A DNA stretch of 64,000 nt. Origin: Paenibacillus silviterrae (GTDB lineage Bacteria; Bacillota; Bacilli; Paenibacillales; NBRC-103111). The DNA is taken from NCBI RefSeq assembly GCF_030167925.1, contig NZ_JASKUT010000001.1, forward strand, positions 3,866,501-3,930,500, in the 5' to 3' direction. The notes beneath the pieces were generated by a model. The model ran no database searches, was not told where the DNA came from, and saw only the letters and a program-made list of their open reading frames with translations. Position 1 is the first letter of the stretch; each line of letters starts with the position of its first letter. Both the position numbers and the translations under genes were made by a program. Shown one piece after another: positions 1 to 64,000 of this stretch.

Positions 1-1359
<1,359 letters not shown>

Positions 1360-1384
1360 ACATATCATTTTACGGAAATATCTT

Positions 1385-1420
1385 GAGGAGCATGCTTCGG
1401 CAGTTGCTCCTCTTTTATTT
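1385..1420 (+). terminator. Rho-independent terminator of gdhA
   Basis: Perfect 8-bp stem GAGGAGCA / TGCTCCTC (1385-1392 and 1405-1412) followed by TTTTATTTTT, 25 bases after the gdhA stop. Confidence 0.85.
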
Positions 1421-1620
1421 TTACTCCCGGCAATCCGGCGGCGTCCGCCCGTACGGCATTATCGCAGAATACTGGTCACCTTGGATGGGATATAACATTA
1501 CGTAGGTCAACAGGGGTTAGGGAAGTTTACTTAACATTGGAGCTGCGATGTCATGCACCGAGGACTTGGAGAAACGGTTATCAGTGTGGGTCTAGCACAG
1601 TTTGAAGGAGAGAAGACGAC

Positions 1621-2070
1621 ATGGAACAAGCCTATACTGTTGTGAGGGACATGTACGACCGGCTGATCCAAGCATGGAATCACCGCGACGCCCGGGGGAT
1701 GGCAGATTTATTCTCACGGGATGGGGAAAGCATCGGCTTTGACGGCAGCCAATCGATCGGGCGCGAGGAGATCTATGCCCATTTGGCGCCAATCTTTGAG
1801 CATCACCCAACCGCCGCCTTCGTGAGCATCGTGAAGGAGATCCGCTTTCCCGCTCCCGAAGTCGCCATCCTTCGGGCCATTGCAGGCATGATACCGCCAG
1901 GCCAAAGCGATCTCAACCCGAAGGTAAATACACATCACACGGTGATTGCCGCCATTTCGGAAGGAGCTTGGCGCATTCAGCTGTTTCAGAACACGCCTGC
2001 TCAGTTTCACGGCAGACCGGAGCTGGTGGAGCAGATGACCGCAGAATTACGCAGTGCGCTTTACGGGTGA
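1621..2070 (+). CDS. SgcJ/EcaC-type SnoaL/NTF2-like protein
   Basis: A 149-residue protein with the pattern of the SnoaL-like/DUF4440 (NTF2 fold) family: an N-terminal helix with a W-x-R-D-A segment (AWNHRDARGMADLF), a GIGREEI-like stretch, and a C-terminal strand WRIQLFQNTPAQFHGRP typical of the SgcJ/EcaC oxidoreductase subfamily. Members are small cone-shaped cytoplasmic proteins that bind small molecules or act as isomerases or hydrolases, so the exact reaction cannot be read from sequence. The ATG has a good ribosome site (AAGGAGAG, 1603-1610). It stands alone between gdhA and a tiny ORF. Confidence 0.75.
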   Translation: MEQAYTVVRDMYDRLIQAWNHRDARGMADLFSRDGESIGFDGSQSIGREEIYAHLAPIFEHHPTAAFVSIVKEIRFPAPEVAILRAIAGMIPPGQSDLNPKVNTHHTVIAAISEGAWRIQLFQNTPAQFHGRPELVEQMTAELRSALYG

Positions 2071-2142
2071 TGACGCCTCGCCCCTCTCGGGCATACTACG
2101 ACTAAGCATCAGCTCTAAGTGCCAAGAGAGGAGATGATTGGA

Positions 2143-2286
2143 TTGCCTAATCGCGAAGAAAATGCTTCCGACGAGCCGCGCAATGATATCATGGCCTTGG
2201 TTGAATGGATCAACAGCCAAGGGGATACCGGTGAGGTGAACGAGATTATAGAGCGTACCAACGAAAACGCGGAATCCGAACGCTAA
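2143..2286 (+). CDS. Small acidic hypothetical protein (47 aa)
   Basis: Short reading frame beginning MPNREENASDEPRND and ending in a Glu/Asn-rich tail, strongly acidic and without cysteines, signal peptide or membrane segment. A GAGAGGAG ribosome site (2126-2133) lies 9 bases before a TTG at 2143. An ATG at 2134 directly abuts that site and is less likely to be used. A hairpin region follows the stop at once. No family recognised. It is called on the ribosome site, the codon pattern and the terminator, and could be a small conserved Paenibacillus protein. Confidence 0.55.
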   Translation: MPNREENASDEPRNDIMALVEWINSQGDTGEVNEIIERTNENAESER

Positions 2287-2287
2287 G

Positions 2288-2332
2288 CAGGCGCAAGTAA
2301 AGAGGCAGGTCGCGAATTGCGCCTGCCTCTTT
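2288..2332. terminator. Convergent terminator with two alternative hairpins
   Basis: An 11-bp perfect stem AAAGAGGCAGG / CCTGCCTCTTT (2299-2309 and 2322-2332) lies between convergent genes. A second perfect pairing, CAGGCGCAA / TTGCGCCTG (2288-2296 and 2317-2325), uses part of the same bases, so the two are mutually exclusive. U-runs are weak on both strands. Confidence 0.6.
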
Positions 2333-2362
2333 GCTCTGCCTTTCGGGAGCTTCTCCCTTCAA

Positions 2363-3046
2363 CTACACCATCCCTTCCTCTCTTGCCTTCAGCGAGGCCT
2401 GTAAACGGTCGCGTACGTCCAGCTTGGCGTAGATGCTGGAGATGTAGTTTTTCACCGTCCCCTCGGATAGAAACAGCTTGCCGGCGATTTCCCGGTTGCT
2501 AAGCCCCTCGGATATCGCCTTCAGCACCTGAAATTCCCGCTCGCTCAGCCCGTATTCCTCCGGCTTTCTCCTCTCTTCCGGTACGGCTGCAGAGACCGCA
2601 GCGGCTGGCTCCGCCTGAGGCGATTTCAGCTGCTTCACCAGCAGCAGGGCGATCTCCTGCGGGATGAGCGTTCCGCCGCGATGCACCCACTTGAGGCCGG
2701 CCGCCAGCTCCTTTGGATGAATCGCCTTGAGCAGGTAGCCCTCCGCACCCGCAGCTAGCGCCTCCACCACATAATTCACTTCCTGAAATGTGGTGAGAAT
2801 AATGATTTTTGTCTCCGGAAGGAGCCCTTTTATCCGCCGAGTAGCCTCCACACCGTCCATCACAGGCATATGGATATCCATCAGGATGACATCCGGTCGG
2901 ATGTGCTGCGCAAGCTCCACGGCCGTCTGGCCGTTCTCCGCCAGCCCTTCCACGCTCAGCTCCGGATCCATATCCAGCACGATATGCAGGCTTTCCCTGA
3001 TTAAGTCCTGGTCGTCCACCAGCATAATTCGGATGTTGTTGGTCAC
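2363..3046 (-). CDS. LuxR/NarL-type response regulator
   Basis: 227 residues: receiver domain (about 1-120) with the acidic pair D11-D12, phospho-acceptor D57 in ILMDIHMP and a conserved Lys in GYLLKAIHP; then a LuxR-type HTH (about 165-225) with LSEREFQVLKAISEGLSNREIA and the recognition helix EGTVKNYISSIYAKL. It is the partner of the adjacent histidine kinase: its GTG start directly follows the kinase stop, with AGGAGG 8 bases upstream. The family includes DesR, LiaR and YvfU. The signal is unknown; the DUF4097 gene in the same operon suggests a cell-envelope signal. Confidence 0.9.
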   Translation of the reverse strand: MTNNIRIMLVDDQDLIRESLHIVLDMDPELSVEGLAENGQTAVELAQHIRPDVILMDIHMPVMDGVEATRRIKGLLPETKIIILTTFQEVNYVVEALAAGAEGYLLKAIHPKELAAGLKWVHRGGTLIPQEIALLLVKQLKSPQAEPAAAVSAAVPEERRKPEEYGLSEREFQVLKAISEGLSNREIAGKLFLSEGTVKNYISSIYAKLDVRDRLQASLKAREEGMV

Positions 3047-4258
3047 CTAGAGCGCCTCCTGTAAGCTTGTTGTTTCGTTATGCGGCACCGTGCAGTGAAC
3101 GCTCGTCCCCTTGCCGACCTGAGAGCTGACGGAAATGCCGCCCCCAAGCGCCTGAAGCCGTTCCTTCATGGCGTTCAGCCCGAAGCCGAGGGCTACCTGC
3201 GGCATGCCGACCCCGTCATCCTCTATCGTCAGCACCGTACATAGCGGCTCGTGGCGAAGTCCCACCTTCACATGACGCGCCTGTCCGTGACGCTTGGCAT
3301 TCGTCAGCGCCTCCTGAAGACAGCGGACCAGCGTCAGCTTCGCATGTCCTGACAACTCCGGCTCCGGCCCCTCTTCCGTCACGTCCACCTTGGTGCCCGT
3401 ATGCAAAGCGAATTCCTCCGCTAACCGCTTCAGCTGCTCCAGCAGGAAGTCATCCGCCCCGTCCGGTGCTATCTGATGAATGCTGCGCCGCACTTCATCG
3501 AGTCCGCCGCGCATGACGCCGCGCAGCACCTCCAGCTTCCCCTTGGCCTTCTCCGGCGCTTGCTCCACCAGGTAGGACACCGCATCCATCCCCATGATGA
3601 CGGAGGTAAACGTATGGCCGACCGTGTCATGAAGCTCGCGTGCCATTCGGTTGCGCTCCTCCAGCAGCGTAATGCGCTCCACCTGTTTCGCGTACTGCTC
3701 CAGTGTCCGGTTCTGCTGCTCGATGCGCTCGGCATGTTTCCGATTGACCTCCAGAAGGCTCTTCATTTGCTCATTGGTCTGCTTGATCCGCTGCAAAGCA
3801 TAACCGATGCCGTACATCAGGCAGTAATCGAACATTCGGCTGACGATGTCGGTAGGCTGCATTTTATCGGCGGCCATGTTGATGGTAATAGGAATGGCGA
3901 TCAAGTAAACCGGCAGCGTCCAGACCAAGGTTCTCTTCTTGGCCAAATATCCCACAATAATCGTAGGAAGCAGAATAAGTCCGATTCCCGCTTTATTGAG
4001 GTAGCTGTAATATACGGCGGGAATGCCGCTACTGAATAAGAGCAGAAAGGCAAAGCCGTCACTATGGATGAACCGCGGCCTCCAGCATAGAAGCGGAAGC
4101 GCGTAACAAGCCAGAATCAGCAGCAGGAAGGGACCGGGATCGGGCGAGCCCATTCGCTCCTCCTGGGTAAACAGCATCAAGATCATCAGACCCGTCAGTC
4201 CTGTATACACGGAGAACAGCGCCCAATCCACCCAGTGCCATTCGCGTCGCTCAAGCAT
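3047..4258 (-). CDS. NarL-family (HisKA_3) sensor histidine kinase
   Basis: About 403 residues: several N-terminal hydrophobic helices (about 12-150), a coiled-coil linker, a HisKA_3 dimerisation domain with phospho-acceptor His at about 210 (RELHDTVGHTF), and a HATPase domain with an N-box (QEALTNAKRHG), DDGVGM and GFGLNAMKERL. ATG 4258 is chosen because AAAGGAGG lies 10 bases upstream. The frame extends further to 4312, overlapping the previous gene, and an ATG-ATG at 4285 is a weaker alternative. It phosphorylates the response regulator encoded immediately downstream. The multi-helix input module resembles DesK-type sensors of membrane state. Confidence 0.9.
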   Translation of the reverse strand: MLERREWHWVDWALFSVYTGLTGLMILMLFTQEERMGSPDPGPFLLLILACYALPLLCWRPRFIHSDGFAFLLLFSSGIPAVYYSYLNKAGIGLILLPTIIVGYLAKKRTLVWTLPVYLIAIPITINMAADKMQPTDIVSRMFDYCLMYGIGYALQRIKQTNEQMKSLLEVNRKHAERIEQQNRTLEQYAKQVERITLLEERNRMARELHDTVGHTFTSVIMGMDAVSYLVEQAPEKAKGKLEVLRGVMRGGLDEVRRSIHQIAPDGADDFLLEQLKRLAEEFALHTGTKVDVTEEGPEPELSGHAKLTLVRCLQEALTNAKRHGQARHVKVGLRHEPLCTVLTIEDDGVGMPQVALGFGLNAMKERLQALGGGISVSSQVGKGTSVHCTVPHNETTSLQEAL

Positions 4259-4286
4259 AGGCCGGAAGCCTCCTTTTTCCATCATT

Positions 4287-5114
4287 CTAGTCCTCTTGCA
4301 CCGTAATGTCACCCTTAGTCGAGGACAGACGCAGGGTCGGTCCGCCGGTAGAGATGCCTCCGAGAATGCGATACTTGGTATTTTCCGTAAAAAGCAGCCC
4401 CTTCAGCCGCTGGACCGCATCTCCGGATACCGATTCCAGATCCAGCTGTAACGCCGACGGAGTGGTAATAAGCTTCACGGTAACATCGCCGCTTGCCGTC
4501 TTCACATTCACCGATTGCTTCAGGTCGGCGGCAAGCAGCTCCACATCTCCGGCAGCTGTGTGCACATCCACCTTGCCCTCCAGCCGCCGGAGCCGCACAT
4601 CGCCTGAATCCGTCTCCACCTTCAGCGCTTCCGCAGTAAGGCCGTTCAGCTCCACATCCCCTTTGTGAGTTTGGATCTGGAACTTCCCCGTTATCATGTC
4701 TTCCGCCGTCACATCGCCCGATCGGGTCACCGTCCTTAGCTGCTCAAATGTCGTTTTAGGCAAGGTAACCTCCAGATCGGGGCTGCTGTAGAAGCCTTCG
4801 AACCACCCTCGTTCGTCCAGCACTTGAATTTGCAGCTCTCCTTGGACCACCTGCTTCTCCACCCGAAACCGGCGGCTTTGCTCCTCCTTAATGCTTCCGT
4901 ACAGCCGAAGGCCAATCCGGTCATCCGACCCTTGCCTCCAGATCACATCGATCGTCGGAGACGATATCGATATGCGGGTAACCCCCTCCGCATTCAGCTG
5001 CGAAGACTGATCCATTACCCGGGCCGCATCGCCCGTCCAGCCCTTCTGCCACAAGAGCCCCCCTGCCATTAGCAAAAGCAGTACCATTATCAGCGTCGTT
5101 CCCAGCTTATTCAT
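4287..5114 (-). CDS. DUF4097-type beta-helix envelope protein
   Basis: About 275 residues with an N-terminal uncleaved or signal-anchor helix (LIMVLLLLMAGGLLW), followed by repeated short strands of the SGDVTAED / TSGDVRLRRLEG / TASGDVTVKL type. This is the pattern of the DUF4097 'adhesin-like' right-handed beta-helix. It is probably exported and anchored outside the membrane. ATG 5114 has GGGGGA upstream; the frame runs back to 5183 without a better start. It is the first gene of an operon with the histidine kinase and response regulator. LiaF- and YvlB-type proteins of this fold tune envelope-stress systems, so a modulatory role is a reasonable inference. Confidence 0.8.
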   Translation of the reverse strand: MNKLGTTLIMVLLLLMAGGLLWQKGWTGDAARVMDQSSQLNAEGVTRISISSPTIDVIWRQGSDDRIGLRLYGSIKEEQSRRFRVEKQVVQGELQIQVLDERGWFEGFYSSPDLEVTLPKTTFEQLRTVTRSGDVTAEDMITGKFQIQTHKGDVELNGLTAEALKVETDSGDVRLRRLEGKVDVHTAAGDVELLAADLKQSVNVKTASGDVTVKLITTPSALQLDLESVSGDAVQRLKGLLFTENTKYRILGGISTGGPTLRLSSTKGDITVQED

Positions 5115-5185
5115 TGCTGTTCCCCCATTGCCGTTTTCTTGCTTCCACTCTACTAAGAAAACGTCACGGCTACTTAGTGCCATCG

Positions 5186-5195
5186 GTCATATGAC
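5186..5195. promoter_or_regulatory. Short palindrome upstream of the DUF4097-kinase-regulator operon
   Basis: Perfect 10-bp palindrome GTCATATGAC about 70 bases upstream of the operon's first start codon. It could be the autoregulatory site of the LuxR-type regulator, but it is short and alone. Confidence 0.3.
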
Positions 5196-5237
5196 GGGGT
5201 CACAAAAATAAAGGGGTCGCCGCTTGAGGTGCCGGCC

Positions 5238-6002
5238 TCAGCTGGATTTCACCCGGTACCACTGCTGATAAGCCTCTTGAAAGCCCAGCTTGGCATACAG
5301 TCTCCGTGCTGCCGTATTATTCGCCAGTACCTGCAGGTATGCCTCCTGCGCTCCCTGCCGCTTCGCCCACCCGAGGAGATGGAGGAGCAGCGATTCGCCC
5401 AAGCCCTGTCTTCGGTAATCCGGATCCGCCACGATGTCGAAGATGCCGACGCCGCTTCCTTGAAGAACTGCCAGTCCGCAGGCGACCGTCCGGTTCTCCA
5501 GCCGTATAGCCGCATAGCCGCAAGGCAGCAAATGCTGCCGGAACAGCACCTTGATGGAATCCCGGTGCCGCGCATGGCTCGGGTTCATACGGCAAAACGA
5601 TTCGAGCCATGCTTCCGTCAGCCCGGTTTCAATCACGACATCGGAATGCCGCGGCAGCGGAAGCTCTTCAAGCCTTGCAGTCTGCACACTTACCAGATCC
5701 ACCTGCTCGTAGCCCCGGCCCGCCAATACGGCATCTAGCCCCTTCGGCTCGGATGCTTCGGTAATCTTATAGATAACGGGAAGACCCTTCTGCTGGTAGA
5801 AGCCCTCAACCTGATCCATGGCTGCCTCAAGAGCAAGGTCCCCCGCCCAATACAGCGGTTGCACCGAATTGGCCCGCTTGGAGTAGCCCATGCCATACCG
5901 TAGCTGCCAGCCCTCCAGACTAAAGGTCTGAAGAGTCGGCCATGCGTTTAGCAGCCGCTCCTCATAATTGCGAATTCGGTTCATGGTCCTGTCCCTACTC
6001 AT
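5238..6002 (-). CDS. GNAT-family N-acetyltransferase
   Basis: 254 residues. The C-terminal half carries a standard GNAT core: motif A with the acetyl-CoA pyrophosphate loop RRQGLGESLL (about residue 195), followed by AYLQVLANNTAARRLYAKLGF (motif B). The N-terminal half (about 1-120) is a second, degenerate GNAT-like region, as in two-domain acetyltransferases. The substrate is not readable. The start at 6002 has AGGAG 11 bases upstream; an internal ATG (5984) is the alternative. It appears to be monocistronic. Confidence 0.85.
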   Translation of the reverse strand: MSRDRTMNRIRNYEERLLNAWPTLQTFSLEGWQLRYGMGYSKRANSVQPLYWAGDLALEAAMDQVEGFYQQKGLPVIYKITEASEPKGLDAVLAGRGYEQVDLVSVQTARLEELPLPRHSDVVIETGLTEAWLESFCRMNPSHARHRDSIKVLFRQHLLPCGYAAIRLENRTVACGLAVLQGSGVGIFDIVADPDYRRQGLGESLLLHLLGWAKRQGAQEAYLQVLANNTAARRLYAKLGFQEAYQQWYRVKSS

Positions 6003-6132
6003 ATTGATAACAGCTCCTCTAAACTAGTCACTATTTTCCATTGTTTTATCCTTGATTGTAGCATGTTTCCGAAGCTATGGCTCTGATAAAATGGAACCTC
6101 TTCCACCAAGCGAACCGAGCCACACGAATGCC

Positions 6133-6164
6133 AAAAAGCCATGACGATACTGCATCGCCATGGC
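6133..6164 (-). terminator. Terminator of pdaA
   Basis: 11-bp stem GCCATGGCGAT / ATCGTCATGGC (one G-T pair) on the minus strand followed by TTTTT, just after the pdaA stop. Confidence 0.85.
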
Positions 6165-6179
6165 CCAATCTTCCTGCTG

Positions 6180-6980
6180 CTAGTGATACTGCTTAACCTG
6201 CAGCTCCTTCAAGCTTTTAAACTCGTACCCTTTCGCTTTCGCGTCATCGATGATTTTCCCTAGCGCCTCCGTGTTATCCTTAGACACCGAGTGCAGAAGA
6301 ATGACCGCGCCGGGATGCAGCTGAGCCATTACCTGTTTATAGGCATAATCCGAGCCCTTCTGTGCTTTCACATCCCAATCCTTGTAAGCGACGGACCAGA
6401 ACACCGAAGTATAGCCCAAATCCTTGCTGACCGTAAGCGTTCTGCTGTTAAAAATACCACGCGGCGGCCGCAAATACGCCATTTCCTGCTGGCCCGTAAC
6501 CTTCTCTACCTCTGTCTTGACCTTGTCAAGCTCCTCCCTAATCTGCTGCTGAGCCAGCTGGGACATATCAGGATGACTCCAGGAGTGGTTTCCGATCAGA
6601 TGCCCCTCACTGACCATCCGCTTGAGCAGCTCCGGCTGATCCTTAATGTAGTGGCCGGTTACAAAGAAGATTGCCGGCACCTGCTTCTCCCTCAGCACAT
6701 CCAGAATCTTTGAGGTATACCCGTTCTCATAGCCGTTATCAAACGTAAGGTACAGCTCCTTCTTGGCGGTGTCCCCGAGGAAGATCGCTCCGTTTTTCTG
6801 TACCGCGTCATTGAAACGCTCCTGCGCAATCGACGGAAGCTCGCCGTTCTTGCTTTTCTTAAAGCCGAAATGGTAAGCAGGCTCCCCGCTTGCAGCGTAA
6901 GCAGCCGATTCCCCTGCTACTCCGCTGAGAAGAACCGCTGCGATAGCTGTTAAGGCAACTAACCGTTTCACGTTGTCCAT
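6180..6980 (-). CDS. pdaA: Delta-lactam-forming N-acetylmuramic acid deacetylase PdaA
   Basis: About 266 residues with a Sec signal peptide (hydrophobic stretch about 8-22, Ala-rich cleavage region). The NodB deacetylase domain has the PdaA-specific form of motif 1, TFDNGYENGYT (catalytic D81), metal ligands in HSWSH (132-136), RPPRG, and LLHSVSKDN. Wording and length match B. subtilis PdaA, which removes the acetyl group from muramic acid and helps form muramic delta-lactam in spore cortex. This supports a spore-former. The ATG at 6980 sits very close to AAGGAG; a GTG at 6983 is the alternative. Confidence 0.93.
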   Translation of the reverse strand: MDNVKRLVALTAIAAVLLSGVAGESAAYAASGEPAYHFGFKKSKNGELPSIAQERFNDAVQKNGAIFLGDTAKKELYLTFDNGYENGYTSKILDVLREKQVPAIFFVTGHYIKDQPELLKRMVSEGHLIGNHSWSHPDMSQLAQQQIREELDKVKTEVEKVTGQQEMAYLRPPRGIFNSRTLTVSKDLGYTSVFWSVAYKDWDVKAQKGSDYAYKQVMAQLHPGAVILLHSVSKDNTEALGKIIDDAKAKGYEFKSLKELQVKQYH

Positions 6981-7073
6981 CACTCCTTGAGCACATAGTT
7001 TTACCTATGTACCATGGTTCTCACGGGAGCGGAAAGTTATGTTAGGGAACAACAGGAAATTACCGGTTATAGC

Positions 7074-7102
7074 AAAAAAGACCCCGATCTAATCGATCGA
7101 GG
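7074..7102 (-). terminator. Terminator of the cytochrome c gene
   Basis: Minus-strand stem CCTCGATC / GATCGGGG with a 5-base loop (7081-7102), then a T-run (As at 7074-7079). Confidence 0.8.
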
Positions 7103-7123
7103 CCATAGTGTTCGTCCGAAAGC

Positions 7124-7540
7124 TTACTTCTTCGCTGCAAGCCATTCTGCAATGGCGCTGATTTCGTTGTCCTTCAGCTTGTCTTTAAATGCCGTCATGC
7201 CCCCGCCGCCATTCGTGATCTTGGTAGCGATCTGATCCTTGCTAAGTCTGGCGCCAACCTTAGTCAAGTTCTTCTTCTCCGCACCCTTGCCGTCAAGAGT
7301 GTCGCCGTGGCACGCTATGCAGTTGGCTTTCACTAAAGACTCTGCATTGACTGTTGAAGCTGCCGGTGTTGTGCTTGCAGGCGTTGAGTTCGCAGGCGCT
7401 GGATTCTGCTGCCCTGCCGGCTGAGTGGCTGTCGGGGCTGCTGCCGGCTTTTGCTCCTCGGCCTTCGAACCGCAGCCGGATACGGCGAGAGCCGCTACTA
7501 CTACCGCAGCCAGTGCTGCATACCGCAATGGATGACGCAT
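7124..7540 (-). CDS. Lipoprotein c-type cytochrome (CccB-like)
   Basis: About 138 residues: a lipoprotein signal peptide ending in a lipobox (AVSGC), an Ala/Pro/Thr linker (about 30-70), then a single-haem domain with CIACH and a distal axial Met in GGGGMTAFKDKL. The layout matches B. subtilis cytochrome c551 (CccB), a membrane-tethered electron carrier on the outer face. ATG 7540 is chosen because the lipobox starts from there and AAGGGGG lies upstream; the frame extends to 7606 without function. It is monocistronic with its own promoter and terminator. It suggests an aerobic cytochrome c branch. Confidence 0.88.
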   Translation of the reverse strand: MRHPLRYAALAAVVVAALAVSGCGSKAEEQKPAAAPTATQPAGQQNPAPANSTPASTTPAASTVNAESLVKANCIACHGDTLDGKGAEKKNLTKVGARLSKDQIATKITNGGGGMTAFKDKLKDNEISAIAEWLAAKK

Positions 7541-7616
7541 GAATGATTGCCCCCTTATATTTCTTCTTGGGTGTCTGGCTGTTGACACAGCTTTGACACA
7601 TATCAATTACATGCTT

Positions 7617-7645
7617 ATCATACTTTGCCGTATGGGCCCTGACAA
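7617..7645 (-). promoter_or_regulatory. Promoter of the cytochrome c gene
   Basis: Minus strand: TTGTCA (7640-7645), 17-bp spacer, TATGAT (7617-7622), about 77 bases before the start codon. Confidence 0.6.
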
Positions 7646-7673
7646 TACAGCATATGGAAACTTAACTAAAACT

Positions 7674-8243
7674 TTATTTCGCCAGCGAGGCATGCAAACC
7701 GCGAATGAACAGGTCCAATAGCTTGCGGAAGCTCTCATCCTTGTTCAGCTCCATCCGGAACCCCTGCTTGAGCTCCAACGACGCATAACCATGCGTCAAG
7801 CTGCGCAGTCCCCTCACAATGTGCAATGCCTCTTCCCCTTCCAACTGATAATAGGCCAAGACACGAAGCAGTATCTCTACCACTTCACCCGAGGCCTGCA
7901 TGATCGCAGGATCCTCGAAGTCCGGAGCCGTCATGGTCGCTTCATACAAGGACGGGTGCTCGCGCACAAAGGCTACGTAAGCGAAGCCCACATCACGTAT
8001 CGCGTCGTCTCCGGCCTTCCCCATAGCCGCCTTCCCCAGCCGTTGCCCAAGCTGTCGAATGCCGAAAATAGCCAGCCCTTGACGCACACCCGCAAGGCCC
8101 TCCACGTGATTATATAAAGAGGGGGTTTTTACCTTCAACTCGGCTGCGATGGAGGCCAGGGTTACATTCTCCAGCCCTTCCGACTCCGCAATACGTGCCG
8201 CCGCCCGAATAATCGTTTCCCGGTCCAGACCGGCTCTAGCCAC
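7674..8243 (-). CDS. TetR/AcrR-type regulator with WHG C-terminal domain
   Basis: 189 residues: N-terminal TetR HTH (about 5-52; ASIAAELKVKTPSLYNHVEGL) and a C-terminal ligand domain with the YASLELKQGF stretch typical of the WHG / TetR_C_33 group. The GTG start overlaps the end of the metallo-hydrolase gene by 8 bases, so the pair is translationally coupled. It probably represses its own operon and the divergent yrdB-like gene through the palindrome at 9006-9024. The ligand is unknown. Confidence 0.88.
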   Translation of the reverse strand: MARAGLDRETIIRAAARIAESEGLENVTLASIAAELKVKTPSLYNHVEGLAGVRQGLAIFGIRQLGQRLGKAAMGKAGDDAIRDVGFAYVAFVREHPSLYEATMTAPDFEDPAIMQASGEVVEILLRVLAYYQLEGEEALHIVRGLRSLTHGYASLELKQGFRMELNKDESFRKLLDLFIRGLHASLAK

Positions 8244-8964
8244 GACGTTCGCCCCCTTTGCTCAAATCTGCTTCCGCTTCTTCAATCGCCTTCTGCATGA
8301 CAGCAGCAGGATCCAGCACCAGCCGGCCGTGACCGACCGCCAGGCAGCTCGGATTCAGCGCGAGCAGCTTTTTGGCGCTTGCCACTGCCGTACCCCGGTG
8401 CCAAGTACCGAACGCCGGAAAAGGAAACAGCGGCTTGAGCGTCCCGGCGACCGCAATGCCGCCGCGAACCTGAAAGGCGTCGCCGGCGATCAAAGCGCGG
8501 CTTCGTGTATCCAAGTATGCCATATGTCCCGGCGTATGGCCAGGACAGCCTACAGCCTCCAGCGAGCCCACCCGATCTCCTTCCTGAAGCAGCCGGGTCG
8601 GCCGCGCTTTCAAGCTCGCAGGCACACCGCCGCGAATCGGCGCTTGGGCCTCCTCTGCCTCCAGCGACCGATCCCCGGCCATCAGCCGGGCATCCCTCTC
8701 CGATATCGCCAGCTCGACCCCCGGAAGCGCCTCCATTAATCGATCCAGCGCTCCTACATGATCGTCATGGGCATGAGTAAGCAAAATGCGGGTAATAGGC
8801 TTTCCCATATGTGCGGCTGCTTGCAAAATTCCCTTATGACTGTAAGGCAGTCCGGCATCGATCAGAGTAAGCTCGTTTTCTTCCTCCACCAAATACACAT
8901 TGACCGGAAACAGCCGCGGCATAAAAGAAACCTGCGACAACTGGCGATATTTCGTAATTTTCAT
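8236..8964 (-). CDS. Metallo-beta-lactamase-fold hydrolase
   Basis: About 242 residues with the MBL fold signature THAHDDHVGAL (two-metal site), TLIDAGLPYSHKG near the N-terminus, a CPGHTPGHMAYLD metal ligand block, GDAF, and a closing VGHG histidine. Such enzymes hydrolyse thioesters, lactones or phosphodiesters in the cytoplasm; the substrate is not readable. ATG 8964 has GAGAGGGG upstream; the frame extends to 9000. It is the first gene of a two-gene operon with the TetR regulator. Confidence 0.88.
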   Translation of the reverse strand: MKITKYRQLSQVSFMPRLFPVNVYLVEEENELTLIDAGLPYSHKGILQAAAHMGKPITRILLTHAHDDHVGALDRLMEALPGVELAISERDARLMAGDRSLEAEEAQAPIRGGVPASLKARPTRLLQEGDRVGSLEAVGCPGHTPGHMAYLDTRSRALIAGDAFQVRGGIAVAGTLKPLFPFPAFGTWHRGTAVASAKKLLALNPSCLAVGHGRLVLDPAAVMQKAIEEAEADLSKGGERRG

Positions 8965-8984
8965 CTTGTCATTCCCCTCTCGAT

Positions 8985-9024
8985 AAACTAATATATACAC
9001 ATAATAAACTAATCATATTAGTTT
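8985..9024. promoter_or_regulatory. TetR-type operator between divergent genes
   Basis: Perfect 19-bp palindrome AAACTAAT-CAT-ATTAGTTT (9006-9024), plus an extra half-site AAACTAAT at 8985-8992. It lies between the MBL-TetR operon and the yrdB-like gene, where a local TetR repressor would act on both. Confidence 0.7.
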
Positions 9025-9044
9025 TGTAAAGGGAGGAATTCATT

Positions 9045-9383
9045 TTGATTCCGTTACATTATACGAACTTAGCTTTGCGCTTTCTTCTGGAGCTTTGCGC
9101 CCTTGCAGCCTTAGGCTATTGGGGTTTTCATACCGGGCAGAGCTCCCTGCTTCGATGGGGACTTGGGCTAGGCTCTCCTTTGGCGGTCGCCGTGCTTTGG
9201 GCTATGCTTGGATCGCCGAATGCCGCCTATCCCCTGCATGGGGGACTTCATCTGCTGCTGGAGCTGGCCGTCTTCGGTTCGGGTGCGGTGGCGCTATATT
9301 TAGTCGGCCAGCACCGTCTCGCCCTGCTGTATGGAGCCGCGGTCCTCATCAATCGTCTGCTCATGCACCTCTGGGGGCAGTAA
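9045..9383 (+). CDS. YrdB-family (DUF2568) small membrane protein
   Basis: 112 residues, four hydrophobic helices, with the DUF2568 pattern: an LRFLLELCALAALGYWGF start, a central AVLWAMLGSP segment, and a C-terminal LINRLLMHLWGQ. The function of the family is not known. The TTG start has a strong GGGAGG ribosome site 9 bases upstream. It is divergent from the MBL-TetR operon across a palindromic operator and so is probably under the same repressor. Confidence 0.8.
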   Translation: MIPLHYTNLALRFLLELCALAALGYWGFHTGQSSLLRWGLGLGSPLAVAVLWAMLGSPNAAYPLHGGLHLLLELAVFGSGAVALYLVGQHRLALLYGAAVLINRLLMHLWGQ

Positions 9384-9387
9384 CGCC

Positions 9388-9418
9388 AAAAAAGACCGGG
9401 TGCATATCGCACCCGGTC
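9388..9418 (-). terminator. Terminator of the YdjO-like gene
   Basis: 10-bp perfect stem GACCGGGTGC / GCACCCGGTC (9394-9403, 9409-9418); the T-run is on the minus strand. It may also slow transcripts from the + strand. Confidence 0.8.
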
Positions 9419-9435
9419 CGGCTTAACCCCGAGAA

Positions 9436-9627
9436 TCAGCTCATTCGATTCGTCAACATGGGCAGCATTCTCATATCCTGCACCATGGGGGAGGAGCATA
9501 TCCTGCAAACCGGTTCTGCCTCAAACGCAAAATTATTTCGCATCCAACCCTTGCAGCTATCTTTCGTACAAGACCAAATTGATGTGTTTTCTTGCGCTAC
9601 CTCTTCAATAGGCTTTTTACGGTACAT
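9436..9627 (-). CDS. YdjO-like cold-inducible zinc-ribbon protein
   Basis: About 63 residues with two cysteine pairs (WSCTKDSCKGW and CRICSSPM), closely matching the pattern of the B. subtilis YdjO family (W-x-C-x4-C-x-G-W-x-R-x-NF then C-x2-C). It is probably a small cytoplasmic zinc-binding protein of unknown role, often found beside cold-shock genes, as here. ATG 9627 has AGAGGGGG upstream; the frame extends to 9669. Confidence 0.8.
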   Translation of the reverse strand: MYRKKPIEEVAQENTSIWSCTKDSCKGWMRNNFAFEAEPVCRICSSPMVQDMRMLPMLTNRMS

Positions 9628-9670
9628 TCGTTCGTCCCCCTCTGGTGTTTGTAGTGGCTTCTGAGGCAAA

Positions 9671-9710
9671 AAAGAAAAACTGCTCCTAACGTTAGGGTTA
9701 AGAGCAGTTT
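9671..9710 (-). terminator. Terminator of the cold-shock gene
   Basis: 9-bp stem AAACTGCTC / GAGCAGTTT (9677-9685, 9702-9710); the minus-strand U-run follows. Confidence 0.8.
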
Positions 9711-9733
9711 ATCCGTATCGAACTGTGTTCAGC

Positions 9734-9934
9734 TTACAGCTTTACAACGTTCTCAGCTTGCGGTCCGCGGTTGCCTTGAACCACATTGAATTGAACGCGT
9801 TGGCCTTCGTCCAAAGTCTTGAAGCCATCGCCTTGGATCGCGCTGAAGTGTACGAATACGTCGCTGCCGCCTTCTACCTCGATGAAGCCAAAGCCTTTCT
9901 CTGCGTTAAACCATTTCACTGTACCTGTTTGCAT
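9734..9934 (-). CDS. CspA-family cold-shock protein
   Basis: 66 residues, a single OB-fold cold-shock domain with RNP1 KGFGFIEV and RNP2 DVFVHFS; begins [15 protein letters not shown], the standard family start. It binds single-stranded RNA and DNA and melts mRNA structure. The ATG at 9934 has TTGGAGG upstream. It carries a long (about 130-nt) AU-rich 5' leader, typical of csp mRNAs that are regulated at the level of RNA structure. Confidence 0.95.
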
Positions 9935-10070
9935 GTGTTGAACCTCCAACAATTTTTATTAATATGATCCTTTTTTACAAAAAAAATTCACACATTGAAA
10001 AAAGTTCCATTGATGGTAAAATGACACCTTTTTCATTATGTGAATTGGGTTCATATTTATCACTAGAAAC

Positions 10071-10099
10071 ATCGTACCACAGGACAGAAAGAAAAGCAA
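10071..10099 (-). promoter_or_regulatory. Cold-shock gene promoter and long leader
   Basis: Minus strand TTGCTT (10094-10099), 17-bp spacer, TG-G-TACGAT (extended -10, 10071-10076). The predicted leader runs about 130 nt to 9935. Apart from this promoter and leader, and the symporter terminator, I see nothing else in the 9935-10324 gap. Confidence 0.6.
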
Positions 10100-10268
10100 A
10101 TTTCTGCGAGCGGATTTATTGCCCGGAGAACCCCAGGACTGCAGTATCCGCACAACCGGTACAACATTTACCAAAAACGCTTACATGCACCCTATCATAA
10201 GCCATCGTCAGATGCCCGCTCCAGAGGCTGAAGCAGCTTCATCGTACGCGAACAAGGATCAACCAAAT

Positions 10269-10316
10269 GAAAAAAGACGCCCTGCTCCACGGCCTCAATT
10301 CACCGCAGAGCAGAGC
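10269..10316 (-). terminator. Terminator of the SDF symporter
   Basis: 14-bp stem with G-U pairs (10279-10292 with 10303-10316) followed on the minus strand by TCTTTTTT. Confidence 0.75.
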
Positions 10317-10324
10317 GATTCTCC

Positions 10325-11680
10325 TTATGCGCCGGCAAGCTCCAGCTCATCTTCCTCATCCCGATCGAACGAAGCCCGATCAAATTCGCCTTCCGAGTTC
10401 GCTACAACCAGCGCGGTTACGGTAGTGCCCGTTGCGTTCACCGCAGTACGGCCCATATCGATCAACGCCTCGACGCCAAGCACCAGGCCCATTCCTTCCA
10501 GGGGAAGGCCCATGGCCGTCAGCACGACGGTTGTGGAAATCGCCGCGGGCCCAGGGACACCCGCTACACCGATGGAGGAGATCACACTTACGAGCACCAG
10601 CACGATGTAATCGGTAAAATCAAGCGGAATGTTATACACGCGGGCAACGAACACCGCTACGATCGCCGGCCATATGCCGCCGCAGCCGTTGAAGTTCATG
10701 GAAGCTCCCAGCGGCGCTACGAAGCTGGCAATTCTCGGCGATACGCGAAGGCGCTTCGTAATAACCTCCAGATTGACAGGAAGCGTTGCATAGCTGCTTC
10801 GCGTAGTGAACGCAACCGCTACGGTCGGGTAAGCCTTCTTAAAGAACTTGATCGGATTGACCTTAGCCACGAAGGATACCAGTCCGCCAAACACGAATAC
10901 AAAATGAAGTATCAATGCAATGTACGAAGCAATAATAACCTTGGCCAGCGGTGTGAGCGTTTCAAGACCGTACCGGGCAGCCATAGCACCAATCAGTGCG
11001 TACACACCGTATGGTGTCAAGCGAATCACATACTTGACCACCTGATGAAGCACTTCCGTAGCCGATTTCAGCAGCGTCTTCACCGGCTCCACCGCCTCCG
11101 GCTTGCGCGAATTGATATGTACAATCGCGACCGCTACGAAGATGGCGAAGATCAGCACCGGAACCACTTTGCCTCCGGCCATGTCGCCAATCGGATTGGA
11201 CGGCACCAGATCCAGAATAACCTGAGAGAACGTCGGAATTTCTCTGGCTTTAAAATCCTTTGGCACCGCAGCCTGAATCCCGTTCCCCGGGTCGACGGCC
11301 AGCGCGACGAGCAGACCGATAATGGCCGCAACTCCCGTTGTACCCAAAAACCATAAAATCGTCTTCACTCCGAGCTTGCGAAGGTGAGTCATACTTGTTA
11401 ACGACGAGATACTGTTGATTACCAGTACAAAAACCAACGGCATAACCAGCATTTTGATCAAATTGACATAAATCGTCCCGATCGTGCTGACACTTTTGTA
11501 TTCCAGCTTAAATGTGTTAAAAGCGATGCCCGCAAGGAGACCAAGCCCCATTGCGATAAAGACACGCGTACCGAAGCTGACGCGCTTCCGGGCAAGCAAA
11601 ACCAGTATCGCGATGACGGCGATGGAGACCAGCAAGCTGACCCAGTTGGTTTGAAAGGCTGTTAATAAGTTATTCTTCAC
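10325..11680 (-). CDS. Dicarboxylate/amino acid:cation symporter (TcyP-like)
   Basis: About 451 residues, the glutamate-transporter (SDF) fold: eight or so membrane helices, the serine-rich re-entrant loop TTRSSYATLPVNLEV, the substrate-site stretch LGASMNFNGCGG, and a second hairpin VGVPGPAAISTT-like region. The C-terminus is acidic. Wording is nearest to the cystine transporter TcyP and C4-dicarboxylate carriers, so the substrate remains open. GTG 11680 has GGAGG 10 bases upstream; an ATG at 11689 almost touches that site. Monocistronic. Confidence 0.85.
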   Translation of the reverse strand: MKNNLLTAFQTNWVSLLVSIAVIAILVLLARKRVSFGTRVFIAMGLGLLAGIAFNTFKLEYKSVSTIGTIYVNLIKMLVMPLVFVLVINSISSLTSMTHLRKLGVKTILWFLGTTGVAAIIGLLVALAVDPGNGIQAAVPKDFKAREIPTFSQVILDLVPSNPIGDMAGGKVVPVLIFAIFVAVAIVHINSRKPEAVEPVKTLLKSATEVLHQVVKYVIRLTPYGVYALIGAMAARYGLETLTPLAKVIIASYIALILHFVFVFGGLVSFVAKVNPIKFFKKAYPTVAVAFTTRSSYATLPVNLEVITKRLRVSPRIASFVAPLGASMNFNGCGGIWPAIVAVFVARVYNIPLDFTDYIVLVLVSVISSIGVAGVPGPAAISTTVVLTAMGLPLEGMGLVLGVEALIDMGRTAVNATGTTVTALVVANSEGEFDRASFDRDEEDELELAGA

Positions 11681-11794
11681 GGATGTCATTCCTCCCCTTA
11701 AAATCCCATGGTGTTACTCGGATTATTGCTAGAGTAAGGCCTCCCTGCCCACTCTGTCAATACATTTTTATGAAATTGTGAAAATTATATGACA

Positions 11795-14113
11795 TTACTT
11801 CCCACTGATGACAGAAAGTTCTTTTGCAGGCTTCCATTCCTCCGGCAGCAGCTGCCGGTATTTGGCCTGCAGGAAGCGGTCGTCTACCAGCAGCAGCGTC
11901 CCTCTGTCCTCCTCGGTACGAATGAGCCTTCCCCCCGCCTGAAGCACCTTATTCATACCGGGATAGACATAGGCGTAATCAAAGCCGTTTCTTCCCGTCC
12001 GGTCAAAATACTCCTTCATAATCTCCCGCTCCAGCCCGACCTGGGGAAGGCCTACGCCGACAACCACCACTCCCGTAAGCCGGTCGCCCGTAAGATCAAT
12101 GCCTTCGGAGAAGATGCCCCCCATCACGGCAAAGCCGACGGTGGACTGTTCATCGTCCGATTGAAAAGACGCCAGAAACGCTTCCCGCTCCTCCTCGCTC
12201 ATCCCGCTCTGCTGCACCAATATACGGAGCCGCTGCGGCGCATCCGCCTCCATCCATGTCTCCAGCACCTCTCTCAAGTACTCATAGGAGGGGAAGAATA
12301 CCAGCACATTTCCCGAATGCTCCTGCAGCAGCTGATGAAGGGCAGCCGCAATGGTCCCTTTTGTCGCAGCCCGGTCCCGATACCGTGTAGACACAGGCAG
12401 CAGGCGGACATCCAGCTGCTCCTTGCGAAAGGGCGAAGGGATCGACATTACGTAGTCATCCGCCTCTCCTCCTAACATCTCCCGGAAGTAGGGCAGCGGT
12501 GACAGCGTAGCGGAGAAGAACACCTGAGACCGGTAGCCCTTCGTCATCTGCCGCAGCAAGCCGGAAGGATCCAGACACAGCAGCTTCAGACGGACATCGC
12601 TTTTGCCGAGCTCCGCATAGGTGACGTAGGCCTCGCTGTAATAGCCGGCGATACGGAGGAAGCTCTGCGCGGCAAAATAAGTGTCGAGCAGCAGCTGCGC
12701 CGCCTCGCCTCCGCCTGGCTGCATACCGGCCAGCGTCTTCTCGGCCTCAGCCGCGAAGGTTTCCACGTGAGGAAGCAGCGCTTCCGGGCAAGCCTCCTGC
12801 ACGACACTGCGCTGATCGGAGGGGTAGCTTTTGCGCAGCGAGAGGAAGAAGTCATTGACGGCCTTCGCCGCTGCAGCCAGTGACGGCAGACTGCGCTTAT
12901 GCTCGCGGCTCAGCTGCAGGAACGGAGCCTTCGATAGCTCCGCCGAGAACATATCCCGTCCCCGGTCCACTAGGTTATGCGCCTCGTCCACGAGCAGAGC
13001 GGTCTCCCGCTTCTGCTCCTCATACTGCCGCTTCAGCGATACCCGAGGATCGAAGATATAGTTATAGTCACAGATGACGGCATCCGCCAAGTAAGCCGTA
13101 TCGAGCGAGAACTCAAAGGGACACACGCGATGCTTCCTTGCGTACCGCTCGAACACCTCGCGGGTCAGCCGGGTTTCCTGCGTCAACACATCGAGCACCG
13201 CCTCATTAATCCGGTCATAGTAGCCGTCGGCGAACTCGCAGTGCTCCTTCCGGCACCGCAGCTCCTCTTGAAAGCAGATCTTCTCCTTCGCCGTAATCGT
13301 CGCCGACCAAAGATGCAGACCCTGTGAGCTCATCCGCTCTAAGGCTTCCTCGGCAGCCGTCCGGGTGATCGTCTTGGCGGTCAAATAATAAAACCGCTGC
13401 AGCTCGCCCTCCCCGATCGCCTTCACGGCAGGGAACAAGGTCGAGATCGTCTTCCCCGTCCCGGTAGGCGCCTTGGCGAAGAGCCGCTGCCTGTCCGCGA
13501 TCGATTTATACACCGCCCCCGCCAGCTTCCGCTGTCCCTGCCGGTATGCGTCGAAGGGGAAGCGCAGCTCCCTGCAGCTGCTCCCCCGCTCCTCCGCATG
13601 CCGCAGCTGCAGCCTGGCGTAGGGTGCATACCCCGCCGCCAAATGCTGCATGACCGCTTCCAGCTCGGAGAGCGTATACGTCCGCAGATAATGCTTCCGT
13701 TCCTGCGTATCCACCTGCACGTAGGTCAGCCTCACCTGCATCCGCTCCAGCCCTTCCTGCCTGGCATGCATAAACGCATAACACTGCGCTTGGGCCCAGT
13801 GGACAGGATAGCTGTCCTCCTCGATGAAGTCTAATTCGCCTCTGGTTGATTTAATCTCCTCCACGGTGAGCGCCCCATCCAGCAGAAGCAGTCCATCGCA
13901 GCGCCCGTCCATCACGATATGCAGCTCCTCGAAGGAGATGCCCCCTTCCATCGGGACCTCCTTCCGGTCGTGCTCCTCGTAGTCCTGCTGCACCAGCTGA
14001 TGCGCCTTCGTTCCTTCCTGCAGCGTCGTCAGCGTCCGAAACCCGTCGTCAATGCTTCCGCTGCGATACACATATTCCACTAGGGCACGAACCGACACCT
14101 TGACCGTAACCAT
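11795..14113 (-). CDS. Nuclease-XPD/DinG-type DNA helicase fusion
   Basis: About 772 residues. The N-terminal 170 residues look like a RecB/Cas4-type PD-(D/E)xK nuclease (DGRCDGLLL, then VEEIKSTRG). Next comes a superfamily 2 helicase of the XPD/Rad3/DinG type: Walker A KAPTGTGKT (about 214-222), four cysteines (CFQEELRC...CEF...CPFEF) that can hold an Fe-S cluster, DEAH (LLVDEAHNLVD), and C-terminal motifs VFFSATLSP, GIFSEGIDL and QAGGRLIR. A 5'-3' helicase with an associated nuclease in DNA repair is the likely role. ATG 14113 has GGAGG upstream. A LexA-like box and a TATAAT lie just upstream, so SOS induction is likely. Confidence 0.88.
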   Translation of the reverse strand: MVTVKVSVRALVEYVYRSGSIDDGFRTLTTLQEGTKAHQLVQQDYEEHDRKEVPMEGGISFEELHIVMDGRCDGLLLLDGALTVEEIKSTRGELDFIEEDSYPVHWAQAQCYAFMHARQEGLERMQVRLTYVQVDTQERKHYLRTYTLSELEAVMQHLAAGYAPYARLQLRHAEERGSSCRELRFPFDAYRQGQRKLAGAVYKSIADRQRLFAKAPTGTGKTISTLFPAVKAIGEGELQRFYYLTAKTITRTAAEEALERMSSQGLHLWSATITAKEKICFQEELRCRKEHCEFADGYYDRINEAVLDVLTQETRLTREVFERYARKHRVCPFEFSLDTAYLADAVICDYNYIFDPRVSLKRQYEEQKRETALLVDEAHNLVDRGRDMFSAELSKAPFLQLSREHKRSLPSLAAAAKAVNDFFLSLRKSYPSDQRSVVQEACPEALLPHVETFAAEAEKTLAGMQPGGGEAAQLLLDTYFAAQSFLRIAGYYSEAYVTYAELGKSDVRLKLLCLDPSGLLRQMTKGYRSQVFFSATLSPLPYFREMLGGEADDYVMSIPSPFRKEQLDVRLLPVSTRYRDRAATKGTIAAALHQLLQEHSGNVLVFFPSYEYLREVLETWMEADAPQRLRILVQQSGMSEEEREAFLASFQSDDEQSTVGFAVMGGIFSEGIDLTGDRLTGVVVVGVGLPQVGLEREIMKEYFDRTGRNGFDYAYVYPGMNKVLQAGGRLIRTEEDRGTLLLVDDRFLQAKYRQLLPEEWKPAKELSVISGK

Positions 14114-14128
14114 GATCCGCCTCCGATA

Positions 14129-14141
14129 CAAACATTTGTTC
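14129..14141 (-). promoter_or_regulatory. LexA/DinR-type SOS box before the nuclease-helicase
   Basis: Minus strand GAACAAATGTTTG, which fits the Gram-positive LexA consensus (GAAC-N4-GTTY core). It sits between a TATAAT (plus 14143-14148) and the start codon, where LexA would block transcription. Confidence 0.7.
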
Positions 14142-14209
14142 TATTATACCATGAATGCGTTCCGTTGCCAGCTTTCCTTGCTCCGAGAACGGCATTCGGC
14201 CCTCTACGC

Positions 14210-14254
14210 AAAAAACCGTCCTGCCCACCAAAAACGGCGGTAAGCAGAACGGTT
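14210..14254 (-). terminator. Terminator of the HD-GYP gene
   Basis: 11-bp stem AACCGTTCTGC / GCAGGACGGTT with a large loop, then a minus-strand T-run. Confidence 0.75.
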
Positions 14255-14257
14255 CGG

Positions 14258-15697
14258 TTATGTGGCAAGCTTCAGCTTCGGCTGGTCCTCGGGGAACTGG
14301 ACCGTAAACGGATATTTGGCCGGATTACGGTCGCATACCCGCTCCCAAGCGGCGACACATTGCCGGCAGAAATGACTGCCTTGATTGGCTGTAATAAACG
14401 TCATCGCCTCATCATGCGTCATCGCCTTGCGATACGCGCGATGCGAGGTCAGCGCGTCGTACACATCCGCTACCGCCACGATCCGGGCAAGGAGCGGTAT
14501 CTGCTCTCCTGCGAGGCGGTCGGGGTAGCCGGTGCCGTCCCATTTTTCATGGTGGTAACGGATGATCTCCAGCTCCTCCTTCATGAAGCCGAGCTCACGG
14601 CAAATCTCGTAGCCCTTCATTGGATGCTGCTCGATCACGAGCCGCTCGTCGGGGGTCAACCGGCCGGGCTTGTTCAGGATCGTGTCGGGGATATCGATCT
14701 TGCCTACATCGTGGATAATCGTCCCCTGCGCAAGGGCACGCAGCTGATCCGGCGGCAGCCCCAGCTCTTCTCCCAGCTGCAGGGCATACAGCGCTACGCG
14801 GAAGTTATGGCCGGCGGTATAAGTGTCCTTCTTCTCCGTTGCGATCATCAAGGCCTTGATGCTCGGGGAGATACAGCTGGTGATCCTCTCTACGGGCTCC
14901 GTCGTGAACAAGGCCCGGAAGATGCCGACCAGCGACTGATTCGCCACATACTGGCGGTGTATGCCGACCACCATGCCGATTACGGCCGCCAGCAGCAGGA
15001 AGTGATATACCCACCAGCTCAGCATCCATCTCTCTCCCAGTACCATGATCAGCTGGGAATCAATGAGCCAGCCGCAGCTGTACACAATAGCAATCTGCAG
15101 CGGAAACCTGGAATATAAATAAGAGCTATAGTAGCGATACAGCGTAAACGCGTTCAGAACTACCGTAAATACCGAGACAAGGTAGTTAAACGGACGGATG
15201 GTCAGCGGAATAAAATCCAGGTACGTCGGAACCAGCATGCCGGTTACGCCTATGGCGATCACGATGCTTGTCCATACAGGCAAGAGCCATTTCTCAAAGC
15301 GGGATAAGTAACTTACAAGCGGATGGTCCGTAGGCAAAGCGGACAGCCAGAGCCATACGGTTGCAAAAATGATGCTTAGCGGCGCCGCAACCCCGGACAG
15401 CATTCCATGATGATGAATAAATCCCGGCGTAGCCATGCCGTGGACCGCAAACAGTCCGCCCAGCGAAACGAAAGCTAAAGATAAGAATGTGACCTTGATA
15501 TTGCGCAGCCTTCTTCCGGCAATCCCCACTGCCGCTGCGACAGCACCCGCTAAGAGGGCAACCGCGCTGACAATGTAGAAATGCCCCTTAGGCGTATTCA
15601 TCTGATAGTCGAAGCCGGAGGTTCTTCGCATAAATTCGAACAAAACATATGGCAATACGATAGCCGCCAAAGGGCCGATCAAACTGCGATATCTCAT
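14258..15697 (-). CDS. Membrane HD-GYP cyclic-di-GMP phosphodiesterase
   Basis: 479 residues: about seven N-terminal membrane helices (1-245), then an HD-GYP domain with HNFRVALYALQLG, IIHDVGKIDIP (HD pair), HHEKWDGTGYPDRL (the GYP motif) and VADVYDALTSHRAYR. These metal-binding residues are all present, so hydrolysis of cyclic-di-GMP is expected. C-terminal CRQCVAAWERVC carries a cysteine pair. Start ATG 15697 has GGGGAA upstream. It is monocistronic and ends at a strong terminator. The membrane part probably senses a ligand or the membrane state. Confidence 0.88.
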   Translation of the reverse strand: MRYRSLIGPLAAIVLPYVLFEFMRRTSGFDYQMNTPKGHFYIVSAVALLAGAVAAAVGIAGRRLRNIKVTFLSLAFVSLGGLFAVHGMATPGFIHHHGMLSGVAAPLSIIFATVWLWLSALPTDHPLVSYLSRFEKWLLPVWTSIVIAIGVTGMLVPTYLDFIPLTIRPFNYLVSVFTVVLNAFTLYRYYSSYLYSRFPLQIAIVYSCGWLIDSQLIMVLGERWMLSWWVYHFLLLAAVIGMVVGIHRQYVANQSLVGIFRALFTTEPVERITSCISPSIKALMIATEKKDTYTAGHNFRVALYALQLGEELGLPPDQLRALAQGTIIHDVGKIDIPDTILNKPGRLTPDERLVIEQHPMKGYEICRELGFMKEELEIIRYHHEKWDGTGYPDRLAGEQIPLLARIVAVADVYDALTSHRAYRKAMTHDEAMTFITANQGSHFCRQCVAAWERVCDRNPAKYPFTVQFPEDQPKLKLAT

Positions 15698-15820
15698 AGC
15701 GCAATTCCCCGTTCTTCTATAATTATGACTGTTGGCTGAACCTCTGCTAATATCAGCTCCATCATAACATAAAATTCCAAGGAAGCCTCTAAAAAAATGT
15801 CGAATGGCACCGTAAATTTT

Positions 15821-17113
15821 TTAGGCGGAAACCGCTTTCTTCACTTGTGCGGCCTTTCTTTCCATCCGGCGGTACCACAGGTAAAGCACCAGCAGCTCTA
15901 AAGGCGCTACTACGGCTGTGACCAGCCCAGCTATGCCTCCGTTTAAGCCTGGCAGCGTATAGACGCAAACCGCCAGCAGAAGGAGCGAGCAGCTGACCGA
16001 GGCGATTTTGCTGGCCATGATCGACTTGGTTTTTCCAATCAGCATGCACTTGCCGGCAATGAAATCAATCCACGGGAACAAGCAGCTCTGCACAGCCAAA
16101 TATCGCAGCAGCACCTTCACTTCAGCCAGCAGCGGTCCATGCAAGCCGAGCACGCCCTCGAGCAGCCAGCCTCCTGCAGGGGACGAGACGGTTATAAGCA
16201 GGCTGGGGGACAACACGGATAGCGCCGTGACGACGATCAGCACGTTTTTTCGCTGCTCCGCATAGAACTGCAGCACGATCTGATGTACGGAAGCGCAGAA
16301 CCACGCGACCATGTTGGCCAGCTGTATCGCGACCGCATACGCTGCGACCGCTAAGGTCGGATCCTGCGTCATATTCAGGGCCGCCTGAATGGAAGGATTC
16401 AGCAGCACCAGGAACAGGGAGGAGTACAGCAGCGGCAGGTAAAAGGGCAGTACCTGAGGAATCCGCGTCACCGCCTCCTCTCGCTTCTCAGGAAGCGCGC
16501 GGCGAAGCGACAGTCCTTCGGCAACAGCCACCACGCACTCAATCGCCACGCCGACCACGAAGATCCACGCCCCGATGCGGCCGTCATCCGTCCAGCCAAC
16601 TTGAATAAAATACCATGACATGGCGAACATCAGGCCGACGCGCACCGCCATACCCACTGTCATCCAGCCGGTGCGCAGCTGGTTGATAATGACCCCCTGA
16701 AACAAGCTTCGCAACGCGGTCAGCACATAGAGGAAGGCCAGCACCTGATAAACCTGAACCGTCGGCACCACCAAATGCTCCTTCACGCCGAAAACATAAT
16801 GAAACAGCATGGCTCCGAGCGGCGTCCATCCGATGACCATGCTGATAGTAAGCAAGATGACTACGACCACTCCCGTCAGTCTCGCCACCGTTCCGAAGGA
16901 TGTGCGGTCCTTGGCAAATTTGCTGGAGGCCTGACGGACAATATTCATCGGCAGGTCCAGCAGAAACGATAAGCTAAGCGCAACGGCATAGCTGCTGATC
17001 GTGATATCCGGATGCGGCGAACGGGCCAGAACACCGTTAATAATGACATGCGTTAGCGCCGCCAGCAGCGCAGAGGTGCCCATCGGCACATAGAAGAAAA
17101 TGATTCTCAGCAT
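15821..17113 (-). CDS. MATE/ANKH-like multi-pass membrane exporter
   Basis: About 430 residues and roughly 12 hydrophobic helices, arranged like polysaccharide-flippase/MATE superfamily proteins, with features such as SLSFLLDLPMNIVRQASSKF and ALRSLFQGVIINQLRTG that recall the progressive-ankylosis (ANKH)-type members found in Gram-positives. The C-terminus is a basic cytoplasmic tail (RRMERKAAQVKKA). The substrate is unknown. ATG 17113 has AAGGGA upstream and begins the first helix; the frame extends to 17203 through non-hydrophobic residues unlikely to be translated. Confidence 0.7.
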   Translation of the reverse strand: MLRIIFFYVPMGTSALLAALTHVIINGVLARSPHPDITISSYAVALSLSFLLDLPMNIVRQASSKFAKDRTSFGTVARLTGVVVVILLTISMVIGWTPLGAMLFHYVFGVKEHLVVPTVQVYQVLAFLYVLTALRSLFQGVIINQLRTGWMTVGMAVRVGLMFAMSWYFIQVGWTDDGRIGAWIFVVGVAIECVVAVAEGLSLRRALPEKREEAVTRIPQVLPFYLPLLYSSLFLVLLNPSIQAALNMTQDPTLAVAAYAVAIQLANMVAWFCASVHQIVLQFYAEQRKNVLIVVTALSVLSPSLLITVSSPAGGWLLEGVLGLHGPLLAEVKVLLRYLAVQSCLFPWIDFIAGKCMLIGKTKSIMASKIASVSCSLLLLAVCVYTLPGLNGGIAGLVTAVVAPLELLVLYLWYRRMERKAAQVKKAVSA

Positions 17114-17283
17114 GCGTATCCCTTCCTCGGGCCCAGTCTGGTTGATTGGTTGAAAGCAAATGTCCGGGTCCGCAATCCACTTGATTATACGCCTGCTTAC
17201 CAAGGATGTTAATAATCATTTGATTTGCTTGTAGGAGGCAGCGGGGGTGGATGCATAGGGATGGCCGTTAGCCTTACATACAA

Positions 17284-17328
17284 GGAAAAGCCGCTCCCCT
17301 CCTATCGAATAGGCTTGGGGCCGCGGCT
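17284..17328 (-). terminator. Terminator of the glpP-ugp operon
   Basis: Long interrupted stem on the minus strand: AGCCGC / GCGGCT, CCCC / GGGG, CCTAT / ATAGG, then TTTTCCTT. It lies just after the solute-binding protein gene. Confidence 0.8.
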
Positions 17329-17345
17329 CTCTTCTGTACTGCGCT

Positions 17346-18671
17346 TTACTTGTTCAACAGCTTATCCGCCTTCGCACCGGCCTCTGCAATGGCCTTCTCC
17401 GCCGTTACCGACGGGTCTACTACCGACAAGGCGATCTGGTCTTTGATAATCTTGGCGATCTCCGGATACACCTTCAGCATCGGACGCGGTCTGGCATATT
17501 CCAGCTGGTCGACCGCCACCTTGAAGAGCGGCTTCTCCGCGTACAGTTTCTTCATCTCGTCGCTGTTCACGGCGCTGACCCGGCTCGGGAGATACCCTGT
17601 GAAGGAGCTGGCATAGATCGTTTGCTCCTTCGCCGTCATCCACTTGATGAACTTCCAAGCGGCATCCTGCTTCTCTTTGGACAGCTTCGCCGACATGACC
17701 AGATTACAGCCGCCCGTAGGCACGCCGTAGCTCTTATTGGCCGGCATGAAGCTTGTGCCCAGCTCGAAGCCCGCATCCTTGGCAACCTGCATTTGCTTCG
17801 TCAAGTCCGCCGTCGAGGAGAACAGCATTCCGGAACGCTGGTTTTGGAAGTCCAGCTTCGCCAGGTTGCCTGCATCGTCCGTCGTAGGAACCTTCATGAT
17901 GCCCTCATTCTTCATCTTGAGAATCATTCTTACCGGCTCGAGACCCGCCTCGGAGTTGAACTCCGCCTTTTTGCCGTCCTCGCTGATCATTTTCCCGCCG
18001 CTTTGGGCCACGAAGGCTTCATAGTACCAGATGTCCGGCGGCATCGTAATTCCCACACGCTTCCCGTCCACCGTCAGCTTGCGCGCGAACTCCTCGAATT
18101 CCTTCCAGTTCTTCGGTCCGTTCGGATCCAGCCCCGCTTCCTTCAGCATCGTGCGATTGAAGTACAGGATTGGCGTGCTTCGCAAATACGGCAGTCCGTA
18201 CAGCTTGCCGTCCACATAGGAGTTCCCCATTAAGCCCGGGATAAAATCGTTCATATCCATGTTGTCCCGCTTCACGAACGGCAGCAAATCCTCTGTCATC
18301 CCAGCCTTGGCGAAGACGCCGATCGAGGCGATCTCATTTTGCCAAACCTCCGGTGCATTGCCTGCGGCAAAGGCGGCCTGCGCCTTGGAGTGCTGCTCGT
18401 CGTAGTTGCCCTGGTAGTGTGCCTTCACCACAATCTCACTTTGCGATTCGTTGAACATTTTGACCAGGTTTTCGTTGTTCTCACCGATCTTGTCGCCCCA
18501 GGAGTACCAATAGTTGATCTCGATCTTCTGCTTCGCCGCACCTGTCGTGCCGCCCTGGGATGAAGATGACGCGGGAGCGGCCCCGTTCGTCGCTTGAGTG
18601 CCTCCTCCGGCGCATGCCGTCATTGAAATGGCAAGGGATGCTGCTGCAACTGCTTTTACTACTGTTTTCAT
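17346..18671 (-). CDS. ugpB: UgpB-like solute-binding lipoprotein of the G3P/glycerophosphodiester ABC importer
   Basis: 441 residues, lipoprotein signal peptide with lipobox SMTAC, then a family-1 extracellular solute-binding fold: INYWYSWGD, GNAPEVWQNE, and GLPYLRSTPILYFNRTMLKEAGLDPNGPKNWKEF. It captures substrate outside the membrane and delivers it to the UgpA/UgpE permease. That the substrate is sn-glycerol-3-phosphate or its diesters is inferred from the operon (GlpP, phosphodiesterase, phosphatase); the family also binds sugars. Start has GGAGG 10 bases upstream. Last gene of the operon. Confidence 0.85.
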   Translation of the reverse strand: MKTVVKAVAAASLAISMTACAGGGTQATNGAAPASSSSQGGTTGAAKQKIEINYWYSWGDKIGENNENLVKMFNESQSEIVVKAHYQGNYDEQHSKAQAAFAAGNAPEVWQNEIASIGVFAKAGMTEDLLPFVKRDNMDMNDFIPGLMGNSYVDGKLYGLPYLRSTPILYFNRTMLKEAGLDPNGPKNWKEFEEFARKLTVDGKRVGITMPPDIWYYEAFVAQSGGKMISEDGKKAEFNSEAGLEPVRMILKMKNEGIMKVPTTDDAGNLAKLDFQNQRSGMLFSSTADLTKQMQVAKDAGFELGTSFMPANKSYGVPTGGCNLVMSAKLSKEKQDAAWKFIKWMTAKEQTIYASSFTGYLPSRVSAVNSDEMKKLYAEKPLFKVAVDQLEYARPRPMLKVYPEIAKIIKDQIALSVVDPSVTAEKAIAEAGAKADKLLNK

Positions 18672-18706
18672 TGAGAAAGTCCTCCACTCGGTTATTGTAT
18701 TTGCTG

Positions 18707-19534
18707 TTACTTCACGCCTGTATACACGAAAGCCTTAATGATCTGCCGCTGTGCCAGGAAGAACACCACAAGAATCGGAAGCACCAGAATCATGTTGCCG
18801 GCCATCAGAATGTGCCAAGCGGTGCCTCCGTCCACCTCGCGGATTTTGGAAATGCCGATGGGCAGCGTCCGGGCCGCATCCGTGGTCGTCATGACCAGCG
18901 GCCAGAAATAATCGTTCCAATGCGCGATGAAGCTGAACAATGCGAAGGTCACCAGCGTCGGCCGGGCCATCGGAAGCATGATCTTCCAGATGATTTTCCA
19001 TTCGGTGGCATCATCCAGCCTTGCCGCCTCCAGAAGCTCCTCCTGCACCTGCAGGAACGATTGCCTTAGCAGGAAAATGCCGAAGGCGCTGGAGGAAAAA
19101 GGGAGAATGAGCGCCCATAGCGTATTCAGCAGCCCCCACTTGCTCATCAGCAGGTACACCGGCAGAAAGATGAGCTGGCTCGGAATCATCAGGGTGATCA
19201 TTGTGATGCCGAAGAGCACACGGTCCCCCTTGAAGCGGTACCTCGCGAAGGCATACGAAGCGAAAACAATCGTGCCGAACTGCAGAATCAGAATGCCGAT
19301 AGAGACAAGCACGCTGTTGAAGAAATAGGAAAGAAAAGGCCCCGAATTCCAGGCAATGGCGAAATTTTCCCAGTGAAACGTTGCGGGAATCCATTTGGGC
19401 GGAAAAATGACAGTCTCACTGAAGGACTTGACGGAGGTCGTGATCATCCAGACAAAAGGGATCGCGAACACCGCTACAAGCAGCAGCAGCCCGAGTACAT
19501 TCAAGGACTTGATTAAAGGTCTGGCGATTGGCAT
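18707..19534 (-). CDS. ugpE: UgpE-like ABC permease
   Basis: 275 residues, six membrane helices, and the binding-protein-dependent permease loop EAARLDDATEWKIIWKIMLPMARP (EAA motif) which docks on the ATPase. It pairs with the upstream UgpA-like permease to form the membrane pore. Ribosome site AGGAGG is 11 bases before the ATG, and 14 bases separate it from the previous stop. Confidence 0.88.
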   Translation of the reverse strand: MPIARPLIKSLNVLGLLLLVAVFAIPFVWMITTSVKSFSETVIFPPKWIPATFHWENFAIAWNSGPFLSYFFNSVLVSIGILILQFGTIVFASYAFARYRFKGDRVLFGITMITLMIPSQLIFLPVYLLMSKWGLLNTLWALILPFSSSAFGIFLLRQSFLQVQEELLEAARLDDATEWKIIWKIMLPMARPTLVTFALFSFIAHWNDYFWPLVMTTTDAARTLPIGISKIREVDGGTAWHILMAGNMILVLPILVVFFLAQRQIIKAFVYTGVK

Positions 19535-19548
19535 GCTCTCGGGGCCTC

Positions 19549-20421
19549 CTAACGGTAATGAACTTTACGGCTCAGCAGCTTGAAGTAGACAAGCGTCAGC
19601 AGCCCCACGACGACGAGCAGGATGACGCCTGCGGCGGAGGCATAGCCGATTTTGAAGAAGCGGAAGCCGTACTGGTAAATGTAATACACCAGCGTATTGG
19701 TCGAATTGACCGGACCGCCCTGCGTCATGATCGCGATCGTCTCGAACACCTGGAACGAGCCGATCATATTGATGATCACCAGAAAGAACAGTGTCGGCGA
19801 CAGCATCGGCAGGGTGATCTTATAGAAGGTGCGCAGCGGGCCTGACTCGTCGAGCGCGGCCGCTTCGTACATATCCTTCGGGATGCTCTGCAGCCCCGCG
19901 ATGAACACCAGCGTGTTGAAGCCGACGCCCTTCCATACGGCTACGATCACTAGCGAAAGCAGCGAGCTGCTCGGATGGCTCAACCACTCCAGCTTCGGCA
20001 GGCCGACTACCTCCAGCAGCCAGTTGAGCAGACCGAACTGCGGGTCCATCAGCCACATCCAGACGAGCGACACGGAGACGAGCGAAATGATATGCGGGCT
20101 GAAGATCGCTCCCTGAACGATGCCGTAGAAAAGCCCCTTGCGGTTCAGCCATAACGCCAGGAACAGCGAAAGGATCGTCGTCAGCGATACGGTGAGAAGG
20201 GTATAGTTGAGCGAGTTGTTCAGCACCTGCCGGAACTGCTTCGTCTCGAACAGCTCCACGAAATTATCAAAGCCCACGAAGTCCTTCTCGGGACTGACGA
20301 AATCCCAAGAGTGCAGACTCAGGTAAATCATGTAGAAGATCGGGTAAATAAAGAAGATGGAGAAAATGATGATAGACGGCGCTACCATGGCATAAGGACG
20401 AAGCCGGTTCCACAGAAGCAT
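19549..20421 (-). CDS. ugpA: UgpA-like ABC permease
   Basis: 290 residues with six membrane helices and an EAA loop, YEAAALDESGPLRTFYKITLPMLSP. N-terminal YAMVAPSIIIFSIFFIYPIFYMIYLS is typical of the MalF/UgpA group. The ATG shares one base with the stop of the ATPase gene (TAATG), so translation is coupled. GGGAGG lies upstream. Confidence 0.88.
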   Translation of the reverse strand: MLLWNRLRPYAMVAPSIIIFSIFFIYPIFYMIYLSLHSWDFVSPEKDFVGFDNFVELFETKQFRQVLNNSLNYTLLTVSLTTILSLFLALWLNRKGLFYGIVQGAIFSPHIISLVSVSLVWMWLMDPQFGLLNWLLEVVGLPKLEWLSHPSSSLLSLVIVAVWKGVGFNTLVFIAGLQSIPKDMYEAAALDESGPLRTFYKITLPMLSPTLFFLVIINMIGSFQVFETIAIMTQGGPVNSTNTLVYYIYQYGFRFFKIGYASAAGVILLVVVGLLTLVYFKLLSRKVHYR

Positions 20422-21494
20422 TAGACCAAGCCTCCCGCGAGCAGCCTTGGCTCCTCCACCAACTCCACGCTCCGGCTTCGCTGTCCGTTCTCGTAGAAGT
20501 AGTAAAGATCTTCATACGCAACGGATACGAGGACCTCCGCGGCTGACTCCAGCGGCTTCAGGAAGGTCTTCACATAGAAGGTTCCCGCCTTGGATTCGAG
20601 CTGATAGATGATCTCCGCCCCCAGCGTCTCTCTGGTGACGATACGTGCCGGAATCTGCAGCTCGCCTTCCCGGTATTCCGAGGCGAAGGTTGCCTTCTCC
20701 GGACGGAAGCCGACGAACATGCGCTCCCGGACGCCCCGGAGCCGCAGGTCCGTCAGATCCGTGCTGGAGAGCAGATTCATCGGAGGCGATCCGATAAACT
20801 GCGCCGTGAAGCGGTTCGCCGGATCCTCGTAGATGTTCATCGGACGATCCGCCTGCTGCACCTGCCCCCGGTCCATAATGACGATGCAGTCTCCCATCGA
20901 CATGGCTTCGACTTGATCGTGCGTCACATAGACGAATGTGGCCCCGAGCCGCTTATGCAGCTGGATCAGCTCCGTCCTCATCTGGTTCCTGAGCTTGGCG
21001 TCCAGATTGGAGAGCGGCTCATCCATCAAGAACACAGCGGGACTTTTCACCATCGCTCTGGCCAAGGCTACACGCTGACGCTGCCCTCCGGATAACGATT
21101 GCGGCTTCTTGTGGAGGTACTCCGTCAAACCGACGATCTCCGTAATATCCTTGATGAGACGCTCCCTTTCCGGCTTCGGCACCTTACGGTTCACCAAACC
21201 GAACTCAATGTTCTCCTTCACGGTCATCATCGGGTAGAGCGCATAATTCTGGAATACCATGGCGACGTTACGCTTGCCCGGCTCCACCTGATTGACACAG
21301 CGGTCTCCGATCCAGATTTCGCCGCCCGTCTGCTTCTCGAGCCCTGCAATCATCCGAAGCGTCGTCGATTTCCCGCAGCCGGAAGGTCCGACCAGCACCG
21401 TGAACGAGCCATCCTCGATGGTCAGGTTCAAATCCTTTACTACACTTTCTTGCCCAAAGCTCTTCTCAATGTGTTTCAGCACGATTTGCGCCAA
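20421..21494 (-). CDS. ugpC: UgpC/MsmX-type ABC ATPase
   Basis: 357 residues: Walker A GPSGCGKST (36-44), signature LSGGQRQRVALARAM, Walker B VFLMDEPLSNLDAKLR, switch His in VTHDQVEAMS, and a C-terminal TOBE/MalK-like regulatory region (about 240-357). It powers the permease pair encoded downstream. A TTG start has AGGAGGG about 8 bases upstream. Related ATPases can serve several sugar importers; here it sits inside its own operon. Confidence 0.9.
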   Translation of the reverse strand: MAQIVLKHIEKSFGQESVVKDLNLTIEDGSFTVLVGPSGCGKSTTLRMIAGLEKQTGGEIWIGDRCVNQVEPGKRNVAMVFQNYALYPMMTVKENIEFGLVNRKVPKPERERLIKDITEIVGLTEYLHKKPQSLSGGQRQRVALARAMVKSPAVFLMDEPLSNLDAKLRNQMRTELIQLHKRLGATFVYVTHDQVEAMSMGDCIVIMDRGQVQQADRPMNIYEDPANRFTAQFIGSPPMNLLSSTDLTDLRLRGVRERMFVGFRPEKATFASEYREGELQIPARIVTRETLGAEIIYQLESKAGTFYVKTFLKPLESAAEVLVSVAYEDLYYFYENGQRSRSVELVEEPRLLAGGLV

Positions 21495-21509
21495 GGAAGC
21501 TCCCTCCTG

Positions 21510-22346
21510 TTATTTCACGGATTCAAGCAGGTTGATCTGTAAGCGCCAATCGGTCTCGACGCCGAGGAAATCCTCGGAAGGCGTGAAGCCCTTCATATTT
21601 CTGTGAAAGCGGGCAATCTGCTCCGCCAGCTCCGGATGGCCGATCGGCACCATCTCCACGGACACGTGTCCGTTCTCGACATGGACCGTACGATAAGCAG
21701 GGTAGTCCAGACAGGCCGCGGTCATGATATAATGCCAGCCCTCCTGGCGAACGATCGAATTGGCATGGTTGTGCCCGCAGAAGTAGAAGCCGGGGCCTTT
21801 TTTCTTATGCAGCACGGCCTTCATATCAATGCTCGGATGGATCGACAGCTTATCCATGGTTGAGCGCGTGGTTGTTCCGTACACCGGATGATGGGCGAAT
21901 ACCAAAGTCGGCTTCTCGCCGGACTTCACCAGCTGCTCCTCCAGCCATTCCAGCTGATCCAGGTCCATCTCGCCGCCCCAGCATTCCTTATTCATTTCCT
22001 TGGTAGAATCAAGAAAGATAAGCACGGCCTCTTCCGTCTCAATGGCCCGGCAGCGCTCTTGTCCGGTGATAGCGAGGATGTCGGCCTTCGGTATGGAGTA
22101 CGTATCATGATTGCCGAGCACATGGATGAAATGACGCTCACTGCGGTTCATTCTGCCGAACACATATTCGAACTCCTCCGGCAAGCCCTCGTGTGTCAGA
22201 TCGCCTAAGGAGATGTGATAATCCCCCTCCATGTCAAGAAACCGGTCCAGCAGCTCCGCATATACGCGGTCTCTTGCCGCCTTCATCTCTTCTGTTCCAT
22301 TCTCCATTGATGAAAAATGAAAATCTCCCATGAGCACCAAACGCAT
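21510..22346 (-). CDS. Calcineurin-like phosphodiesterase
   Basis: 278 residues with all five metallophosphoesterase blocks in order: GDFHFS, SLGDLTH, LGNHDT, FAHHP and CGHNHAN. Two-metal enzymes of this kind include the glycerophosphodiesterase GpdQ and cyclic-nucleotide phosphodiesterases. In an operon with GlpP and a UgpBAEC-type importer, splitting glycerophosphodiesters to glycerol-3-phosphate is the most economical reading, but this is an inference. No signal peptide, so it acts in the cytoplasm after uptake. Confidence 0.85.
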   Translation of the reverse strand: MRLVLMGDFHFSSMENGTEEMKAARDRVYAELLDRFLDMEGDYHISLGDLTHEGLPEEFEYVFGRMNRSERHFIHVLGNHDTYSIPKADILAITGQERCRAIETEEAVLIFLDSTKEMNKECWGGEMDLDQLEWLEEQLVKSGEKPTLVFAHHPVYGTTTRSTMDKLSIHPSIDMKAVLHKKKGPGFYFCGHNHANSIVRQEGWHYIMTAACLDYPAYRTVHVENGHVSVEMVPIGHPELAEQIARFHRNMKGFTPSEDFLGVETDWRLQINLLESVK

Positions 22347-22424
22347 GACCCATCGCCTCCGTTATTTTTTTGGAATTTGGTTACGATTGTCTGTCCTGCA
22401 CGATGTACGATCTACAGCCTTCCG

Positions 22425-23234
22425 TTAAAGGTTGCCGTGCATCACCTGCTTTCCCGGCCCGATCAGCTCGCCCAACGTCTTCAGCACATAATCGGGTGTA
22501 ATTTGAAATGCTGCTATATCTGCCTGAGTGGCAATGCCGGTGAGAACAAGGGCCGTCTTCATGCCGCTGTTTCGACCGAGGAGTATGTCTGTTTCGAGCC
22601 TGTCTCCAATCATGAGGCAGCGCTCTGCGGGGATACCCAGCTGCTGTAAGGCCTTGTGCGCCATATAGGGGTTGGGCTTGCCGATAACCGTTACCATTTC
22701 GGCCTGGCTTGCCGTCTCCAGCGCCTTCAACAAGGCCCCCGTATCGGGAATCAGATCATCTATCACCGGGCAGCACGGGTCGGGATTCGCCGCCATCAGC
22801 TTGGCGCCGTGCCGAACGGCCTTCATTCCCTGATGAAGCTTCTCATAGGTGAAAGCGCGGTCCATCCCTACCAGGACATGGGTTGCGAGCAGGGGATCCT
22901 GCGTCATACCAATGCCGGCTTCACGCAATTCGGTGCCCATCGCCGATTCGGCTATCAGCAGCACCTTGGCATCAGGGGCGCTCTCCTTCAAGTATTGCCC
23001 TGCGGCATACGCAGCGGACATGATTTCATGGATCTCGCACGCAATACCCAGCGCTTCCAGACGCCGCTTGCAATCCTGCCTTGTCCAGATCGACGTATTG
23101 GTAAGGAACATCACACCCTTGCTCCGCCTGCGCAGCTCCGACAGCACCAGCCGTACATCCGGAAGCAGTCGACCCTCCAGGTAAATGGTTCCGTCTAAGT
23201 CGAAGCAGTACCCGTCATAAGCTGTCATCTCCAC
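22425..23234 (-). CDS. HAD-IIA (NagD-like) phosphatase
   Basis: 269 residues: motif I FDLDGTIYLEG, motif II FLTNTS, motif III Lys in VIGKPNP, and motif IV MIGDRLETDILLGRNSG; the middle insert is the IIA cap. NagD and AraL-type members remove phosphate from small sugar or glycerol phosphates. It is the first gene downstream of the GlpP hairpin. GTG 23234 has GGGGAG 8-9 bases upstream; an ATG two codons on is the alternative. Confidence 0.85.
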   Translation of the reverse strand: MEMTAYDGYCFDLDGTIYLEGRLLPDVRLVLSELRRRSKGVMFLTNTSIWTRQDCKRRLEALGIACEIHEIMSAAYAAGQYLKESAPDAKVLLIAESAMGTELREAGIGMTQDPLLATHVLVGMDRAFTYEKLHQGMKAVRHGAKLMAANPDPCCPVIDDLIPDTGALLKALETASQAEMVTVIGKPNPYMAHKALQQLGIPAERCLMIGDRLETDILLGRNSGMKTALVLTGIATQADIAAFQITPDYVLKTLGELIGPGKQVMHGNL

Positions 23235-23267
23235 CTTGTCTTCTCCCCACCATCGATATTTGGCAAC

Positions 23268-23338
23268 AAAAAAACCAGCAGCAGAAAAATCACCCTCGAC
23301 GAAGATAAGGTATGTTGATTTTACTGACCGCTGGGTTT
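23268..23338 (-). promoter_or_regulatory. GlpP-type terminator/antiterminator leader
   Basis: Between glpP and the phosphatase gene lies a very long imperfect stem: 23316-23338 pairs with 23272-23292 (blocks AAACC/GGTTT, AGCGGT with GU pairs, AAAATCA/TGATTTT), loop about 23 nt, followed by seven Ts on the minus strand. This is a strong intrinsic terminator inside the operon, exactly where a GlpP-controlled antiterminator belongs. Confidence 0.75.
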
Positions 23339-23384
23339 TCTCATCGGCTCCACCCGGAGGCTGTAAGTATGCAGTTGAATCGGT

Positions 23385-23924
23385 TTACCAAAACCGGCTG
23401 TCCCCAATCGAAACGAAATCGGCGCCGCTCTTCACAGCCAGCCGGATTTCCTCCTCGTGACGGATCAGCCCGCCCACGATTAAAGGCTGCTTGATCCGTT
23501 CCTTCACATCCCGGATCACCCGCGGCATCAGTCCCGGCATGAGCTCAACCTCGTCGGGGCCGCTTGCCTTCACCATACGAATGGCGGTTTCCACCGCTGC
23601 GGAATCGATGGCGAAAATTCGCTGGATGCTGCAGATCCCGACCTGCTTTGCCGCAGCGACCGCGTTGCTCTTTGTCGTGACGATGCCGTCAGCCTTGAAC
23701 ACTTCTGCCAAGTATTGTATGGAAGAAGCGTCCCGTCCAAGCCCGTTCACCATCTCGATGTGAACGAACGCCTTCTTCCCTGCTTCGTGCAGCTGAGCGA
23801 TAATTTGCTTTAGATTCGTAATGTTCCCTGTCATAAGATTCACCCGCTCCACCTTGCTGGCCAATGCTTTAGCGACTTGGTCGGGCTCGGTAATGGACGC
23901 GATGATAGGATATGCTGCGGTCAT
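23385..23924 (-). CDS. glpP: GlpP, glycerol-3-phosphate-responsive antiterminator
   Basis: 179 residues matching the GlpP family (TIM-barrel-like RNA-binding antiterminator): PIIASITEPDQV, NLMTGNITNL, HIEMVNGLGRD, ADGIVTTKSNAV, VELMPGLMPRVI, and the closing QPLIVGGLIRHEEEI and GADFVSIGDSRFW. In B. subtilis GlpP with glycerol-3-phosphate prevents termination in glp leaders. It is the first gene of the operon and its predicted target hairpin follows 46 bases after its stop. ATG has GAGGACG upstream. Confidence 0.93.
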   Translation of the reverse strand: MTAAYPIIASITEPDQVAKALASKVERVNLMTGNITNLKQIIAQLHEAGKKAFVHIEMVNGLGRDASSIQYLAEVFKADGIVTTKSNAVAAAKQVGICSIQRIFAIDSAAVETAIRMVKASGPDEVELMPGLMPRVIRDVKERIKQPLIVGGLIRHEEEIRLAVKSGADFVSIGDSRFW

Positions 23925-24814
23925 GGCTACGTCCTCTTTTCCGGTGTTCTAGGAATCCTTTGTACTTGCGGTACTAGTCATAGAGTAGAGGATAAATATT
24001 TTCGCAGTATCAACCACATGTTAAATTCCTATTAAGGTGGAAAGCTGGAAAGAAGCTTGCAGCTTCTGTCGAATCAATTAACATTTTATTAGGATTTTTG
24101 TCGTAAATAGTCGAACTGGAAACAGCAAACCGAACCCGCCTACAAGAGATATTTATAACAAATAGTTAAATCAGATCGCTTCATTATATACCCATAAATT
24201 GAAATCGACCGCTGATTTATTCTAATACATAGCAAATACATTTTTATTTTTCTGCACAACACTAAAGAACCAAAAGATAAATAAATATGACCCCTCATAT
24301 TACAAAAATCGCCTCATACGAAAAAGACCCCTATTATCATTCCGTTGGATTCCGCACAACGATTGGTTCAGAGGGGAAACGCCCCATAGATGATGAAGAA
24401 GCTGCGGAGGCTGCCAACGGAGGTGGTGGAACGTAAAGAGAACGTGGATCAAAATTTCCCGGGGTCCGAGCCAAGATCTACTGAGGGAAAGAGTCGGGGG
24501 CAGGGATGGAGGATCATGGGGCAGCGCGTATTGGACAATCGATTCAGAGCTCGGCCGAAGGGTGACTAAGAAAAAGGGAAGAGTTTTCTGAGGGAGAAAG
24601 GCGACTGAGACCGAAAAACGCCAGTGAATGAAAAAAAATGAACATGAACTAGAGTAAAAAGAGGGAGAGGCCTGACAACTATTTACAGAATGGGGTGCAC
24701 AAATCTCACAGAAGGTGGAGAGCAAGACGAACCGTTGTTAGTTGTTACGAGTGCCTGCTGAGAAGGGATGTCGACTAATACATAAGAGGACGGTCCGATT
24801 GCCGATGTCCGGAC
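23925..24814. other. AT-rich intergenic gap
   Basis: About 890 bases with no convincing long gene. The left part (23925-24290) is very AT-rich and should hold the glpP promoter. A small + strand frame (24287-24436) is listed separately. The rest (24440-24814) is a purine-rich strand (GGGAGA-type runs) without clear coding sense, possibly decayed sequence. Confidence 0.6.
24287..24436 (+). CDS. Candidate 49-residue peptide
   Basis: Frame begins MTPHITKIASYEKDPYYHS, continues through GFRTTIGSEGKRPIDDEEAA and ends in NGGGGT. The charged middle and Gly-rich tail recall a peptide or RiPP-precursor layout, but no modifying enzyme is nearby and no strong ribosome site is seen. It may be a real small gene or a decayed remnant. 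A longer frame on the opposite strand (24300-24725) overlaps it and looks like noise. Confidence 0.3.
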   Translation: MTPHITKIASYEKDPYYHSVGFRTTIGSEGKRPIDDEEAAEAANGGGGT

Positions 24815-24840
24815 AAAAAATAGGCACCCTTTCGGGTGCC
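24815..24840 (-). terminator. Terminator of the nup operon
   Basis: Perfect stem GGCACCC / GGGTGCC with loop GAAA on the minus strand, followed by a T-rich run (TATTTTTT). Confidence 0.88.
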
Positions 24841-24850
24841 GAATCCAGCG

Positions 24851-25804
24851 TTACCTTTTGCCTGAATCGAACGGTTCTCCCGCCGCCTTCGGGGCATTGG
24901 AGGACTTGGAGAACAGGACGAGCGCCAACAGCGTTACCACGTACGGAAATACCTTCAGCAGCACCGGAGGAATAACGGCAAGCGAAGGGATGACCTGCGA
25001 TACGTTCGCAATGGTGCTGGCGAAGCCGAAGAACAGAGTCGCGGCCAGCACGCCAAGCGGCTTCCATTGGCCAAAGATGAGTGAGGCCAAGGCAAGGAAG
25101 CCGAGTCCTGCCACGTTCCCGGTAAACTCCCCGGCATACGTCACCAGAATGATGGCGCCCCCTAATCCGGAGAACGCGCCGGAGATCATGACACCGACAT
25201 ACCGCATCGACTTCACGCGGATCCCGGCCGCCTCTGCCGCATGAGGATGCTCCCCGCAGGCCCGAAGACGAAGCCCAAAGGGCGTCTTGTACAGCACGAA
25301 GGCGCTGGCCGCTACGATGAGGAGCACGAGCCACGTGGTCGGATACGTCTTGGAGAAAACCAAATCCCCGATTACAGGAATGGCCGATAATCCCGGCACA
25401 TCACCGGGGATGAAGCCTGTCGTGATCCGGATGTTGCCGCTTCCCGTCATGTTGCGGGCGAGGAACACCGTCAAGGCGCCGGCAATCAGGTTGATCGCCG
25501 TACCGCTGATGATCTGATTTGCGCTCAGATTAATGCTTGCGAACGCGTGCAGCAGGGAGAACAAAATGCCGATCACCATCGCAGCCAGCAGACCGACCCA
25601 CAGTACCCACCAGGCTTCAGGCCAGATGGCCTGCAATTTGAATATCACAAAGGCTGACATGAACGAACCGACGATCATAAGACCGTCCAAGCCGATATTT
25701 ACAACCCCGCTCCGTTCGCTGAACAAAGCTCCCAAAGCCGTGATCAGCAGCGGGATGGTGAATACGATCGCATAAGGAAAAATTTGCTCAAGAGTGGCCC
25801 ACAT
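24851..25804 (-). CDS. nupQ: NupQ-like nucleoside ABC permease
   Basis: 317 residues, eight to ten hydrophobic helices, BPD_transp_2 family (GLDGLMIVGSFMSAF, GTAINLIAGALTVFLARNM, RACGEHPHAAEAAGI). Length and gene order match B. subtilis YufQ/NupQ of the guanosine importer. Starts with GGGGGAG upstream and overlaps NupP by 17 bases. Last gene of the operon. Confidence 0.88.
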   Translation of the reverse strand: MWATLEQIFPYAIVFTIPLLITALGALFSERSGVVNIGLDGLMIVGSFMSAFVIFKLQAIWPEAWWVLWVGLLAAMVIGILFSLLHAFASINLSANQIISGTAINLIAGALTVFLARNMTGSGNIRITTGFIPGDVPGLSAIPVIGDLVFSKTYPTTWLVLLIVAASAFVLYKTPFGLRLRACGEHPHAAEAAGIRVKSMRYVGVMISGAFSGLGGAIILVTYAGEFTGNVAGLGFLALASLIFGQWKPLGVLAATLFFGFASTIANVSQVIPSLAVIPPVLLKVFPYVVTLLALVLFSKSSNAPKAAGEPFDSGKR

Positions 25805-26870
25805 GCTTCGACTCCCCCTTCCCAGCGCTGACCGCCGTGTGTTTACGCTGCTTCCATTTCTGATACAGCCGCTCGATCAAAATACTCGTTGCCGCAAAAT
25901 AAATAATAATCGCAATAATCGAATCCGCAATCTCCGGCGGAATTTCCGTCATAGCGTTCATAAAGCCCCGGCCCGAGTACAGCAGACCGAAGAAGACGGC
26001 CGCTCCGAGCACCCCCAGCGGTGTATTCGCGCCCAGGAGAGCTACCGCAATGCCATCAAAGCCCTGCGACGGCAAAATCCCGATCTGAATGCTCGACGCA
26101 TTCCCGACGTACTGCGCCACTCCCCCAAGGCCGGCCAGCCCGCCCGACAAGATCATCGACAGCACGATGCTTCGCTTTACGGCGATCCCGGCGTACTCCG
26201 CCGCATGGCGGTTGAAGCCCACTGCCTTCAGCTCGTAGCCAAGCGTCGTTTTGTTGATGATAAAGGCAACCGCTACGACCGCTACCACGGCGATGAGAAT
26301 GCCCCAGTTGATATACGAGCCGTCAAACAGATCGCTCAGCATCGGCTCGCGAAGCGTTGCCGCATCCGGCAGCTTCTTCGATTCCGTTTCCAGGTAATCT
26401 CCCTTAAAGTACCCCGGTACAGCGTAATACACTGTCCAGTAGGCAATCCAGTTCATCATGATCGTAGACACGACCTCATGTACATTGAACCTGGCCTTCA
26501 GAATGCCGGGCAGAACCGCCCACAGAGCGCCTCCCAGAAACCCGGCGAGAATCATCACGAGAAGGAGCAGCGCCCGCGGCAGATCTGCAGTCAGCCCTAC
26601 CGCCGTAGCGCAGAAGCCGCCGAACAGCATTTGGCCTGCTACCCCGATATTGAAGAGGCCCGTTCGAAAGGCAAAAGCCACGGACAAGCCGGTTAAAATG
26701 AGCGGCGTAGCGGTTGCCAGTGTATTGCCGATCCGCTCCGGATTCTTCAAGCCCCCCTCAACAAGAAACTTGTAGCCGAGGAAAGGATTATGCCCCGTGA
26801 CGGCCATCAGCAAAGCGCCCGCCAGGAGGCCCATCAGAACGGCCAGCAGTGATTTGACAGTGGTGTTCAT
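25788..26870 (-). CDS. nupP: NupP-like nucleoside ABC permease
   Basis: 360 residues, BPD_transp_2 permease with FRTGLFNIGVAGQM, HEVVSTIMMNWIAYW and LKAVGFNRHAAEYAGI. It partners NupQ to form the membrane pore. ATG overlaps the ATPase stop by four bases (ATGA), and GGAGG lies upstream, so it is translationally coupled. Confidence 0.88.
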   Translation of the reverse strand: MNTTVKSLLAVLMGLLAGALLMAVTGHNPFLGYKFLVEGGLKNPERIGNTLATATPLILTGLSVAFAFRTGLFNIGVAGQMLFGGFCATAVGLTADLPRALLLLVMILAGFLGGALWAVLPGILKARFNVHEVVSTIMMNWIAYWTVYYAVPGYFKGDYLETESKKLPDAATLREPMLSDLFDGSYINWGILIAVVAVVAVAFIINKTTLGYELKAVGFNRHAAEYAGIAVKRSIVLSMILSGGLAGLGGVAQYVGNASSIQIGILPSQGFDGIAVALLGANTPLGVLGAAVFFGLLYSGRGFMNAMTEIPPEIADSIIAIIIYFAATSILIERLYQKWKQRKHTAVSAGKGESKHVGHS

Positions 26871-28393
26871 GCGATTCCCTCCTCCTTCGCATAGCCGGCG
26901 ATCAGAAGACCAAGCTCTTGCTCGTCTGTTTTGGCTGCTTCGACGACTCCGACAATCTCGCCGTTATTCATGACCGCGATGCGATCCGAAAGATTCAGTA
27001 CCTCATCGAGCTCCAGCGAGACAAGCAGTACCGCCTTGCCTTTGTCGCGATGCTCAATCAGCCGCTTGTGAATGTATTCAATGGAGCCGACATCCAACCC
27101 GCGTGTAGGCTGAACCGCGATCAGCAGATCCGGGTCGAGCTCCATCTCCCGCCCGATAATCGCTTTCTGCTGGTTGCCCCCGGACAGCGACCGGACCTCC
27201 GAAACGGCCCCGGTCCCGGAGCGGACGTCGAAGCTGCGGATAATTCGCTCTGCGTGCTCGCGGATCGCCCTCCAGTTCAAGAGGCCCCTCTTCGCATAAG
27301 GCTCCTGATGATATACTTCCAGAATCATGTTCTCCTCCAGCGTATAGTCCAAGACGAGTCCCCGCTTCTGCCGGTCCTCCGGAATATGCCCGATGCCTCC
27401 TGCGATCCGCTCTCGGATGGTCAGCCCCGTAATGTCCCTGCCGTTCAGCTTGACGCTGCCCGACTCCGCCCGCCGAAGCCCCGTAATCGCTTCGATCAGC
27501 TCCGTTTGTCCGTTGCCGTCGACCCCGGCGATGCCCACGATTTCCCCGGCGCGCACCTCAAGCGATACCCCCTTGAGTGCCTGCACCTTCTTGTTATTGT
27601 TCACGACAAGCGTCTCCACCTGCAGTACGGAACGAGTGGGAACGCTCTCTTTTTTCTGTACCTTGAAGGTGACCTCGCGGCCGACCATCATCTCCGCCAT
27701 CTTCGCCTGATCGGTTCCCGTTACATCCACCGTTCCGATCGTCCGGCCGCGGCGGATGACCGTGCATCGATCCGCAACCGCCTTAATTTCCTTTAGCTTA
27801 TGCGTAATGAGAATGATCGATTTGCCCTCGGCAATCAGTCCCATCATAATCTCCTGCAGATCCTCAATTTCCTGAGGAGTCAGCACCGCTGTCGGCTCGT
27901 CGAAGATGAGCACCTCCGCATCGCGGTACAGCATCTTAAGAATTTCCACGCGCTGCTGCATACCTACCGATATATCTTCAATCTTTGCATAGGGATCCAC
28001 ATTCAGTCCATACCGCTTGGATAACTCCTCGATCCGTTTAGCTGCCGTTCGCACATCCAGCATCACACCTTTACGTGTTTCCATTCCTAGGACGATATTC
28101 TCCGCCACCGTGAAATTTTCCACCAGCTTGAAATGCTGATGCACCATCCCGATCCCGAGCTCCCCCGCCACGTTCGGATTGGCAATACGTACCTCCTTGC
28201 CTCGCACGCGAATCATGCCCCGATCCGGCTGATACATCCCGAACAGAATGCTCATCAGCGTTGACTTGCCCGCTCCGTTCTCACCCAGCAGGGCATGAAT
28301 TTCTCCTTGACGCAGGCAAAGCGTAATGTCGTCGTTAGCCACGATACCGGGAAACTCTTTGCGAATCTCCAGCATTTCGATCACATACTCCAT
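26867..28393 (-). CDS. nupO: NupO-like nucleoside ABC ATPase (double domain)
   Basis: 508 residues with two ABC domains. The first has Walker A GENGAGKST and Walker B EVLIFDEPTAVLTP; the second is degenerate, with a GVDGNGQTE A-loop, a SLSGGNQQKAIIGRE signature and AVQPTRGLDVG in place of a Walker B Asp-Glu. This is the usual RbsA/NupO layout, in which the second site often hydrolyses poorly. Start ATG 28393 has GGAGG upstream. Confidence 0.9.
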   Translation of the reverse strand: MEYVIEMLEIRKEFPGIVANDDITLCLRQGEIHALLGENGAGKSTLMSILFGMYQPDRGMIRVRGKEVRIANPNVAGELGIGMVHQHFKLVENFTVAENIVLGMETRKGVMLDVRTAAKRIEELSKRYGLNVDPYAKIEDISVGMQQRVEILKMLYRDAEVLIFDEPTAVLTPQEIEDLQEIMMGLIAEGKSIILITHKLKEIKAVADRCTVIRRGRTIGTVDVTGTDQAKMAEMMVGREVTFKVQKKESVPTRSVLQVETLVVNNNKKVQALKGVSLEVRAGEIVGIAGVDGNGQTELIEAITGLRRAESGSVKLNGRDITGLTIRERIAGGIGHIPEDRQKRGLVLDYTLEENMILEVYHQEPYAKRGLLNWRAIREHAERIIRSFDVRSGTGAVSEVRSLSGGNQQKAIIGREMELDPDLLIAVQPTRGLDVGSIEYIHKRLIEHRDKGKAVLLVSLELDEVLNLSDRIAVMNNGEIVGVVEAAKTDEQELGLLIAGYAKEEGIA

Positions 28394-28416
28394 CCTGTCA
28401 CTCCTCCCTATTACAT

Positions 28417-28446
28417 AAAAAAAGACGGAAACCGTTCGTTCCGTCT
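28417..28446 (-). terminator. Attenuator between nupN and nupO
   Basis: 8-bp stem AGACGGAA / TTCCGTCT with a minus-strand T7 run, in the 69-base gap after the binding-protein gene. Such hairpins usually make the binding protein more abundant than the permease and ATPase. Confidence 0.75.
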
Positions 28447-28462
28447 CTTTTGTACGTTCTGC

Positions 28463-29584
28463 TTACTTAATCAAGGAGCCTTGCTCTGCAGCAACCTTAA
28501 TCTCGCCGGATTTCAGCTTATTGAAGGTTTCGGCAACCTTCTTCACTGTTTCCTCGCTCAGATTCGGGTTCTTGTCAGGAATACCTACTCCATTGTTCTT
28601 AGCGTCAAAAGTCAGCGTCTTGCCGCCCGGGAATTTCCCTTCGGTTTCCGCTTTAATCATGTCGTATGCAGCTTGGTCGATTTTCTTCATAGCGGAGGTC
28701 AGAATAACGGACTTCTCGCCTTGGTATACGCCGTCCTTGTACTGATCCACGTCAACGCCTACGATCCAGGCCGTTTTGCCTGCGGTTGTGCGGGCTTTCG
28801 CCTCGTTGATGGCGCCTACGCCTACGCCGCCGGCCGCTGCGAAGATCACGTTGACACCACGGTCGAACATTTGGGCAGCCAATTGTCCGCCGGCCGCTAC
28901 GTTGTCAAAGGACCCTTGATACACCACGTTCTCAGATTTCATCGTTACCTTCGTGCCCAGCTTCTCATTGGCATAGTTCACGCCCTGCTGGAAGCCCCAG
29001 TTGAACTTCTGTACCGGAGGAATGCTCATGCCGCCGATGAAGCCCGCTTGGCCTTCCTTCAGCTGAACCGCTGCAGCGACTCCCGCCAGGAAGCCGGACT
29101 CATGCTCTGCAAAGAAAATGGAAACCGTGTTCTCTTTCACGACCGCTTTGGAATCCCCGTTGTGCGGAGCTCCGTCAATCAGAACGAACTTTGCATCCTT
29201 GTACTTGTCCTGGGATTTAAAAATCGCCGTTTCAAACTTGAAGCCCGGTGTCACGATGAACTTAAAGCCCGCATCGTACAGGTTGCCGATTTCCTTCGTG
29301 TAGTCCGCCTCCGTCGTACCGGCTGGCTTCAAATATTTGCTTTCCAGCTTCAGCTCCGTGCTGGCTTTCTTAACGCCTTCCCAAGTGCCTTGGTTAAACG
29401 ATTTGTCATCGATCGTACCGGCATCGGTAACCATACCCACCTTAAACTTCGCTGCCGAGGAAGCGGCGCCGCCTGAACCTGTTCCCGTTCCTGTAGCCGC
29501 AGGCTTGTCAGGCGTGCTTCCACATCCCGCCAGCAAGGCAATAGACAAAGCAATGCTGGTTAGTACCGTGAAACCCTTTTTCAT
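28463..29584 (-). CDS. nupN: NupN-like BMP-family nucleoside-binding lipoprotein
   Basis: 373 residues: lipoprotein signal with lipobox (LLAGC), then the BMP/PnrA-type nucleoside-binding fold, with VGMVTDAGTIDDKSFNQGTWEGV, VEHESGFLAGVAAAV-like, FIGGMSIPPVQKF, and AAGGVGVGAINEA. Its mature part is held outside the membrane and delivers guanosine or other nucleosides to the permease. In B. subtilis nupNOPQ is a guanosine importer; here the order N-O-P-Q is identical. Ribosome site AGGGGGC. First gene of the operon. Confidence 0.9.
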   Translation of the reverse strand: MKKGFTVLTSIALSIALLAGCGSTPDKPAATGTGTGSGGAASSAAKFKVGMVTDAGTIDDKSFNQGTWEGVKKASTELKLESKYLKPAGTTEADYTKEIGNLYDAGFKFIVTPGFKFETAIFKSQDKYKDAKFVLIDGAPHNGDSKAVVKENTVSIFFAEHESGFLAGVAAAVQLKEGQAGFIGGMSIPPVQKFNWGFQQGVNYANEKLGTKVTMKSENVVYQGSFDNVAAGGQLAAQMFDRGVNVIFAAAGGVGVGAINEAKARTTAGKTAWIVGVDVDQYKDGVYQGEKSVILTSAMKKIDQAAYDMIKAETEGKFPGGKTLTFDAKNNGVGIPDKNPNLSEETVKKVAETFNKLKSGEIKVAAEQGSLIK

Positions 29585-29621
29585 GAAAAAATGCCCCCTA
29601 TGTAATTAGTTAATGGTAAAT

Positions 29622-29667
29622 AATATAGTGCTATATTCACTATATTAGGAAATGGGTCCTTTTTCAA
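29622..29667 (-). promoter_or_regulatory. nup promoter with overlapping palindromes
   Basis: Minus strand TTGAAA (29662-29667), 17-bp spacer, TATAGT (29639-29644). Just downstream is a perfect palindrome AATATAG-TG-CTATATT (29622-29637), and TATAGTG-N7-CACTATA overlaps it and the -10. A likely repressor site. Confidence 0.6.
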
Positions 29668-29801
29668 CAATTCTGTAATGTAAATTTACATGACACTTCT
29701 GTGAAGCTGCTAAGGAAGTTATACGCTTCCATAATTTCACTTTGACTGTGCTATAATGGTAGGCAACATTCCACCTTTCCAGTGCCAAGGGGGCGACGAC
29801 A

Positions 29802-30833
29802 TTGCTGTTCTTTATTAAATTCTTTCTGCAGATCGTACGGATGAACAACCGATTTATCTTTACCTTGGCCGCGGTTTTCATTGCCTGCAGCTCCCTAGCC
29901 GCCTACCTCTTGGAACCGGACAATTTCGGCAGCTGGTTCAATGGCCTCTGGTGGGTAATGACTACGGTAACGACTGTCGGCTATGGCGATTTCGCTCCCA
30001 AAACCGTGCTTGGCAAAGTCCTCGGCATGCTGATTTATATCTTCGGCATCGGACTCATCTCGGTAACCATTAGCAAATTTATTGATGCATTGTTTCTTTA
30101 TCAAAGGAAAAAGGAGGAGGGAAAGTTGCGCTATACCGGAGAGAATCATTTCGTCATGATCGATTGGAGCAAGCATGCGGAACACGCTATTAAGGAGATT
30201 CTTCGCACAGACCCTGCCGCGGAGATCGTGTTGATCGATACACTCGAGAAATCCCCGATCGAGCACGAAAAGGTGCACTACATTCAAGGAAATCCTGTGA
30301 AGGAAGAAACACTGCAGATGGCCAACCTCGGTAAAGCCCGGGCTGTGTTCATCTTCTCGATGAATATAACGGTGAACCAGCACGTCCTGCAGGACACCTC
30401 CTTCATCGACGGCAAGGCTTTATTGATCGCAACGACGATCGAACGATGCTTCAAGCATGTCTATACTGTGGTAGAGATTCAAAACAAGGACCATCTGCCG
30501 AATTTTGAGCATATCCAGATAGACGATTTTATTTTTGCCGGTGAGACAATCTCACAGCTCGCCGTCCGGTCAGCCTTCAGTCCGGGGACCTCTAGACTCT
30601 TTTCTCAGCTGTTAACGCGTAACGACGGGGATGATCTTTACGAAATTCCTTATGACAAACGCTGGATTACCTTCCGTGATGCCTTTGAAGATCTCCTTAG
30701 CCAGGGGGCAACGCTGGTCTCCGACGGCTCCGATCTGAACATTAATCGAAGACTGCAGGAAAGGATGCCTCCTGACGCACGGTTGTTCGTCATCTGTGAC
30801 AAGGAAACGTATCTCCGGCTGACCGGCAAGTGA
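29802..30833 (+). CDS. Potassium channel with RCK (TrkA_N-like) domain
   Basis: 343 residues. Two membrane helices flank the pore loop with the K+ selectivity filter TTVGYGD (57-63). A cytoplasmic RCK/TrkA_N region follows (about 105-230). Unlike the usual glycine-rich dinucleotide loop it reads HFVMIDWSKHAEHAIKE, which is common in the YugO/MthK-like Gram-positive group. B. subtilis YugO carries K+ release and biofilm electrical signalling. A TTG start with AAGGGGG 8 bases upstream, and an extended -10 (TGCTATAAT, 29749-29757) ahead of it. Confidence 0.88.
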   Translation: MLFFIKFFLQIVRMNNRFIFTLAAVFIACSSLAAYLLEPDNFGSWFNGLWWVMTTVTTVGYGDFAPKTVLGKVLGMLIYIFGIGLISVTISKFIDALFLYQRKKEEGKLRYTGENHFVMIDWSKHAEHAIKEILRTDPAAEIVLIDTLEKSPIEHEKVHYIQGNPVKEETLQMANLGKARAVFIFSMNITVNQHVLQDTSFIDGKALLIATTIERCFKHVYTVVEIQNKDHLPNFEHIQIDDFIFAGETISQLAVRSAFSPGTSRLFSQLLTRNDGDDLYEIPYDKRWITFRDAFEDLLSQGATLVSDGSDLNINRRLQERMPPDARLFVICDKETYLRLTGK

Positions 30834-30847
30834 AAAAACAGAAGAAA

Positions 30848-30870
30848 ATAACCGGCCAGTGGCCGGTTAT
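30848..30870 (+). terminator. Weak terminator after the K+ channel
   Basis: 10-bp stem ATAACCGGCC / GGCCGGTTAT, short loop, only a poor T-run afterwards. Confidence 0.5.
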
Positions 30871-31098
30871 CTTCAATTCTTTGTGGCGCAGCATTTTTCT
30901 GCAGAAATGCAACTTTATTCTTGATTCCTCATTAAAACTGAACGGATTTCTGCGAATATACAGCTTTTCGAGACCAATTGCCCATTTTCAGCCATTGTAC
31001 GATCTGAAAGATGCGTTTTATCACAAATCCTATTCTCAACCTGGTTTGGGGTCGTAAATTGCTGCACTTTCGCAGCTTTCACCATTTCCCCTTCCTGC

Positions 31099-32055
31099 TC
31101 AGCCCTTCACAAGCAGCTGCTGGAACACCTCGTCATGCTGCATCTTCTCGCGCAGGTCCGGGCAGTTGTTCTCCTTCGACTCGATCGTCCAGCCTGCCAC
31201 CTTCGTGCCGCATACAACCGCCTGGCTCAGCGGCAAGCCGCGCACCAAACCCATCACCGTGCCGGAGAAATACGCATCTCCCGCCCCGCTGCTGTCCACA
31301 AGCCGTACCGGGAAGACCGGCTGATAGCCCGACTGCTGGGTCCGCGGATCATAATAGATCGAGCCCTCGGCCCCCAACGTGATGACCATGGATTGCAGCC
31401 CGTTCGCATCCACGTACTTCACCATCGCTTCGATCTTTGCTTGAATATCCATGCTTCCGAGCTCGCTGCTGACCAGCTTCTCCGCCTCGACGTCGTTGCA
31501 GATGAAGCATTCCAGCGCCTGCAGCAGGTCCGGATGCTTCAGCACCACATCCAGGTTGCCCGGGATGCCGTACACCGGCTTCTTCCACTGCTTCGCTTCC
31601 TCCAGCAAGCGCCGCGAGATTTGCTCATTCAGGTCAACCTCCAGCACCAGATGCGACGAGCTCTTCACGATTTCCTCGCTGCGCTGCAGCACGAGGTTCT
31701 GCATAGTCGTCAGATTCGGCATCTGCGAGATGGAGCCCATCAGATCCCCCTTCTCGTTCAGCACGGCCAGCCACATGCCCATGCCTTCCTTCGGCGTGCG
31801 AAGCAGAAATTGCGTCGATACCCCTGCGCTCGTAAGGCGCTTCTGGATTTCCTCTCCCAGGCCCGAATCATCCACCGTCGATACAAATGCAGCCGGCAGC
31901 TGCAAATTGGCCAAATTCTCGACCACATTGCGGCCTACGCCGCCATGAACGAACTGAACGCTGCCCAAATTGCGGCCCAGCGCATTATAATTTTCATTTG
32001 CGAAACCTTTGCAATCGACGAAAATCGTCCCGATCACCGTAACAAGGCTTGTCAT
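31099..32055 (-). CDS. PfkB-family carbohydrate/nucleoside kinase
   Basis: 318 residues: HGGVGRNVVENLANL near the N-terminus (substrate lid and Gly pair) and the PfkB signature SSGAGDAYFSGTVMGL near the C-terminus with the catalytic Asp. Such kinases phosphorylate sugars or nucleosides such as pseudouridine; the sequence alone does not decide. ATG 32055 has AAGGAG upstream. It appears monocistronic. Confidence 0.85.
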   Translation of the reverse strand: MTSLVTVIGTIFVDCKGFANENYNALGRNLGSVQFVHGGVGRNVVENLANLQLPAAFVSTVDDSGLGEEIQKRLTSAGVSTQFLLRTPKEGMGMWLAVLNEKGDLMGSISQMPNLTTMQNLVLQRSEEIVKSSSHLVLEVDLNEQISRRLLEEAKQWKKPVYGIPGNLDVVLKHPDLLQALECFICNDVEAEKLVSSELGSMDIQAKIEAMVKYVDANGLQSMVITLGAEGSIYYDPRTQQSGYQPVFPVRLVDSSGAGDAYFSGTVMGLVRGLPLSQAVVCGTKVAGWTIESKENNCPDLREKMQHDEVFQQLLVKG

Positions 32056-32231
32056 CGTAAGGTTGCTCCTTAATCCGTAAATAATTTCAAACGCTAAAAA
32101 TTATTATACATGGATTCCCGCTCTGCGTACACGTGAATCTCGCCTGTAATGCCTATCCGATATTGACCTTCTCCACGTCCTTCAAAGTGTCAGGTGCTTT
32201 CACGATAACCCTGGGTGATGCGATTATAGGC

Positions 32232-32265
32232 AAAAAAGCCACCCTGATCCTACATCAGGGCAGCT
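32232..32265 (-). terminator. Terminator of the NSS transporter
   Basis: 12-bp stem with G-U pairs (32237-32248 / 32254-32265), then TTTTTT on the minus strand. Confidence 0.75.
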
Positions 32266-32277
32266 TTCGTTGTGCGG

Positions 32278-33645
32278 CTATACCTTTAACAGTCCGACCG
32301 AATAGAGAAACACCAGCACAATGAGAACAGGCACGACCAGTCGGAGCAATATCATCCATGTTCGGTACCAGAAGCCGGACAAGCCGACCTCTTCACCGGC
32401 TTTCTTCCAGGCGTAACCTGTGAACAGCGTGACAACCAAGCCGCCTACAGGCATCAAAACATACGCAGTCACATAGTCAACCCAGTCAAAAATGGTCTTG
32501 CCTCCCGGCTGGAATGAGCCCAGCACCCCACCGACGGACAGTGCCGCCGGAATCCCTACGAAGAAGCACACTAGGGAAACGACAACCGCCGCTTTCTTTC
32601 GGCTCCAGCTCCATTTATGCATCGCAAAGGCCACGGGGACCTCCAGAATCGATACGGCTGAGGTTAGTGCGGCAATGGCCAGCAGCAGGAAGAACAGGCC
32701 GCCGAACATTGCTCCGAAGGGCATCTGCGTGAATGCTGCAGGGAGCGCCATAAACGCCAAACCGACGCCTTCGCTCGGCTGAAGACCGTAGGAGAACACG
32801 GTAGGAAAAATGACGAGTCCGGCGATGAAGGCGTAGACCAAATCCCCGAGCCCGATGGCGATGGTCGCCGTGCCGAGCGATTGTTTTTTGTCAACGTAGG
32901 ATCCGTACGTCAGCATACAGCCCATCCCGAGAGACAGGGAGAAGAACGCATGCCCTAGCGCGATCAGCATCGATTCGGCATCCAGCTTGGCGAAATCCGG
33001 CTTCAAGAAAAACCGGACGCCCTCCATCGCGCCGGGAAGCGTGAGCGACCGAGTCAGCAGGATCAGCAGGATGATCAGGAAGCCGGGAATCAAAATCTTG
33101 TTAAACTTCTCGATCCCTCCCGACACGCCTCTCGCGATGACCCATCCGCTGACCAGCATCACGACGGCCTGCCAGAAGATCGGCATGTATCCTGAAGCGA
33201 AGCCGGTAAACACGCTCTTGTAATCAAGACCCGGCTTCATAAGAATGCCTGAGAACGATTGAACGGTGTAATGAAGGGTCCAGCCTGCTACCACGGCATA
33301 ATAAGACATGATTAGGAAGGCCGTGAGAACCGATAGAAAGCCGAAGAAGCTCCAATATTTTTTCCCCGACAGATTGAATAACGAACTTGAGGCATTCCCT
33401 CGGCCGCCCCGTCCGATCGCCATCTCTGCGAGCAGAATCGGTAATCCGACGATAACCAGGCAAATAATGAAAAGCAGGAAAAACGCTGCTCCTCCGTGCT
33501 TACCCGTAATATAAGGAAACTTCCACAAATTCCCCAGACCGACTGAGCTTCCGATCGCGGCCAGTATGAAGCCTGAGGAAGAAAACCGCTCCTTGCTCCC
33601 GTTCTTCTTATGCTCAGGGGTTGTCTTAGGTGACTGACTGCTCAT
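32278..33645 (-). CDS. Sodium-dependent neurotransmitter-symporter (SNF/NSS) family transporter
   Basis: 455 residues, about 11-12 helices, beginning with the family block SSVGLGNLWKFPYITGKHGGAAFF and continuing LLAEMAIGRGGRGN. Members are LeuT-fold Na+-coupled amino acid importers, and some also carry betaine or osmolytes. Residue spacing and length match the bacterial clade. ATG has GGGGAAAG upstream. Monocistronic and flanked by terminators. Confidence 0.9.
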   Translation of the reverse strand: MSSQSPKTTPEHKKNGSKERFSSSGFILAAIGSSVGLGNLWKFPYITGKHGGAAFFLLFIICLVIVGLPILLAEMAIGRGGRGNASSSLFNLSGKKYWSFFGFLSVLTAFLIMSYYAVVAGWTLHYTVQSFSGILMKPGLDYKSVFTGFASGYMPIFWQAVVMLVSGWVIARGVSGGIEKFNKILIPGFLIILLILLTRSLTLPGAMEGVRFFLKPDFAKLDAESMLIALGHAFFSLSLGMGCMLTYGSYVDKKQSLGTATIAIGLGDLVYAFIAGLVIFPTVFSYGLQPSEGVGLAFMALPAAFTQMPFGAMFGGLFFLLLAIAALTSAVSILEVPVAFAMHKWSWSRKKAAVVVSLVCFFVGIPAALSVGGVLGSFQPGGKTIFDWVDYVTAYVLMPVGGLVVTLFTGYAWKKAGEEVGLSGFWYRTWMILLRLVVPVLIVLVFLYSVGLLKV

Positions 33646-33857
33646 GATGCTTTCCCCATCCTTTCTAATTATACATGTTAGAGTATAGCAAGGAAGCCGC
33701 GGCTTCTCATAGGGGGGAATATTTGGAAAAAACCTCTTAAAACATCCCTATATTATTCTGCGAATATCCGCGGCAAGGGATTCTCCTTGATTATAACCGG
33801 ATTGTTTTGGGAAGAGATAAGGAAGCGTGTCGATCAAGCTTATCTGGGGGAGTTTCT

Positions 33858-35204
33858 TTGACAGGTCCATATGATACGGATGTCATCATTATTGGGGCAG
33901 GTCTGGCGGGCCTAACTGCCGCCATGGAGATCAAGAGACGAGGTGCTGCCTGCATCGTGCTGGAGGCCCGAGACCGGGTTGGGGGAAGAATGTACAGCAC
34001 GGTAGCTGACGGGGTTGTGATCGATTACGGCGCCCAGTGGGTATCATCCGCGCAGCCCAGGATCATGAGCCTGTTACAGCAGTTCCATATCCCGACAACC
34101 CCCACGTATACCGATGGAAAAACATTTTACGAGCTGCTCGGCAGGAGAAAAGCGGCACGCTCCGGCATCCATCCTCTGCCGCTTCCTTCCTTATTCGACT
34201 TTTACCGTATGCAAAAAAGACTGGAGCAGCTAAGCGGGCACATCGACAATTGTGCGCCGTGGAGCTCAAAGCAGGCCTCCTCTCTGGATGCCCGAACGGT
34301 TCAGTCCTGGCTGGAGACGTCCATGTTCACCCGTTACGGGAAGGCCCTGTTCCGGGTAATTGCCGAGGAAGGCCTGTGCGGAGATTTAAGTGAGTTCTCC
34401 TTGCTGGATCTCGCCTGGTCGCTGTCATGCAGCGGCAGCTTCAAGGGGCTCTTCTCTGCTGAGGAATTTTGGATGCTCGGCGGTTCCCAGACACTTCCGC
34501 AGCAGATGGCCGCAACGCTTGGGGATTCAGTCAAGCTGAACGAGCGGGTTCGAACCATTGCGTGGCAAGCGGATGCCGTCACGGTCTTTACGGACCAAGA
34601 GAAGTGGGTAGGGCGCAAAGTGATTTTGGCCATGCCTCCTGCCTTCACCGCAAGGATTCACTACGAGCCGGCGCTGCCCTTCCTGCGGGACCAATTCACC
34701 CAGCGGGTCGGTCAGGGGGCTGCTCTAAAATTCATCCTGGTATACAACAAGCCCTTCTGGCGGAACAACGGATGGAACGGGAAGGCTTACCTGGATCGGG
34801 GACCGGTTACTACGACGTTAGACAGCACGGCGCCGGGGCAGCCGCGGGGCGTGCTATCCGCGATCGCCACAGGTACCAACGCACGCTCTTTGGGACTTCT
34901 GAAGCCGCAAGAACGGCACGCAAAGGTGCTCCAGAGTGTTGCCCGTGCCTTTGGCACTGAGGCTTTGCAGCCTGCAGCCGTCCACGAGTGGGACTGGCTC
35001 TCGGACCCTTGGGCCCGCGGCGGCTATTCGGCCCACCTTGCTCCCGGCGTGCTGACGCAATTCGGTCCGGCACTGCTGCAGCCGATCGGTCCTCTTCACT
35101 GGGCTGGAACGGAAACCGCCACCGAATGGCGCATGTACATGGAGGGAGCCGTGCAGTCCGGGTTACGGGCGGCGGAAGAGGTCCTTCTTTCGTTCCGGGA
35201 ATGA
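33858..35204 (+). CDS. Flavin monoamine oxidase family enzyme
   Basis: About 448 residues. The N-terminal FAD dinucleotide fold, IIGAGLAGLTAAMEI (about 11-25) with the following ARDRVGGRM, and the C-terminal HWAGTETATEWRMYMEGAVQSG flavin block are typical of the amine oxidase family. It may oxidise amines or amino acids with release of H2O2. The TTG at 33858 is chosen because GGGGGAG precedes it and the Rossmann motif follows directly; the frame extends to another TTG at 33807 without a good ribosome site. Confidence 0.85.
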   Translation: MTGPYDTDVIIIGAGLAGLTAAMEIKRRGAACIVLEARDRVGGRMYSTVADGVVIDYGAQWVSSAQPRIMSLLQQFHIPTTPTYTDGKTFYELLGRRKAARSGIHPLPLPSLFDFYRMQKRLEQLSGHIDNCAPWSSKQASSLDARTVQSWLETSMFTRYGKALFRVIAEEGLCGDLSEFSLLDLAWSLSCSGSFKGLFSAEEFWMLGGSQTLPQQMAATLGDSVKLNERVRTIAWQADAVTVFTDQEKWVGRKVILAMPPAFTARIHYEPALPFLRDQFTQRVGQGAALKFILVYNKPFWRNNGWNGKAYLDRGPVTTTLDSTAPGQPRGVLSAIATGTNARSLGLLKPQERHAKVLQSVARAFGTEALQPAAVHEWDWLSDPWARGGYSAHLAPGVLTQFGPALLQPIGPLHWAGTETATEWRMYMEGAVQSGLRAAEEVLLSFRE

Positions 35205-35226
35205 GCCATTAAGCCGCTATTTTAAC

Positions 35227-35250
35227 AAAAAAAGCGGCCCCATGGGGGCC
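35227..35250 (-). terminator. Terminator of the DinB gene
   Basis: Perfect GGCCCC / GGGGCC stem with a 3-base loop (35236-35250) and T7 on the minus strand. Confidence 0.85.
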
Positions 35251-35270
35251 AAGCCAGCACTGCTTTATCT

Positions 35271-35795
35271 TTACAGCTCCTTAATCAACCGGTCCTTCTG
35301 CATCAAATGATGCCGGTAATGCATTTCCACCAGCTCGAACCATTCCCGGGCATTGAGCGCCCCTAGGCGAGGATGAGCCGCCTGCACCCCTTCCGGTGCA
35401 CCGTCCAAGGCCGGTGCGAGCTCCTTCATCCGGGTCAGCACCTTGTTCAGCCCCCCGATCAGCTGCTCCTTGCTTTCCGGCTGCCCGGGGGTATACTGCG
35501 GGGACGGCGCGACTTGAATACGGGCCGGCGGAAAGCCTCCCAGCTCGAAGATCGCTGTCCCCGGCTCAGTTTTCTCCCCTGCCGTCACCGTTCCCTCATC
35601 CGCCATGATGCACCGCTCGGCATTGCGAAGCTGCATGAACAAGGCGCTGTTGATCAGGTGCTGAACCATTTGCCCCAGTGACCATTCCTGCTCGCTCGGC
35701 TGCCGCGTCAGCCGCTCCATGCTCAGCGGGCTAAGCTCTTCTTCATAATGCTTTGTCAGCTGTTCCATACTCTCTAAGATTTTCGATGTTTTCAT
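35271..35795 (-). CDS. DinB/YfiT-like four-helix metal protein
   Basis: 174 residues with the DinB pattern: WSLGQMVQHLINS (metal-ligand His), and a C-terminal WFELVEMHYRHHLMQKDRL (two metal-ligand His). The fold is a helical bundle thought to act as a metal-dependent transferase, often with mycothiol or bacillithiol. It follows the WYL regulator on the same strand, but has its own promoter inside the palindrome at 35840-35875 with a TATAAT. Confidence 0.85.
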   Translation of the reverse strand: MKTSKILESMEQLTKHYEEELSPLSMERLTRQPSEQEWSLGQMVQHLINSALFMQLRNAERCIMADEGTVTAGEKTEPGTAIFELGGFPPARIQVAPSPQYTPGQPESKEQLIGGLNKVLTRMKELAPALDGAPEGVQAAHPRLGALNAREWFELVEMHYRHHLMQKDRLIKEL

Positions 35796-35831
35796 AACGT
35801 TTGCCAGCTCCCTTTGCTAATGGATAGACCC

Positions 35832-35875
35832 ATTATACAGAAACGCTACTGACAACAGTATGTCAGTAGCGTTTC
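35832..35875. promoter_or_regulatory. DinB promoter with large WYL-type palindrome
   Basis: Perfect 15-bp inverted repeat (35840-35854 / 35861-35875, six-base centre) built around TGACA-N6-TGTCA. On the minus strand its proximal half-site begins exactly 17 nt before TATAAT (plus 35832-35837). It overlaps the last codons of the WYL regulator gene. Confidence 0.75.
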
Positions 35876-36810
35876 CACATGTTTTGGGCCTCTTCACGTA
35901 TCCGGCTCCTCAGCTCTTCCGGCTCAAGAACCACCGCTTTCGCCCCCCAGCCGAGCATCCACTGCAGCACGTCGCCCAGCTCTCTGACGCGAAGCGTTAC
36001 CTCAAGGCCATCCTCACGATCTGCAAACCCCTCGATGAAAAAGTAGCCCGACTCCCTGATTCTCTCCGCAATATCCGGGTCGGCCAGGATCCGTACGATC
36101 GTGTGTCGATCGTCCCGCGGCTTGTACTCCTCCAACCGGAAGTCCGCCGGAAGCTCGAACGAGGTCTCCAGAAGCGTAAGGTCTCGTATGCGCGACAAGC
36201 GAAAATGACGGAGCTCCTGCCGCAAATCGCAGTGGGCAACGAGCATCCAGGCGTGCTGGACAAGAGCAAGGCCATAAGGGGCCACATCGCGGACACTGTT
36301 GCGTTCTCCATCAGACCCGGGCACGCCCTTCGAATAATCGAGCCTTACCTTTCGTTTCTCCAATATCGCCCGGCGAAGCACCTCCAGGTGCCGTTTCTCT
36401 TGCCCGGTGACCCGTGCCTCTCCCGAGTTCAACAGTCTCGTGGTCTTCCGAGCGCGGGATGCCTCTGCCCGTATACCCTCCGGCAGGGTCGCCTCGATCT
36501 TCCCCCTTGCGCTGGAGGCTTTCGAGCCCCAGTCGGAGTCGAACCTCATCTCGATAAAATCCGTCCCGAGCAGCAAGGCCACCGCTTCCTCCGGCGTAAA
36601 GCTCACCGGGGGCAGGAAATATCCCTCCATCAGAGAATATCCCATTCCGGGGGCCCCCACTACCGGAACACCTGCTTCACATAAGGCCTGAATATCGCGA
36701 TAGATCGTCCTTGTGCTGATTTCCAGGCTCGCGGCCAGGTCCTCCGCCCGCATAAGTCCTTTCCGTTGAAGCTCCAGGATAATCGCTAACAACCGGTCCG
36801 TTTTGTTCAT
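35863..36810 (-). CDS. YafY-type HTH-WYL regulator
   Basis: 315 residues: a DeoR-like winged HTH at the N-terminus (AEDLAASLEISTRTIYRDIQALCEAGVP) and a WYL domain (about 140-220) with the signature sequence in VRLDYSKGVPG and PYGLALVQHAWMLVAHC; then a C-terminal WCX-type extension. WYL regulators sense small ligands or single-stranded DNA. It lies 9 bases after yjdM and just before DinB. No clear ribosome site before the ATG. Confidence 0.85.
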   Translation of the reverse strand: MNKTDRLLAIILELQRKGLMRAEDLAASLEISTRTIYRDIQALCEAGVPVVGAPGMGYSLMEGYFLPPVSFTPEEAVALLLGTDFIEMRFDSDWGSKASSARGKIEATLPEGIRAEASRARKTTRLLNSGEARVTGQEKRHLEVLRRAILEKRKVRLDYSKGVPGSDGERNSVRDVAPYGLALVQHAWMLVAHCDLRQELRHFRLSRIRDLTLLETSFELPADFRLEEYKPRDDRHTIVRILADPDIAERIRESGYFFIEGFADREDGLEVTLRVRELGDVLQWMLGWGAKAVVLEPEELRSRIREEAQNMWKRY

Positions 36811-36819
36811 GCGTGCAGC

Positions 36820-37170
36820 CTAGCTCGATTTTTTCACAAATTCGGATTTCAGCTTCATCGCTCCGAAGCCATCGATCTTGCAGTCAATATTGTGATCGCC
36901 ATCCACCAAACGAATGTTCTTCACCTTGGTGCCCACCTTCAATACCGAGGAGCTTCCCTTTACCTTCAGATCCTTGATGACCGTTACAGTATCGCCATCC
37001 TGCAGGAGATTGCCGTTCGCATCCTTCACGACCGGCTGATCGGAGCCCTGCTCGTTCTCTCCTTCTGGAGAGCCGCTCCATTCATGAGCGCACTCCGGGC
37101 ACACGTAGAGACTTCCGTCCTCGTAGGTATAGGGGGAATTGCATTTAGGGCAGTTTGGCAGCATAGACAC
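36820..37170 (-). CDS. yjdM: YjdM/PhnA-type zinc-ribbon protein
   Basis: 116 residues: an N-terminal zinc ribbon ([21 protein letters not shown]) and a C-terminal PhnA domain ([33 protein letters not shown]...[15 protein letters not shown]). The family was once tied to phosphonate use, but its role is unproven. A GTG start is 11 bases after AGGAGG. It leads the yjdM-WYL gene pair. Confidence 0.9.
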
Positions 37171-37202
37171 GGATGGATCGTCCTCCTAAGGTTTTCTGCT
37201 TA

Positions 37203-37252
37203 TTCTAATACAAAATGGGTTCATTTTCTAATTTATTTGTTTTCTATTAGAA
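37203..37252. promoter_or_regulatory. TTCTAAT repeats before the BceR-like regulator
   Basis: TTCTAAT at 37203-37209 and 37226-37232, and the inverted copy ATTAGAA at 37246-37252 in the short divergent gap before the response regulator gene. It may be an operator or simply the AT-rich promoter region. Confidence 0.3.
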
Positions 37253-37294
37253 TAGAGGCATAGAGATAAGCAAAGTAAAGTGTGGTGATCTGCC

Positions 37295-37993
37295 TTGTTC
37301 AAGCTGTTGTTGATTGAAGATGACGCCACCTTGTTCCACGAGATCAAGGAACGGCTGAGCCAGTGGGCTTACGAGGTTCACGGAGTTACCGATTTCGGCA
37401 AAATATTGGAGCAATTCACCCTCGTGCAGCCGGACTTGGTCATCATTGATATTCAGCTGCCGAAGTTCGACGGCTTTCATTGGTGCCGTCAGATTCGGGC
37501 TCATTCCAACGTGCCGATCGTTTTCCTCTCCTCGCGCGATCACCCGACGGACATGGTCATGTCGATGCAGCTGGGAGCGGATGATTTCATACAGAAGCCC
37601 TTCCACTTCGAGGTGCTCATCGCCAAAATTCAAGCGATGCTCCGGCGTGTCCATAATTATAGCAGTGAGCCGGTGAAACTCCGGACCTGGTGCGGAGCGG
37701 CGATAGATTTCGAGAGCAATGCCGTCACGAATGAGGCCGGGACGGTCGAGCTCACGAAGAACGAGCTGTACATCCTCAAGCTGCTGATCGAGCATAAGAA
37801 CAAAATCGTCAGCCGCGAAGACATCATCACCCGGCTGTGGGACGACCAGCGCTTCGTGAGTGACAATACGTTAACGGTGAATGTCAACCGGCTTCGGAAG
37901 AAGCTCGACGAGCTGGGGCTCGGACGGTTTATCGAGACCAAGGTGGGACAGGGCTATATGGCGACGGAAGAGGCGGGCTCCGCCCATGGTTAG
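37295..37993 (+). CDS. BceR-like OmpR-family response regulator
   Basis: 232 residues: receiver domain with the acidic pocket (LIEDDATLF), phospho-Asp in LVIIDIQLP (about residue 52), and a C-terminal winged HTH (DNTLTVNVNRLRKKL). It is followed directly, with an 8-base overlap, by the sensor kinase gene, and then by the ABC transporter it is expected to switch on. Length matches B. subtilis BceR (231). TTG start. Confidence 0.88.
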   Translation: MFKLLLIEDDATLFHEIKERLSQWAYEVHGVTDFGKILEQFTLVQPDLVIIDIQLPKFDGFHWCRQIRAHSNVPIVFLSSRDHPTDMVMSMQLGADDFIQKPFHFEVLIAKIQAMLRRVHNYSSEPVKLRTWCGAAIDFESNAVTNEAGTVELTKNELYILKLLIEHKNKIVSREDIITRLWDDQRFVSDNTLTVNVNRLRKKLDELGLGRFIETKVGQGYMATEEAGSAHG

Positions 37994-38996
37994 CAAATTT
38001 ATCGCCGAAAGGCGCAGCTGGTTCCTGTTCTTCATCTTCCTCCAGCTGCTCCTCCTCGTGATTGCTTACGTCGATACGACGCTCCCTTTCGCCTCCATGC
38101 TCTATATCGTGTTTCTATCGACGCTCCTCTTTGTCGGCTTCACGGTGTACCGTTATCACCGGGAGACCCGGTTCTACCGGCAGCTGGAAGAATGGGACCC
38201 CCATATCGGCCTAGCTGGCTTAGGCACAGCAGCCCAGAGCCCGTTCGAGCGGATCGTGGAGAGCAGCTTGACGGACCAGACGAACCAGCTGGAGCGCTCC
38301 GCCTCACACCGTTTTACCCTGCTGGAGCAGGAGAAGGACGAGCTGCTCTCCTGGATCCACGAGGTGAAGACGCCATTGACCGCCATGCGCCTCATGATCG
38401 ACCGATTGAGCGACGAAGCCTTGAAGGCGCCGCTGACCTATGAGTGGCTTCGCATCCACCTGCTGCTGGATCAGCAGCTGCATCAGAAGCGGCTTCCTTT
38501 TATGGAGAACGACTTGTTGATCGAGAAGATCGACCTGGAAGCCCTGCTGTTCATGGAGCTCAAGACACTGCAAACCTGGTGCATCCAAAAGGGCATCGGC
38601 TTTGACATCGAGCTGGAGGTGAACGAAGTGCTTAGCGATGCGAAATGGCTGGCTTTCATCCTTAGGCAGCTGCTGACGAATGCCGTAAAGTACAGTGACC
38701 CGGCTTCCGACATTACGGTAACAAGCTTTAGGGAAAGCGGGCATGTACGGCTTTCGGTCAAGGACCGCGGCCGCGGCATTGATCCGAAGGACATGCCCCG
38801 CCTGTTCGATCGCGGTTTTACTTCCACAGGCCATCATGCGGATAGTGCCGCTACCGGAATGGGATTGTACTTAGCCCGGAAAGCGGCGCATGCGCTGCAG
38901 ATCCATATCGACGTTCAGTCCGAGCTGAAGGCCGGTTCAACCTTCACTCTTACCTTCCCGAGACGTAACGACTTCACTCGTATCACAGGCATGTGA
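37986..38996 (+). CDS. BceS-like intramembrane-sensing histidine kinase
   Basis: About 336 residues, matching BceS in length. Two N-terminal helices with almost no extracytoplasmic loop, a His-kinase region with WIHEVKTPLTAMRL (phospho-His), and an ATPase domain with LLTNAVKYSD, DRGRGID and GMGLYLARKAA. These kinases do not sense the antibiotic directly; they read the activity of the partner ABC transporter. ATG 37986 overlaps the regulator stop. Confidence 0.88.
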   Translation: MVSKFIAERRSWFLFFIFLQLLLLVIAYVDTTLPFASMLYIVFLSTLLFVGFTVYRYHRETRFYRQLEEWDPHIGLAGLGTAAQSPFERIVESSLTDQTNQLERSASHRFTLLEQEKDELLSWIHEVKTPLTAMRLMIDRLSDEALKAPLTYEWLRIHLLLDQQLHQKRLPFMENDLLIEKIDLEALLFMELKTLQTWCIQKGIGFDIELEVNEVLSDAKWLAFILRQLLTNAVKYSDPASDITVTSFRESGHVRLSVKDRGRGIDPKDMPRLFDRGFTSTGHHADSAATGMGLYLARKAAHALQIHIDVQSELKAGSTFTLTFPRRNDFTRITGM

Positions 38997-39013
38997 CAGC
39001 TTTGTCACATGCC
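38988..39013 (+). promoter_or_regulatory. Bce-type operator / hairpin upstream of bceAB
   Basis: Perfect 11-bp inverted repeat with a four-base centre (GCTT), holding TGACA-N4-TGTCA. It fits the TNACA-N4-TGTNA boxes known for BceR-type regulators and lies about 60 bases upstream of a TATAAT (39061-39066) before the ATPase gene. As RNA it would also form a hairpin ending the upstream kinase gene, followed by a T-rich tail. Confidence 0.7.
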
Positions 39014-39100
39014 CTTCTCTTTTGTTAGGCCGATCGAAGGAAACGGACGGCTGCTTTTTCTATAATAAGGCGAGAAGAAACAAAAGGAGTGAAGAAAACC

Positions 39101-39865
39101 ATGCCAAGCATCTTAGAGGCTGTGAAAATTCATAAGACCTACGGGAATAAGTTCAATAAGCAGGAAGTGCTGAAGGGCCTTGATTTGAGCATTGCGGAAG
39201 GGGAATTTGTCAGCATTATGGGCGCGTCCGGTTCCGGGAAGACGACCCTGCTCAACGTGCTCTCCTCGATCGATACGGTCAGCGGGGGCTCCATCCGGAT
39301 TGAGGGACGGGAAATTACCGGGATGAAGGAAAAGCAGCTCGCGGAATTCCGAAAACAGCATCTGGGGTTTATTTTCCAGGATTACAATCTTCTTGATACG
39401 TTAACCGTGAAGGAAAATGTGCTGCTTCCGCTCTCGGTCGCCAAAGTGCCGAAGCAGGAGGCTGAACAAAAGTTCCAGGCGGTAGCCAAGGAGCTTGGTA
39501 TCTATGAGGTGAAGGATAAATATCCGAACGAGATTTCCGGCGGACAGAAGCAGCGGACCTCGGCAGCAAGAGCCTTCGTCCATGAGCCGAGCCTCATCTT
39601 CGCCGATGAGCCGACGGGAGCGCTGGATTCCAAATCCGCCTCCGATCTGCTGAATAAGCTGAGCGGCATGAACGTACAGCGAAAGGCCACGATTGTGATG
39701 GTGACGCATGACCCGGTGGCGGCGAGCTACAGCAGCCGAGTTATTTTCATTAAGGACGGGTACATCTATACGCAGCTGTATCGGGGGCAGGAGACCCGGC
39801 AGGCGTTCTTCCAGGACATCATGAAAACCCAGGGCGTGTTAGGCGGGGTGCAGGATGAGCAGTAA
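39101..39865 (+). CDS. BceA-like ABC ATPase
   Basis: 254 residues: Walker [12 protein letters not shown], signature [15 protein letters not shown], Walker [16 protein letters not shown], His switch VTHDPVAA. Sequence and length are those of BceA-type ATPases that drive bacitracin/lantibiotic detoxification. ATG 39101 has AAAGGAG upstream; a GTG at 39089 abuts that site and is unlikely. Overlaps the permease gene by 11 bases. Confidence 0.9.
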
Positions 39866-41801
39866 GCATTTGATTTTTCAAAATCTGAAGTCCAACCTTA
39901 AGCATTATTATCTTTACGTGTTCGCCCTAATCTTTAGTGTCGCGCTGTATTTCGCCTTCGTTACGCTGCAATATGACCCTGCCTTGGATGAGACCAAGGG
40001 CAGCGTGAAGGGCGCCGCCTCCATCCGCGCGGCCTCCATCCTGCTTGTAGCGATCGTAGGCGTGTTCAATCTGTACGCCAATAACATCTTCGTCAAACGC
40101 CGGAGTAAGGAAATCGGCCTGCTCCAGCTCATCGGGATGACGAAGAACACGATCTTTCGCATCCTTAGTGCGGAGAACGGCATGCTGTATTTCGGCTCGC
40201 TCGCCGTCGGCACCTTTATCGGCTTCTCCGTATCCAAGCTGATCCTGATGATTTTATTCAAAATCACCGGGGTGAATGGCATCGCAACCCTGCATTTCTC
40301 CATGCAGGCCTTGGTGCAAACGTTGATCGTGTTTACAGCCATCTACCTTCTCATCATGCTGGTCAACTACATTTTCATCCGGCGCCAGAGCATCCTGTCG
40401 CTATTCCGCTTCCGCTCCTCCACTGAGGACCAAGTGAACCGGATGACCGTGGCTGAAGCGGTGATGGGGGCGGCCGGACTGGCGTTGATCCTGCTTGGCT
40501 ACTATGTATCGTCGAAGCTGTTCGGCGGAGCCTTCGTCTCTACGACGGAACTCTTCTCGGCCATGGTATTCATTCTGGCTTCGGTCATTATCGGCACGTA
40601 CTTGTTCTATAAAGGCTCCGTGCTGCTTCTGTTTCAGCTGGCTCGGAGAAGCAAGAACGGCTACCTGACGGTACGGGAGGTGCTGTCCCTCTCTTCGATC
40701 ATGTTCCGCATGAAGTCGAACGCGCTGCTGCTAACCGTCATTACCACCGTGTCCGCTCTGGCCATCGGGCTGTTATCGCTCAGCTACATCTCGTACTATT
40801 CCGCCGAGAAAATCGCCGAGCAATCGGTCCCCGCCCACTTCGCCTTTACGCAGCCTGATGATGCAGAGCGATTCACCGAATCGCTTAAAGCGAAGGGACT
40901 TGAGCATCGCACTACCCAAATTGACGTATTGAGAGCTCACGTCAATATATCGGACATTATGGAATCGCGTGTTGAGGGACTTCTACTGGATCCGGCAAAA
41001 TTAACGATCCCTGTTATTACCGATACCGCTGCGGGCTTAGGGAATTTACCTGCCGACCAGGTGCTCTTCACAGGGTATAACGATCTGCTTCAGAAGTTTC
41101 TGCCCTTAAAGTCTACCGGCACGATCGAGCTGTCCATCGGTCAGACTCCGATGCAGCTGAGCTACCTTGGCCTGAAGAAAAATTATGTTCTTCCGCGGTA
41201 TTTTTCCGACGGCGGCCAGCCGATTGCGATCGTCGATTCATCGGTATTCGAGCGGCTCCGCAAGGAGCTGGATCCATCCATTCAGAAGAAGTCATCGCTT
41301 TATATCGGTGTCGATCTGATCCATCCGGAGGAGCTTGAAGCGGCCAATGTGCTGTTTCACGACATGGGGTTCGCCAAGAACCGTGATTATGATTCCCGGC
41401 TCGATATCAGCAACACCCAGAAGCAGAATATGGGGCTGATCATGTTCATCGTGGGGTTCCTAGGCCTGGCCTTCCTGGTCACCTCCGGCTGCATTTTGTA
41501 TTTCAAGCAGATGGAAGAAAGCGAGGACGAGAAGCCGTCCTATACGATCCTGCGCAAGCTCGGCTTCACGCAGAGCGACCTGCTCGGCGGAATCCGGGCC
41601 AAGCAGCTGTTCAGCTTCGGCATACCGCTCGTCGTCGGCTTGGTACACAGCTACTTTGCGGTACAATCCGGCTGGTTTCTGTTCGGTACGGAGCTTTGGG
41701 CGCCGATGGCCATTGTGATGGCCCTGTACACGGTGCTGTACTCCATCTTCGGCTTCCTTTCCGTGCTGCATTACAAAAAAATCATTCGCGAGTCACTGTA
41801 A
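39855..41801 (+). CDS. BceB-like FtsX-fold permease
   Basis: 648 residues, like B. subtilis BceB (646). About ten membrane helices with a large extracellular domain (about 320-510) between helices 7 and 8, which is the part that meets the peptide antibiotic-lipid complex. FtsX-type segments: [32 protein letters not shown] near the start. With BceA it forms the detoxification pump that also signals to the kinase. Ends at a clear terminator. Confidence 0.9.
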
Positions 41802-41850
41802 GCTGTCCGCACGCATGCGAACTGTCATTTCCCGCTCGGAAAGTTTGGGA

Positions 41851-41889
41851 AAGCTCAGCTCCCTAAGTGGGCTGGGCTTTGCTTCTTTT
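41851..41889 (+). terminator. Terminator of the bce module
   Basis: AAGCTCAGC / GCTGGGCTT stem (one G-U pair) with an 11-base loop, then TGCTTCTTTT. Confidence 0.75.
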
Positions 41890-41892
41890 ATG

Positions 41893-41928
41893 AAAAAAAA
41901 AAGGACGTGCCCCGAATGGAGCACGCCT
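41893..41928 (-). terminator. Terminator of the deacetylase gene
   Basis: GC-rich stem with a one-base bulge (41903-41913 / 41918-41927), then ten Ts on the minus strand. Confidence 0.85.
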
Positions 41929-41938
41929 TTGCATACGT

Positions 41939-43261
41939 TTAATGAAAAATTACGAATTTTAAATGATTCCCTTTGAGTACCTCAATAATCTCCGGCAGCG
42001 CTTCAACCGTCACCTTATCCTCATGCATTACGTATACGCCCCCGGACGAATCCACCTCCCGGAAATATCGAACGATATCCTCCGGCTTCTTGGCGTGCCA
42101 GTCCTCGGGGTCCCGATTCCACATGAGAAGCTTCATCGGCAGCTCCTTGACGTTTGTCTTAAGCTGCTGATCCACCGCGCCGTACGGCGGTCGAAACAGG
42201 GTCACCGGTGTATGAGTAAGTGCCTCCAGCGCCTTGTTCGTTTTCGTTATATTGGTTATCCGCTCTTCAGGAGCTGCCTTCGTAAGAACACTATGATCCC
42301 AAGAATGATTGCCGATCGACATGCCCTGCTCGTTCGCGTAGGTAACGGCATCGGGATTGCGTACGACATTCTTGCCGACGAACAGAAAGGTTGCCGCCAC
42401 GTTGTTCTCTTTCAAAATATCGATAATTCGCTTCGTATATTGCGAGGGCCCGTCATCGAACGATAAGGCCACATACCCCTTAGGCAGCCCGTAAAGACCG
42501 TGCCCCTCATCAATTGTAATGACCTCATACTCCTTAGGAGCTGCAGCAGGCGGTGAAGGCGGTGCGGGCTCCTCCCGCTGCTGCCGCTGGTCCGGTGCGG
42601 CGACGGCGTGCACCGCTTGACTTACAAGAGCATCGCTTGGGTTCCCGCTCAAGGCTGGCATGGCAACCGTCTGCGGAGACGCCTCCTCGGCAGGATCCCG
42701 GACAGGTTCCACCGCCTTGTGGCCGAAGTGGCCGCTAAGGGCCATCGCGCCTTCCGTCAGCCAGCCGGCTTCCAAGCGGAAGCATACGATCACCAGCAGC
42801 GCGCTGATGATCAACAGCCGAAGGGCTGCTCTTGCTTTGCGGGCTGGAACGCGTCTTGCATGCCGCGCTTCGGTATGCTCTTCCTCCCGGTCCTCTTGCT
42901 CAGTCCTCATTCCTTCGTCGGGAAGGTATGGAGGCGACATATGCCTAAGGCGCTCGAGCTGGGCAATAAACCGTTCGCTGCATTCGAAATCCAGCTTCAC
43001 CCGTGTATCATTCGTCATCCAGGTAAGAGCGCAATAATAGGTCGTGCGATACGGGTTCCATTTGGGATACGGAGAAATTCGAACCCTCGCTCCATTCAGC
43101 GGCGGGAGTCCGGCCAAACGGACATACGTGAATTCATCAATGTCCATCGTATACGAGGCCTGCTCATCCTGCTGTGTTACGCCGATCGTGATGTAATAGC
43201 CGCCGCCCGGAGCTTCTCCAAGCGCAAGCAGCTCGATCACCTGTGTGCTTAACGTCTTCAT
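41939..43261 (-). CDS. Membrane-anchored polysaccharide deacetylase with cytoplasmic N-terminal domain
   Basis: 440 residues. Residues 1-140 are a soluble, probably cytoplasmic region of unknown family; then one membrane helix (LLIISALLVIVCF, about 149-161), a Pro/Ala-rich external linker, and a C-terminal NodB deacetylase domain (about 255-440) with SFDDGPS, HSWDH, RPPYGA and the closing VMHEDK block. The enzyme probably removes acetyl groups from peptidoglycan or teichoic-acid-linked sugars outside the cell. Weak ribosome site (GGTTGGGG). Confidence 0.85.
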   Translation of the reverse strand: MKTLSTQVIELLALGEAPGGGYYITIGVTQQDEQASYTMDIDEFTYVRLAGLPPLNGARVRISPYPKWNPYRTTYYCALTWMTNDTRVKLDFECSERFIAQLERLRHMSPPYLPDEGMRTEQEDREEEHTEARHARRVPARKARAALRLLIISALLVIVCFRLEAGWLTEGAMALSGHFGHKAVEPVRDPAEEASPQTVAMPALSGNPSDALVSQAVHAVAAPDQRQQREEPAPPSPPAAAPKEYEVITIDEGHGLYGLPKGYVALSFDDGPSQYTKRIIDILKENNVAATFLFVGKNVVRNPDAVTYANEQGMSIGNHSWDHSVLTKAAPEERITNITKTNKALEALTHTPVTLFRPPYGAVDQQLKTNVKELPMKLLMWNRDPEDWHAKKPEDIVRYFREVDSSGGVYVMHEDKVTVEALPEIIEVLKGNHLKFVIFH

Positions 43262-43596
43262 GCCAACCCCAACCTTCTATTCCTTTAACTTCACTCCGGG
43301 GAAGCCTGATCCCTGGCGCCGGCTTTCGACATTACTCCCGTTTGTTCTGAGGAAATGTCGTAATCTGTCGTTAGTTTTTCATCAATTATAAAATAATTTC
43401 TAGTCATTGAATCGGGACTAAAGCCCTGATTTTTTTTCAAACCCCTTACCTGTAACTACTTCCTTGGTCATTTCATCCCAATGGCTTGTCGTTAACAGAA
43501 TCAATTACGTTTTGTATCGAAAAACACCCTATTATATGATACAATAAGTATCATTATATCCATGGAATTTTCCTTTTCTCAGGAGGTACGATCGTT
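43262..43596. other. Intergenic region with an orphan terminator and an acyltransferase promoter
   Basis: Contains a plus-strand terminator without an obvious gene (43410-43437: AATC-GGG / CCC-T-GATT then T8), and a good promoter TTGTAT (43512-43517), 17-bp spacer, TATGAT (43535-43540) overlapped by a perfect palindrome ATGATAC-AATAA-GTATCAT (43536-43554). Confidence 0.65.
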
Positions 43597-44058
43597 TTGA
43601 ACAGAATAAGCTCCGCCCGGTATGAGCAATTGGATTCTCTTCGAGGCTTGGCCGCCCTCACCGTCGTCATTCATCATCTCTTTCTGGTCCCGTTGGCACT
43701 AACGCCTTTCTTCCAGCTCCTATTCCACTTTAAGTCTCCCGTGAAGCTGTTGATTAGCGGCCATGCCGCCGTGCTGTTGTTTTTTGTACTCAGCGGGTTC
43801 GTGCTCTCCCTGCCCCTGCACAGACACCAAAGCGTTGACTACCTCCCGTTTCTGCTAAAGAGGCTTTTCCGGATTTACCTTCCCTATCTGGTATCGATTC
43901 TGATCGCCATGGGTGCGGCCTCTCTGTTCTATAGCGGCAGCATTGACGGACTCAGCAGCTGGTTTCAATCCTCGTGGAAGCAGCCCCTCAACCCCGCTTC
44001 GTTTATGGAGCATATGGTTCACTTGCCCATAAGCTTGCCAAGTCGCCCATTCCAATAA
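43597..44058 (+). pseudogene. Truncated acyltransferase-3 family protein
   Basis: Begins as a normal OafA/acyltransferase-3 protein (MNRISSARYEQLDSLRGLAA, HHLF, FFVLSGFVLSLPLHR, LKRLFRIYLPYLVSI) but stops after 153 residues, where related enzymes run to about 350-380. The last dozen residues no longer resemble the family. The gene is therefore a 5' fragment, with an intact promoter, palindrome and ribosome site AGGAGG upstream. The rest is not found nearby. Confidence 0.8.
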
Positions 44059-44072
44059 AGGCCTAATCCAGA

Positions 44073-44118
44073 CAAAAAAAACGTCCGTCCCTCAGTCTCA
44101 GTAGGGATGGACGTTTTT
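44073..44118. terminator. Bidirectional terminator
   Basis: 13-bp stem AACGTCCGTCCCT / AGGGATGGACGTT with one wobble pair, A-run before and T-run after, between convergent genes. Confidence 0.88.
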
Positions 44119-44123
44119 GCATG

Positions 44124-45512
44124 CTAGATCGGGACGATCATCAGGTAGAGCAGCAGTACGACCGCCATCGCTGCAGCATATTTGTAGTTCGGCACGGCCA
44201 GCTCATGCACCTGCTTCTGAAACAAACCCGCCAGCAAATTATTGACGGCTGAAGCCGGAGAGATGGTATTCGATAAGCCCCAGCTCCCCAGCAAAAGGAC
44301 AGCCAGCTCCTGCGGACTGATCTGAACGGATGCGGGATCGATCCCAGTGGCGAAAATGGTAATCAGCACGATCGGATGAAGCCCTATCATCGATGTAGCC
44401 ATGATGAGAACCACCGTCAGGATCGAGAAGGATACCGAAACCGGCAAAGGAATAAAAGACAAAATGGCAGGGATGTAATCTCCGAACCCGGTCGCACCGA
44501 TCGAACCGCTGAAGAATCCGGCGGCAAGAAACAGCGTCATCTCCTTCTGCAAAGCGGGCAGCGTCACCGTAAGATGATTCGCCAGTCCTTGACGGTAGGT
44601 TGCAAAAGCCCCTTTGGCCAGACACCAGCCCAGCGGAAAGAGCACGGCTGCCAGACAGGTGATCAGCACCATAGGCAGCTCAAGCAGCTGCTCCAGCACG
44701 AGAACTACGGCGATGGTAGAGACCAAGTAGATGCCAAGCCCAATGGGAAACACCGTTGACTCCTTATCGGCGTTAGCCTCCTCCGGTTCCTTCTCCCCGA
44801 ACAGGGAGAGAGGATCCTCCTTCTTGAGAAGCTCCTTATACTCTACGGCAAGACTGACAAGAAGGCTTAGGACCGCCAAGCCGAGCATATAAGGAAGCAG
44901 GGATGACCAGCGAAGCGAAAGCGAAGAAATCACAACGGCCATCGCTGCAAAATAAGGCGACCATAAGATCGCCCCGGCAAACCCCCGGTTCAACGCATTC
45001 GCCAGCAGCAGGTTCATGCCCGGCCGCGGCTTGGCAAAGACGATATGATACACAACGGGAATGGAGCCGACGTTCAGGAATGCCCCCATAATTTGGGTCA
45101 ACACCTGTGTTCCGGAGAACAACACGGACTTGTTCTTCACGCTCTTCTCATAGAACCGGTTCAAGGCTTCAATATATTCCGGGAGCCGTACCGGGATGCC
45201 GAAGAGCGGCGCAAAAATAAACAGGGTGACAATCGTGACATTCATCCCCGCCGCTTGGAACCAGAAGCTCGGCTCTGTCTTCCGAAGGAATAGGAGCACC
45301 ATCCCTAGGACCAGGAACGAGACCGTAAGCCATAAGGTCATCCCCTTCAACCGGGGAAGCAGCAGGGGGATTGTTACAAACACCAGACCGCCCAGCACCA
45401 GGGAAAGCGGCTCCCAGTGCGTAAGCTGCCGGATAATGAACACGACCGCCAATAAGAAAATGGCGGTCCGTTCCAGGGTGGATTTAATAGAGGATCCCTT
45501 TAATAAAGACAT
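44124..45512 (-). CDS. Ion-transporter superfamily membrane protein
   Basis: 462 residues with about 11-12 helices and two similar halves, containing MNVTIVTLFIFAPLFGIPV, GATGFGDYIPAILSF and MIGLHPIVLITIFATGIDP. The layout resembles IT-superfamily carriers (ArsB/NhaD/dicarboxylate and gluconate permeases). The substrate is unknown. It follows the dioxygenase gene by two bases, so it may belong to the aromatic-compound operon. Confidence 0.7.
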   Translation of the reverse strand: MSLLKGSSIKSTLERTAIFLLAVVFIIRQLTHWEPLSLVLGGLVFVTIPLLLPRLKGMTLWLTVSFLVLGMVLLFLRKTEPSFWFQAAGMNVTIVTLFIFAPLFGIPVRLPEYIEALNRFYEKSVKNKSVLFSGTQVLTQIMGAFLNVGSIPVVYHIVFAKPRPGMNLLLANALNRGFAGAILWSPYFAAMAVVISSLSLRWSSLLPYMLGLAVLSLLVSLAVEYKELLKKEDPLSLFGEKEPEEANADKESTVFPIGLGIYLVSTIAVVLVLEQLLELPMVLITCLAAVLFPLGWCLAKGAFATYRQGLANHLTVTLPALQKEMTLFLAAGFFSGSIGATGFGDYIPAILSFIPLPVSVSFSILTVVLIMATSMIGLHPIVLITIFATGIDPASVQISPQELAVLLLGSWGLSNTISPASAVNNLLAGLFQKQVHELAVPNYKYAAAMAVVLLLYLMIVPI

Positions 45513-45514
45513 TC

Positions 45515-46285
45515 TTATTGGAATTCCCAGCAGCTCAAGCTTAGGCTGCCCAATTGATAGCTTCTATGCAGCAGCTTCGCCTGCCGGTTCTTGTCCCCTG
45601 CTCCCATGGCAAGCAGCAAAGGAATGAAGTGCTCATTCGTCGGCACGGCCGCTTCCGCATAAGGCGCTTCTTCCCTGTAGTTGAATAGCGCAGCGGTATC
45701 CCAAGCCTCAAGCTTGCTCTGCAGCCAGTTGTCGAAGGCTTCGGCCCATTCGTCCGCCCCATCGCCCTGCCAGCGCAGTCTCCGCAAATTATGAACCGTC
45801 CCGCCGCTGCCGATAATGAGAATGTCCTGCTCACGCAGCTCAGACAGAGCTTTGCCTATTTGATACTGCTGCTCATTGCTTAAGTAACGGTTGACGGACA
45901 GCGCCACAACGGGAATATCCGCATCGGGATACAGCAATTGAAGGACAGCCCAAGCGCCATGGTCAAGGCCTCTCTCTTCATCCAGCACACTCGGGATGCC
46001 GTGCTGTGCGAACAACGATTGAATTTGTTCGCTCAGCGAACGCTCTCCTTTGGCCGGATAAGTGATCCGGTACAATTCCTCCTGAAAGCCCGAGAAATCG
46101 TATATCGTACTGTACGTATCCACCGCGCTCACCGTCTGCGACGTTTGCTCCCAATGGGCCGAGAACAGCACGATCGCTTTCGGCCTCGGTTTGCCCGCGG
46201 CGAACTTTTTGATAAAATCCGTGTAAGCATTTCGCTCCAAAACAATCGAAGGCGCTCCATGGGCGAAAAAGTAGGATGGCATCAT
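45515..46285 (-). CDS. Class III extradiol dioxygenase (DODA/YgiD type)
   Basis: About 256 residues of the LigB family: YFFAHGAPSIVLE (metal-ligand His), VLFSAHWEQ, DHGAWAVLQLLYP and IIGSGGTVHNLR near the active site. Members open catechol-type rings with a single Fe(II) or, in the YgiD group, act on DOPA-like substrates. ATG-ATG at 46285 has AAGGAG upstream. Together with DoxX and the carboxylesterase it suggests detoxification of quinones and catechols. Confidence 0.85.
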   Translation of the reverse strand: MMPSYFFAHGAPSIVLERNAYTDFIKKFAAGKPRPKAIVLFSAHWEQTSQTVSAVDTYSTIYDFSGFQEELYRITYPAKGERSLSEQIQSLFAQHGIPSVLDEERGLDHGAWAVLQLLYPDADIPVVALSVNRYLSNEQQYQIGKALSELREQDILIIGSGGTVHNLRRLRWQGDGADEWAEAFDNWLQSKLEAWDTAALFNYREEAPYAEAAVPTNEHFIPLLLAMGAGDKNRQAKLLHRSYQLGSLSLSCWEFQ

Positions 46286-46292
46286 TGATCGC

Positions 46293-46955
46293 TCACTCCT
46301 TTGTATGAAGATGCACTCCGGCATCCTTTATAAGCCATTCCGTGACGTCTCTTTGATTTTCCTCAGACACCCCGTGATCGGTCGGGTAGAGCTTGAAAGT
46401 GAATCGCGGTGTCCGCTTCTCCCAGTAGGCCGCGGTTTCGTGCCCGATCGGAACCGGAAACACGGAATCGTACTCCCCGTGGGAAATAAATACCGATACC
46501 TCTTGCGTACTCTTCAAAGTATACTCCGTTTTTACAAAATCGGGTACATACCCGTTTAATGCTACAATGCCCTTCAGCTGATCCCCCATCGTTAACGCCA
46601 GCGACATCGACAAGATCGCCCCTTGACTGAAGCCGAGCAAATATCGCTTAGCCGGATCGATCGGATATTTCTCCGTAGCGTAATGAATGAAGTGTTCCAG
46701 CTGGCGGACTGCTTGGTCAAACAACTCCCGGATGGGATTGCCTAAGCTTTTCAGCTCATAATATTGAAATCCTGCGCCCAGTGTAAGATTCCCGCGAATG
46801 CCGACAATAATAAACTCATCTGATAGCGGTGCTGCCAGACCATACATATTCTTCTCATTCGACCCTTTTCCATGAAGCGTGAAGATCGTCGGATAAGTTT
46901 TGTTCGGGTCCATCCGGGCCGGCAGATGAATGTCATAAGAATAAACGGGATTCAT
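46293..46955 (-). CDS. Phospholipase/carboxylesterase (MhqD-like alpha/beta hydrolase)
   Basis: 220 residues: FTLHGKGSNEKNMYG at the oxyanion hole, nucleophile elbow LLGFSQGAIL, then a catalytic Asp in YDSVFPVP and His in DHGVSEENQ. Family and length match B. subtilis MhqD, a member of the quinone-stress regulon. Start has GAAGGGAG upstream. Second gene of the doxX-esterase-dioxygenase operon. Confidence 0.85.
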   Translation of the reverse strand: MNPVYSYDIHLPARMDPNKTYPTIFTLHGKGSNEKNMYGLAAPLSDEFIIVGIRGNLTLGAGFQYYELKSLGNPIRELFDQAVRQLEHFIHYATEKYPIDPAKRYLLGFSQGAILSMSLALTMGDQLKGIVALNGYVPDFVKTEYTLKSTQEVSVFISHGEYDSVFPVPIGHETAAYWEKRTPRFTFKLYPTDHGVSEENQRDVTEWLIKDAGVHLHTKE

Positions 46956-46979
46956 AGAGACATGCTCTCCCTTCGGCGA

Positions 46980-47384
46980 TTACGCTCTTTGTTTTTTGAA
47001 AAAGGCGTGGTCGAGAGACAGTGGTGAAGGCTCGGTTGTCATCAGGTACAGTGCAAGCAAAATAAACGCTATATCCAGCTCATAGCCCGCAGCTTGCCCG
47101 TTACCCAGCAATCCGACGGAGAGCTTTGCCGTGAAGATGGCACCGATGAGCATGAGCGCCAGCAAGGCCGATACATACCGGGTAAAGAGCCCGGCAATCA
47201 GCAGGATTCCTCCGACCAGCTCAAGAGCCGCTACAGCGTAAGCCAATACGCCGGGGACTCCTATGGAGCTGAACCAAGCCTCTACATTCCCTAATCCCAT
47301 CTGTAATTTACTGATGCCATGGGCTAGAAATAGGATTCCCAGCACCACACGCGTTATAGTCGATACTACCGTAACTTTCGTCAT
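46980..47384 (-). CDS. DoxX-family membrane protein (MhqP-like)
   Basis: 134 residues with four membrane helices and the DoxX pattern GILFLAHGISKLQMG...LELVGGILLIAGLFTRY. In B. subtilis, MhqP (DoxX) is induced together with MhqD by quinones. First gene of the operon; ribosome site AGGGGAG. Its promoter carries an inverted repeat. Confidence 0.88.
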   Translation of the reverse strand: MTKVTVVSTITRVVLGILFLAHGISKLQMGLGNVEAWFSSIGVPGVLAYAVAALELVGGILLIAGLFTRYVSALLALMLIGAIFTAKLSVGLLGNGQAAGYELDIAFILLALYLMTTEPSPLSLDHAFFKKQRA

Positions 47385-47410
47385 CTTTTATCTCCCCTTA
47401 TAAATTATAA

Positions 47411-47430
47411 GCAATACAAATGTTTATTGC
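47411..47430. promoter_or_regulatory. Inverted repeat in the doxX promoter
   Basis: GCAATA-N8-TATTGC (47411-47430) between a -35-like ATGCAA and a TATAAT on the minus strand, where a repressor such as the divergent XRE-cupin regulator could act. Confidence 0.5.
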
Positions 47431-47531
47431 ATATGACTAATATACAGGACAGGGCTGTAGCATGTCAACAAAAATATTGCTATTATTAAATTATATTTCG
47501 TATTACAAATATTTTTCCGGGGTGAATACGG

Positions 47532-48083
47532 ATGAACATCGGCTCTACTATTAGGACCATCCGCAAGCGCAAAAACATTACCATTGCCCAAATTTGTGAA
47601 GAAACCGGGCTCTCCCAAGGCTTCATGAGCCAGGTTGAAACCAATAAAACCTCTCCTTCCATCGCTACGTTGGAAAGCATCGCCAAAGCCTTAAAGGTTC
47701 CTTTGGCTTACTTGCTGCTGCAGCAGGAGGAACGGATGGCGATTGTCCGGAAGGACGAACGAAGGATAACGAAGAGCGGAACCGAGCGCCTCAAGGTGGA
47801 GCATCTTAGCTCTACGAAAAATGTAAGGATGGTGCTGGTCGAGCTGCCTCCCGGCGGCTCCACAGGGCAAGCCCCCCATGCCCATGAAGGGGAAGAGATC
47901 CATTTTGTTATGAAAGGGAAAATCTATGCGGAGCAGGGTGAAGATCACGCTGAATTCGAAGAGGGAGATTCCTTTAGCTGGAACGCCTGCACCCCCCACC
48001 TTGTGAAAAATATCGGTGAGGAAACAGCCGTCATTCTCATTGCCGTATATGCTGAGAGCGATAAAGGGACCGATTTTCTGTAA
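47532..48083 (+). CDS. XRE-cupin transcriptional regulator
   Basis: 183 residues: N-terminal XRE HTH (TIAQICEETGLSQGFMSQVETNKTSPSIATLESIAKAL) and a C-terminal cupin (about 110-183) with HAHEGEEIHFVMKGK and FEEGDSFSWNACTPHLVKN. Cupin regulators sense small ligands. It is divergent from the doxX-esterase-dioxygenase operon and may control it. Followed by a strong hairpin. Confidence 0.85.
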   Translation: MNIGSTIRTIRKRKNITIAQICEETGLSQGFMSQVETNKTSPSIATLESIAKALKVPLAYLLLQQEERMAIVRKDERRITKSGTERLKVEHLSSTKNVRMVLVELPPGGSTGQAPHAHEGEEIHFVMKGKIYAEQGEDHAEFEEGDSFSWNACTPHLVKNIGEETAVILIAVYAESDKGTDFL

Positions 48084-48090
48084 GCTCACA

Positions 48091-48122
48091 AGCAAAAAAG
48101 AGGCGTCTCTTACAGACGCCTC
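48091..48122 (-). terminator. Terminator of the parMR operon (bidirectional stem)
   Basis: 9-bp stem GAGGCGTCT / AGACGCCTC (48100-48108 / 48114-48122) with the T-run on the minus strand. Confidence 0.78.
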
Positions 48123-48140
48123 TCTGGGAAGAAGTCGACA

Positions 48141-48251
48141 AGTATTACTCGGTGTTACTTAGTATGATAAAGAATGACGCCGGACAGCTAATGACGCCCA
48201 GTAATCCAAAGTAATACCAGGTACGACTAAGTATTACTTGGTATTCCAGTC
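48141..48251. repeat. ParR-type iteron region (candidate centromere)
   Basis: Three related copies of an about 20-bp motif with core AGTATTACTYGGT: direct at 48141-48162 and 48230-48251, inverted at 48199-48218 (reads GTATTACTTTGG on the other strand). They lie just downstream of the parR gene and resemble the start of the parM upstream repeat. Confidence 0.65.
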
Positions 48252-48259
48252 TGTTTAGG

Positions 48260-48694
48260 CTACACCCATGCTTCAATATCCTCATCGGCAATGTCATCGT
48301 CAGCCTCATCCGGCTGTACGATTGCGCGGCCCGCTGGGTCGGGTGGTGCAGCTGCTTGCGGCTGGGGCTGCGTTATCCGGACAGGCCTTTCCGGCTCCGC
48401 CTGCGGTGCACTGTGGCCAGCAGCCGCAACCTCTCCTCTCCCCTCGCGCATTTCCCGCATTCCTTCATGAGTGAAGGATCCCTTAGGCAATGAAGCTGTC
48501 CCCAGCACATTTCGTTCCGTCGGGATAAAGGCTTGCAAATTGCGTACGCCGTTCTGGTAAATTTCATTCTCGATAAGGTACCGGAGCGAATCCATCAAGT
48601 TCGTTTGCGCATTGATCCACTGCATCACCGAGGGATCCTCCGTCTTCTTCGTCTTCAGACTAATATTATCACCGGGCTGTTTCGTTTTTTTCAC
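48260..48694 (-). CDS. parR: ParR-like DNA-binding adaptor
   Basis: About 144 residues. The N-terminal part (ISLKTKKTEDPSVMQWINAQTNLMDSLRYLIENEI) reads as a ribbon-helix-helix domain of the ParR/AlfB type; the rest is a Pro/Ala/Gln-rich and acidic disordered tail (DDDIADEDIEAWV) that would meet the actin filament. GTG 48694 is preferred (AAGGTGG upstream); GTG 48703 is possible. It sits directly downstream of the actin-like gene. Confidence 0.75.
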   Translation of the reverse strand: MKKTKQPGDNISLKTKKTEDPSVMQWINAQTNLMDSLRYLIENEIYQNGVRNLQAFIPTERNVLGTASLPKGSFTHEGMREMREGRGEVAAAGHSAPQAEPERPVRITQPQPQAAAPPDPAGRAIVQPDEADDDIADEDIEAWV

Positions 48695-48743
48695 GCGTTC
48701 CACCTTCCGGTCGACCTATGATCTATTATCGGGTCGGGTGCTC

Positions 48744-49940
48744 TTAAGCGGGCTGCGCCGCTTTATTTTTTAGCGCCTCATAAATTTTGCCGCGGACGAA
48801 GGCATCCAGCCCCAGCGCGTTCATCTGCACCGCATAGTCATCCGGAATGTAGAGAAGCTGCATTTCCCGCTCCACACACAGCTCATCGAGCCTTGGATAC
48901 AGAAGGGACCGCATCAGAATGCTTCCTCCCCCATAGACACAGATCAGGTCGATTTCATTCCGCGCTTTGGTCAGCTGCCGCTTCACATTTTGCACGATTT
49001 GCTTGACCTGGCTTTCCAGAGGAGTTTTCAACGTTCGAATGGCACGGGCATGATACTTGTGCTTGGGATTTTTAAGGACATCGCTGAAGAACTGTCGGGG
49101 ACTGTTAGGAAGGTGAATGAGCCTGTTGAATTCATCAAGAGCCTCTTCAATCGCATAGCCTGCTCCATGATGGCTTCCATGCACGAACTGGCGCAGAAAC
49201 TTATTCCCCTCCGTGATCGGATATTCCGTAGACCCGTCACCGATATCGATATGGAGAATGCGCTTGTCTTTAAAATAAAGACCGTTAAACTTTTTGTCGA
49301 TTTCATATTTTTCGACAAACTCTTGAAAGATATCCCCTTCTCTCCAATTTCCCTCGGCATCCTTCTGCAGGGCGAAGATCACGGGAGTGGCTTCCGGAAC
49401 GACCTTGGCAAAAGGGAATGCAATCTTGACCGCCACCCGGTGCGTACCCAAATGTACCGTGACGTGATGGGAGCCGGACGTAAACCGCTTCTCGAACTTG
49501 GCCGACGTTTCATCGGTATGCTGCGTAACCGGCAGCGCGGTAGCCATGTCCACTTCGAGGTCGATATGATCGGGAAGCTTCTTCTCCTCCTCGTAAGCCT
49601 TCTGAACCGCAACGGCTGCGATCTGTGCCAGCGTATTGACCACAGGCAGATCCATATCGCATTTCATATCAATGCCGATTTGTAAATTATCGAGGATCTC
49701 TCCGCTTTCCAGAGCAAACTTGCCGACATAATACATGCCCGGGCGCGCGGCTGGAGAATCGATTGTGACCACCAGCTGATCCTGCAAATTTTTGATAAAG
49801 CTCTCAGGCGCCTGCTCCTCGCTCCACGGCAGCTCGTCCACCGTACAATTTACATTGGGCTGCTGCACCAGCTTACCGTCTATGATCAGATCATGCTCAC
49901 TATTCCCGTTATCATTGCCTACGAAAATATGAAAGTTCAT
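48744..49940 (-). CDS. parM: ParM/StbA-family actin-like segregation protein
   Basis: 398 residues with the actin/Hsp70 phosphate loops: FVGNDNGNSEHD near the start (phosphate 1), HIDIGDGSTEYPI (about 230-242, phosphate 2) and VYGGGSILMRSLL (about 335-347, adenosine). The central part matches the ParM/StbA group. It should polymerise with ATP and push ParR-bound DNA apart. Ribosome site AGGGAGG. The cassette lies among ordinary chromosomal genes, without replication genes. Confidence 0.88.
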   Translation of the reverse strand: MNFHIFVGNDNGNSEHDLIIDGKLVQQPNVNCTVDELPWSEEQAPESFIKNLQDQLVVTIDSPAARPGMYYVGKFALESGEILDNLQIGIDMKCDMDLPVVNTLAQIAAVAVQKAYEEEKKLPDHIDLEVDMATALPVTQHTDETSAKFEKRFTSGSHHVTVHLGTHRVAVKIAFPFAKVVPEATPVIFALQKDAEGNWREGDIFQEFVEKYEIDKKFNGLYFKDKRILHIDIGDGSTEYPITEGNKFLRQFVHGSHHGAGYAIEEALDEFNRLIHLPNSPRQFFSDVLKNPKHKYHARAIRTLKTPLESQVKQIVQNVKRQLTKARNEIDLICVYGGGSILMRSLLYPRLDELCVEREMQLLYIPDDYAVQMNALGLDAFVRGKIYEALKNKAAQPA

Positions 49941-49975
49941 ACAATTTTCCTCCCTATTTCAGTAGAATACGTCCC

Positions 49976-50027
49976 AGTATTACCTTGCCATACCTGGTGT
50001 TGTATGGGAATCCACTAATAGGCTCAA
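49976..50027 (-). promoter_or_regulatory. parMR promoter with ParR-type repeat
   Basis: Minus strand TTGAGC (plus 50022-50027), 17-bp spacer, TACAAC (49999-50004). The start region carries AGTATTACC (49976-49984) and the palindrome CCATAC-N8-GTATGG (about 49988-50007), sharing the core seen downstream of parR. It could be the autoregulatory half of the centromere. Confidence 0.55.
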
Positions 50028-50118
50028 TAGCTGTCTAAACCTTCTGACCTGTGTGGGGCAAATTTCGACTTTCTATAGAGGGAGAAATTTGACGATTGTT
50101 CCTGCTTATCCCGGAATA

Positions 50119-50155
50119 CAAAAGCCCGCGGCGCTTTTTGTTGGCGCCCGGGCCT
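50119..50155 (-). terminator. Terminator of the VOC gene
   Basis: GC-rich interrupted stem (50124-50134 / 50144-50153) with TTTTG on the minus strand. Confidence 0.7.
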
Positions 50156-50170
50156 TTGGTGGTTGGAGCT

Positions 50171-50596
50171 TTACTTCGCTGTCTCTGTTGTAACGTGGAA
50201 TGTCACGTCATACTTGTCCTTGACGATACCATAGGCCGGACTCCAGAACGTTTCTTGGATCGGCATGACGGCTTGTCCACCCTCCTGCAGGGCGTTGTAG
50301 ATCTGCCTCGACTTCTCCGGGTCATTGGAAGTGATACAAATCGTGACATGGTTCCCCTTCTCCACCGGTTGGCCCGGGAAGGTATCGGAAAACATCAGAT
50401 CCGTATCGCCCACCTTCAGCATGGCGTGAGACACCCGGCCTTTTGCTTCTTCAGGCAGCGGGAATTCAGGGTTGGCCGGCATATCTCCAAAGGTCTGGAT
50501 ACCAATAACCTTAGCATCAAGTGCTTTCTCATAGAACGCAATGGCTTCCTTCGCATTTCCATCCATCACTAAGTAAGGGTTCATTCGTAAAGTCAA
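50171..50596 (-). CDS. PhnB/VOC-family protein
   Basis: 141 residues; pattern NPYLVMDGNAKEAIAFYEKALDAKV and the C-terminal DKYDVTFHVTTE typical of the PhnB-like 3-demethylubiquinone-methyltransferase-related VOC fold. Exact role unknown. A TTG start 9 bases after AGGAG. It stands alone. Confidence 0.8.
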   Translation of the reverse strand: MTLRMNPYLVMDGNAKEAIAFYEKALDAKVIGIQTFGDMPANPEFPLPEEAKGRVSHAMLKVGDTDLMFSDTFPGQPVEKGNHVTICITSNDPEKSRQIYNALQEGGQAVMPIQETFWSPAYGIVKDKYDVTFHVTTETAK

Positions 50597-50709
50597 CTTC
50601 GTTCACTCCTGTTCTCGATATGGTTTACTAATCCATTATTGCCTATTTTGCCTGCAAGGAGTACAAAATTTATGTAAAAGCTTGCTTTTCTTGTATAATC
50701 CCCTCGGTT

Positions 50710-51312
50710 TTACTTTTGAGAATCAAGAATAAACATCGATGCATCATGTCCCATGAATATTTTACCTCCAGTATAAAAAGTTTTGGATTGAATACTCCTA
50801 TACCCTATTTTCGACATCATGCCTGCCAGCTCTGCTTGATCAAATCCGTTATGAACGAGATCTGAAGTTATGTTTTCATTTTTATTAAAATCTACGATCA
50901 GTACATGTCCTCCCTCATTCAGAACATCAAATAACCTTGATAAAACCAATTCAACATCTCGAATATGAAGCAGAACCTGAGCCATAAAAATATAGTCGGC
51001 ATGAAAATTCGGTAGACTTTCCTGTTCAAAATCAAAGCATAATGTCTCTGCATTCTGAATATTCAAAGCAGAAATTTTTTGCTTTATTTGGTTAATCATG
51101 TTTTGTGACGTATCCAGAAAAAGCATAGAATGAAAATCGTTTACCAAGTTCATTCCGACAAGACCCGTTCCACAACCAAAATCAATGGCACTCTTACTTT
51201 TCGCATCAACTAAATATGTACGAATGGCATCTGATGATTCCTTTGCCATTTGGATTCTTTCAGGAGTGTCATACACAGCAGCTATCATTTCAAACTTATC
51301 CGTATTTCCCAA
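50710..51312 (-). CDS. SAM-dependent methyltransferase
   Basis: 200 residues, class I fold: motif I IDFGCGTGLVGMNL, motif II near FLDTSQNM, acidic loop CFDFEQES, and motif IV ADYIFMAQVLLHI. Substrate unknown. It is AT-rich compared with the neighbourhood. It is divergent from a TetR gene which may regulate it. Confidence 0.85.
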   Translation of the reverse strand: MGNTDKFEMIAAVYDTPERIQMAKESSDAIRTYLVDAKSKSAIDFGCGTGLVGMNLVNDFHSMLFLDTSQNMINQIKQKISALNIQNAETLCFDFEQESLPNFHADYIFMAQVLLHIRDVELVLSRLFDVLNEGGHVLIVDFNKNENITSDLVHNGFDQAELAGMMSKIGYRSIQSKTFYTGGKIFMGHDASMFILDSQK

Positions 51313-51392
51313 TTAGTATCTCTCCCTTAACTGAAGCGTGATTCACTGCTATAATAAGCTTTGGTCAATAATGGAGTCCTAATACGAGAGAG

Positions 51393-51998
51393 GTGATCAA
51401 GTTGATTAAAAATAAATTTCAGCTAAAAAGAGAAGCTACCTATAAGTTGCTCGTTGAAGCGGGTATGACGTGTTTTTCTGAAAAGGGATATGCGGCTACA
51501 ACGCTCAGTGACATCGTCGCGCGAACAGGGCATACGAAGGGTGCCTTTTACGGCCATTTTACAAGCAAAGAGCAGTTATTCATGCATGTGCTTGATTACC
51601 AAATACAATTAACTAACGGATGGACCGACATTCCCAAACAATTTAGTCCTGCGGATACAACACTCGAGGAAGTTCTTTCAATAACCCTACTACGCCTTGG
51701 GCAAATGGTAAAGGGGTTCGATAAGTGGATCGTTGTGCTTATTGATTTCTACCAGCAAACCAAACACGATCCGGAGATTCACAGCATGCTCAAGGAGAAG
51801 TATCGCGAATGGATTGCAGGAATCGAGGCCTTAGTGATTACCTTGCAAGAGAAGAGATGGATCGCTCCGGATAAGGATCCTCGTCTGATCGCCATGCAAG
51901 TGATTGCATTTAACGAAGGGTACGCCGTGTTTTCGATTTTATTTGGAGGGACCGATCCGCAAGCGCATATCCAAGGCTTGGTCAAGTTGATGTCATGA
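51393..51998 (+). CDS. TetR/AcrR-type regulator
   Basis: 201 residues; N-terminal TetR HTH (FSEKGYAATTLSDIVARTGHTKGAFYGHFTSKEQLF), C-terminal ligand domain. TTG start with AGAGGTG upstream. Divergent from the methyltransferase gene. Base composition is lower in GC than the core genes. Confidence 0.85.
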   Translation: MIKLIKNKFQLKREATYKLLVEAGMTCFSEKGYAATTLSDIVARTGHTKGAFYGHFTSKEQLFMHVLDYQIQLTNGWTDIPKQFSPADTTLEEVLSITLLRLGQMVKGFDKWIVVLIDFYQQTKHDPEIHSMLKEKYREWIAGIEALVITLQEKRWIAPDKDPRLIAMQVIAFNEGYAVFSILFGGTDPQAHIQGLVKLMS

Positions 51999-52201
51999 AG
52001 CACCGTCCTTTGCTTGTCCGTCTACCTATCTTAGAACTCTTTTCTTGACGAATTCTTCGGGCATCCCATAATATATACTATACAGAATATATTTATTTTA
52101 GAGCATAGTAAACGTTTTCGGGAGTCAGTCCGACATTTTCCGCACCGTCCGAGCTTTTACGAATGAAATTCCTAGTAAGTATAGTTAGAGGAGTGATATT
52201 C

Positions 52202-55200
52202 ATGGACGGCATGCGGCAAATGGTACGGGCTTTTTTTGCTGCCTCATTATTTACAGCAGTAGTGTTAACGGCATTATCCATGTACAGTCAGTCAGTATTA
52301 GCAGCATCATCAAACTGGAGGATGGGCGCTGGGCCAGGAAACCCGACGGCTCTCGGCTTTGATCCGTTCGGAATAGACGTCGATCCGGTCAACCATCACA
52401 TATTCGTAACGGATGTAGCCAATGCTACTGTGAAAATATTCGACTTGGACGGGAATGCTACACCGATGACGTTAACTGCCACAGACGGCTTCACGAATCT
52501 CCTAGCCGTTACATTCGATGGCTTAGGGCATATATATGTAACGGATAAATGGTACCTTTACAGATTTGACGTCACCTTCTCGAGCGGAGCCTACACGTTT
52601 ACCAATATGATCAAGTGGGACGGCAATAGCACCACCCCTTCGGTAGGCGTGCTTAATTACCCTCAGGGAATCGCCATATACGGCAATGATCTGTATGTCG
52701 CGGACACGAATTCCAACCGCGTGCTGAAATTCGATGCGTCCACATTCCATTCAACAAGCAGCCCTGTGGTATGGTCGGGCGATCTGGACCCGGATCCGGC
52801 CGTAGATGCGACACTCGATAAGCCTGTCGGTATAGCCGCGGACAGCTCAGGAGTCTATATCGGCAACAGCTCGAGCACGGGAAAAATTATGAAATTGAAG
52901 ACGGGTGGGGGCACGTTAATCAAAACGGCCTACTTTCCCCGTGGATTCCGCTTGCATTCCGACGGCAATTTATATGTGGCGATGTACGGCAATAATGGAA
53001 GTCTTGTGACCCGGTTCGATTCAAGCTTGAACGAGAGCTCGGTGTACTTTACAGGCAATTCGAACGCCATTGCCTCCGCCCATATCGGGTTCGATCATAT
53101 GGGTGCGATGTATTTAGCCACTTATGCCCAAATGGCTCCATACGATAATGTATATGATACGGTATGGAAGCTTTCACTCGGGTCGCCCGACAATCGATTG
53201 TCCGGGCTGACGGCGAGCGGAATTGCGCTTAGCCCTTCTCCATTTTTGCCCAATACGCAGGATTACACGGCCAGCGCGGCGAGCACCGTCACCTCCACTA
53301 CGGTCACGCCGGTGGTGAGCGACAGCACGGCCAGTGTTACCGTCAAAGGTATGAGCGTACCGAGCGGCAGTGCCTCGTCTCCCATCACACTAAGTAAGGG
53401 CGAGAATACAATTCCAGTTGTCGTTACGGCCTTCAACGGTGCATCACGGACCTACACAATTAAGGTAAACCGAGCACCGAATACCGATGCCACATTAAGC
53501 GGGCTTACGGTTAGCCCCGGGGCACTCAATCAGACGTTCGCTGGAAGTACACTTGCATATACGGCTAACGTCGCGAATAGCGTTACATCGATTGACGTCA
53601 CGCCGACGGTCAATAACAGTAGTGCAACGTTGAAAGTGAACAACGCGACGGCAACGAGCGGCAGCGCATCCACCGTTTCTTCGCTGGCCGTCGGACCGAA
53701 CACGATTACCGTCAGCGTCACTGCCGAGGACGGTACCACATCAAACGAATACACCATCATCGTCACACGGGCACCTTCATCGGTCGCTACACTTGGCTCG
53801 CTCACGGTCAGCCCGGGAGTACTCAACGAAACGTTCGCTTCCGGTACGCTGTCCTATACTTCTAATGTCGCGAACAGCGTCGATTGGATCAGCGTAACGC
53901 CAAGCGTTTCGGACAGTACGGCGACTTTGACGGTTAACGGCGCTTCATCGGTCAGCGGCAGTGTGTACGGTCCTATTCCTCTTGCTGTTGGTGCGAATAC
54001 GATTACGATTGGTGTTACCGCTCAAGATGGCTCAACGACTAAATCGTACTCCATCATCGTCACGCGGGCACCTTCATCGGTTGCTACACTTAGCTCACTC
54101 ACGGTCAGTCCGGGAGTACTCAACGAAACGTTCGCTCCCGGTACGCTGTCCTATACTTCTAATGTCGCGAACAGCGTCGATTGGATCAGCGTAACGCCAA
54201 GCGTTTCGGACAGTACGGCGACTTTGACGGTTAACGGCGCTTCATCAGTCAGCGGCAGCGTGTACGGTCCTATTCCTCTTGCTGTTGGTGCGAATACGAT
54301 TACGATTGGAGTTACCGCTCAAGATGGCTCAACGACTAAATCGTACTCCATCGTCGTCACCCGGGCGCCTTCATCGGTTGCTACACTTAGCTCACTCACA
54401 GTCAGTCCGGGAGTACTCAACGAAACGTTCGCTTCCGGTACGCTGTCCTATACTTCTAATGTCGCGAACAGCGTCGATTGGATCAGCGTAACGCCAAGCG
54501 TTTCGGACAGTACGGCGACTTTGACGGTTAACGGCGCTTCATCGGTCAGCGGCAGTGTGTACGGTCCTATTCCTCTTGCTGTTGGTGCGAATACGATTAC
54601 GATTGGTGTTACCGCTCAAGATGGCTCAACGACTACCGCGTACAGCATCGTCGTCACGAGAGCTCCTTCGTCGGTTGCCACACTTGACTCGCTCACAGTC
54701 AGTCCGGGTGCACTCAACGAGACGTTCACTTCCGGTACGCTATCCTACACGGCAAACGTAGCGAATAGCGTCGCTGAGATCGGCGTAACACCAACCGTTT
54801 CGGACAGTACGGCGACTTTGACGGTTAACGGCACTTCATCGGTCAGCGGGGCGGTGTACGGTCCGATCCCTCTTGCTGTCGGCTCGAATACGATTAAGGT
54901 TGTCGTTACCTCCCAGGACGGCTCCACGACTACCCCGTACAGCATCGTCGTCACAAGAGCACCTTCATCGGCTGCCACACTTGGCGCACTAACGATTAGC
55001 AACGGAAAGCTGAATGAACCGTTCACTTCCGAAACGTTTGTCTATACGGTTACTGTAGAGGACTATGTCTCTTCCATCAGCGTAACGCCGATCGCCGCCG
55101 AGAGCCATGCGACACTCACAATCAATGGTATCCCTGCGGCAACCGGAAGTGCCTCTGGTCCAATAGCGCTCAACGCAGGTTCAAACACCGTTACGGTTAC

Positions 55201-56143
55201 CGTTACCGCTCAGGATGGTATCACGCAGAGGTCTTACCGTCTAGACATTTTTCGGAAGACTATCAACGAATCATCCGAGCCTGCGGAGGTTGATGCGGCA
55301 GACTTAAGCTCGCTTAGCTTGCTGGCCGATGAGAAGACGATCGCCTTGAGCCCGGCATTCAAAAAAGATATACGCTCATATACGGCAGAAACGACCGCTA
55401 AGAAAGTACATCTTACCGCAAAAACACTCTACATGGATGCCCATGTTAGCCTGCAAGGCAACAAGCTGCAAGACGGGGTAACACTTGAATTGCTTCCTGG
55501 AAACAATACCATTGTTCTGCACGTGACACATCCAAGCGGATTGTCGCAAACCTATACCATAACTATTCACCGCTCAACTGCCGAGCAGCCGCCGGTACAG
55601 CCTTCAGGCTTGAACGATATCGCTGGAAATTGGGCGGAAGCAGAAATACGCAAAGCCGTGGCGGAAGGATGGGTTACCGGCTATCCGGATGGCTCGTTTC
55701 GTCCGGAACGTGAAGTGACAAGAGCCGAGTTCGTGCAGCTGTTGGCTAGATCTCTCGGTTGGAAGGAACCAGAACCACGGAATATGCCTGACTATACCGA
55801 CATCGACGACATCGGACTGTGGGCACGGGCGGCAATTTCTATGGCAGTTCAGCAGGGCATTATTAATGGCTATGAGGATGGAAGCTTCCGTCCGGCCCGG
55901 CCGTTGACTCGTGCGGAAATGACCACGTTGATTATCAGAACGCTTGGCATGCCCGTTGAAACGGATCAATCCACCTTATTCGTCGACAATTCCAGCATAC
56001 CCCCATGGTCGCTGCCTTATATCGCAGAAGCGGCTAAACGCGGCCTCGTCAACGGGCTGGAAAATAACCGGTTCGAGCCAAACGGTATAGCAACGCGAGC
56101 CGAAGCCGTCGTCATCCTAACAAGATTGTTGAATCGTAAGTAG
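52202..56143 (+). CDS. Large SLH-domain surface protein with beta-propeller and cadherin-like repeats
   Basis: 1313 residues. Signal peptide (about 1-36); an NHL/SMP-type beta-propeller (about 38-325) with repeated GFDPFGIDVDPVNH-, GIAIYGNDLYVADTNSNRVLKF-type blades; then a row of 99-residue cadherin-like beta-sandwich repeats (PF12733-like, about 326-1019) and one more diverged copy; finally three SLH domains (about 1134-1313: GWVTGYPDGSFRPEREVTRAE, GIINGYEDGSFRPARPLTRAE, GLVNGLENNRFEP). SLH binds pyruvylated cell-wall polymer, so the protein is displayed on the surface, typical of Paenibacillus. ATG 52202 has AGAGGAG 8 bases upstream. Confidence 0.9.
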   Translation: MDGMRQMVRAFFAASLFTAVVLTALSMYSQSVLAASSNWRMGAGPGNPTALGFDPFGIDVDPVNHHIFVTDVANATVKIFDLDGNATPMTLTATDGFTNLLAVTFDGLGHIYVTDKWYLYRFDVTFSSGAYTFTNMIKWDGNSTTPSVGVLNYPQGIAIYGNDLYVADTNSNRVLKFDASTFHSTSSPVVWSGDLDPDPAVDATLDKPVGIAADSSGVYIGNSSSTGKIMKLKTGGGTLIKTAYFPRGFRLHSDGNLYVAMYGNNGSLVTRFDSSLNESSVYFTGNSNAIASAHIGFDHMGAMYLATYAQMAPYDNVYDTVWKLSLGSPDNRLSGLTASGIALSPSPFLPNTQDYTASAASTVTSTTVTPVVSDSTASVTVKGMSVPSGSASSPITLSKGENTIPVVVTAFNGASRTYTIKVNRAPNTDATLSGLTVSPGALNQTFAGSTLAYTANVANSVTSIDVTPTVNNSSATLKVNNATATSGSASTVSSLAVGPNTITVSVTAEDGTTSNEYTIIVTRAPSSVATLGSLTVSPGVLNETFASGTLSYTSNVANSVDWISVTPSVSDSTATLTVNGASSVSGSVYGPIPLAVGANTITIGVTAQDGSTTKSYSIIVTRAPSSVATLSSLTVSPGVLNETFAPGTLSYTSNVANSVDWISVTPSVSDSTATLTVNGASSVSGSVYGPIPLAVGANTITIGVTAQDGSTTKSYSIVVTRAPSSVATLSSLTVSPGVLNETFASGTLSYTSNVANSVDWISVTPSVSDSTATLTVNGASSVSGSVYGPIPLAVGANTITIGVTAQDGSTTTAYSIVVTRAPSSVATLDSLTVSPGALNETFTSGTLSYTANVANSVAEIGVTPTVSDSTATLTVNGTSSVSGAVYGPIPLAVGSNTIKVVVTSQDGSTTTPYSIVVTRAPSSAATLGALTISNGKLNEPFTSETFVYTVTVEDYVSSISVTPIAAESHATLTINGIPAATGSASGPIALNAGSNTVTVTVTAQDGITQRSYRLDIFRKTINESSEPAEVDAADLSSLSLLADEKTIALSPAFKKDIRSYTAETTAKKVHLTAKTLYMDAHVSLQGNKLQDGVTLELLPGNNTIVLHVTHPSGLSQTYTITIHRSTAEQPPVQPSGLNDIAGNWAEAEIRKAVAEGWVTGYPDGSFRPEREVTRAEFVQLLARSLGWKEPEPRNMPDYTDIDDIGLWARAAISMAVQQGIINGYEDGSFRPARPLTRAEMTTLIIRTLGMPVETDQSTLFVDNSSIPPWSLPYIAEAAKRGLVNGLENNRFEPNGIATRAEAVVILTRLLNRK
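53474..55255 (+). repeat. Tandem 297-bp repeats in the SLH protein
   Basis: Repeat boundaries at 53474, 53771, 54068, 54365, 54662 and 54959, all 297 bases apart. Units 53771-54067, 54068-54364 and 54365-54661 are almost identical at DNA level; 54662-54958 is diverged and the outer units more so. Each encodes a 99-residue beta-sandwich repeat. Confidence 0.95.
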
Positions 56144-56179
56144 GAGCGCCTTTATGGAGGATAGCCTTGTATAGAACGC

Positions 56180-56228
56180 AGCAATCCCGCATTCAATTGG
56201 ATGCGGGATTGCTGTATTCGTTTTATTT
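56180..56228 (+). terminator. Terminator of the SLH protein
   Basis: 13-bp perfect stem AGCAATCCCGCAT / ATGCGGGATTGCT (56180-56192, 56201-56213), then GTATTCGTTTTATTT. Confidence 0.85.
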
Positions 56229-56240
56229 ATGATGGATGCC

Positions 56241-56260
56241 CTACTTGTGATACGGTCACC
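56241..56260. other. Third rlmH-attachment-like sequence (site C)
   Basis: CTACTTGTGATACGGTCACC. It shares the 12-base core TTGTGATACGGT with site B at 59789 and 16 of 19 bases around it. It lies between the SLH terminator and AT-rich accessory genes. Confidence 0.45.
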
Positions 56261-56314
56261 GCGTTTGTCTGCAACGGCGAGTTTTAGGGCCATCTATTCA
56301 TTTTTCAGCATGAA

Positions 56315-56779
56315 TTATTTTTTGTTGGAGATTATGTTGTCCAGAAACCGATCTGCGTCACTGTTAAATTTCCAGCTCACCCCAAACTTGTCGACTAGCA
56401 TTCCAAAGCACGAAGACCACGGCATATTCGATAACGGCATAATGACTTGCCCGCCATGGGACAGCTTAAGAAAGTATTCCTCCAATTTAGCCTTGTCATC
56501 GATAACCAGACTAATCAGAATGTGATTCCCTTTCACCAACTCACCCGTTACCGACTTCATGGAAGGCAAAATATCAGACATCATGATCTTCCCGCCCGCG
56601 AATTCGATCGAAGACTCCATAATCATATTCAACTCATTTTCGGGCAGTGGGTAGCTCGGGTCTTGCGGGATGTCCCCAAACTTTACTTTCTTTACTTCAA
56701 TTGCGCTTAAAGCCTCCGAGTAAAACTCAATCGCTTGTTCGGCAACCCCATCAAAATTCAAATACGCGATAGCAGACAT
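56315..56779 (-). CDS. PhnB/VOC-family protein
   Basis: 154 residues; AYLNFDGVAEQAIEFYSEAL and the C-terminal WSSCFGMLVDKFGVSWKFN mark the PhnB-like VOC fold, related to the protein at 50171-50596. ATG 56779 has AAGGAGG upstream; the frame extends to 56833. It is divergent from a WYL regulator and its promoter is overlapped by the palindrome at 56826-56845. Confidence 0.82.
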   Translation of the reverse strand: MSAIAYLNFDGVAEQAIEFYSEALSAIEVKKVKFGDIPQDPSYPLPENELNMIMESSIEFAGGKIMMSDILPSMKSVTGELVKGNHILISLVIDDKAKLEEYFLKLSHGGQVIMPLSNMPWSSCFGMLVDKFGVSWKFNSDADRFLDNIISNKK

Positions 56780-56809
56780 CAAACAAAACCTCCTTCTTGT
56801 GATACATGT

Positions 56810-56845
56810 AGTATAATGGACAGTAGGTGACATCTTGTTGTCACC
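56810..56845. promoter_or_regulatory. Divergent promoters with WYL-type palindrome
   Basis: Perfect GGTGACA-N6-TGTCACC palindrome (56826-56845). Minus strand: the proximal TGTCA starts 17 nt before TATACT (plus 56810-56815), for the VOC gene. Plus strand: a TATAAT (56812-56817) lies just before the palindrome, for the WYL gene. Confidence 0.72.
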
Positions 56846-56877
56846 ATTCTGAAATCGTGTAAAAAAAGAGGACCTTT

Positions 56878-57789
56878 ATGGACAAAGTGGAGAGACTCAT
56901 TTCGATCATCATGATTTTGCTGAAAAAAGAGGTTGTTTCTACAAAGGAATTCAGTGAATTATTCCATGTATCCAAAAGAACGATCCTTCGCGATATGGAA
57001 ACCTTGAGCTTATCGAACATTCCAATTTACGCTGTCCATGGGGTGAATGGCGGCTACGGCATCATGAATGAATATAAGGTTGATAAACGCCTGTTAAGCA
57101 ACTCCGATTTGGAGAATATATTGACTGCGCTCGGCGGACTGGAACAAATCCTCCTTACGGAAGAAGTGGAACGAACAATAAAAAAAATAGAGGCAATGGT
57201 TAGTCCATTGTCTCTGAATCGTTTCATGCAACTGTCGTTTTACGATTGGGAAGGTCGGTCCGAGATTCTTGAAACCTTAAAGACGTGCCAAGAATCCATC
57301 GTAAAGAAGCAGCTGATTTCGTTTGCTTATACAGATAAAGATGGCGTTGTGACGAATCGAATGATCGAGCCCTATGAGCTGCATTTTAGCGAGTCGAGTT
57401 GGTACTTGAGAGGATTCTGTTTACATCGGCAGGAATATCGTACGTTCAAATTGTCTCGGATCGATCACATTGCTGGGAATGAACGTACGTATCACCCTAG
57501 AGACGATTGGCCAGAACAAGGACATCGAGCAAGCTATACGCCGCAACTCGTCACGATTAAGGCTTTGATTTCGCCTAGTATAAAAGATCAATTCATTGAA
57601 AGGTTTGGTCGGAAGAGTATGGAGGACCATCGTTCTGGTTTATTATTAGCGACCATCCATGTCCCTCAGAACCCTACGGGATTTCAATTTCTGGCCAGCT
57701 TCGGCACTCATCTGAAAGTTATAGAGCCCACAAGCTATGTTGAAGACTTTCGAAATTATCTAAATCGAATGATGGAGAACTATTCTTGA
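56878..57789 (+). CDS. YafY-type HTH-WYL regulator
   Basis: 303 residues; N-terminal HTH_11-type (TKEFSELFHVSKRTILRDMETLSLSNIPIYA), a WYL domain (about 140-215) with LISFAYTDKDGVVTNRMIEPYELHFSESSWYLRGFC and a C-terminal WCX extension. Divergent from a VOC gene and separated by a palindrome. AT-rich relative to core genes. Close kin of the other two WYL regulators in the window by layout. Confidence 0.85.
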   Translation: MDKVERLISIIMILLKKEVVSTKEFSELFHVSKRTILRDMETLSLSNIPIYAVHGVNGGYGIMNEYKVDKRLLSNSDLENILTALGGLEQILLTEEVERTIKKIEAMVSPLSLNRFMQLSFYDWEGRSEILETLKTCQESIVKKQLISFAYTDKDGVVTNRMIEPYELHFSESSWYLRGFCLHRQEYRTFKLSRIDHIAGNERTYHPRDDWPEQGHRASYTPQLVTIKALISPSIKDQFIERFGRKSMEDHRSGLLLATIHVPQNPTGFQFLASFGTHLKVIEPTSYVEDFRNYLNRMMENYS

Positions 57790-57865
57790 TAAGTTCCCCC
57801 TCGGCATATATGGCCGATTTCAGTTCTCGAGGTTGAAAGAGTATTCAGAACTTAGTCAGTGAAGT

Positions 57866-58846
57866 TCAATCGGAATCTTCGTCGTAATGTTTGGCGATTC
57901 CATAGGCCAATTCCTGGATCTGACGCTTCAGCTCCAGCGGCTCCCGAATGCGAATGGCTGTGCCAAACGTCATTAGATACATCGGAAGGTACTTGTTCAT
58001 CGTCGGGACGTCGAGCAGAAACCGCACCTCCCGATCGGTCCGTTCCGTCAAATAGTGGCGCATATGCCAGTGGCGAGAAACCGCGTTCAGCGTGTCGGGC
58101 TCTCCCTCGATGCGGATGACCGTCAGTGGTCCGTCTGCCTCCCGTTCCCGTTTGGACTGGTCACTGAAATAGACGGACGCGGAGAAACGCTCCGGCTTTT
58201 CGAACCATGCTTCAGTCGGCTCCAGCCGCGCGACGCGGTCCACGCGGAATGTCCGAACCGCCTGCGACCGATGGCAGAACGCGACAACGTACCATTCGTT
58301 TCGGTCGTAAGCCAGCCCGTACGGATCAACTTCTCGTTCGTCATCCTGCTCCGCATTCGCTTTGCGATAGGTGATGCGAACCGTTAACCCGTCCTTCGCC
58401 GCCTGCTCCAGGTCACGTAACAGCGGAACGACGGAAGGTAGACGCGACGGAGAAATCACATCCAAGCCATTCGTACGACAGGACAGATCGTGGCGCTGCT
58501 CCTCGTGTAGCCCATTCTCTACCTTCTTAAGCGCGCTTTCCAGCTCCTCTGTATATGGATAACCAGCGCCTTGCGCAAATTTAAACGCATCCAAAAGCGC
58601 CTTCACCTCTACGGAGTTGAAGAACAATGGCGTCTCCTTGAAGCTTTCCAGAATACGAATGCCACCGTCATGGCCCGATTCCGCGACGACTGGCACACCA
58701 CTGGCGCATAATGCATCGATATATCGGTACACGGTGCGAACGCTGATCTCCAAACTGTCCGCGATCTGCGTGGCGGTGAGCTTCCTTCCGGTTCTAAGTA
58801 TCCAAAGCATCGAAAGCATGTTATCCCATTTCGCTATCGGAAGCAC
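57866..58846 (-). CDS. YafY-type HTH-WYL regulator
   Basis: 326 residues; N-terminal HTH (TATQIADSLEISVRTVYRYIDALCASGVPVVAESG), WYL domain (about 150-225) with RITYRKANAEQDD...VDPYGLAYDRNEWYVVAFCHRS, and a WCX extension. It lies downstream of the PfpI gene on the same strand and may be co-transcribed with it. GTG 58846 nearly abuts its ribosome-like GAGG, so the start is uncertain. Confidence 0.83.
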   Translation of the reverse strand: MLPIAKWDNMLSMLWILRTGRKLTATQIADSLEISVRTVYRYIDALCASGVPVVAESGHDGGIRILESFKETPLFFNSVEVKALLDAFKFAQGAGYPYTEELESALKKVENGLHEEQRHDLSCRTNGLDVISPSRLPSVVPLLRDLEQAAKDGLTVRITYRKANAEQDDEREVDPYGLAYDRNEWYVVAFCHRSQAVRTFRVDRVARLEPTEAWFEKPERFSASVYFSDQSKREREADGPLTVIRIEGEPDTLNAVSRHWHMRHYLTERTDREVRFLLDVPTMNKYLPMYLMTFGTAIRIREPLELKRQIQELAYGIAKHYDEDSD

Positions 58847-58983
58847 CCTCTTTTTCTCGGGGAAAATGAAACTGATTTGAGCTTTGCGTAATTATGTGAA
58901 AAATAGATATTACACTCAGGTGAAAAAGGCTCCATAATTCTACTTTCTACTTCTGACAAATCCTCAAGGCTATGCTTATACCT

Positions 58984-59610
58984 TTACTGGATTGAATTCA
59001 TCAACTCATAGAAATTTTTGGGTTCTTGAGACTTATTAAGACTATACCAAGCATCTAATGTTTGTGAAGATAATACGCCCAGAGCTTTCAAGACGTGTAT
59101 AGAAAATTCCAACGGAGCTATTCCAGATGCAGTGATCAATTTTCCATCAGTTACAACAGACTCCATTTGGTAATACTCTTTACCTGTGTAAGTGGGACAG
59201 ATCATTTTAAGGTATTCCAGATCATTGCTTGTATGCGGGCGAGAATTCAGCAATCCTGCCTGGGCAAGTCCCATTGTTGCACCACAAATCGCTGCAACCA
59301 ATATACCTTCCTTTAAACACCTATGAGCGATTTTTAAGATGGGTTGGTGAATGGCTTCTGTCCATGTATCTCCACCGGGTAAAATCAATGCATCTGTGCT
59401 TTCAATGCTGCACTCATCCAGTTTAATGTCAGGCAGTATTTTCAATCCGCCCATTGTAGTTACAGGAGTCTTTTCCATTCCAACGGTGACTATTTGGGAT
59501 GGGGCCAACCCCTTTTTATAATATCTTCCCGAGTTCAGTTCGGCAGTTAAGTAACCTATTTCCCAGTCTGCCATTGTGTCAAACACATAAAGATATACCG
59601 TATTCTTCAT
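58984..59610 (-). CDS. DJ-1/PfpI-family protein
   Basis: About 208 residues; nucleophile elbow VAAICGATMGLA with the reactive Cys, GGDTWTEA, and a conserved Glu in DWEIGYLTAEL near the start. Members are glyoxalase-like or chaperone-like enzymes against reactive carbonyls. ATG 59610 has GGGAG upstream; the frame extends to 59652. AT-rich. Promoter overlapped by the palindrome at 59694-59720. Confidence 0.85.
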   Translation of the reverse strand: MKNTVYLYVFDTMADWEIGYLTAELNSGRYYKKGLAPSQIVTVGMEKTPVTTMGGLKILPDIKLDECSIESTDALILPGGDTWTEAIHQPILKIAHRCLKEGILVAAICGATMGLAQAGLLNSRPHTSNDLEYLKMICPTYTGKEYYQMESVVTDGKLITASGIAPLEFSIHVLKALGVLSSQTLDAWYSLNKSQEPKNFYELMNSIQ

Positions 59611-59681
59611 TTGCAAGTTCTCCCTATTGTACGATTCATCAAGTGATACCAACTATCCATCGGTAATCAATGATTGTCATC

Positions 59682-59720
59682 ATTATAAAACAACTTCACT
59701 GACATCTACTGTCAGTGAAG
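59682..59720. promoter_or_regulatory. PfpI promoter with WYL-type palindrome
   Basis: Perfect 11-bp arms CTTCACTGACA / TGTCAGTGAAG with a five-base centre (59694-59720). On the minus strand the proximal TGTCA starts 17 nt before TATAAT (plus 59682-59687), matching the DinB and VOC promoters. Confidence 0.75.
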
Positions 59721-59788
59721 CTATTAAAGCGCTTAATAAGGGTAGACACTCAAAGAGTTTCGTAAGTTATTTTCAATAAAATTTCGCC

Positions 59789-59809
59789 TTATTTGTGATA
59801 CGGTTCCCC
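59789..59809. repeat. Attachment-site repeat, far end (site B)
   Basis: TTATTTGTGATACGGTTCCCC, 20 of 21 bases identical to the rlmH 3' end at 63023-63043. On the minus strand it still encodes the RlmH C-terminal residues GEPYHK plus stop, a vestige of the duplicated target. Confidence 0.85.
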
Positions 59810-59840
59810 TTATACGCTATTACGGCTAAATTCCTCGAAA

Positions 59841-59875
59841 CGAAAATAAAGCTAAGCATCTTTGCCCTGCTTAGC
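59841..59875 (-). terminator. Terminator of the island operon
   Basis: Perfect 8-bp stem GCTAAGCA / TGCTTAGC (59851-59858 / 59868-59875) with TTTATTTTC on the minus strand. Confidence 0.82.
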
Positions 59876-59890
59876 CTTGTTTCCAAGTTA

Positions 59891-60532
59891 TCAATTAACT
59901 TGTTTAATATATAGTCTTTGCTTTATGCAACCTTCAATTGCCGAGGCGATCTCTTCCATCACAAAAAGAATCCCTTCCTCTAACTTGTAGAATTCTTCAT
60001 CCTTTAACATGGATATATTTTCGCCGTGAGCCACACTATTACGTCTGTGCACCAACGTATCAATGTCTTTTAATTTTTGCCGATCTATTTCCAGATGTAT
60101 TCCTAATTCTTGAAATAACTCATTAAGCACTACGGATTTCAAATTTGATTTTGTATCAATCGTTTCATCATCTAACGATAAAGGTAGCACAAAAACTTCT
60201 TTTATTTTATTAACAAAATCAATTCGGTTATCCAGGGAACTTTTACCTTGTAAACTACTAAACCTTTTCTTTAAAGAATACACTATTAGCTCATCTTTTA
60301 AGGTTATTGCCTTAGCATCAGAACTCTTACAAATATAATCTAAATACTGTGTAAGACAATATTTTACAAATCCCTCAAAATGCGCATATAATAGAACAAT
60401 TAATGCCCTCTGCATAACTTTTTTTTGGTGTTCATGTTTATTTACAGTTCGAAGTATTGATTTTGCTTCGTACAACTCATGCTGTCTCCAAGTAAAATCT
60501 CTTTCCAAAGCAATGAATATTTCGTGATTCAT
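59891..60532 (-). CDS. HEPN-domain protein (MAE_28990/MAE_18760 type)
   Basis: 213 residues, all-helical. An RALIVLLYAHFEGFVKYCLTQY segment (about 42-63) and, near the C-terminus, RRNSVAHG (163-170) supply the R-x4-H motif (R164, H169) that is the RNase active site of HEPN proteins. The wording fits the MAE_28990/MAE_18760 group that appears next to restriction-type systems. Probably a toxin-like RNase kept in check until infection; inferred. ATG overlaps the DUF262 stop by four bases. Confidence 0.78.
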   Translation of the reverse strand: MNHEIFIALERDFTWRQHELYEAKSILRTVNKHEHQKKVMQRALIVLLYAHFEGFVKYCLTQYLDYICKSSDAKAITLKDELIVYSLKKRFSSLQGKSSLDNRIDFVNKIKEVFVLPLSLDDETIDTKSNLKSVVLNELFQELGIHLEIDRQKLKDIDTLVHRRNSVAHGENISMLKDEEFYKLEEGILFVMEEIASAIEGCIKQRLYIKQVN

Positions 60533-61614
60533 AACCCTTCCAACTTTCTTTCAACGTAATCGATTCGTCCGTTTAATTTAGCTGGAGTATTACTACCCGA
60601 TCCTAGATAATCTTTGAAATCCAAATCAGTAAATAGATTCGAAAATACATGACGATATTTTTCTAGTCTACTTTCATCCCATTTTGTCATATCATCATCC
60701 CACGTACCTAGATACTTTTGAATGCTAATTACAAAGGCTTCATACATACTTATAATAAAACGATTCATTATCTTATCGCCTTTACGACTACAAAAAATAG
60801 TATCACCATCAATTTCTTTTAGTAAATTGAAGGTCTTTTCGAATATCTTTTGTTCCTCATCATATTCAAAAGGAAGCTTATTCTCACTTACTTCCCTCAT
60901 GTAATCGGTTAGAAATCCTTCAACATCATGTCTAAACGAGTCACGTTTATTTTTTAAAGCGAAAAACCTAAGTACTAATTCTTGATCATATCTTTTTTGC
61001 AATTTCTCTTCACTAACGGATGAAACACAAGTTTGAAAACTAGCAAATGTTGAGCAAAAAATAATAAACTCACAATACCTTGAGTCAATAATTCTGATGA
61101 TTGCATTTCGAATCTCTTGTGGCTCTAATAATTCCCCACCAGTATTTAAACGTCTAAAAATTTCAAATCTAACTGACGGAGTGCTATTTTTTCTAACTAC
61201 ATTAAGTCTTATTGGGAATCTCTTTAGTTTTAATCTGAGTGATAAAGGTAATTCCTCTACCGTCATCCCATTTAACTCGGGTACTAATTCACAGTCCTCT
61301 AGAGTCAAATATGGTGTTTGTAATCCAAAAAATCTAAGTAATGTGGTAATTCGTTGAAGTCCGTCAATTAGTTCATAGACACCATCATCTCTTTCGATTA
61401 CATAAACGGGTGGAATAGGAAATTCAAGAAGTATAGATTCAATTAGTCTAGATTGTTTATCAGTGGGCCAACGAAACAAACGCTGAAAATCAGGATTTAT
61501 TATTAACTCGTCATCTTGATATATGGATAATAACTCACCCACTGAGATATCAAAGCTAAGTGTACTTACTGAAGTAGCTCGATCCTCAAGAATTGAACTT
61601 AAGTCCTTTGACAA
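60529..61614 (-). CDS. DUF262 (ParB/Srx-like) protein
   Basis: 361 residues; N-terminal DUF262 domain with NPDFQRLFRW (40-49), DGLQRITTLL (84-93) and a following FEIFRRLNTGGELLEPQEIRN block. These are the ParB/sulfiredoxin-like NTPase/nuclease features shared with GmrS-type and other defence proteins. C-terminal part is of unknown fold. TTG start one base after the methyltransferase stop, with GGGAGGG 7 bases upstream. Confidence 0.82.
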   Translation of the reverse strand: MSKDLSSILEDRATSVSTLSFDISVGELLSIYQDDELIINPDFQRLFRWPTDKQSRLIESILLEFPIPPVYVIERDDGVYELIDGLQRITTLLRFFGLQTPYLTLEDCELVPELNGMTVEELPLSLRLKLKRFPIRLNVVRKNSTPSVRFEIFRRLNTGGELLEPQEIRNAIIRIIDSRYCEFIIFCSTFASFQTCVSSVSEEKLQKRYDQELVLRFFALKNKRDSFRHDVEGFLTDYMREVSENKLPFEYDEEQKIFEKTFNLLKEIDGDTIFCSRKGDKIMNRFIISMYEAFVISIQKYLGTWDDDMTKWDESRLEKYRHVFSNLFTDLDFKDYLGSGSNTPAKLNGRIDYVERKLEGL

Positions 61615-61615
61615 A

Positions 61616-62881
61616 TTAAGCCCTCCCTAATTTACTGAAAGCAACCACACTTTCCCGATATCGCCTCTTGTCCTTGTACTTTCTAGCACCTGAATTAAGT
61701 GAAGTTAGGTACGTTGAGATATCCTCAGTATGCATTATATTCGACTCAAAACCAAGATTCTCTAACATTTCTTTTATTATTATGTCTAGAGGAACCTCTT
61801 GCTCTTTATAAAATGAGGATTGTACGACCATTGCACCGTTTCCATTATTACCCATAACCCGAAATATTTCCATCATAGACAAATACAAATCATTAAAGTA
61901 CTTTGCGTACGTTTTATAATAATAAGTACTAGAAGCATGGGAATGATGATTCGAGACATAATCCAAAATTTTGTCGCATGTGTCTGAAATTCCTGTAACA
62001 ACCTCTTTTGATTTGAAATTTCTTACAACGGGAGTACCTAGCATATCCATTCGTAATGTTTGCAGATTAGACTCATCAAATCCTAAAAGCAATAGTTCCA
62101 ACCACGTAGCCTTTAAGTAATCAATCCTTGTAAGATATGGTGGGGAGGTTATTACACAATTAATCGAATCATTCTCTATCGGCAAGGATTTTGAATTAGC
62201 TACAGAAAGTGAGACAGTTTCGTTGGCAAAAATCGAGCTATGTCTAAAATAATTTTCCTGCTCGTCTACCGCAGCCATGAATAAATCACTCGCAGACGAA
62301 GCTGGATGTACGAGCTCATCGGGAGGTTTAATCCAGGTAGGGTTTGACCCTCTTATATGATACGCACTTTTAATGGTCCGAAATAACATGGTAGTATAAA
62401 GCGCGGCTATATTTGATAGCTGATTCCAAGCCATTAAAGAACATTTTTGAAAATCATTTGGATACAAAAAACGCTCGATGGCTCTTTGAATTGCCCTTAT
62501 TTCTCTTACAAAAGGTTCAACGAACCAATCTAAAAGTGGATCATTTACTAAAATAGGATCTTGATCTTTTGCTGAACTTATGATTTCTAAGGAAAGTGAA
62601 CGTAGGGATGTTCGAAAATCTAACGATGTATGTCTTGCCTTTGAGATAACAATCATTACTGGATTTAAATCAAATCCTATTGCCTCAAAACCTTGCCGGT
62701 TTGCAACATATGTTGTCGTTCCTGTTCCGTTCCAAGGATCAATTATTTTGGCATCTTTTTGAGGATTTAAGACTTTTAATACATCCTCAACAAATTCTGT
62801 AGAATACCCCGCATAGTATGGATAAAATATTGGCGTCCTGCTCTTTTTATGAGTGTATAGCTTGGGTGATCGTAACTTCAT
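61616..62881 (-). CDS. DNA methyltransferase (amino-methyltransferase type)
   Basis: About 421 residues. Motif I DPWNGTGTTTY (about 48-58, SAM site) near the N-terminus and the catalytic SPPY (246-249) after it, preceded by CVIT, which is the N6-adenine or N4-cytosine class. The long middle (about 100-240) is a helical region that may recognise the DNA target. ATG 62881 has GGGG about 9 bases upstream; the frame extends to 63004, reaching the att repeat, without a ribosome site. First gene of the operon. Confidence 0.82.
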   Translation of the reverse strand: MKLRSPKLYTHKKSRTPIFYPYYAGYSTEFVEDVLKVLNPQKDAKIIDPWNGTGTTTYVANRQGFEAIGFDLNPVMIVISKARHTSLDFRTSLRSLSLEIISSAKDQDPILVNDPLLDWFVEPFVREIRAIQRAIERFLYPNDFQKCSLMAWNQLSNIAALYTTMLFRTIKSAYHIRGSNPTWIKPPDELVHPASSASDLFMAAVDEQENYFRHSSIFANETVSLSVANSKSLPIENDSINCVITSPPYLTRIDYLKATWLELLLLGFDESNLQTLRMDMLGTPVVRNFKSKEVVTGISDTCDKILDYVSNHHSHASSTYYYKTYAKYFNDLYLSMMEIFRVMGNNGNGAMVVQSSFYKEQEVPLDIIIKEMLENLGFESNIMHTEDISTYLTSLNSGARKYKDKRRYRESVVAFSKLGRA

Positions 62882-62951
62882 AACCTGCAACCCCAGTTCC
62901 CGTTTTATGCAGAAGAAAACATTATCATTACATTCGGCAGTCTTTTTAATT

Positions 62952-62981
62952 ATTATAAGCCAGTCATTTGCTATATACCAA
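62952..62981 (-). promoter_or_regulatory. Promoter of the island operon
   Basis: Minus strand TTGGTA (plus 62976-62981), 18-bp spacer, TATAAT (62952-62957), just inside the island next to rlmH and about 70 bases before the methyltransferase start. Confidence 0.6.
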
Positions 62982-63022
62982 CATAAACTTCCTTGTAGTA
63001 CCATTAATTTTCATTTTATGCA

Positions 63023-63043
63023 TTATTTATGATACGGTTCCCC
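63023..63043. repeat. Attachment-site repeat within rlmH (site A)
   Basis: TTATTTATGATACGGTTCCCC: it is the last codons of rlmH read in reverse (GEPYHK-stop). Staphylococcal SCC attachment sites use the same rlmH codons (core TTATGATACGC). See site B. Confidence 0.82.
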
Positions 63044-63502
63044 CCGCATAATCTTAAACGCCCGGTACACCTGCTCCACCAGCACAAGCCGCATCAGCTG
63101 GTGCGGCAGGGTCATGCGCCCGAACGAGAGCTTCAGCTCGGCTCGGGCGAGCACTTCGGGGGCCAGCCCTAGCGAGCCCCCGATCACGAAAGCCACCTGG
63201 CTTCGCCCATAGGTGGCCAAATCGGCAAGCTGCCGAGCGAGCTCCTCGCTCGATAGCGGCTTGCCGTCAATCGCGAGCGCCACGACGTAGGCGCCCTCGC
63301 GAAGCTGCGCGAGGATGCGCTCGCCCTCGCGCTGACGCACCTGCGCCTCCTCCGCGGCGCTCATGCTCTCCGGTGCCTTCTCATCGGGCACCTCCACAAT
63401 CTGCACCTTGGCATAAGGACCAAGGCGCTTCACATACTCGGCGATCCCCTGAACCAGATACGCCTCCTTCAACTTCCCGACCGAAACGATTTGAATATGC
63501 AT
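63023..63502 (-). CDS. rlmH: 23S rRNA pseudouridine-1915 N3-methyltransferase RlmH
   Basis: 159 residues, the standard length. SPOUT-fold methyltransferase: starts [20 protein letters not shown], contains [14 protein letters not shown] and the knot region [24 protein letters not shown], and ends [16 protein letters not shown]. It modifies helix 69 of 23S rRNA on the assembled ribosome. ATG at 63502 is set by family length. Its 3' end serves as the island's attachment site and remains intact. Confidence 0.97.
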
Positions 63503-63575
63503 TGTCAGACCCCATCTCTCTTTTTTCCTCCATAGTGCCCACTGGCCCCATGCCTCTACCAAACTCCAACACAAC

Positions 63576-63600
63576 AAAAAAGGAAGACCCCTAGGCCTCC
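63576..63600 (-). terminator. Terminator between the CxxH/CxxC gene and rlmH
   Basis: Short GC-rich hairpin with a bulge (minus strand) ending in TTTTTT (As at 63576-63581). Confidence 0.5.
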
Positions 63601-63612
63601 CCCGCTCCCACC

Positions 63613-63780
63613 TTATACGACCAAGAACCGGCCCTCCGCCGCGCATCGCTCACAGCAAGCCGGCGGCTCCCATGCCGTAAAGTGAACCTTCTCTAAATCT
63701 ACAATATCCGGAGCATCCTCATATTCATCGACGAACATGTCGATCGCCAGCTCCAAATGCTCTTTACAAACCACGTACAT
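63613..63780 (-). CDS. CxxH/CxxC protein (YyzF-like)
   Basis: 55 residues: [20 protein letters not shown] with the CxxH motif (Cys5, His8), an acidic middle, VHFTAWEPP, and CERC (CxxC) near the C-terminus. This is the conserved small metal-binding protein placed just upstream of rlmH in many Bacillales; its role is unknown. ATG 63780 has AAAGGGG upstream. Confidence 0.9.
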
Positions 63781-63941
63781 GCAGTAGACCCCTTTGTCAC
63801 GACTAGATGAAAAATAAACAGTACCTATAATGCTAGTTTACCCCAAAAACCGCCGCTTTACTACCTTCTTAGGCACCAAAAAGTGGCACCCATCTCCTAC
63901 CACAGTACAGCACAAGTCTCGCCGTACTCATTGTTCAACCC

Positions 63942-64000
63942 TTACCGCTCCTTCATCTCACCCAACGTCACGTTAACGGTATTTTTCTTTCCCGCGCGGT
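63942..64000 (-). CDS. C-terminal end of a PDZ-domain serine protease (HtrA/HtrC-like), partial
   Basis: Only the last 18 codons are in the window: RAGKKNTVNVTLGEMKER then stop. This fits the last strand of the PDZ domain in HtrA-type proteases, which lie upstream of the CxxH/CxxC gene and rlmH in related genomes. It runs beyond the window edge. Confidence 0.6.
   Translation of the reverse strand, partial: RAGKKNTVNVTLGEMKER

Follow-up and report, generated by a model that had tools for sequence, protein, structure and literature searches.

A DUF262–HEPN gene pair with a DNA methyltransferase gene in a putative rlmH-end cassette of Paenibacillus silviterrae

Results

The window, the whole 64,000-nucleotide stretch of P. 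silviterrae DNA analysed here, carries on its minus strand a DNA methyltransferase gene (61616..62881, 421 aa), a gene for a DUF262 protein (GmrSD_N, ParB/Srx fold; 60529..61614, 361 aa, TTG start) and a gene for a HEPN protein of the MAE_28990 / RiboL-PSP type (59891..60532, 213 aa). An ORF check of the window agreed with the earlier note on the layout: all three genes are co-oriented, a single base separates the first two, the last two overlap by 4 bases, and the SPPY, NPDFQR, DGLQR and R-x4-H motifs are all intact. The longest methyltransferase ORF reaches 63004, and the ATG at 62881 is favoured by homologues. The same note had spoken of one promoter and one terminator. The promoter claim is weak: the best promoter-like site upstream of the trio (62981-62952) matches at 10 of 12 positions, yet 21 such sites were found against 13.4 expected. 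A terminator-like hairpin does follow the HEPN gene (59830..59895, minus strand; -20.4 kcal/mol, z -4.24) and none of 200 shuffles was equally stable, but it is missing from the consensus terminator scan, whose limit of 8 loop bases is exceeded by its 9; the single hit of that scan lies inside the methylase gene.

The methyltransferase contains DPWNGTGTTT (motif I) and the catalytic SPPY, the latter kept in 26/26 aligned methylases, and by its sequence is of the N6/N4 amino-methylase type. It matches PF01555 at 1.2e-7, exceeding the family cut-off, and PADLOC MTase_II at 2.1e-33; in a sequence search against solved structures the matches were mostly generic methyltransferases. The DUF262 protein matches PF03235 (2.4e-26, Pfam) and, among PADLOC models, NsnA (1.1e-62) better than PD-T4-2_A (9e-37); the NsnA family name was not traced to any publication in our literature search. 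Besides NPDFQR it bears the NTP-pocket motif DGLQR, in which D84, G85, Q87 and R88 are present in 73/73 aligned rows and L86 in 71/73. Sequence search against solved structures returned DUF262 proteins (5e-5 to 8e-4). Its structure model (pLDDT 91) gave no Foldseek match below 0.001; the best were ParB 5k5a (1.1e-3) and BrxU 7p9k (1.2e-3), with TM-scores of 0.28-0.30 over the whole model. The earlier note had called this a ParB-like nuclease, and the nuclease part of that name is unsupported: Pfam at 0.01 detected no DUF1524/HNH domain in any of the three proteins, and the best fold matches of the 361-aa model are ParB-type domains, with no HNH nuclease domain. Thus the HEPN protein is the only recognisable nuclease of the trio.

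The HEPN protein matches PF18737 (2.4e-33) and PF18735 (3.1e-30), and its model is mostly helical (pLDDT 93). R164 occurs in 67/73 rows and H169 in 68/73; of the exceptions, four rows show gaps at both sites, L103 carries C164, and L078 combines V164 with a gap at 169. R16, Y49, E53, N130, R164 and H169 are invariant in alignment A5, which omits 10 of the 73 rows, L078 and L103 (both without R164) among them. Hence the residues on which the earlier note had staked its reading, SPPY, DGLQR and R164/H169, are conserved in homologues; the HEPN protein is a probable RNase effector. Foldseek gave no HEPN match to its model at E <0.001, solved HEPN domains appearing at E 0.4-0.65, and sequence search against solved structures yielded coiled-coil, chance-like matches only. 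No PADLOC family matched it at 0.01 (RTasHEPN at 0.02). For the pairs of E. coli, Klebsiella and P2-like phages, the partner proteins likewise had no PADLOC match, and no model named for the second PD-T4-2 gene appeared in the outputs.

We then compared the trio with related loci. HEPN lies directly 3' of DUF262 in 72/80 of the nearest genomic DUF262 loci, in 76/80 viral-contig loci, in 8/8 other class-level genomes with PF18737 and in 5/5 plasmid loci retrieved for HEPN. A methylase lies directly upstream of DUF262 in 26/80 of the nearest loci, the methylase-bearing loci comprising 25 labelled rows from nine phyla, and a methylase homologue is missing from that position in 46 of the 72 pairs; in three of the 46 (L067, L069, L089) the contig ends within 260 bases, so that 43 are testable. 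One Roseomonas plasmid has its methylase broken into two ORFs and its DUF262–HEPN pair open. The DUF262–HEPN pair is therefore the constant unit and the methylase an optional third gene. The earlier note would have been refuted by genes that are rarely neighbours elsewhere; the pair is regularly found together, and for the methylase such scarcity is partly seen. An obligatory methylase is ruled out by the 46 pairs, and for the same reason its mark cannot be a general self-signal. Phage carriage of the window's own HEPN was looked for and rejected (0 matches in 50,697 phage records). Viral contigs nevertheless carry DUF262–HEPN pairs, and a DUF262 relative is present in 19 phage records.

Next to the trio lies rlmH (orfX; 63023..63502, minus strand, 159 aa, PF02590 2.4e-58), whose ORF as listed to 63646 includes an upstream extension and whose homologues (69-93%) occur in 24/24 congeners. 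Three attachment-type sites on the minus strand follow from it. Site 1 (63020..63043) comprises the rlmH 3' end, the stop codon and 3 bases; site 2 (59786..59809) repeats the rlmH 3' end and fits the degenerate rlmH-end pattern with 0 mismatches, where shuffles predict 0.00 such sites; site 3 (56238..56261) is diverged outside its core. Sites 1 and 2 are the right and left boundaries of cassette A (59810..63022, minus strand; GC 0.34), so that the trio and its hairpin occupy exactly one 3.2 kb segment between rlmH 3'-end copies, and the low GC is a feature of this cassette. Sites 2 and 3 bound cassette B (56262..59785) on its right and left, with genes for a VOC-family protein, two WYL regulators and a DJ-1/PfpI protein. 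Direct rlmH 3'-end repeats at both ends, a feature of SCC elements, are thus present around the trio; they are absent from the earlier note.

Neither cassette contains a ccr recombinase gene, which rules out an autonomous element with its own recombinase for both, and the window's own genome has no Ccr relative above 28% identity. Part of cassette B (57849-59810) has a second copy at G000:C2 (96%), and the homology stops at the edge of site 2, 59810; the own-genome repeat on contig C2 has a longer rlmH-like tail.

Across 104 family genomes the rlmH-end site occurs 377 times, against 1 in the reversed-pattern control, and chance repeats were rejected on this count and on the shuffles. Congeners have 35 further sites in 12/20 rlmH regions. 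The rows of sites run in the same direction, the longest by site count having nine sites in 14.5 kb. The 40 segments span 55-9,597 bp, and large serine recombinases match in 3 of them and in none of the other 37; before this count the two-mismatch site hits L248, L257 and L251 were dropped by eye as spurious, and 6 other two-mismatch hits were kept. Ccr-like genes were found near rlmH in four genomes (G046, G066, G067, G077).

Cassette boundaries were tested by comparing whole rows, since segment queries cannot show where homology ends. One cassette stands at position 5 in the row of G083 and at position 1 in that of G084, and its homology stops at the site on either side; in the whole-row comparison both ends of the L244/L248 cassette hold. 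The L249/L255 and L246 rows have a common longer block that crosses sites, the L249/L255 block running about 310 bases past one. In G046, which belongs to another genus, the same trio lies between rlmH-end repeats in a row whose first segment has a CcrB/CcrC-like recombinase gene. Homology of its trio cassette ends at the rlmH-side site (site 1); on the far side it reaches 59889, which leaves some 80 bases to site 2. A deletion of about 0.75 kb there removes the methylase end and the DUF262 start and leaves the HEPN ORF open, which fits a HEPN protein that is harmless until switched on. The rows are not defence-only stores, as Pfam finds GGDEF, LysR, SDR, endonuclease IV, DEAD helicase and other cargo.

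Discussion

The predicted proteins make a defence role of the trio highly probable. The pair resembles PD-T4-2, which contains a DUF262 protein and a PF18735 HEPN (table of PMC10952713): the window's DUF262 and HEPN proteins match the PD-T4-2_A model and PF18735, and their genes adjoin. According to the accessible portions of Vassallo et al. (2022, PMC9519451), deletion of PD-T4-2 in its native strain raised T4 plaquing and the system protects K-12; those portions neither affirm nor deny abortive infection. Unlike PD-T4-2, the window operon adds a DNA methylase, and NsnA fits its DUF262 better, the comparison being made through family models. An MAE_28990 HEPN is described as 'In operon with a ParB nuclease and DNA methylase genes' in Table 1 of Anantharaman et al. 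(2013, PMC3710099), a prediction from gene neighbourhoods whose three gene kinds are all in the window operon. The earlier note had named such HEPN proteins as reported near such genes but not this exact trio as a characterised system, a remark that this line corrects. The line as available gives no mechanism or mobile context; what the present analysis adds is the order of the genes and their residues. GmrSD, BrxU and SspE (DUF262 + DUF1524) likewise have a DUF262 domain with a DGxQR-type motif, and BrxU was among the best fold matches, but the window's DUF262 has no detectable DUF1524/HNH and the HEPN is a separate effector. The earlier reading as a defence system is thus partly supported, by the homology to PD-T4-2/NsnA and by the recurring pair, but it missed that the genes lie in a mobile-cassette context.

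Our main reading, to which we give a probability of roughly 60%, is that the three genes form a PD-T4-2-like anti-phage system, with DUF262 as sensor and HEPN as effector, to which a methyltransferase has been added, and that they are packed as a recombinase-less SCC-type cassette that is first in the row behind rlmH. The methyltransferase might mark host DNA, for which we see even odds. By analogy with GmrSD, BrxU and SspE, from which the sensor step is inferred, DUF262 would sense incoming DNA with wrong modification or structure and change shape on NTP use, a step that we favour slightly. It is somewhat more probable that DUF262 then switches on the HEPN RNase, so that RNA would be cut and phage growth stopped, probably with host arrest. 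The cassette as a whole likely moves into and out of the rlmH 3' end by means of a Ccr-type large serine recombinase acting in trans; the site structure is observed, and the action of the recombinase is predicted.

Other arrangements of the same parts fit less well. The HEPN protein could instead be a back-up toxin silenced by a DUF262/methylase complex and freed when a phage disables the complex, as proposed, by analogy with PrrC, for HEPN genes beside or linked to R-M systems (PMC3710099, in the part available); pairs near complete R-M systems on two plasmids agree with this. Most pairs lack a methylase homologue directly upstream, and the open HEPN ORF of G046, without the DUF262 start and the methylase end, is one that a silencing partner should not permit if HEPN is still expressed, and we regard this guard model as unlikely. 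The same remnant counts against an addiction module, in which a HEPN toxin and a DUF262 antitoxin would stabilise plasmids and cassettes with phage defence secondary. Pairs do occur on plasmids, a 5.7 kb mobilisable one among them, and some lie a few genes away from replication or mobilisation genes; yet of the two proteins DUF262 is the better conserved, its D-G-x-Q-R being invariant, which is atypical of an antitoxin, and PD-T4-2 emerged from a selection for defence and defends natively (PMC9519451, in the portions cited above), so that we hold this to be improbable, rather more so than the guard. Ordinary restriction-modification, in which DUF262 as a DNase (or as the sensor of a DNase not yet seen) would cut DNA without the methylase mark and HEPN would be an accessory, seems still less probable. 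The DNA methylase expected of a type II system is there, and directly upstream in 26/80 loci, DUF262 matches the PADLOC REase_II type II REase model weakly (1.9e-10), and L071 has methylase and DUF262 without a HEPN match; against this, HEPN recurs much more regularly than the methylase, DUF262 has no detectable nuclease domain, and Pfam shows no restriction-endonuclease nuclease domain in any protein of the trio, whose genes fill cassette A.

The rlmH-end repeats might be mere leftovers of segmental duplication or gene conversion and not recombination sites. The scarcity of recombinases (none in the two window cassettes, 3/40 segments), the longer rlmH-like tail on contig C2 and the L249/L255 homology across a site would suit this; the uniform direction of the rows, one complete cassette that stands between sites at different positions, the second cassette B copy that stops at a site, the Ccr-like genes near rlmH in four genomes and the 377 sites against 1 in the control speak against it, and we consider it very improbable.

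The row has close parallels. Islands at rlmH are known, including in Paenibacillus pinistramenti (PMC10061031), and Enterococcus cassette chromosome (ECC) elements of 21-78 kb carry ccrAB, with multiple attR sites in 16 of 32 (PMC6222049). The rows here share with SCC elements (composite and pseudo-SCC elements included), ECC and rlmH islands an insertion point at the rlmH 3' end and direct repeats of its final codons, and likewise tandem composites, large serine recombinases of the Ccr type and R-M cargo. Unlike in ECC, segments here measure 55-9,597 bp, 37/40 are without a large serine recombinase match, and nine sites fit in 14.5 kb. Like integrons, the rows line up small cassettes behind a single site, with genes that mostly point the same way and cargo that differs between strains; unlike in integrons, the rlmH 3' end supplies the sequence of the sites, and the recombinases detected close by belong to the large serine type. 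We read the row behind rlmH as integron-like and probably built by Ccr-type recombinases. For the family as a whole we tentatively suggest, at slightly less than even odds, that the rlmH 3' end is an integron-like capture platform that relies on such recombinases where an integron has its integrase. Small cassettes, most of them free of recombinase genes and each ending in a copy of the rlmH tail, would be lined up head to tail, passed between species and rearranged, storing anti-phage and other genes, and the trio would be one of them, probably the latest arrival here.

These results tie a little-studied DUF262–HEPN pair to an experimentally proven anti-phage relative. With the methylase as an add-on, the question of self and non-self becomes testable by comparing trio and pair. 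Furthermore, the rows behind rlmH point to a possible second way, besides integrons, for bacteria to accumulate and exchange cassettes of a single operon each, those for defence included, at one chromosomal site.

Results

The minus-strand operon of DNA methylase (61616-62881), DUF262 protein (60529-61614) and HEPN protein (59891-60532) was recovered from the window sequence as the earlier note had described it, with three ORFs, a 1-base gap, a 4-base overlap and every named motif. The window spans positions 3866501-3930500 of contig C1 in the window genome, G000 (7.44 Mb). Pfam assigned the methylase to PF01555 (1.2e-7), the DUF262 protein to PF03235 (GmrSD_N, DUF262 domain; 2.4e-26) and the HEPN protein to both PF18737 (2.4e-33) and PF18735 (3.1e-30). 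Of the single promoter and single terminator proposed for the operon, the terminator corresponds to a stable, terminator-like hairpin following the last gene, and the putative promoter is a 10/12 match in a match-rich region. The D-G-x-Q-R motif is kept in 73/73 DUF262 relatives and SPPY in 26/26 methylases, while the HEPN R-x4-H retains its R in 67/73 and its H in 68/73. The predicted fold of the DUF262 protein is ParB-like, with BrxU among the top structure matches (best E 1.1e-3, low TM-scores), and neither Pfam nor the DUF262 structure model yielded a second nuclease domain in the trio.

Directly upstream of the operon lies rlmH (orfX), whose last codons and stop, GGGGAACCGTATCATAAATAA, are repeated at 59789-59809; a third, diverged copy is found at 56238-56261, and the spacings between the copies are 3,234 and 3,548 bases. 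The first segment is taken up by the trio (GC 0.34); the second, cassette B, encodes a VOC protein, two WYL regulators and a DJ-1/PfpI protein; large serine recombinases had no match in either window segment. Just beyond the third site ends a 1,326-aa ORF (52163-56143) that, judged from its end, looks like an SLH-repeat surface protein. The 15-base site core has four exact matches in the 7.4 Mb genome, three of them inside the window. The fourth, on contig C2 (G000:C2:1807784-1807801, L266:8785), closes a short stretch resembling the rlmH tail (39 bases, 87%). It heads a duplicate of part of cassette B, comprising the DJ-1/PfpI gene and one of the WYL genes; the trio is absent. This copy matches window 57849-59810 (96% over 1,970 columns), thus its homology stops at site 2 (59786-59809) on the trio's side, and the other end falls within cassette B.

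HEPN matches occurred in 3 of 104 family genomes, namely the window genome, G046 of another genus (86%) and, remotely, G077 (29%). The G046 trio also lies behind rlmH between rlmH-end copies (L004 1006, 8425, 10553 and 13032), third in the row, with 81-84% DNA identity to the window trio. Homology stops at the site on the rlmH side and at window 59889 on the far side, about 80 bases before site 2. Approximately 0.75 kb is missing, comprising the methylase end and the DUF262 start, and the HEPN ORF is open, which would point to an inactive HEPN protein in the absence of DUF262, provided that it is expressed there. Segment 1 of the G046 row carries the gene of a 556-aa large serine recombinase, for which CcrB (5.6e-121) and CcrC (2.1e-106) are the best NCBIfam models, both scores being under the curated cut-offs; the window genome holds no relative of it above 28% identity. 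Altogether L004:1280-8998 carries this Ccr-like recombinase, a 495-aa protein lacking an NCBIfam match, a DPPY-motif ORF and part of a second Ccr-like recombinase (8363-8998).

All 25 genus genomes contain rlmH. Up to 15 kb behind it was analysed in 20 of the 24 congeners (G064, G068, G073 and G075 were left out; regions L247, L250 and L253 are interrupted by contig ends), and 12 of the 20 regions held 35 extra sites, called with a consensus drawn from the same family. Allowing at most two mismatches and including rlmH's own end, the rows numbered 9 sites in L244, 6 in L255, 5 in L249 and 4 each in L258, L260 and L261. The total of 35 leaves out three two-mismatch matches discarded by eye as spurious; six others were retained. 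Row sites are oriented as rlmH; across 22 loci there were 2 reverse-strand matches and 2 in the reversed-sequence control. The 35 congener sites delimit, with 2 from the window genome and 3 from G046, 40 segments of 55-9,597 bp, in which crude calls placed 76 ORFs of at least 100 aa along the rlmH direction and 31 opposite; calling was mechanical for gene starts and for ORFs beyond the window. Large serine recombinase queries matched 3 of the 40 segments: G046 segments 1 and 2 (the latter a fragment) and L255 segment 3. Partial second RlmH matches apart from the main rlmH were seen in four congeners (L226, L228, L229 and L230).

An exact 18-base degenerate site gave 377 copies in the 104 family genomes, at most one per genome being rlmH's own end, against 1 for the reversed-pattern control. 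It is present in 96 genomes, at least twice in 77 and at least four times in 41. Among the matches listed, 53 pairs of neighbouring sites less than 25 kb apart share orientation and 1 does not. Seven of 199 other class-level genomes have at least four sites (counted by eye; control 2). Three genomes, G066, G067 and G077, carry Ccr-like genes with 36-45% identity to that of G046 at distances of 0.2-7 kb behind rlmH, the G067 gene having an internal stop.

Integrons can act as stores of phage-defence genes. Among 18 cassette ORFs (10 + 8) submitted to Pfam, 4 had no match and the remainder include GGDEF, DEAD helicase, HD, LysR, SDR, endonuclease IV-like, Fic, D12 methylase, AAA_15/21 ATPase, polysaccharide deacetylase and one serine recombinase. 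The nine sites of L244:816-14126 lie within 14.5 kb, with GGDEF, DEAD helicase, HD, LysR and SDR genes as cargo. The congener rows contain 79 cassette ORFs that reach 120 aa, and a PADLOC scan of these returned 104 families at 1e-10; the best 25 of these include PD-Lambda-5 A (5e-104) and B (3e-115), PDC-S71 (2e-201), SoFic (2e-41) and AriA (2e-22). Helicase, ATPase and methylase models among the matches listed were too general to score as defence.

From 590 DUF262 pattern matches in genome contigs (569 confirmed) the best 80 relatives were surveyed. HEPN is the gene directly downstream in 72/80 loci and matches somewhere in 76/80; the methylase lies directly upstream in 25/80, or 26/80 counting the overlapping ORF of L060. 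In L085 the methylase is 2 kb upstream, and L071 has a methylase and no HEPN match. On a tree of 73 DUF262 proteins, with L060 entered as lacking methylase, the methylase label needs 6 changes versus about 21.6 in shuffles, which suggests that methylase and DUF262 were mostly inherited together, with a few gains or losses. No rlmH was found in the fetched flanks of the 80 loci, so among the genomes analysed the rlmH cassette form of the trio was seen only in the window genome and G046. PF18737 occurs in 9/398 class genomes, and DUF262 precedes HEPN in 8/8 of those besides the window genome. HEPN was also matched in 8/72,556 plasmid records, and DUF262 adjoins it in all five plasmid regions fetched (in L030 across the record start, DUF262 being unannotated), two of which have a different R-M system close by. 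On a Roseomonas mucosa plasmid (L031:3557-4857) the methylase homologue is split into two overlapping ORFs, with DUF262 and HEPN open, and in P2-like phage P24B2 (L265:140-2015) a HEPN-like ORF (RNDLAH) comes after a DUF262 gene, close to one end of the record.

Discussion

The earlier note did not give the exact trio as a characterised system, but a HEPN/ParB/methylase trio has already been published as a predicted operon (excerpt of PMC3710099). Since that prediction is in print and the two-gene core is known as an experimental system, the trio is a variant and not a new kind. The core resembles PD-T4-2, composed of DUF262 and a PF18735 HEPN (excerpt of PMC10952713), whose deletion in ECOR65 increased T4 plaquing (excerpt of PMC9519451). 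In the same portion of PMC10952713, the DUF262 part of SspE hydrolyses NTPs and the sensing of DNA modification switches on the nuclease part, while BrxU and Eco94GmrSD are promoted by NTPs. In the trio, a HEPN RNase would stand in for the DUF1524 nuclease, so that sensing of foreign DNA would lead to RNA cutting, and the methylase, where present, may tune self-recognition.

Among the titles listed in our literature search, which did not extend to subscription papers, none dealt with extended rows of short cassettes at rlmH that lack a recombinase. The nearest cases are SCC-like rlmH islands, in Enterococcus with multiple attR sites in 16/32 (abridged text of PMC6222049) and in P. pinistramenti as a composite (abridged text of PMC10061031, which cites staphylococcal composites).

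Whole rows were compared for where homology ends. The alignment of L244 segment 5 with L248 segment 1 spans 3,779 columns at 96.0% identity and in both rows runs from one site to the next, with different neighbours. Against movement as units, a 2.3 kb block common to L249 and L255 extends about 310 bases beyond a site, and interrupted pieces of that block recur in L246; in L256, rlmH is followed directly by portions of the L244/L248 cassette, with no far site detected. The clean unit cases are the L244/L248 cassette and, at one end each, the trio (towards rlmH) and the C2 copy of cassette B. The neighbouring genes suggest that a Ccr-type recombinase would move these cassettes.
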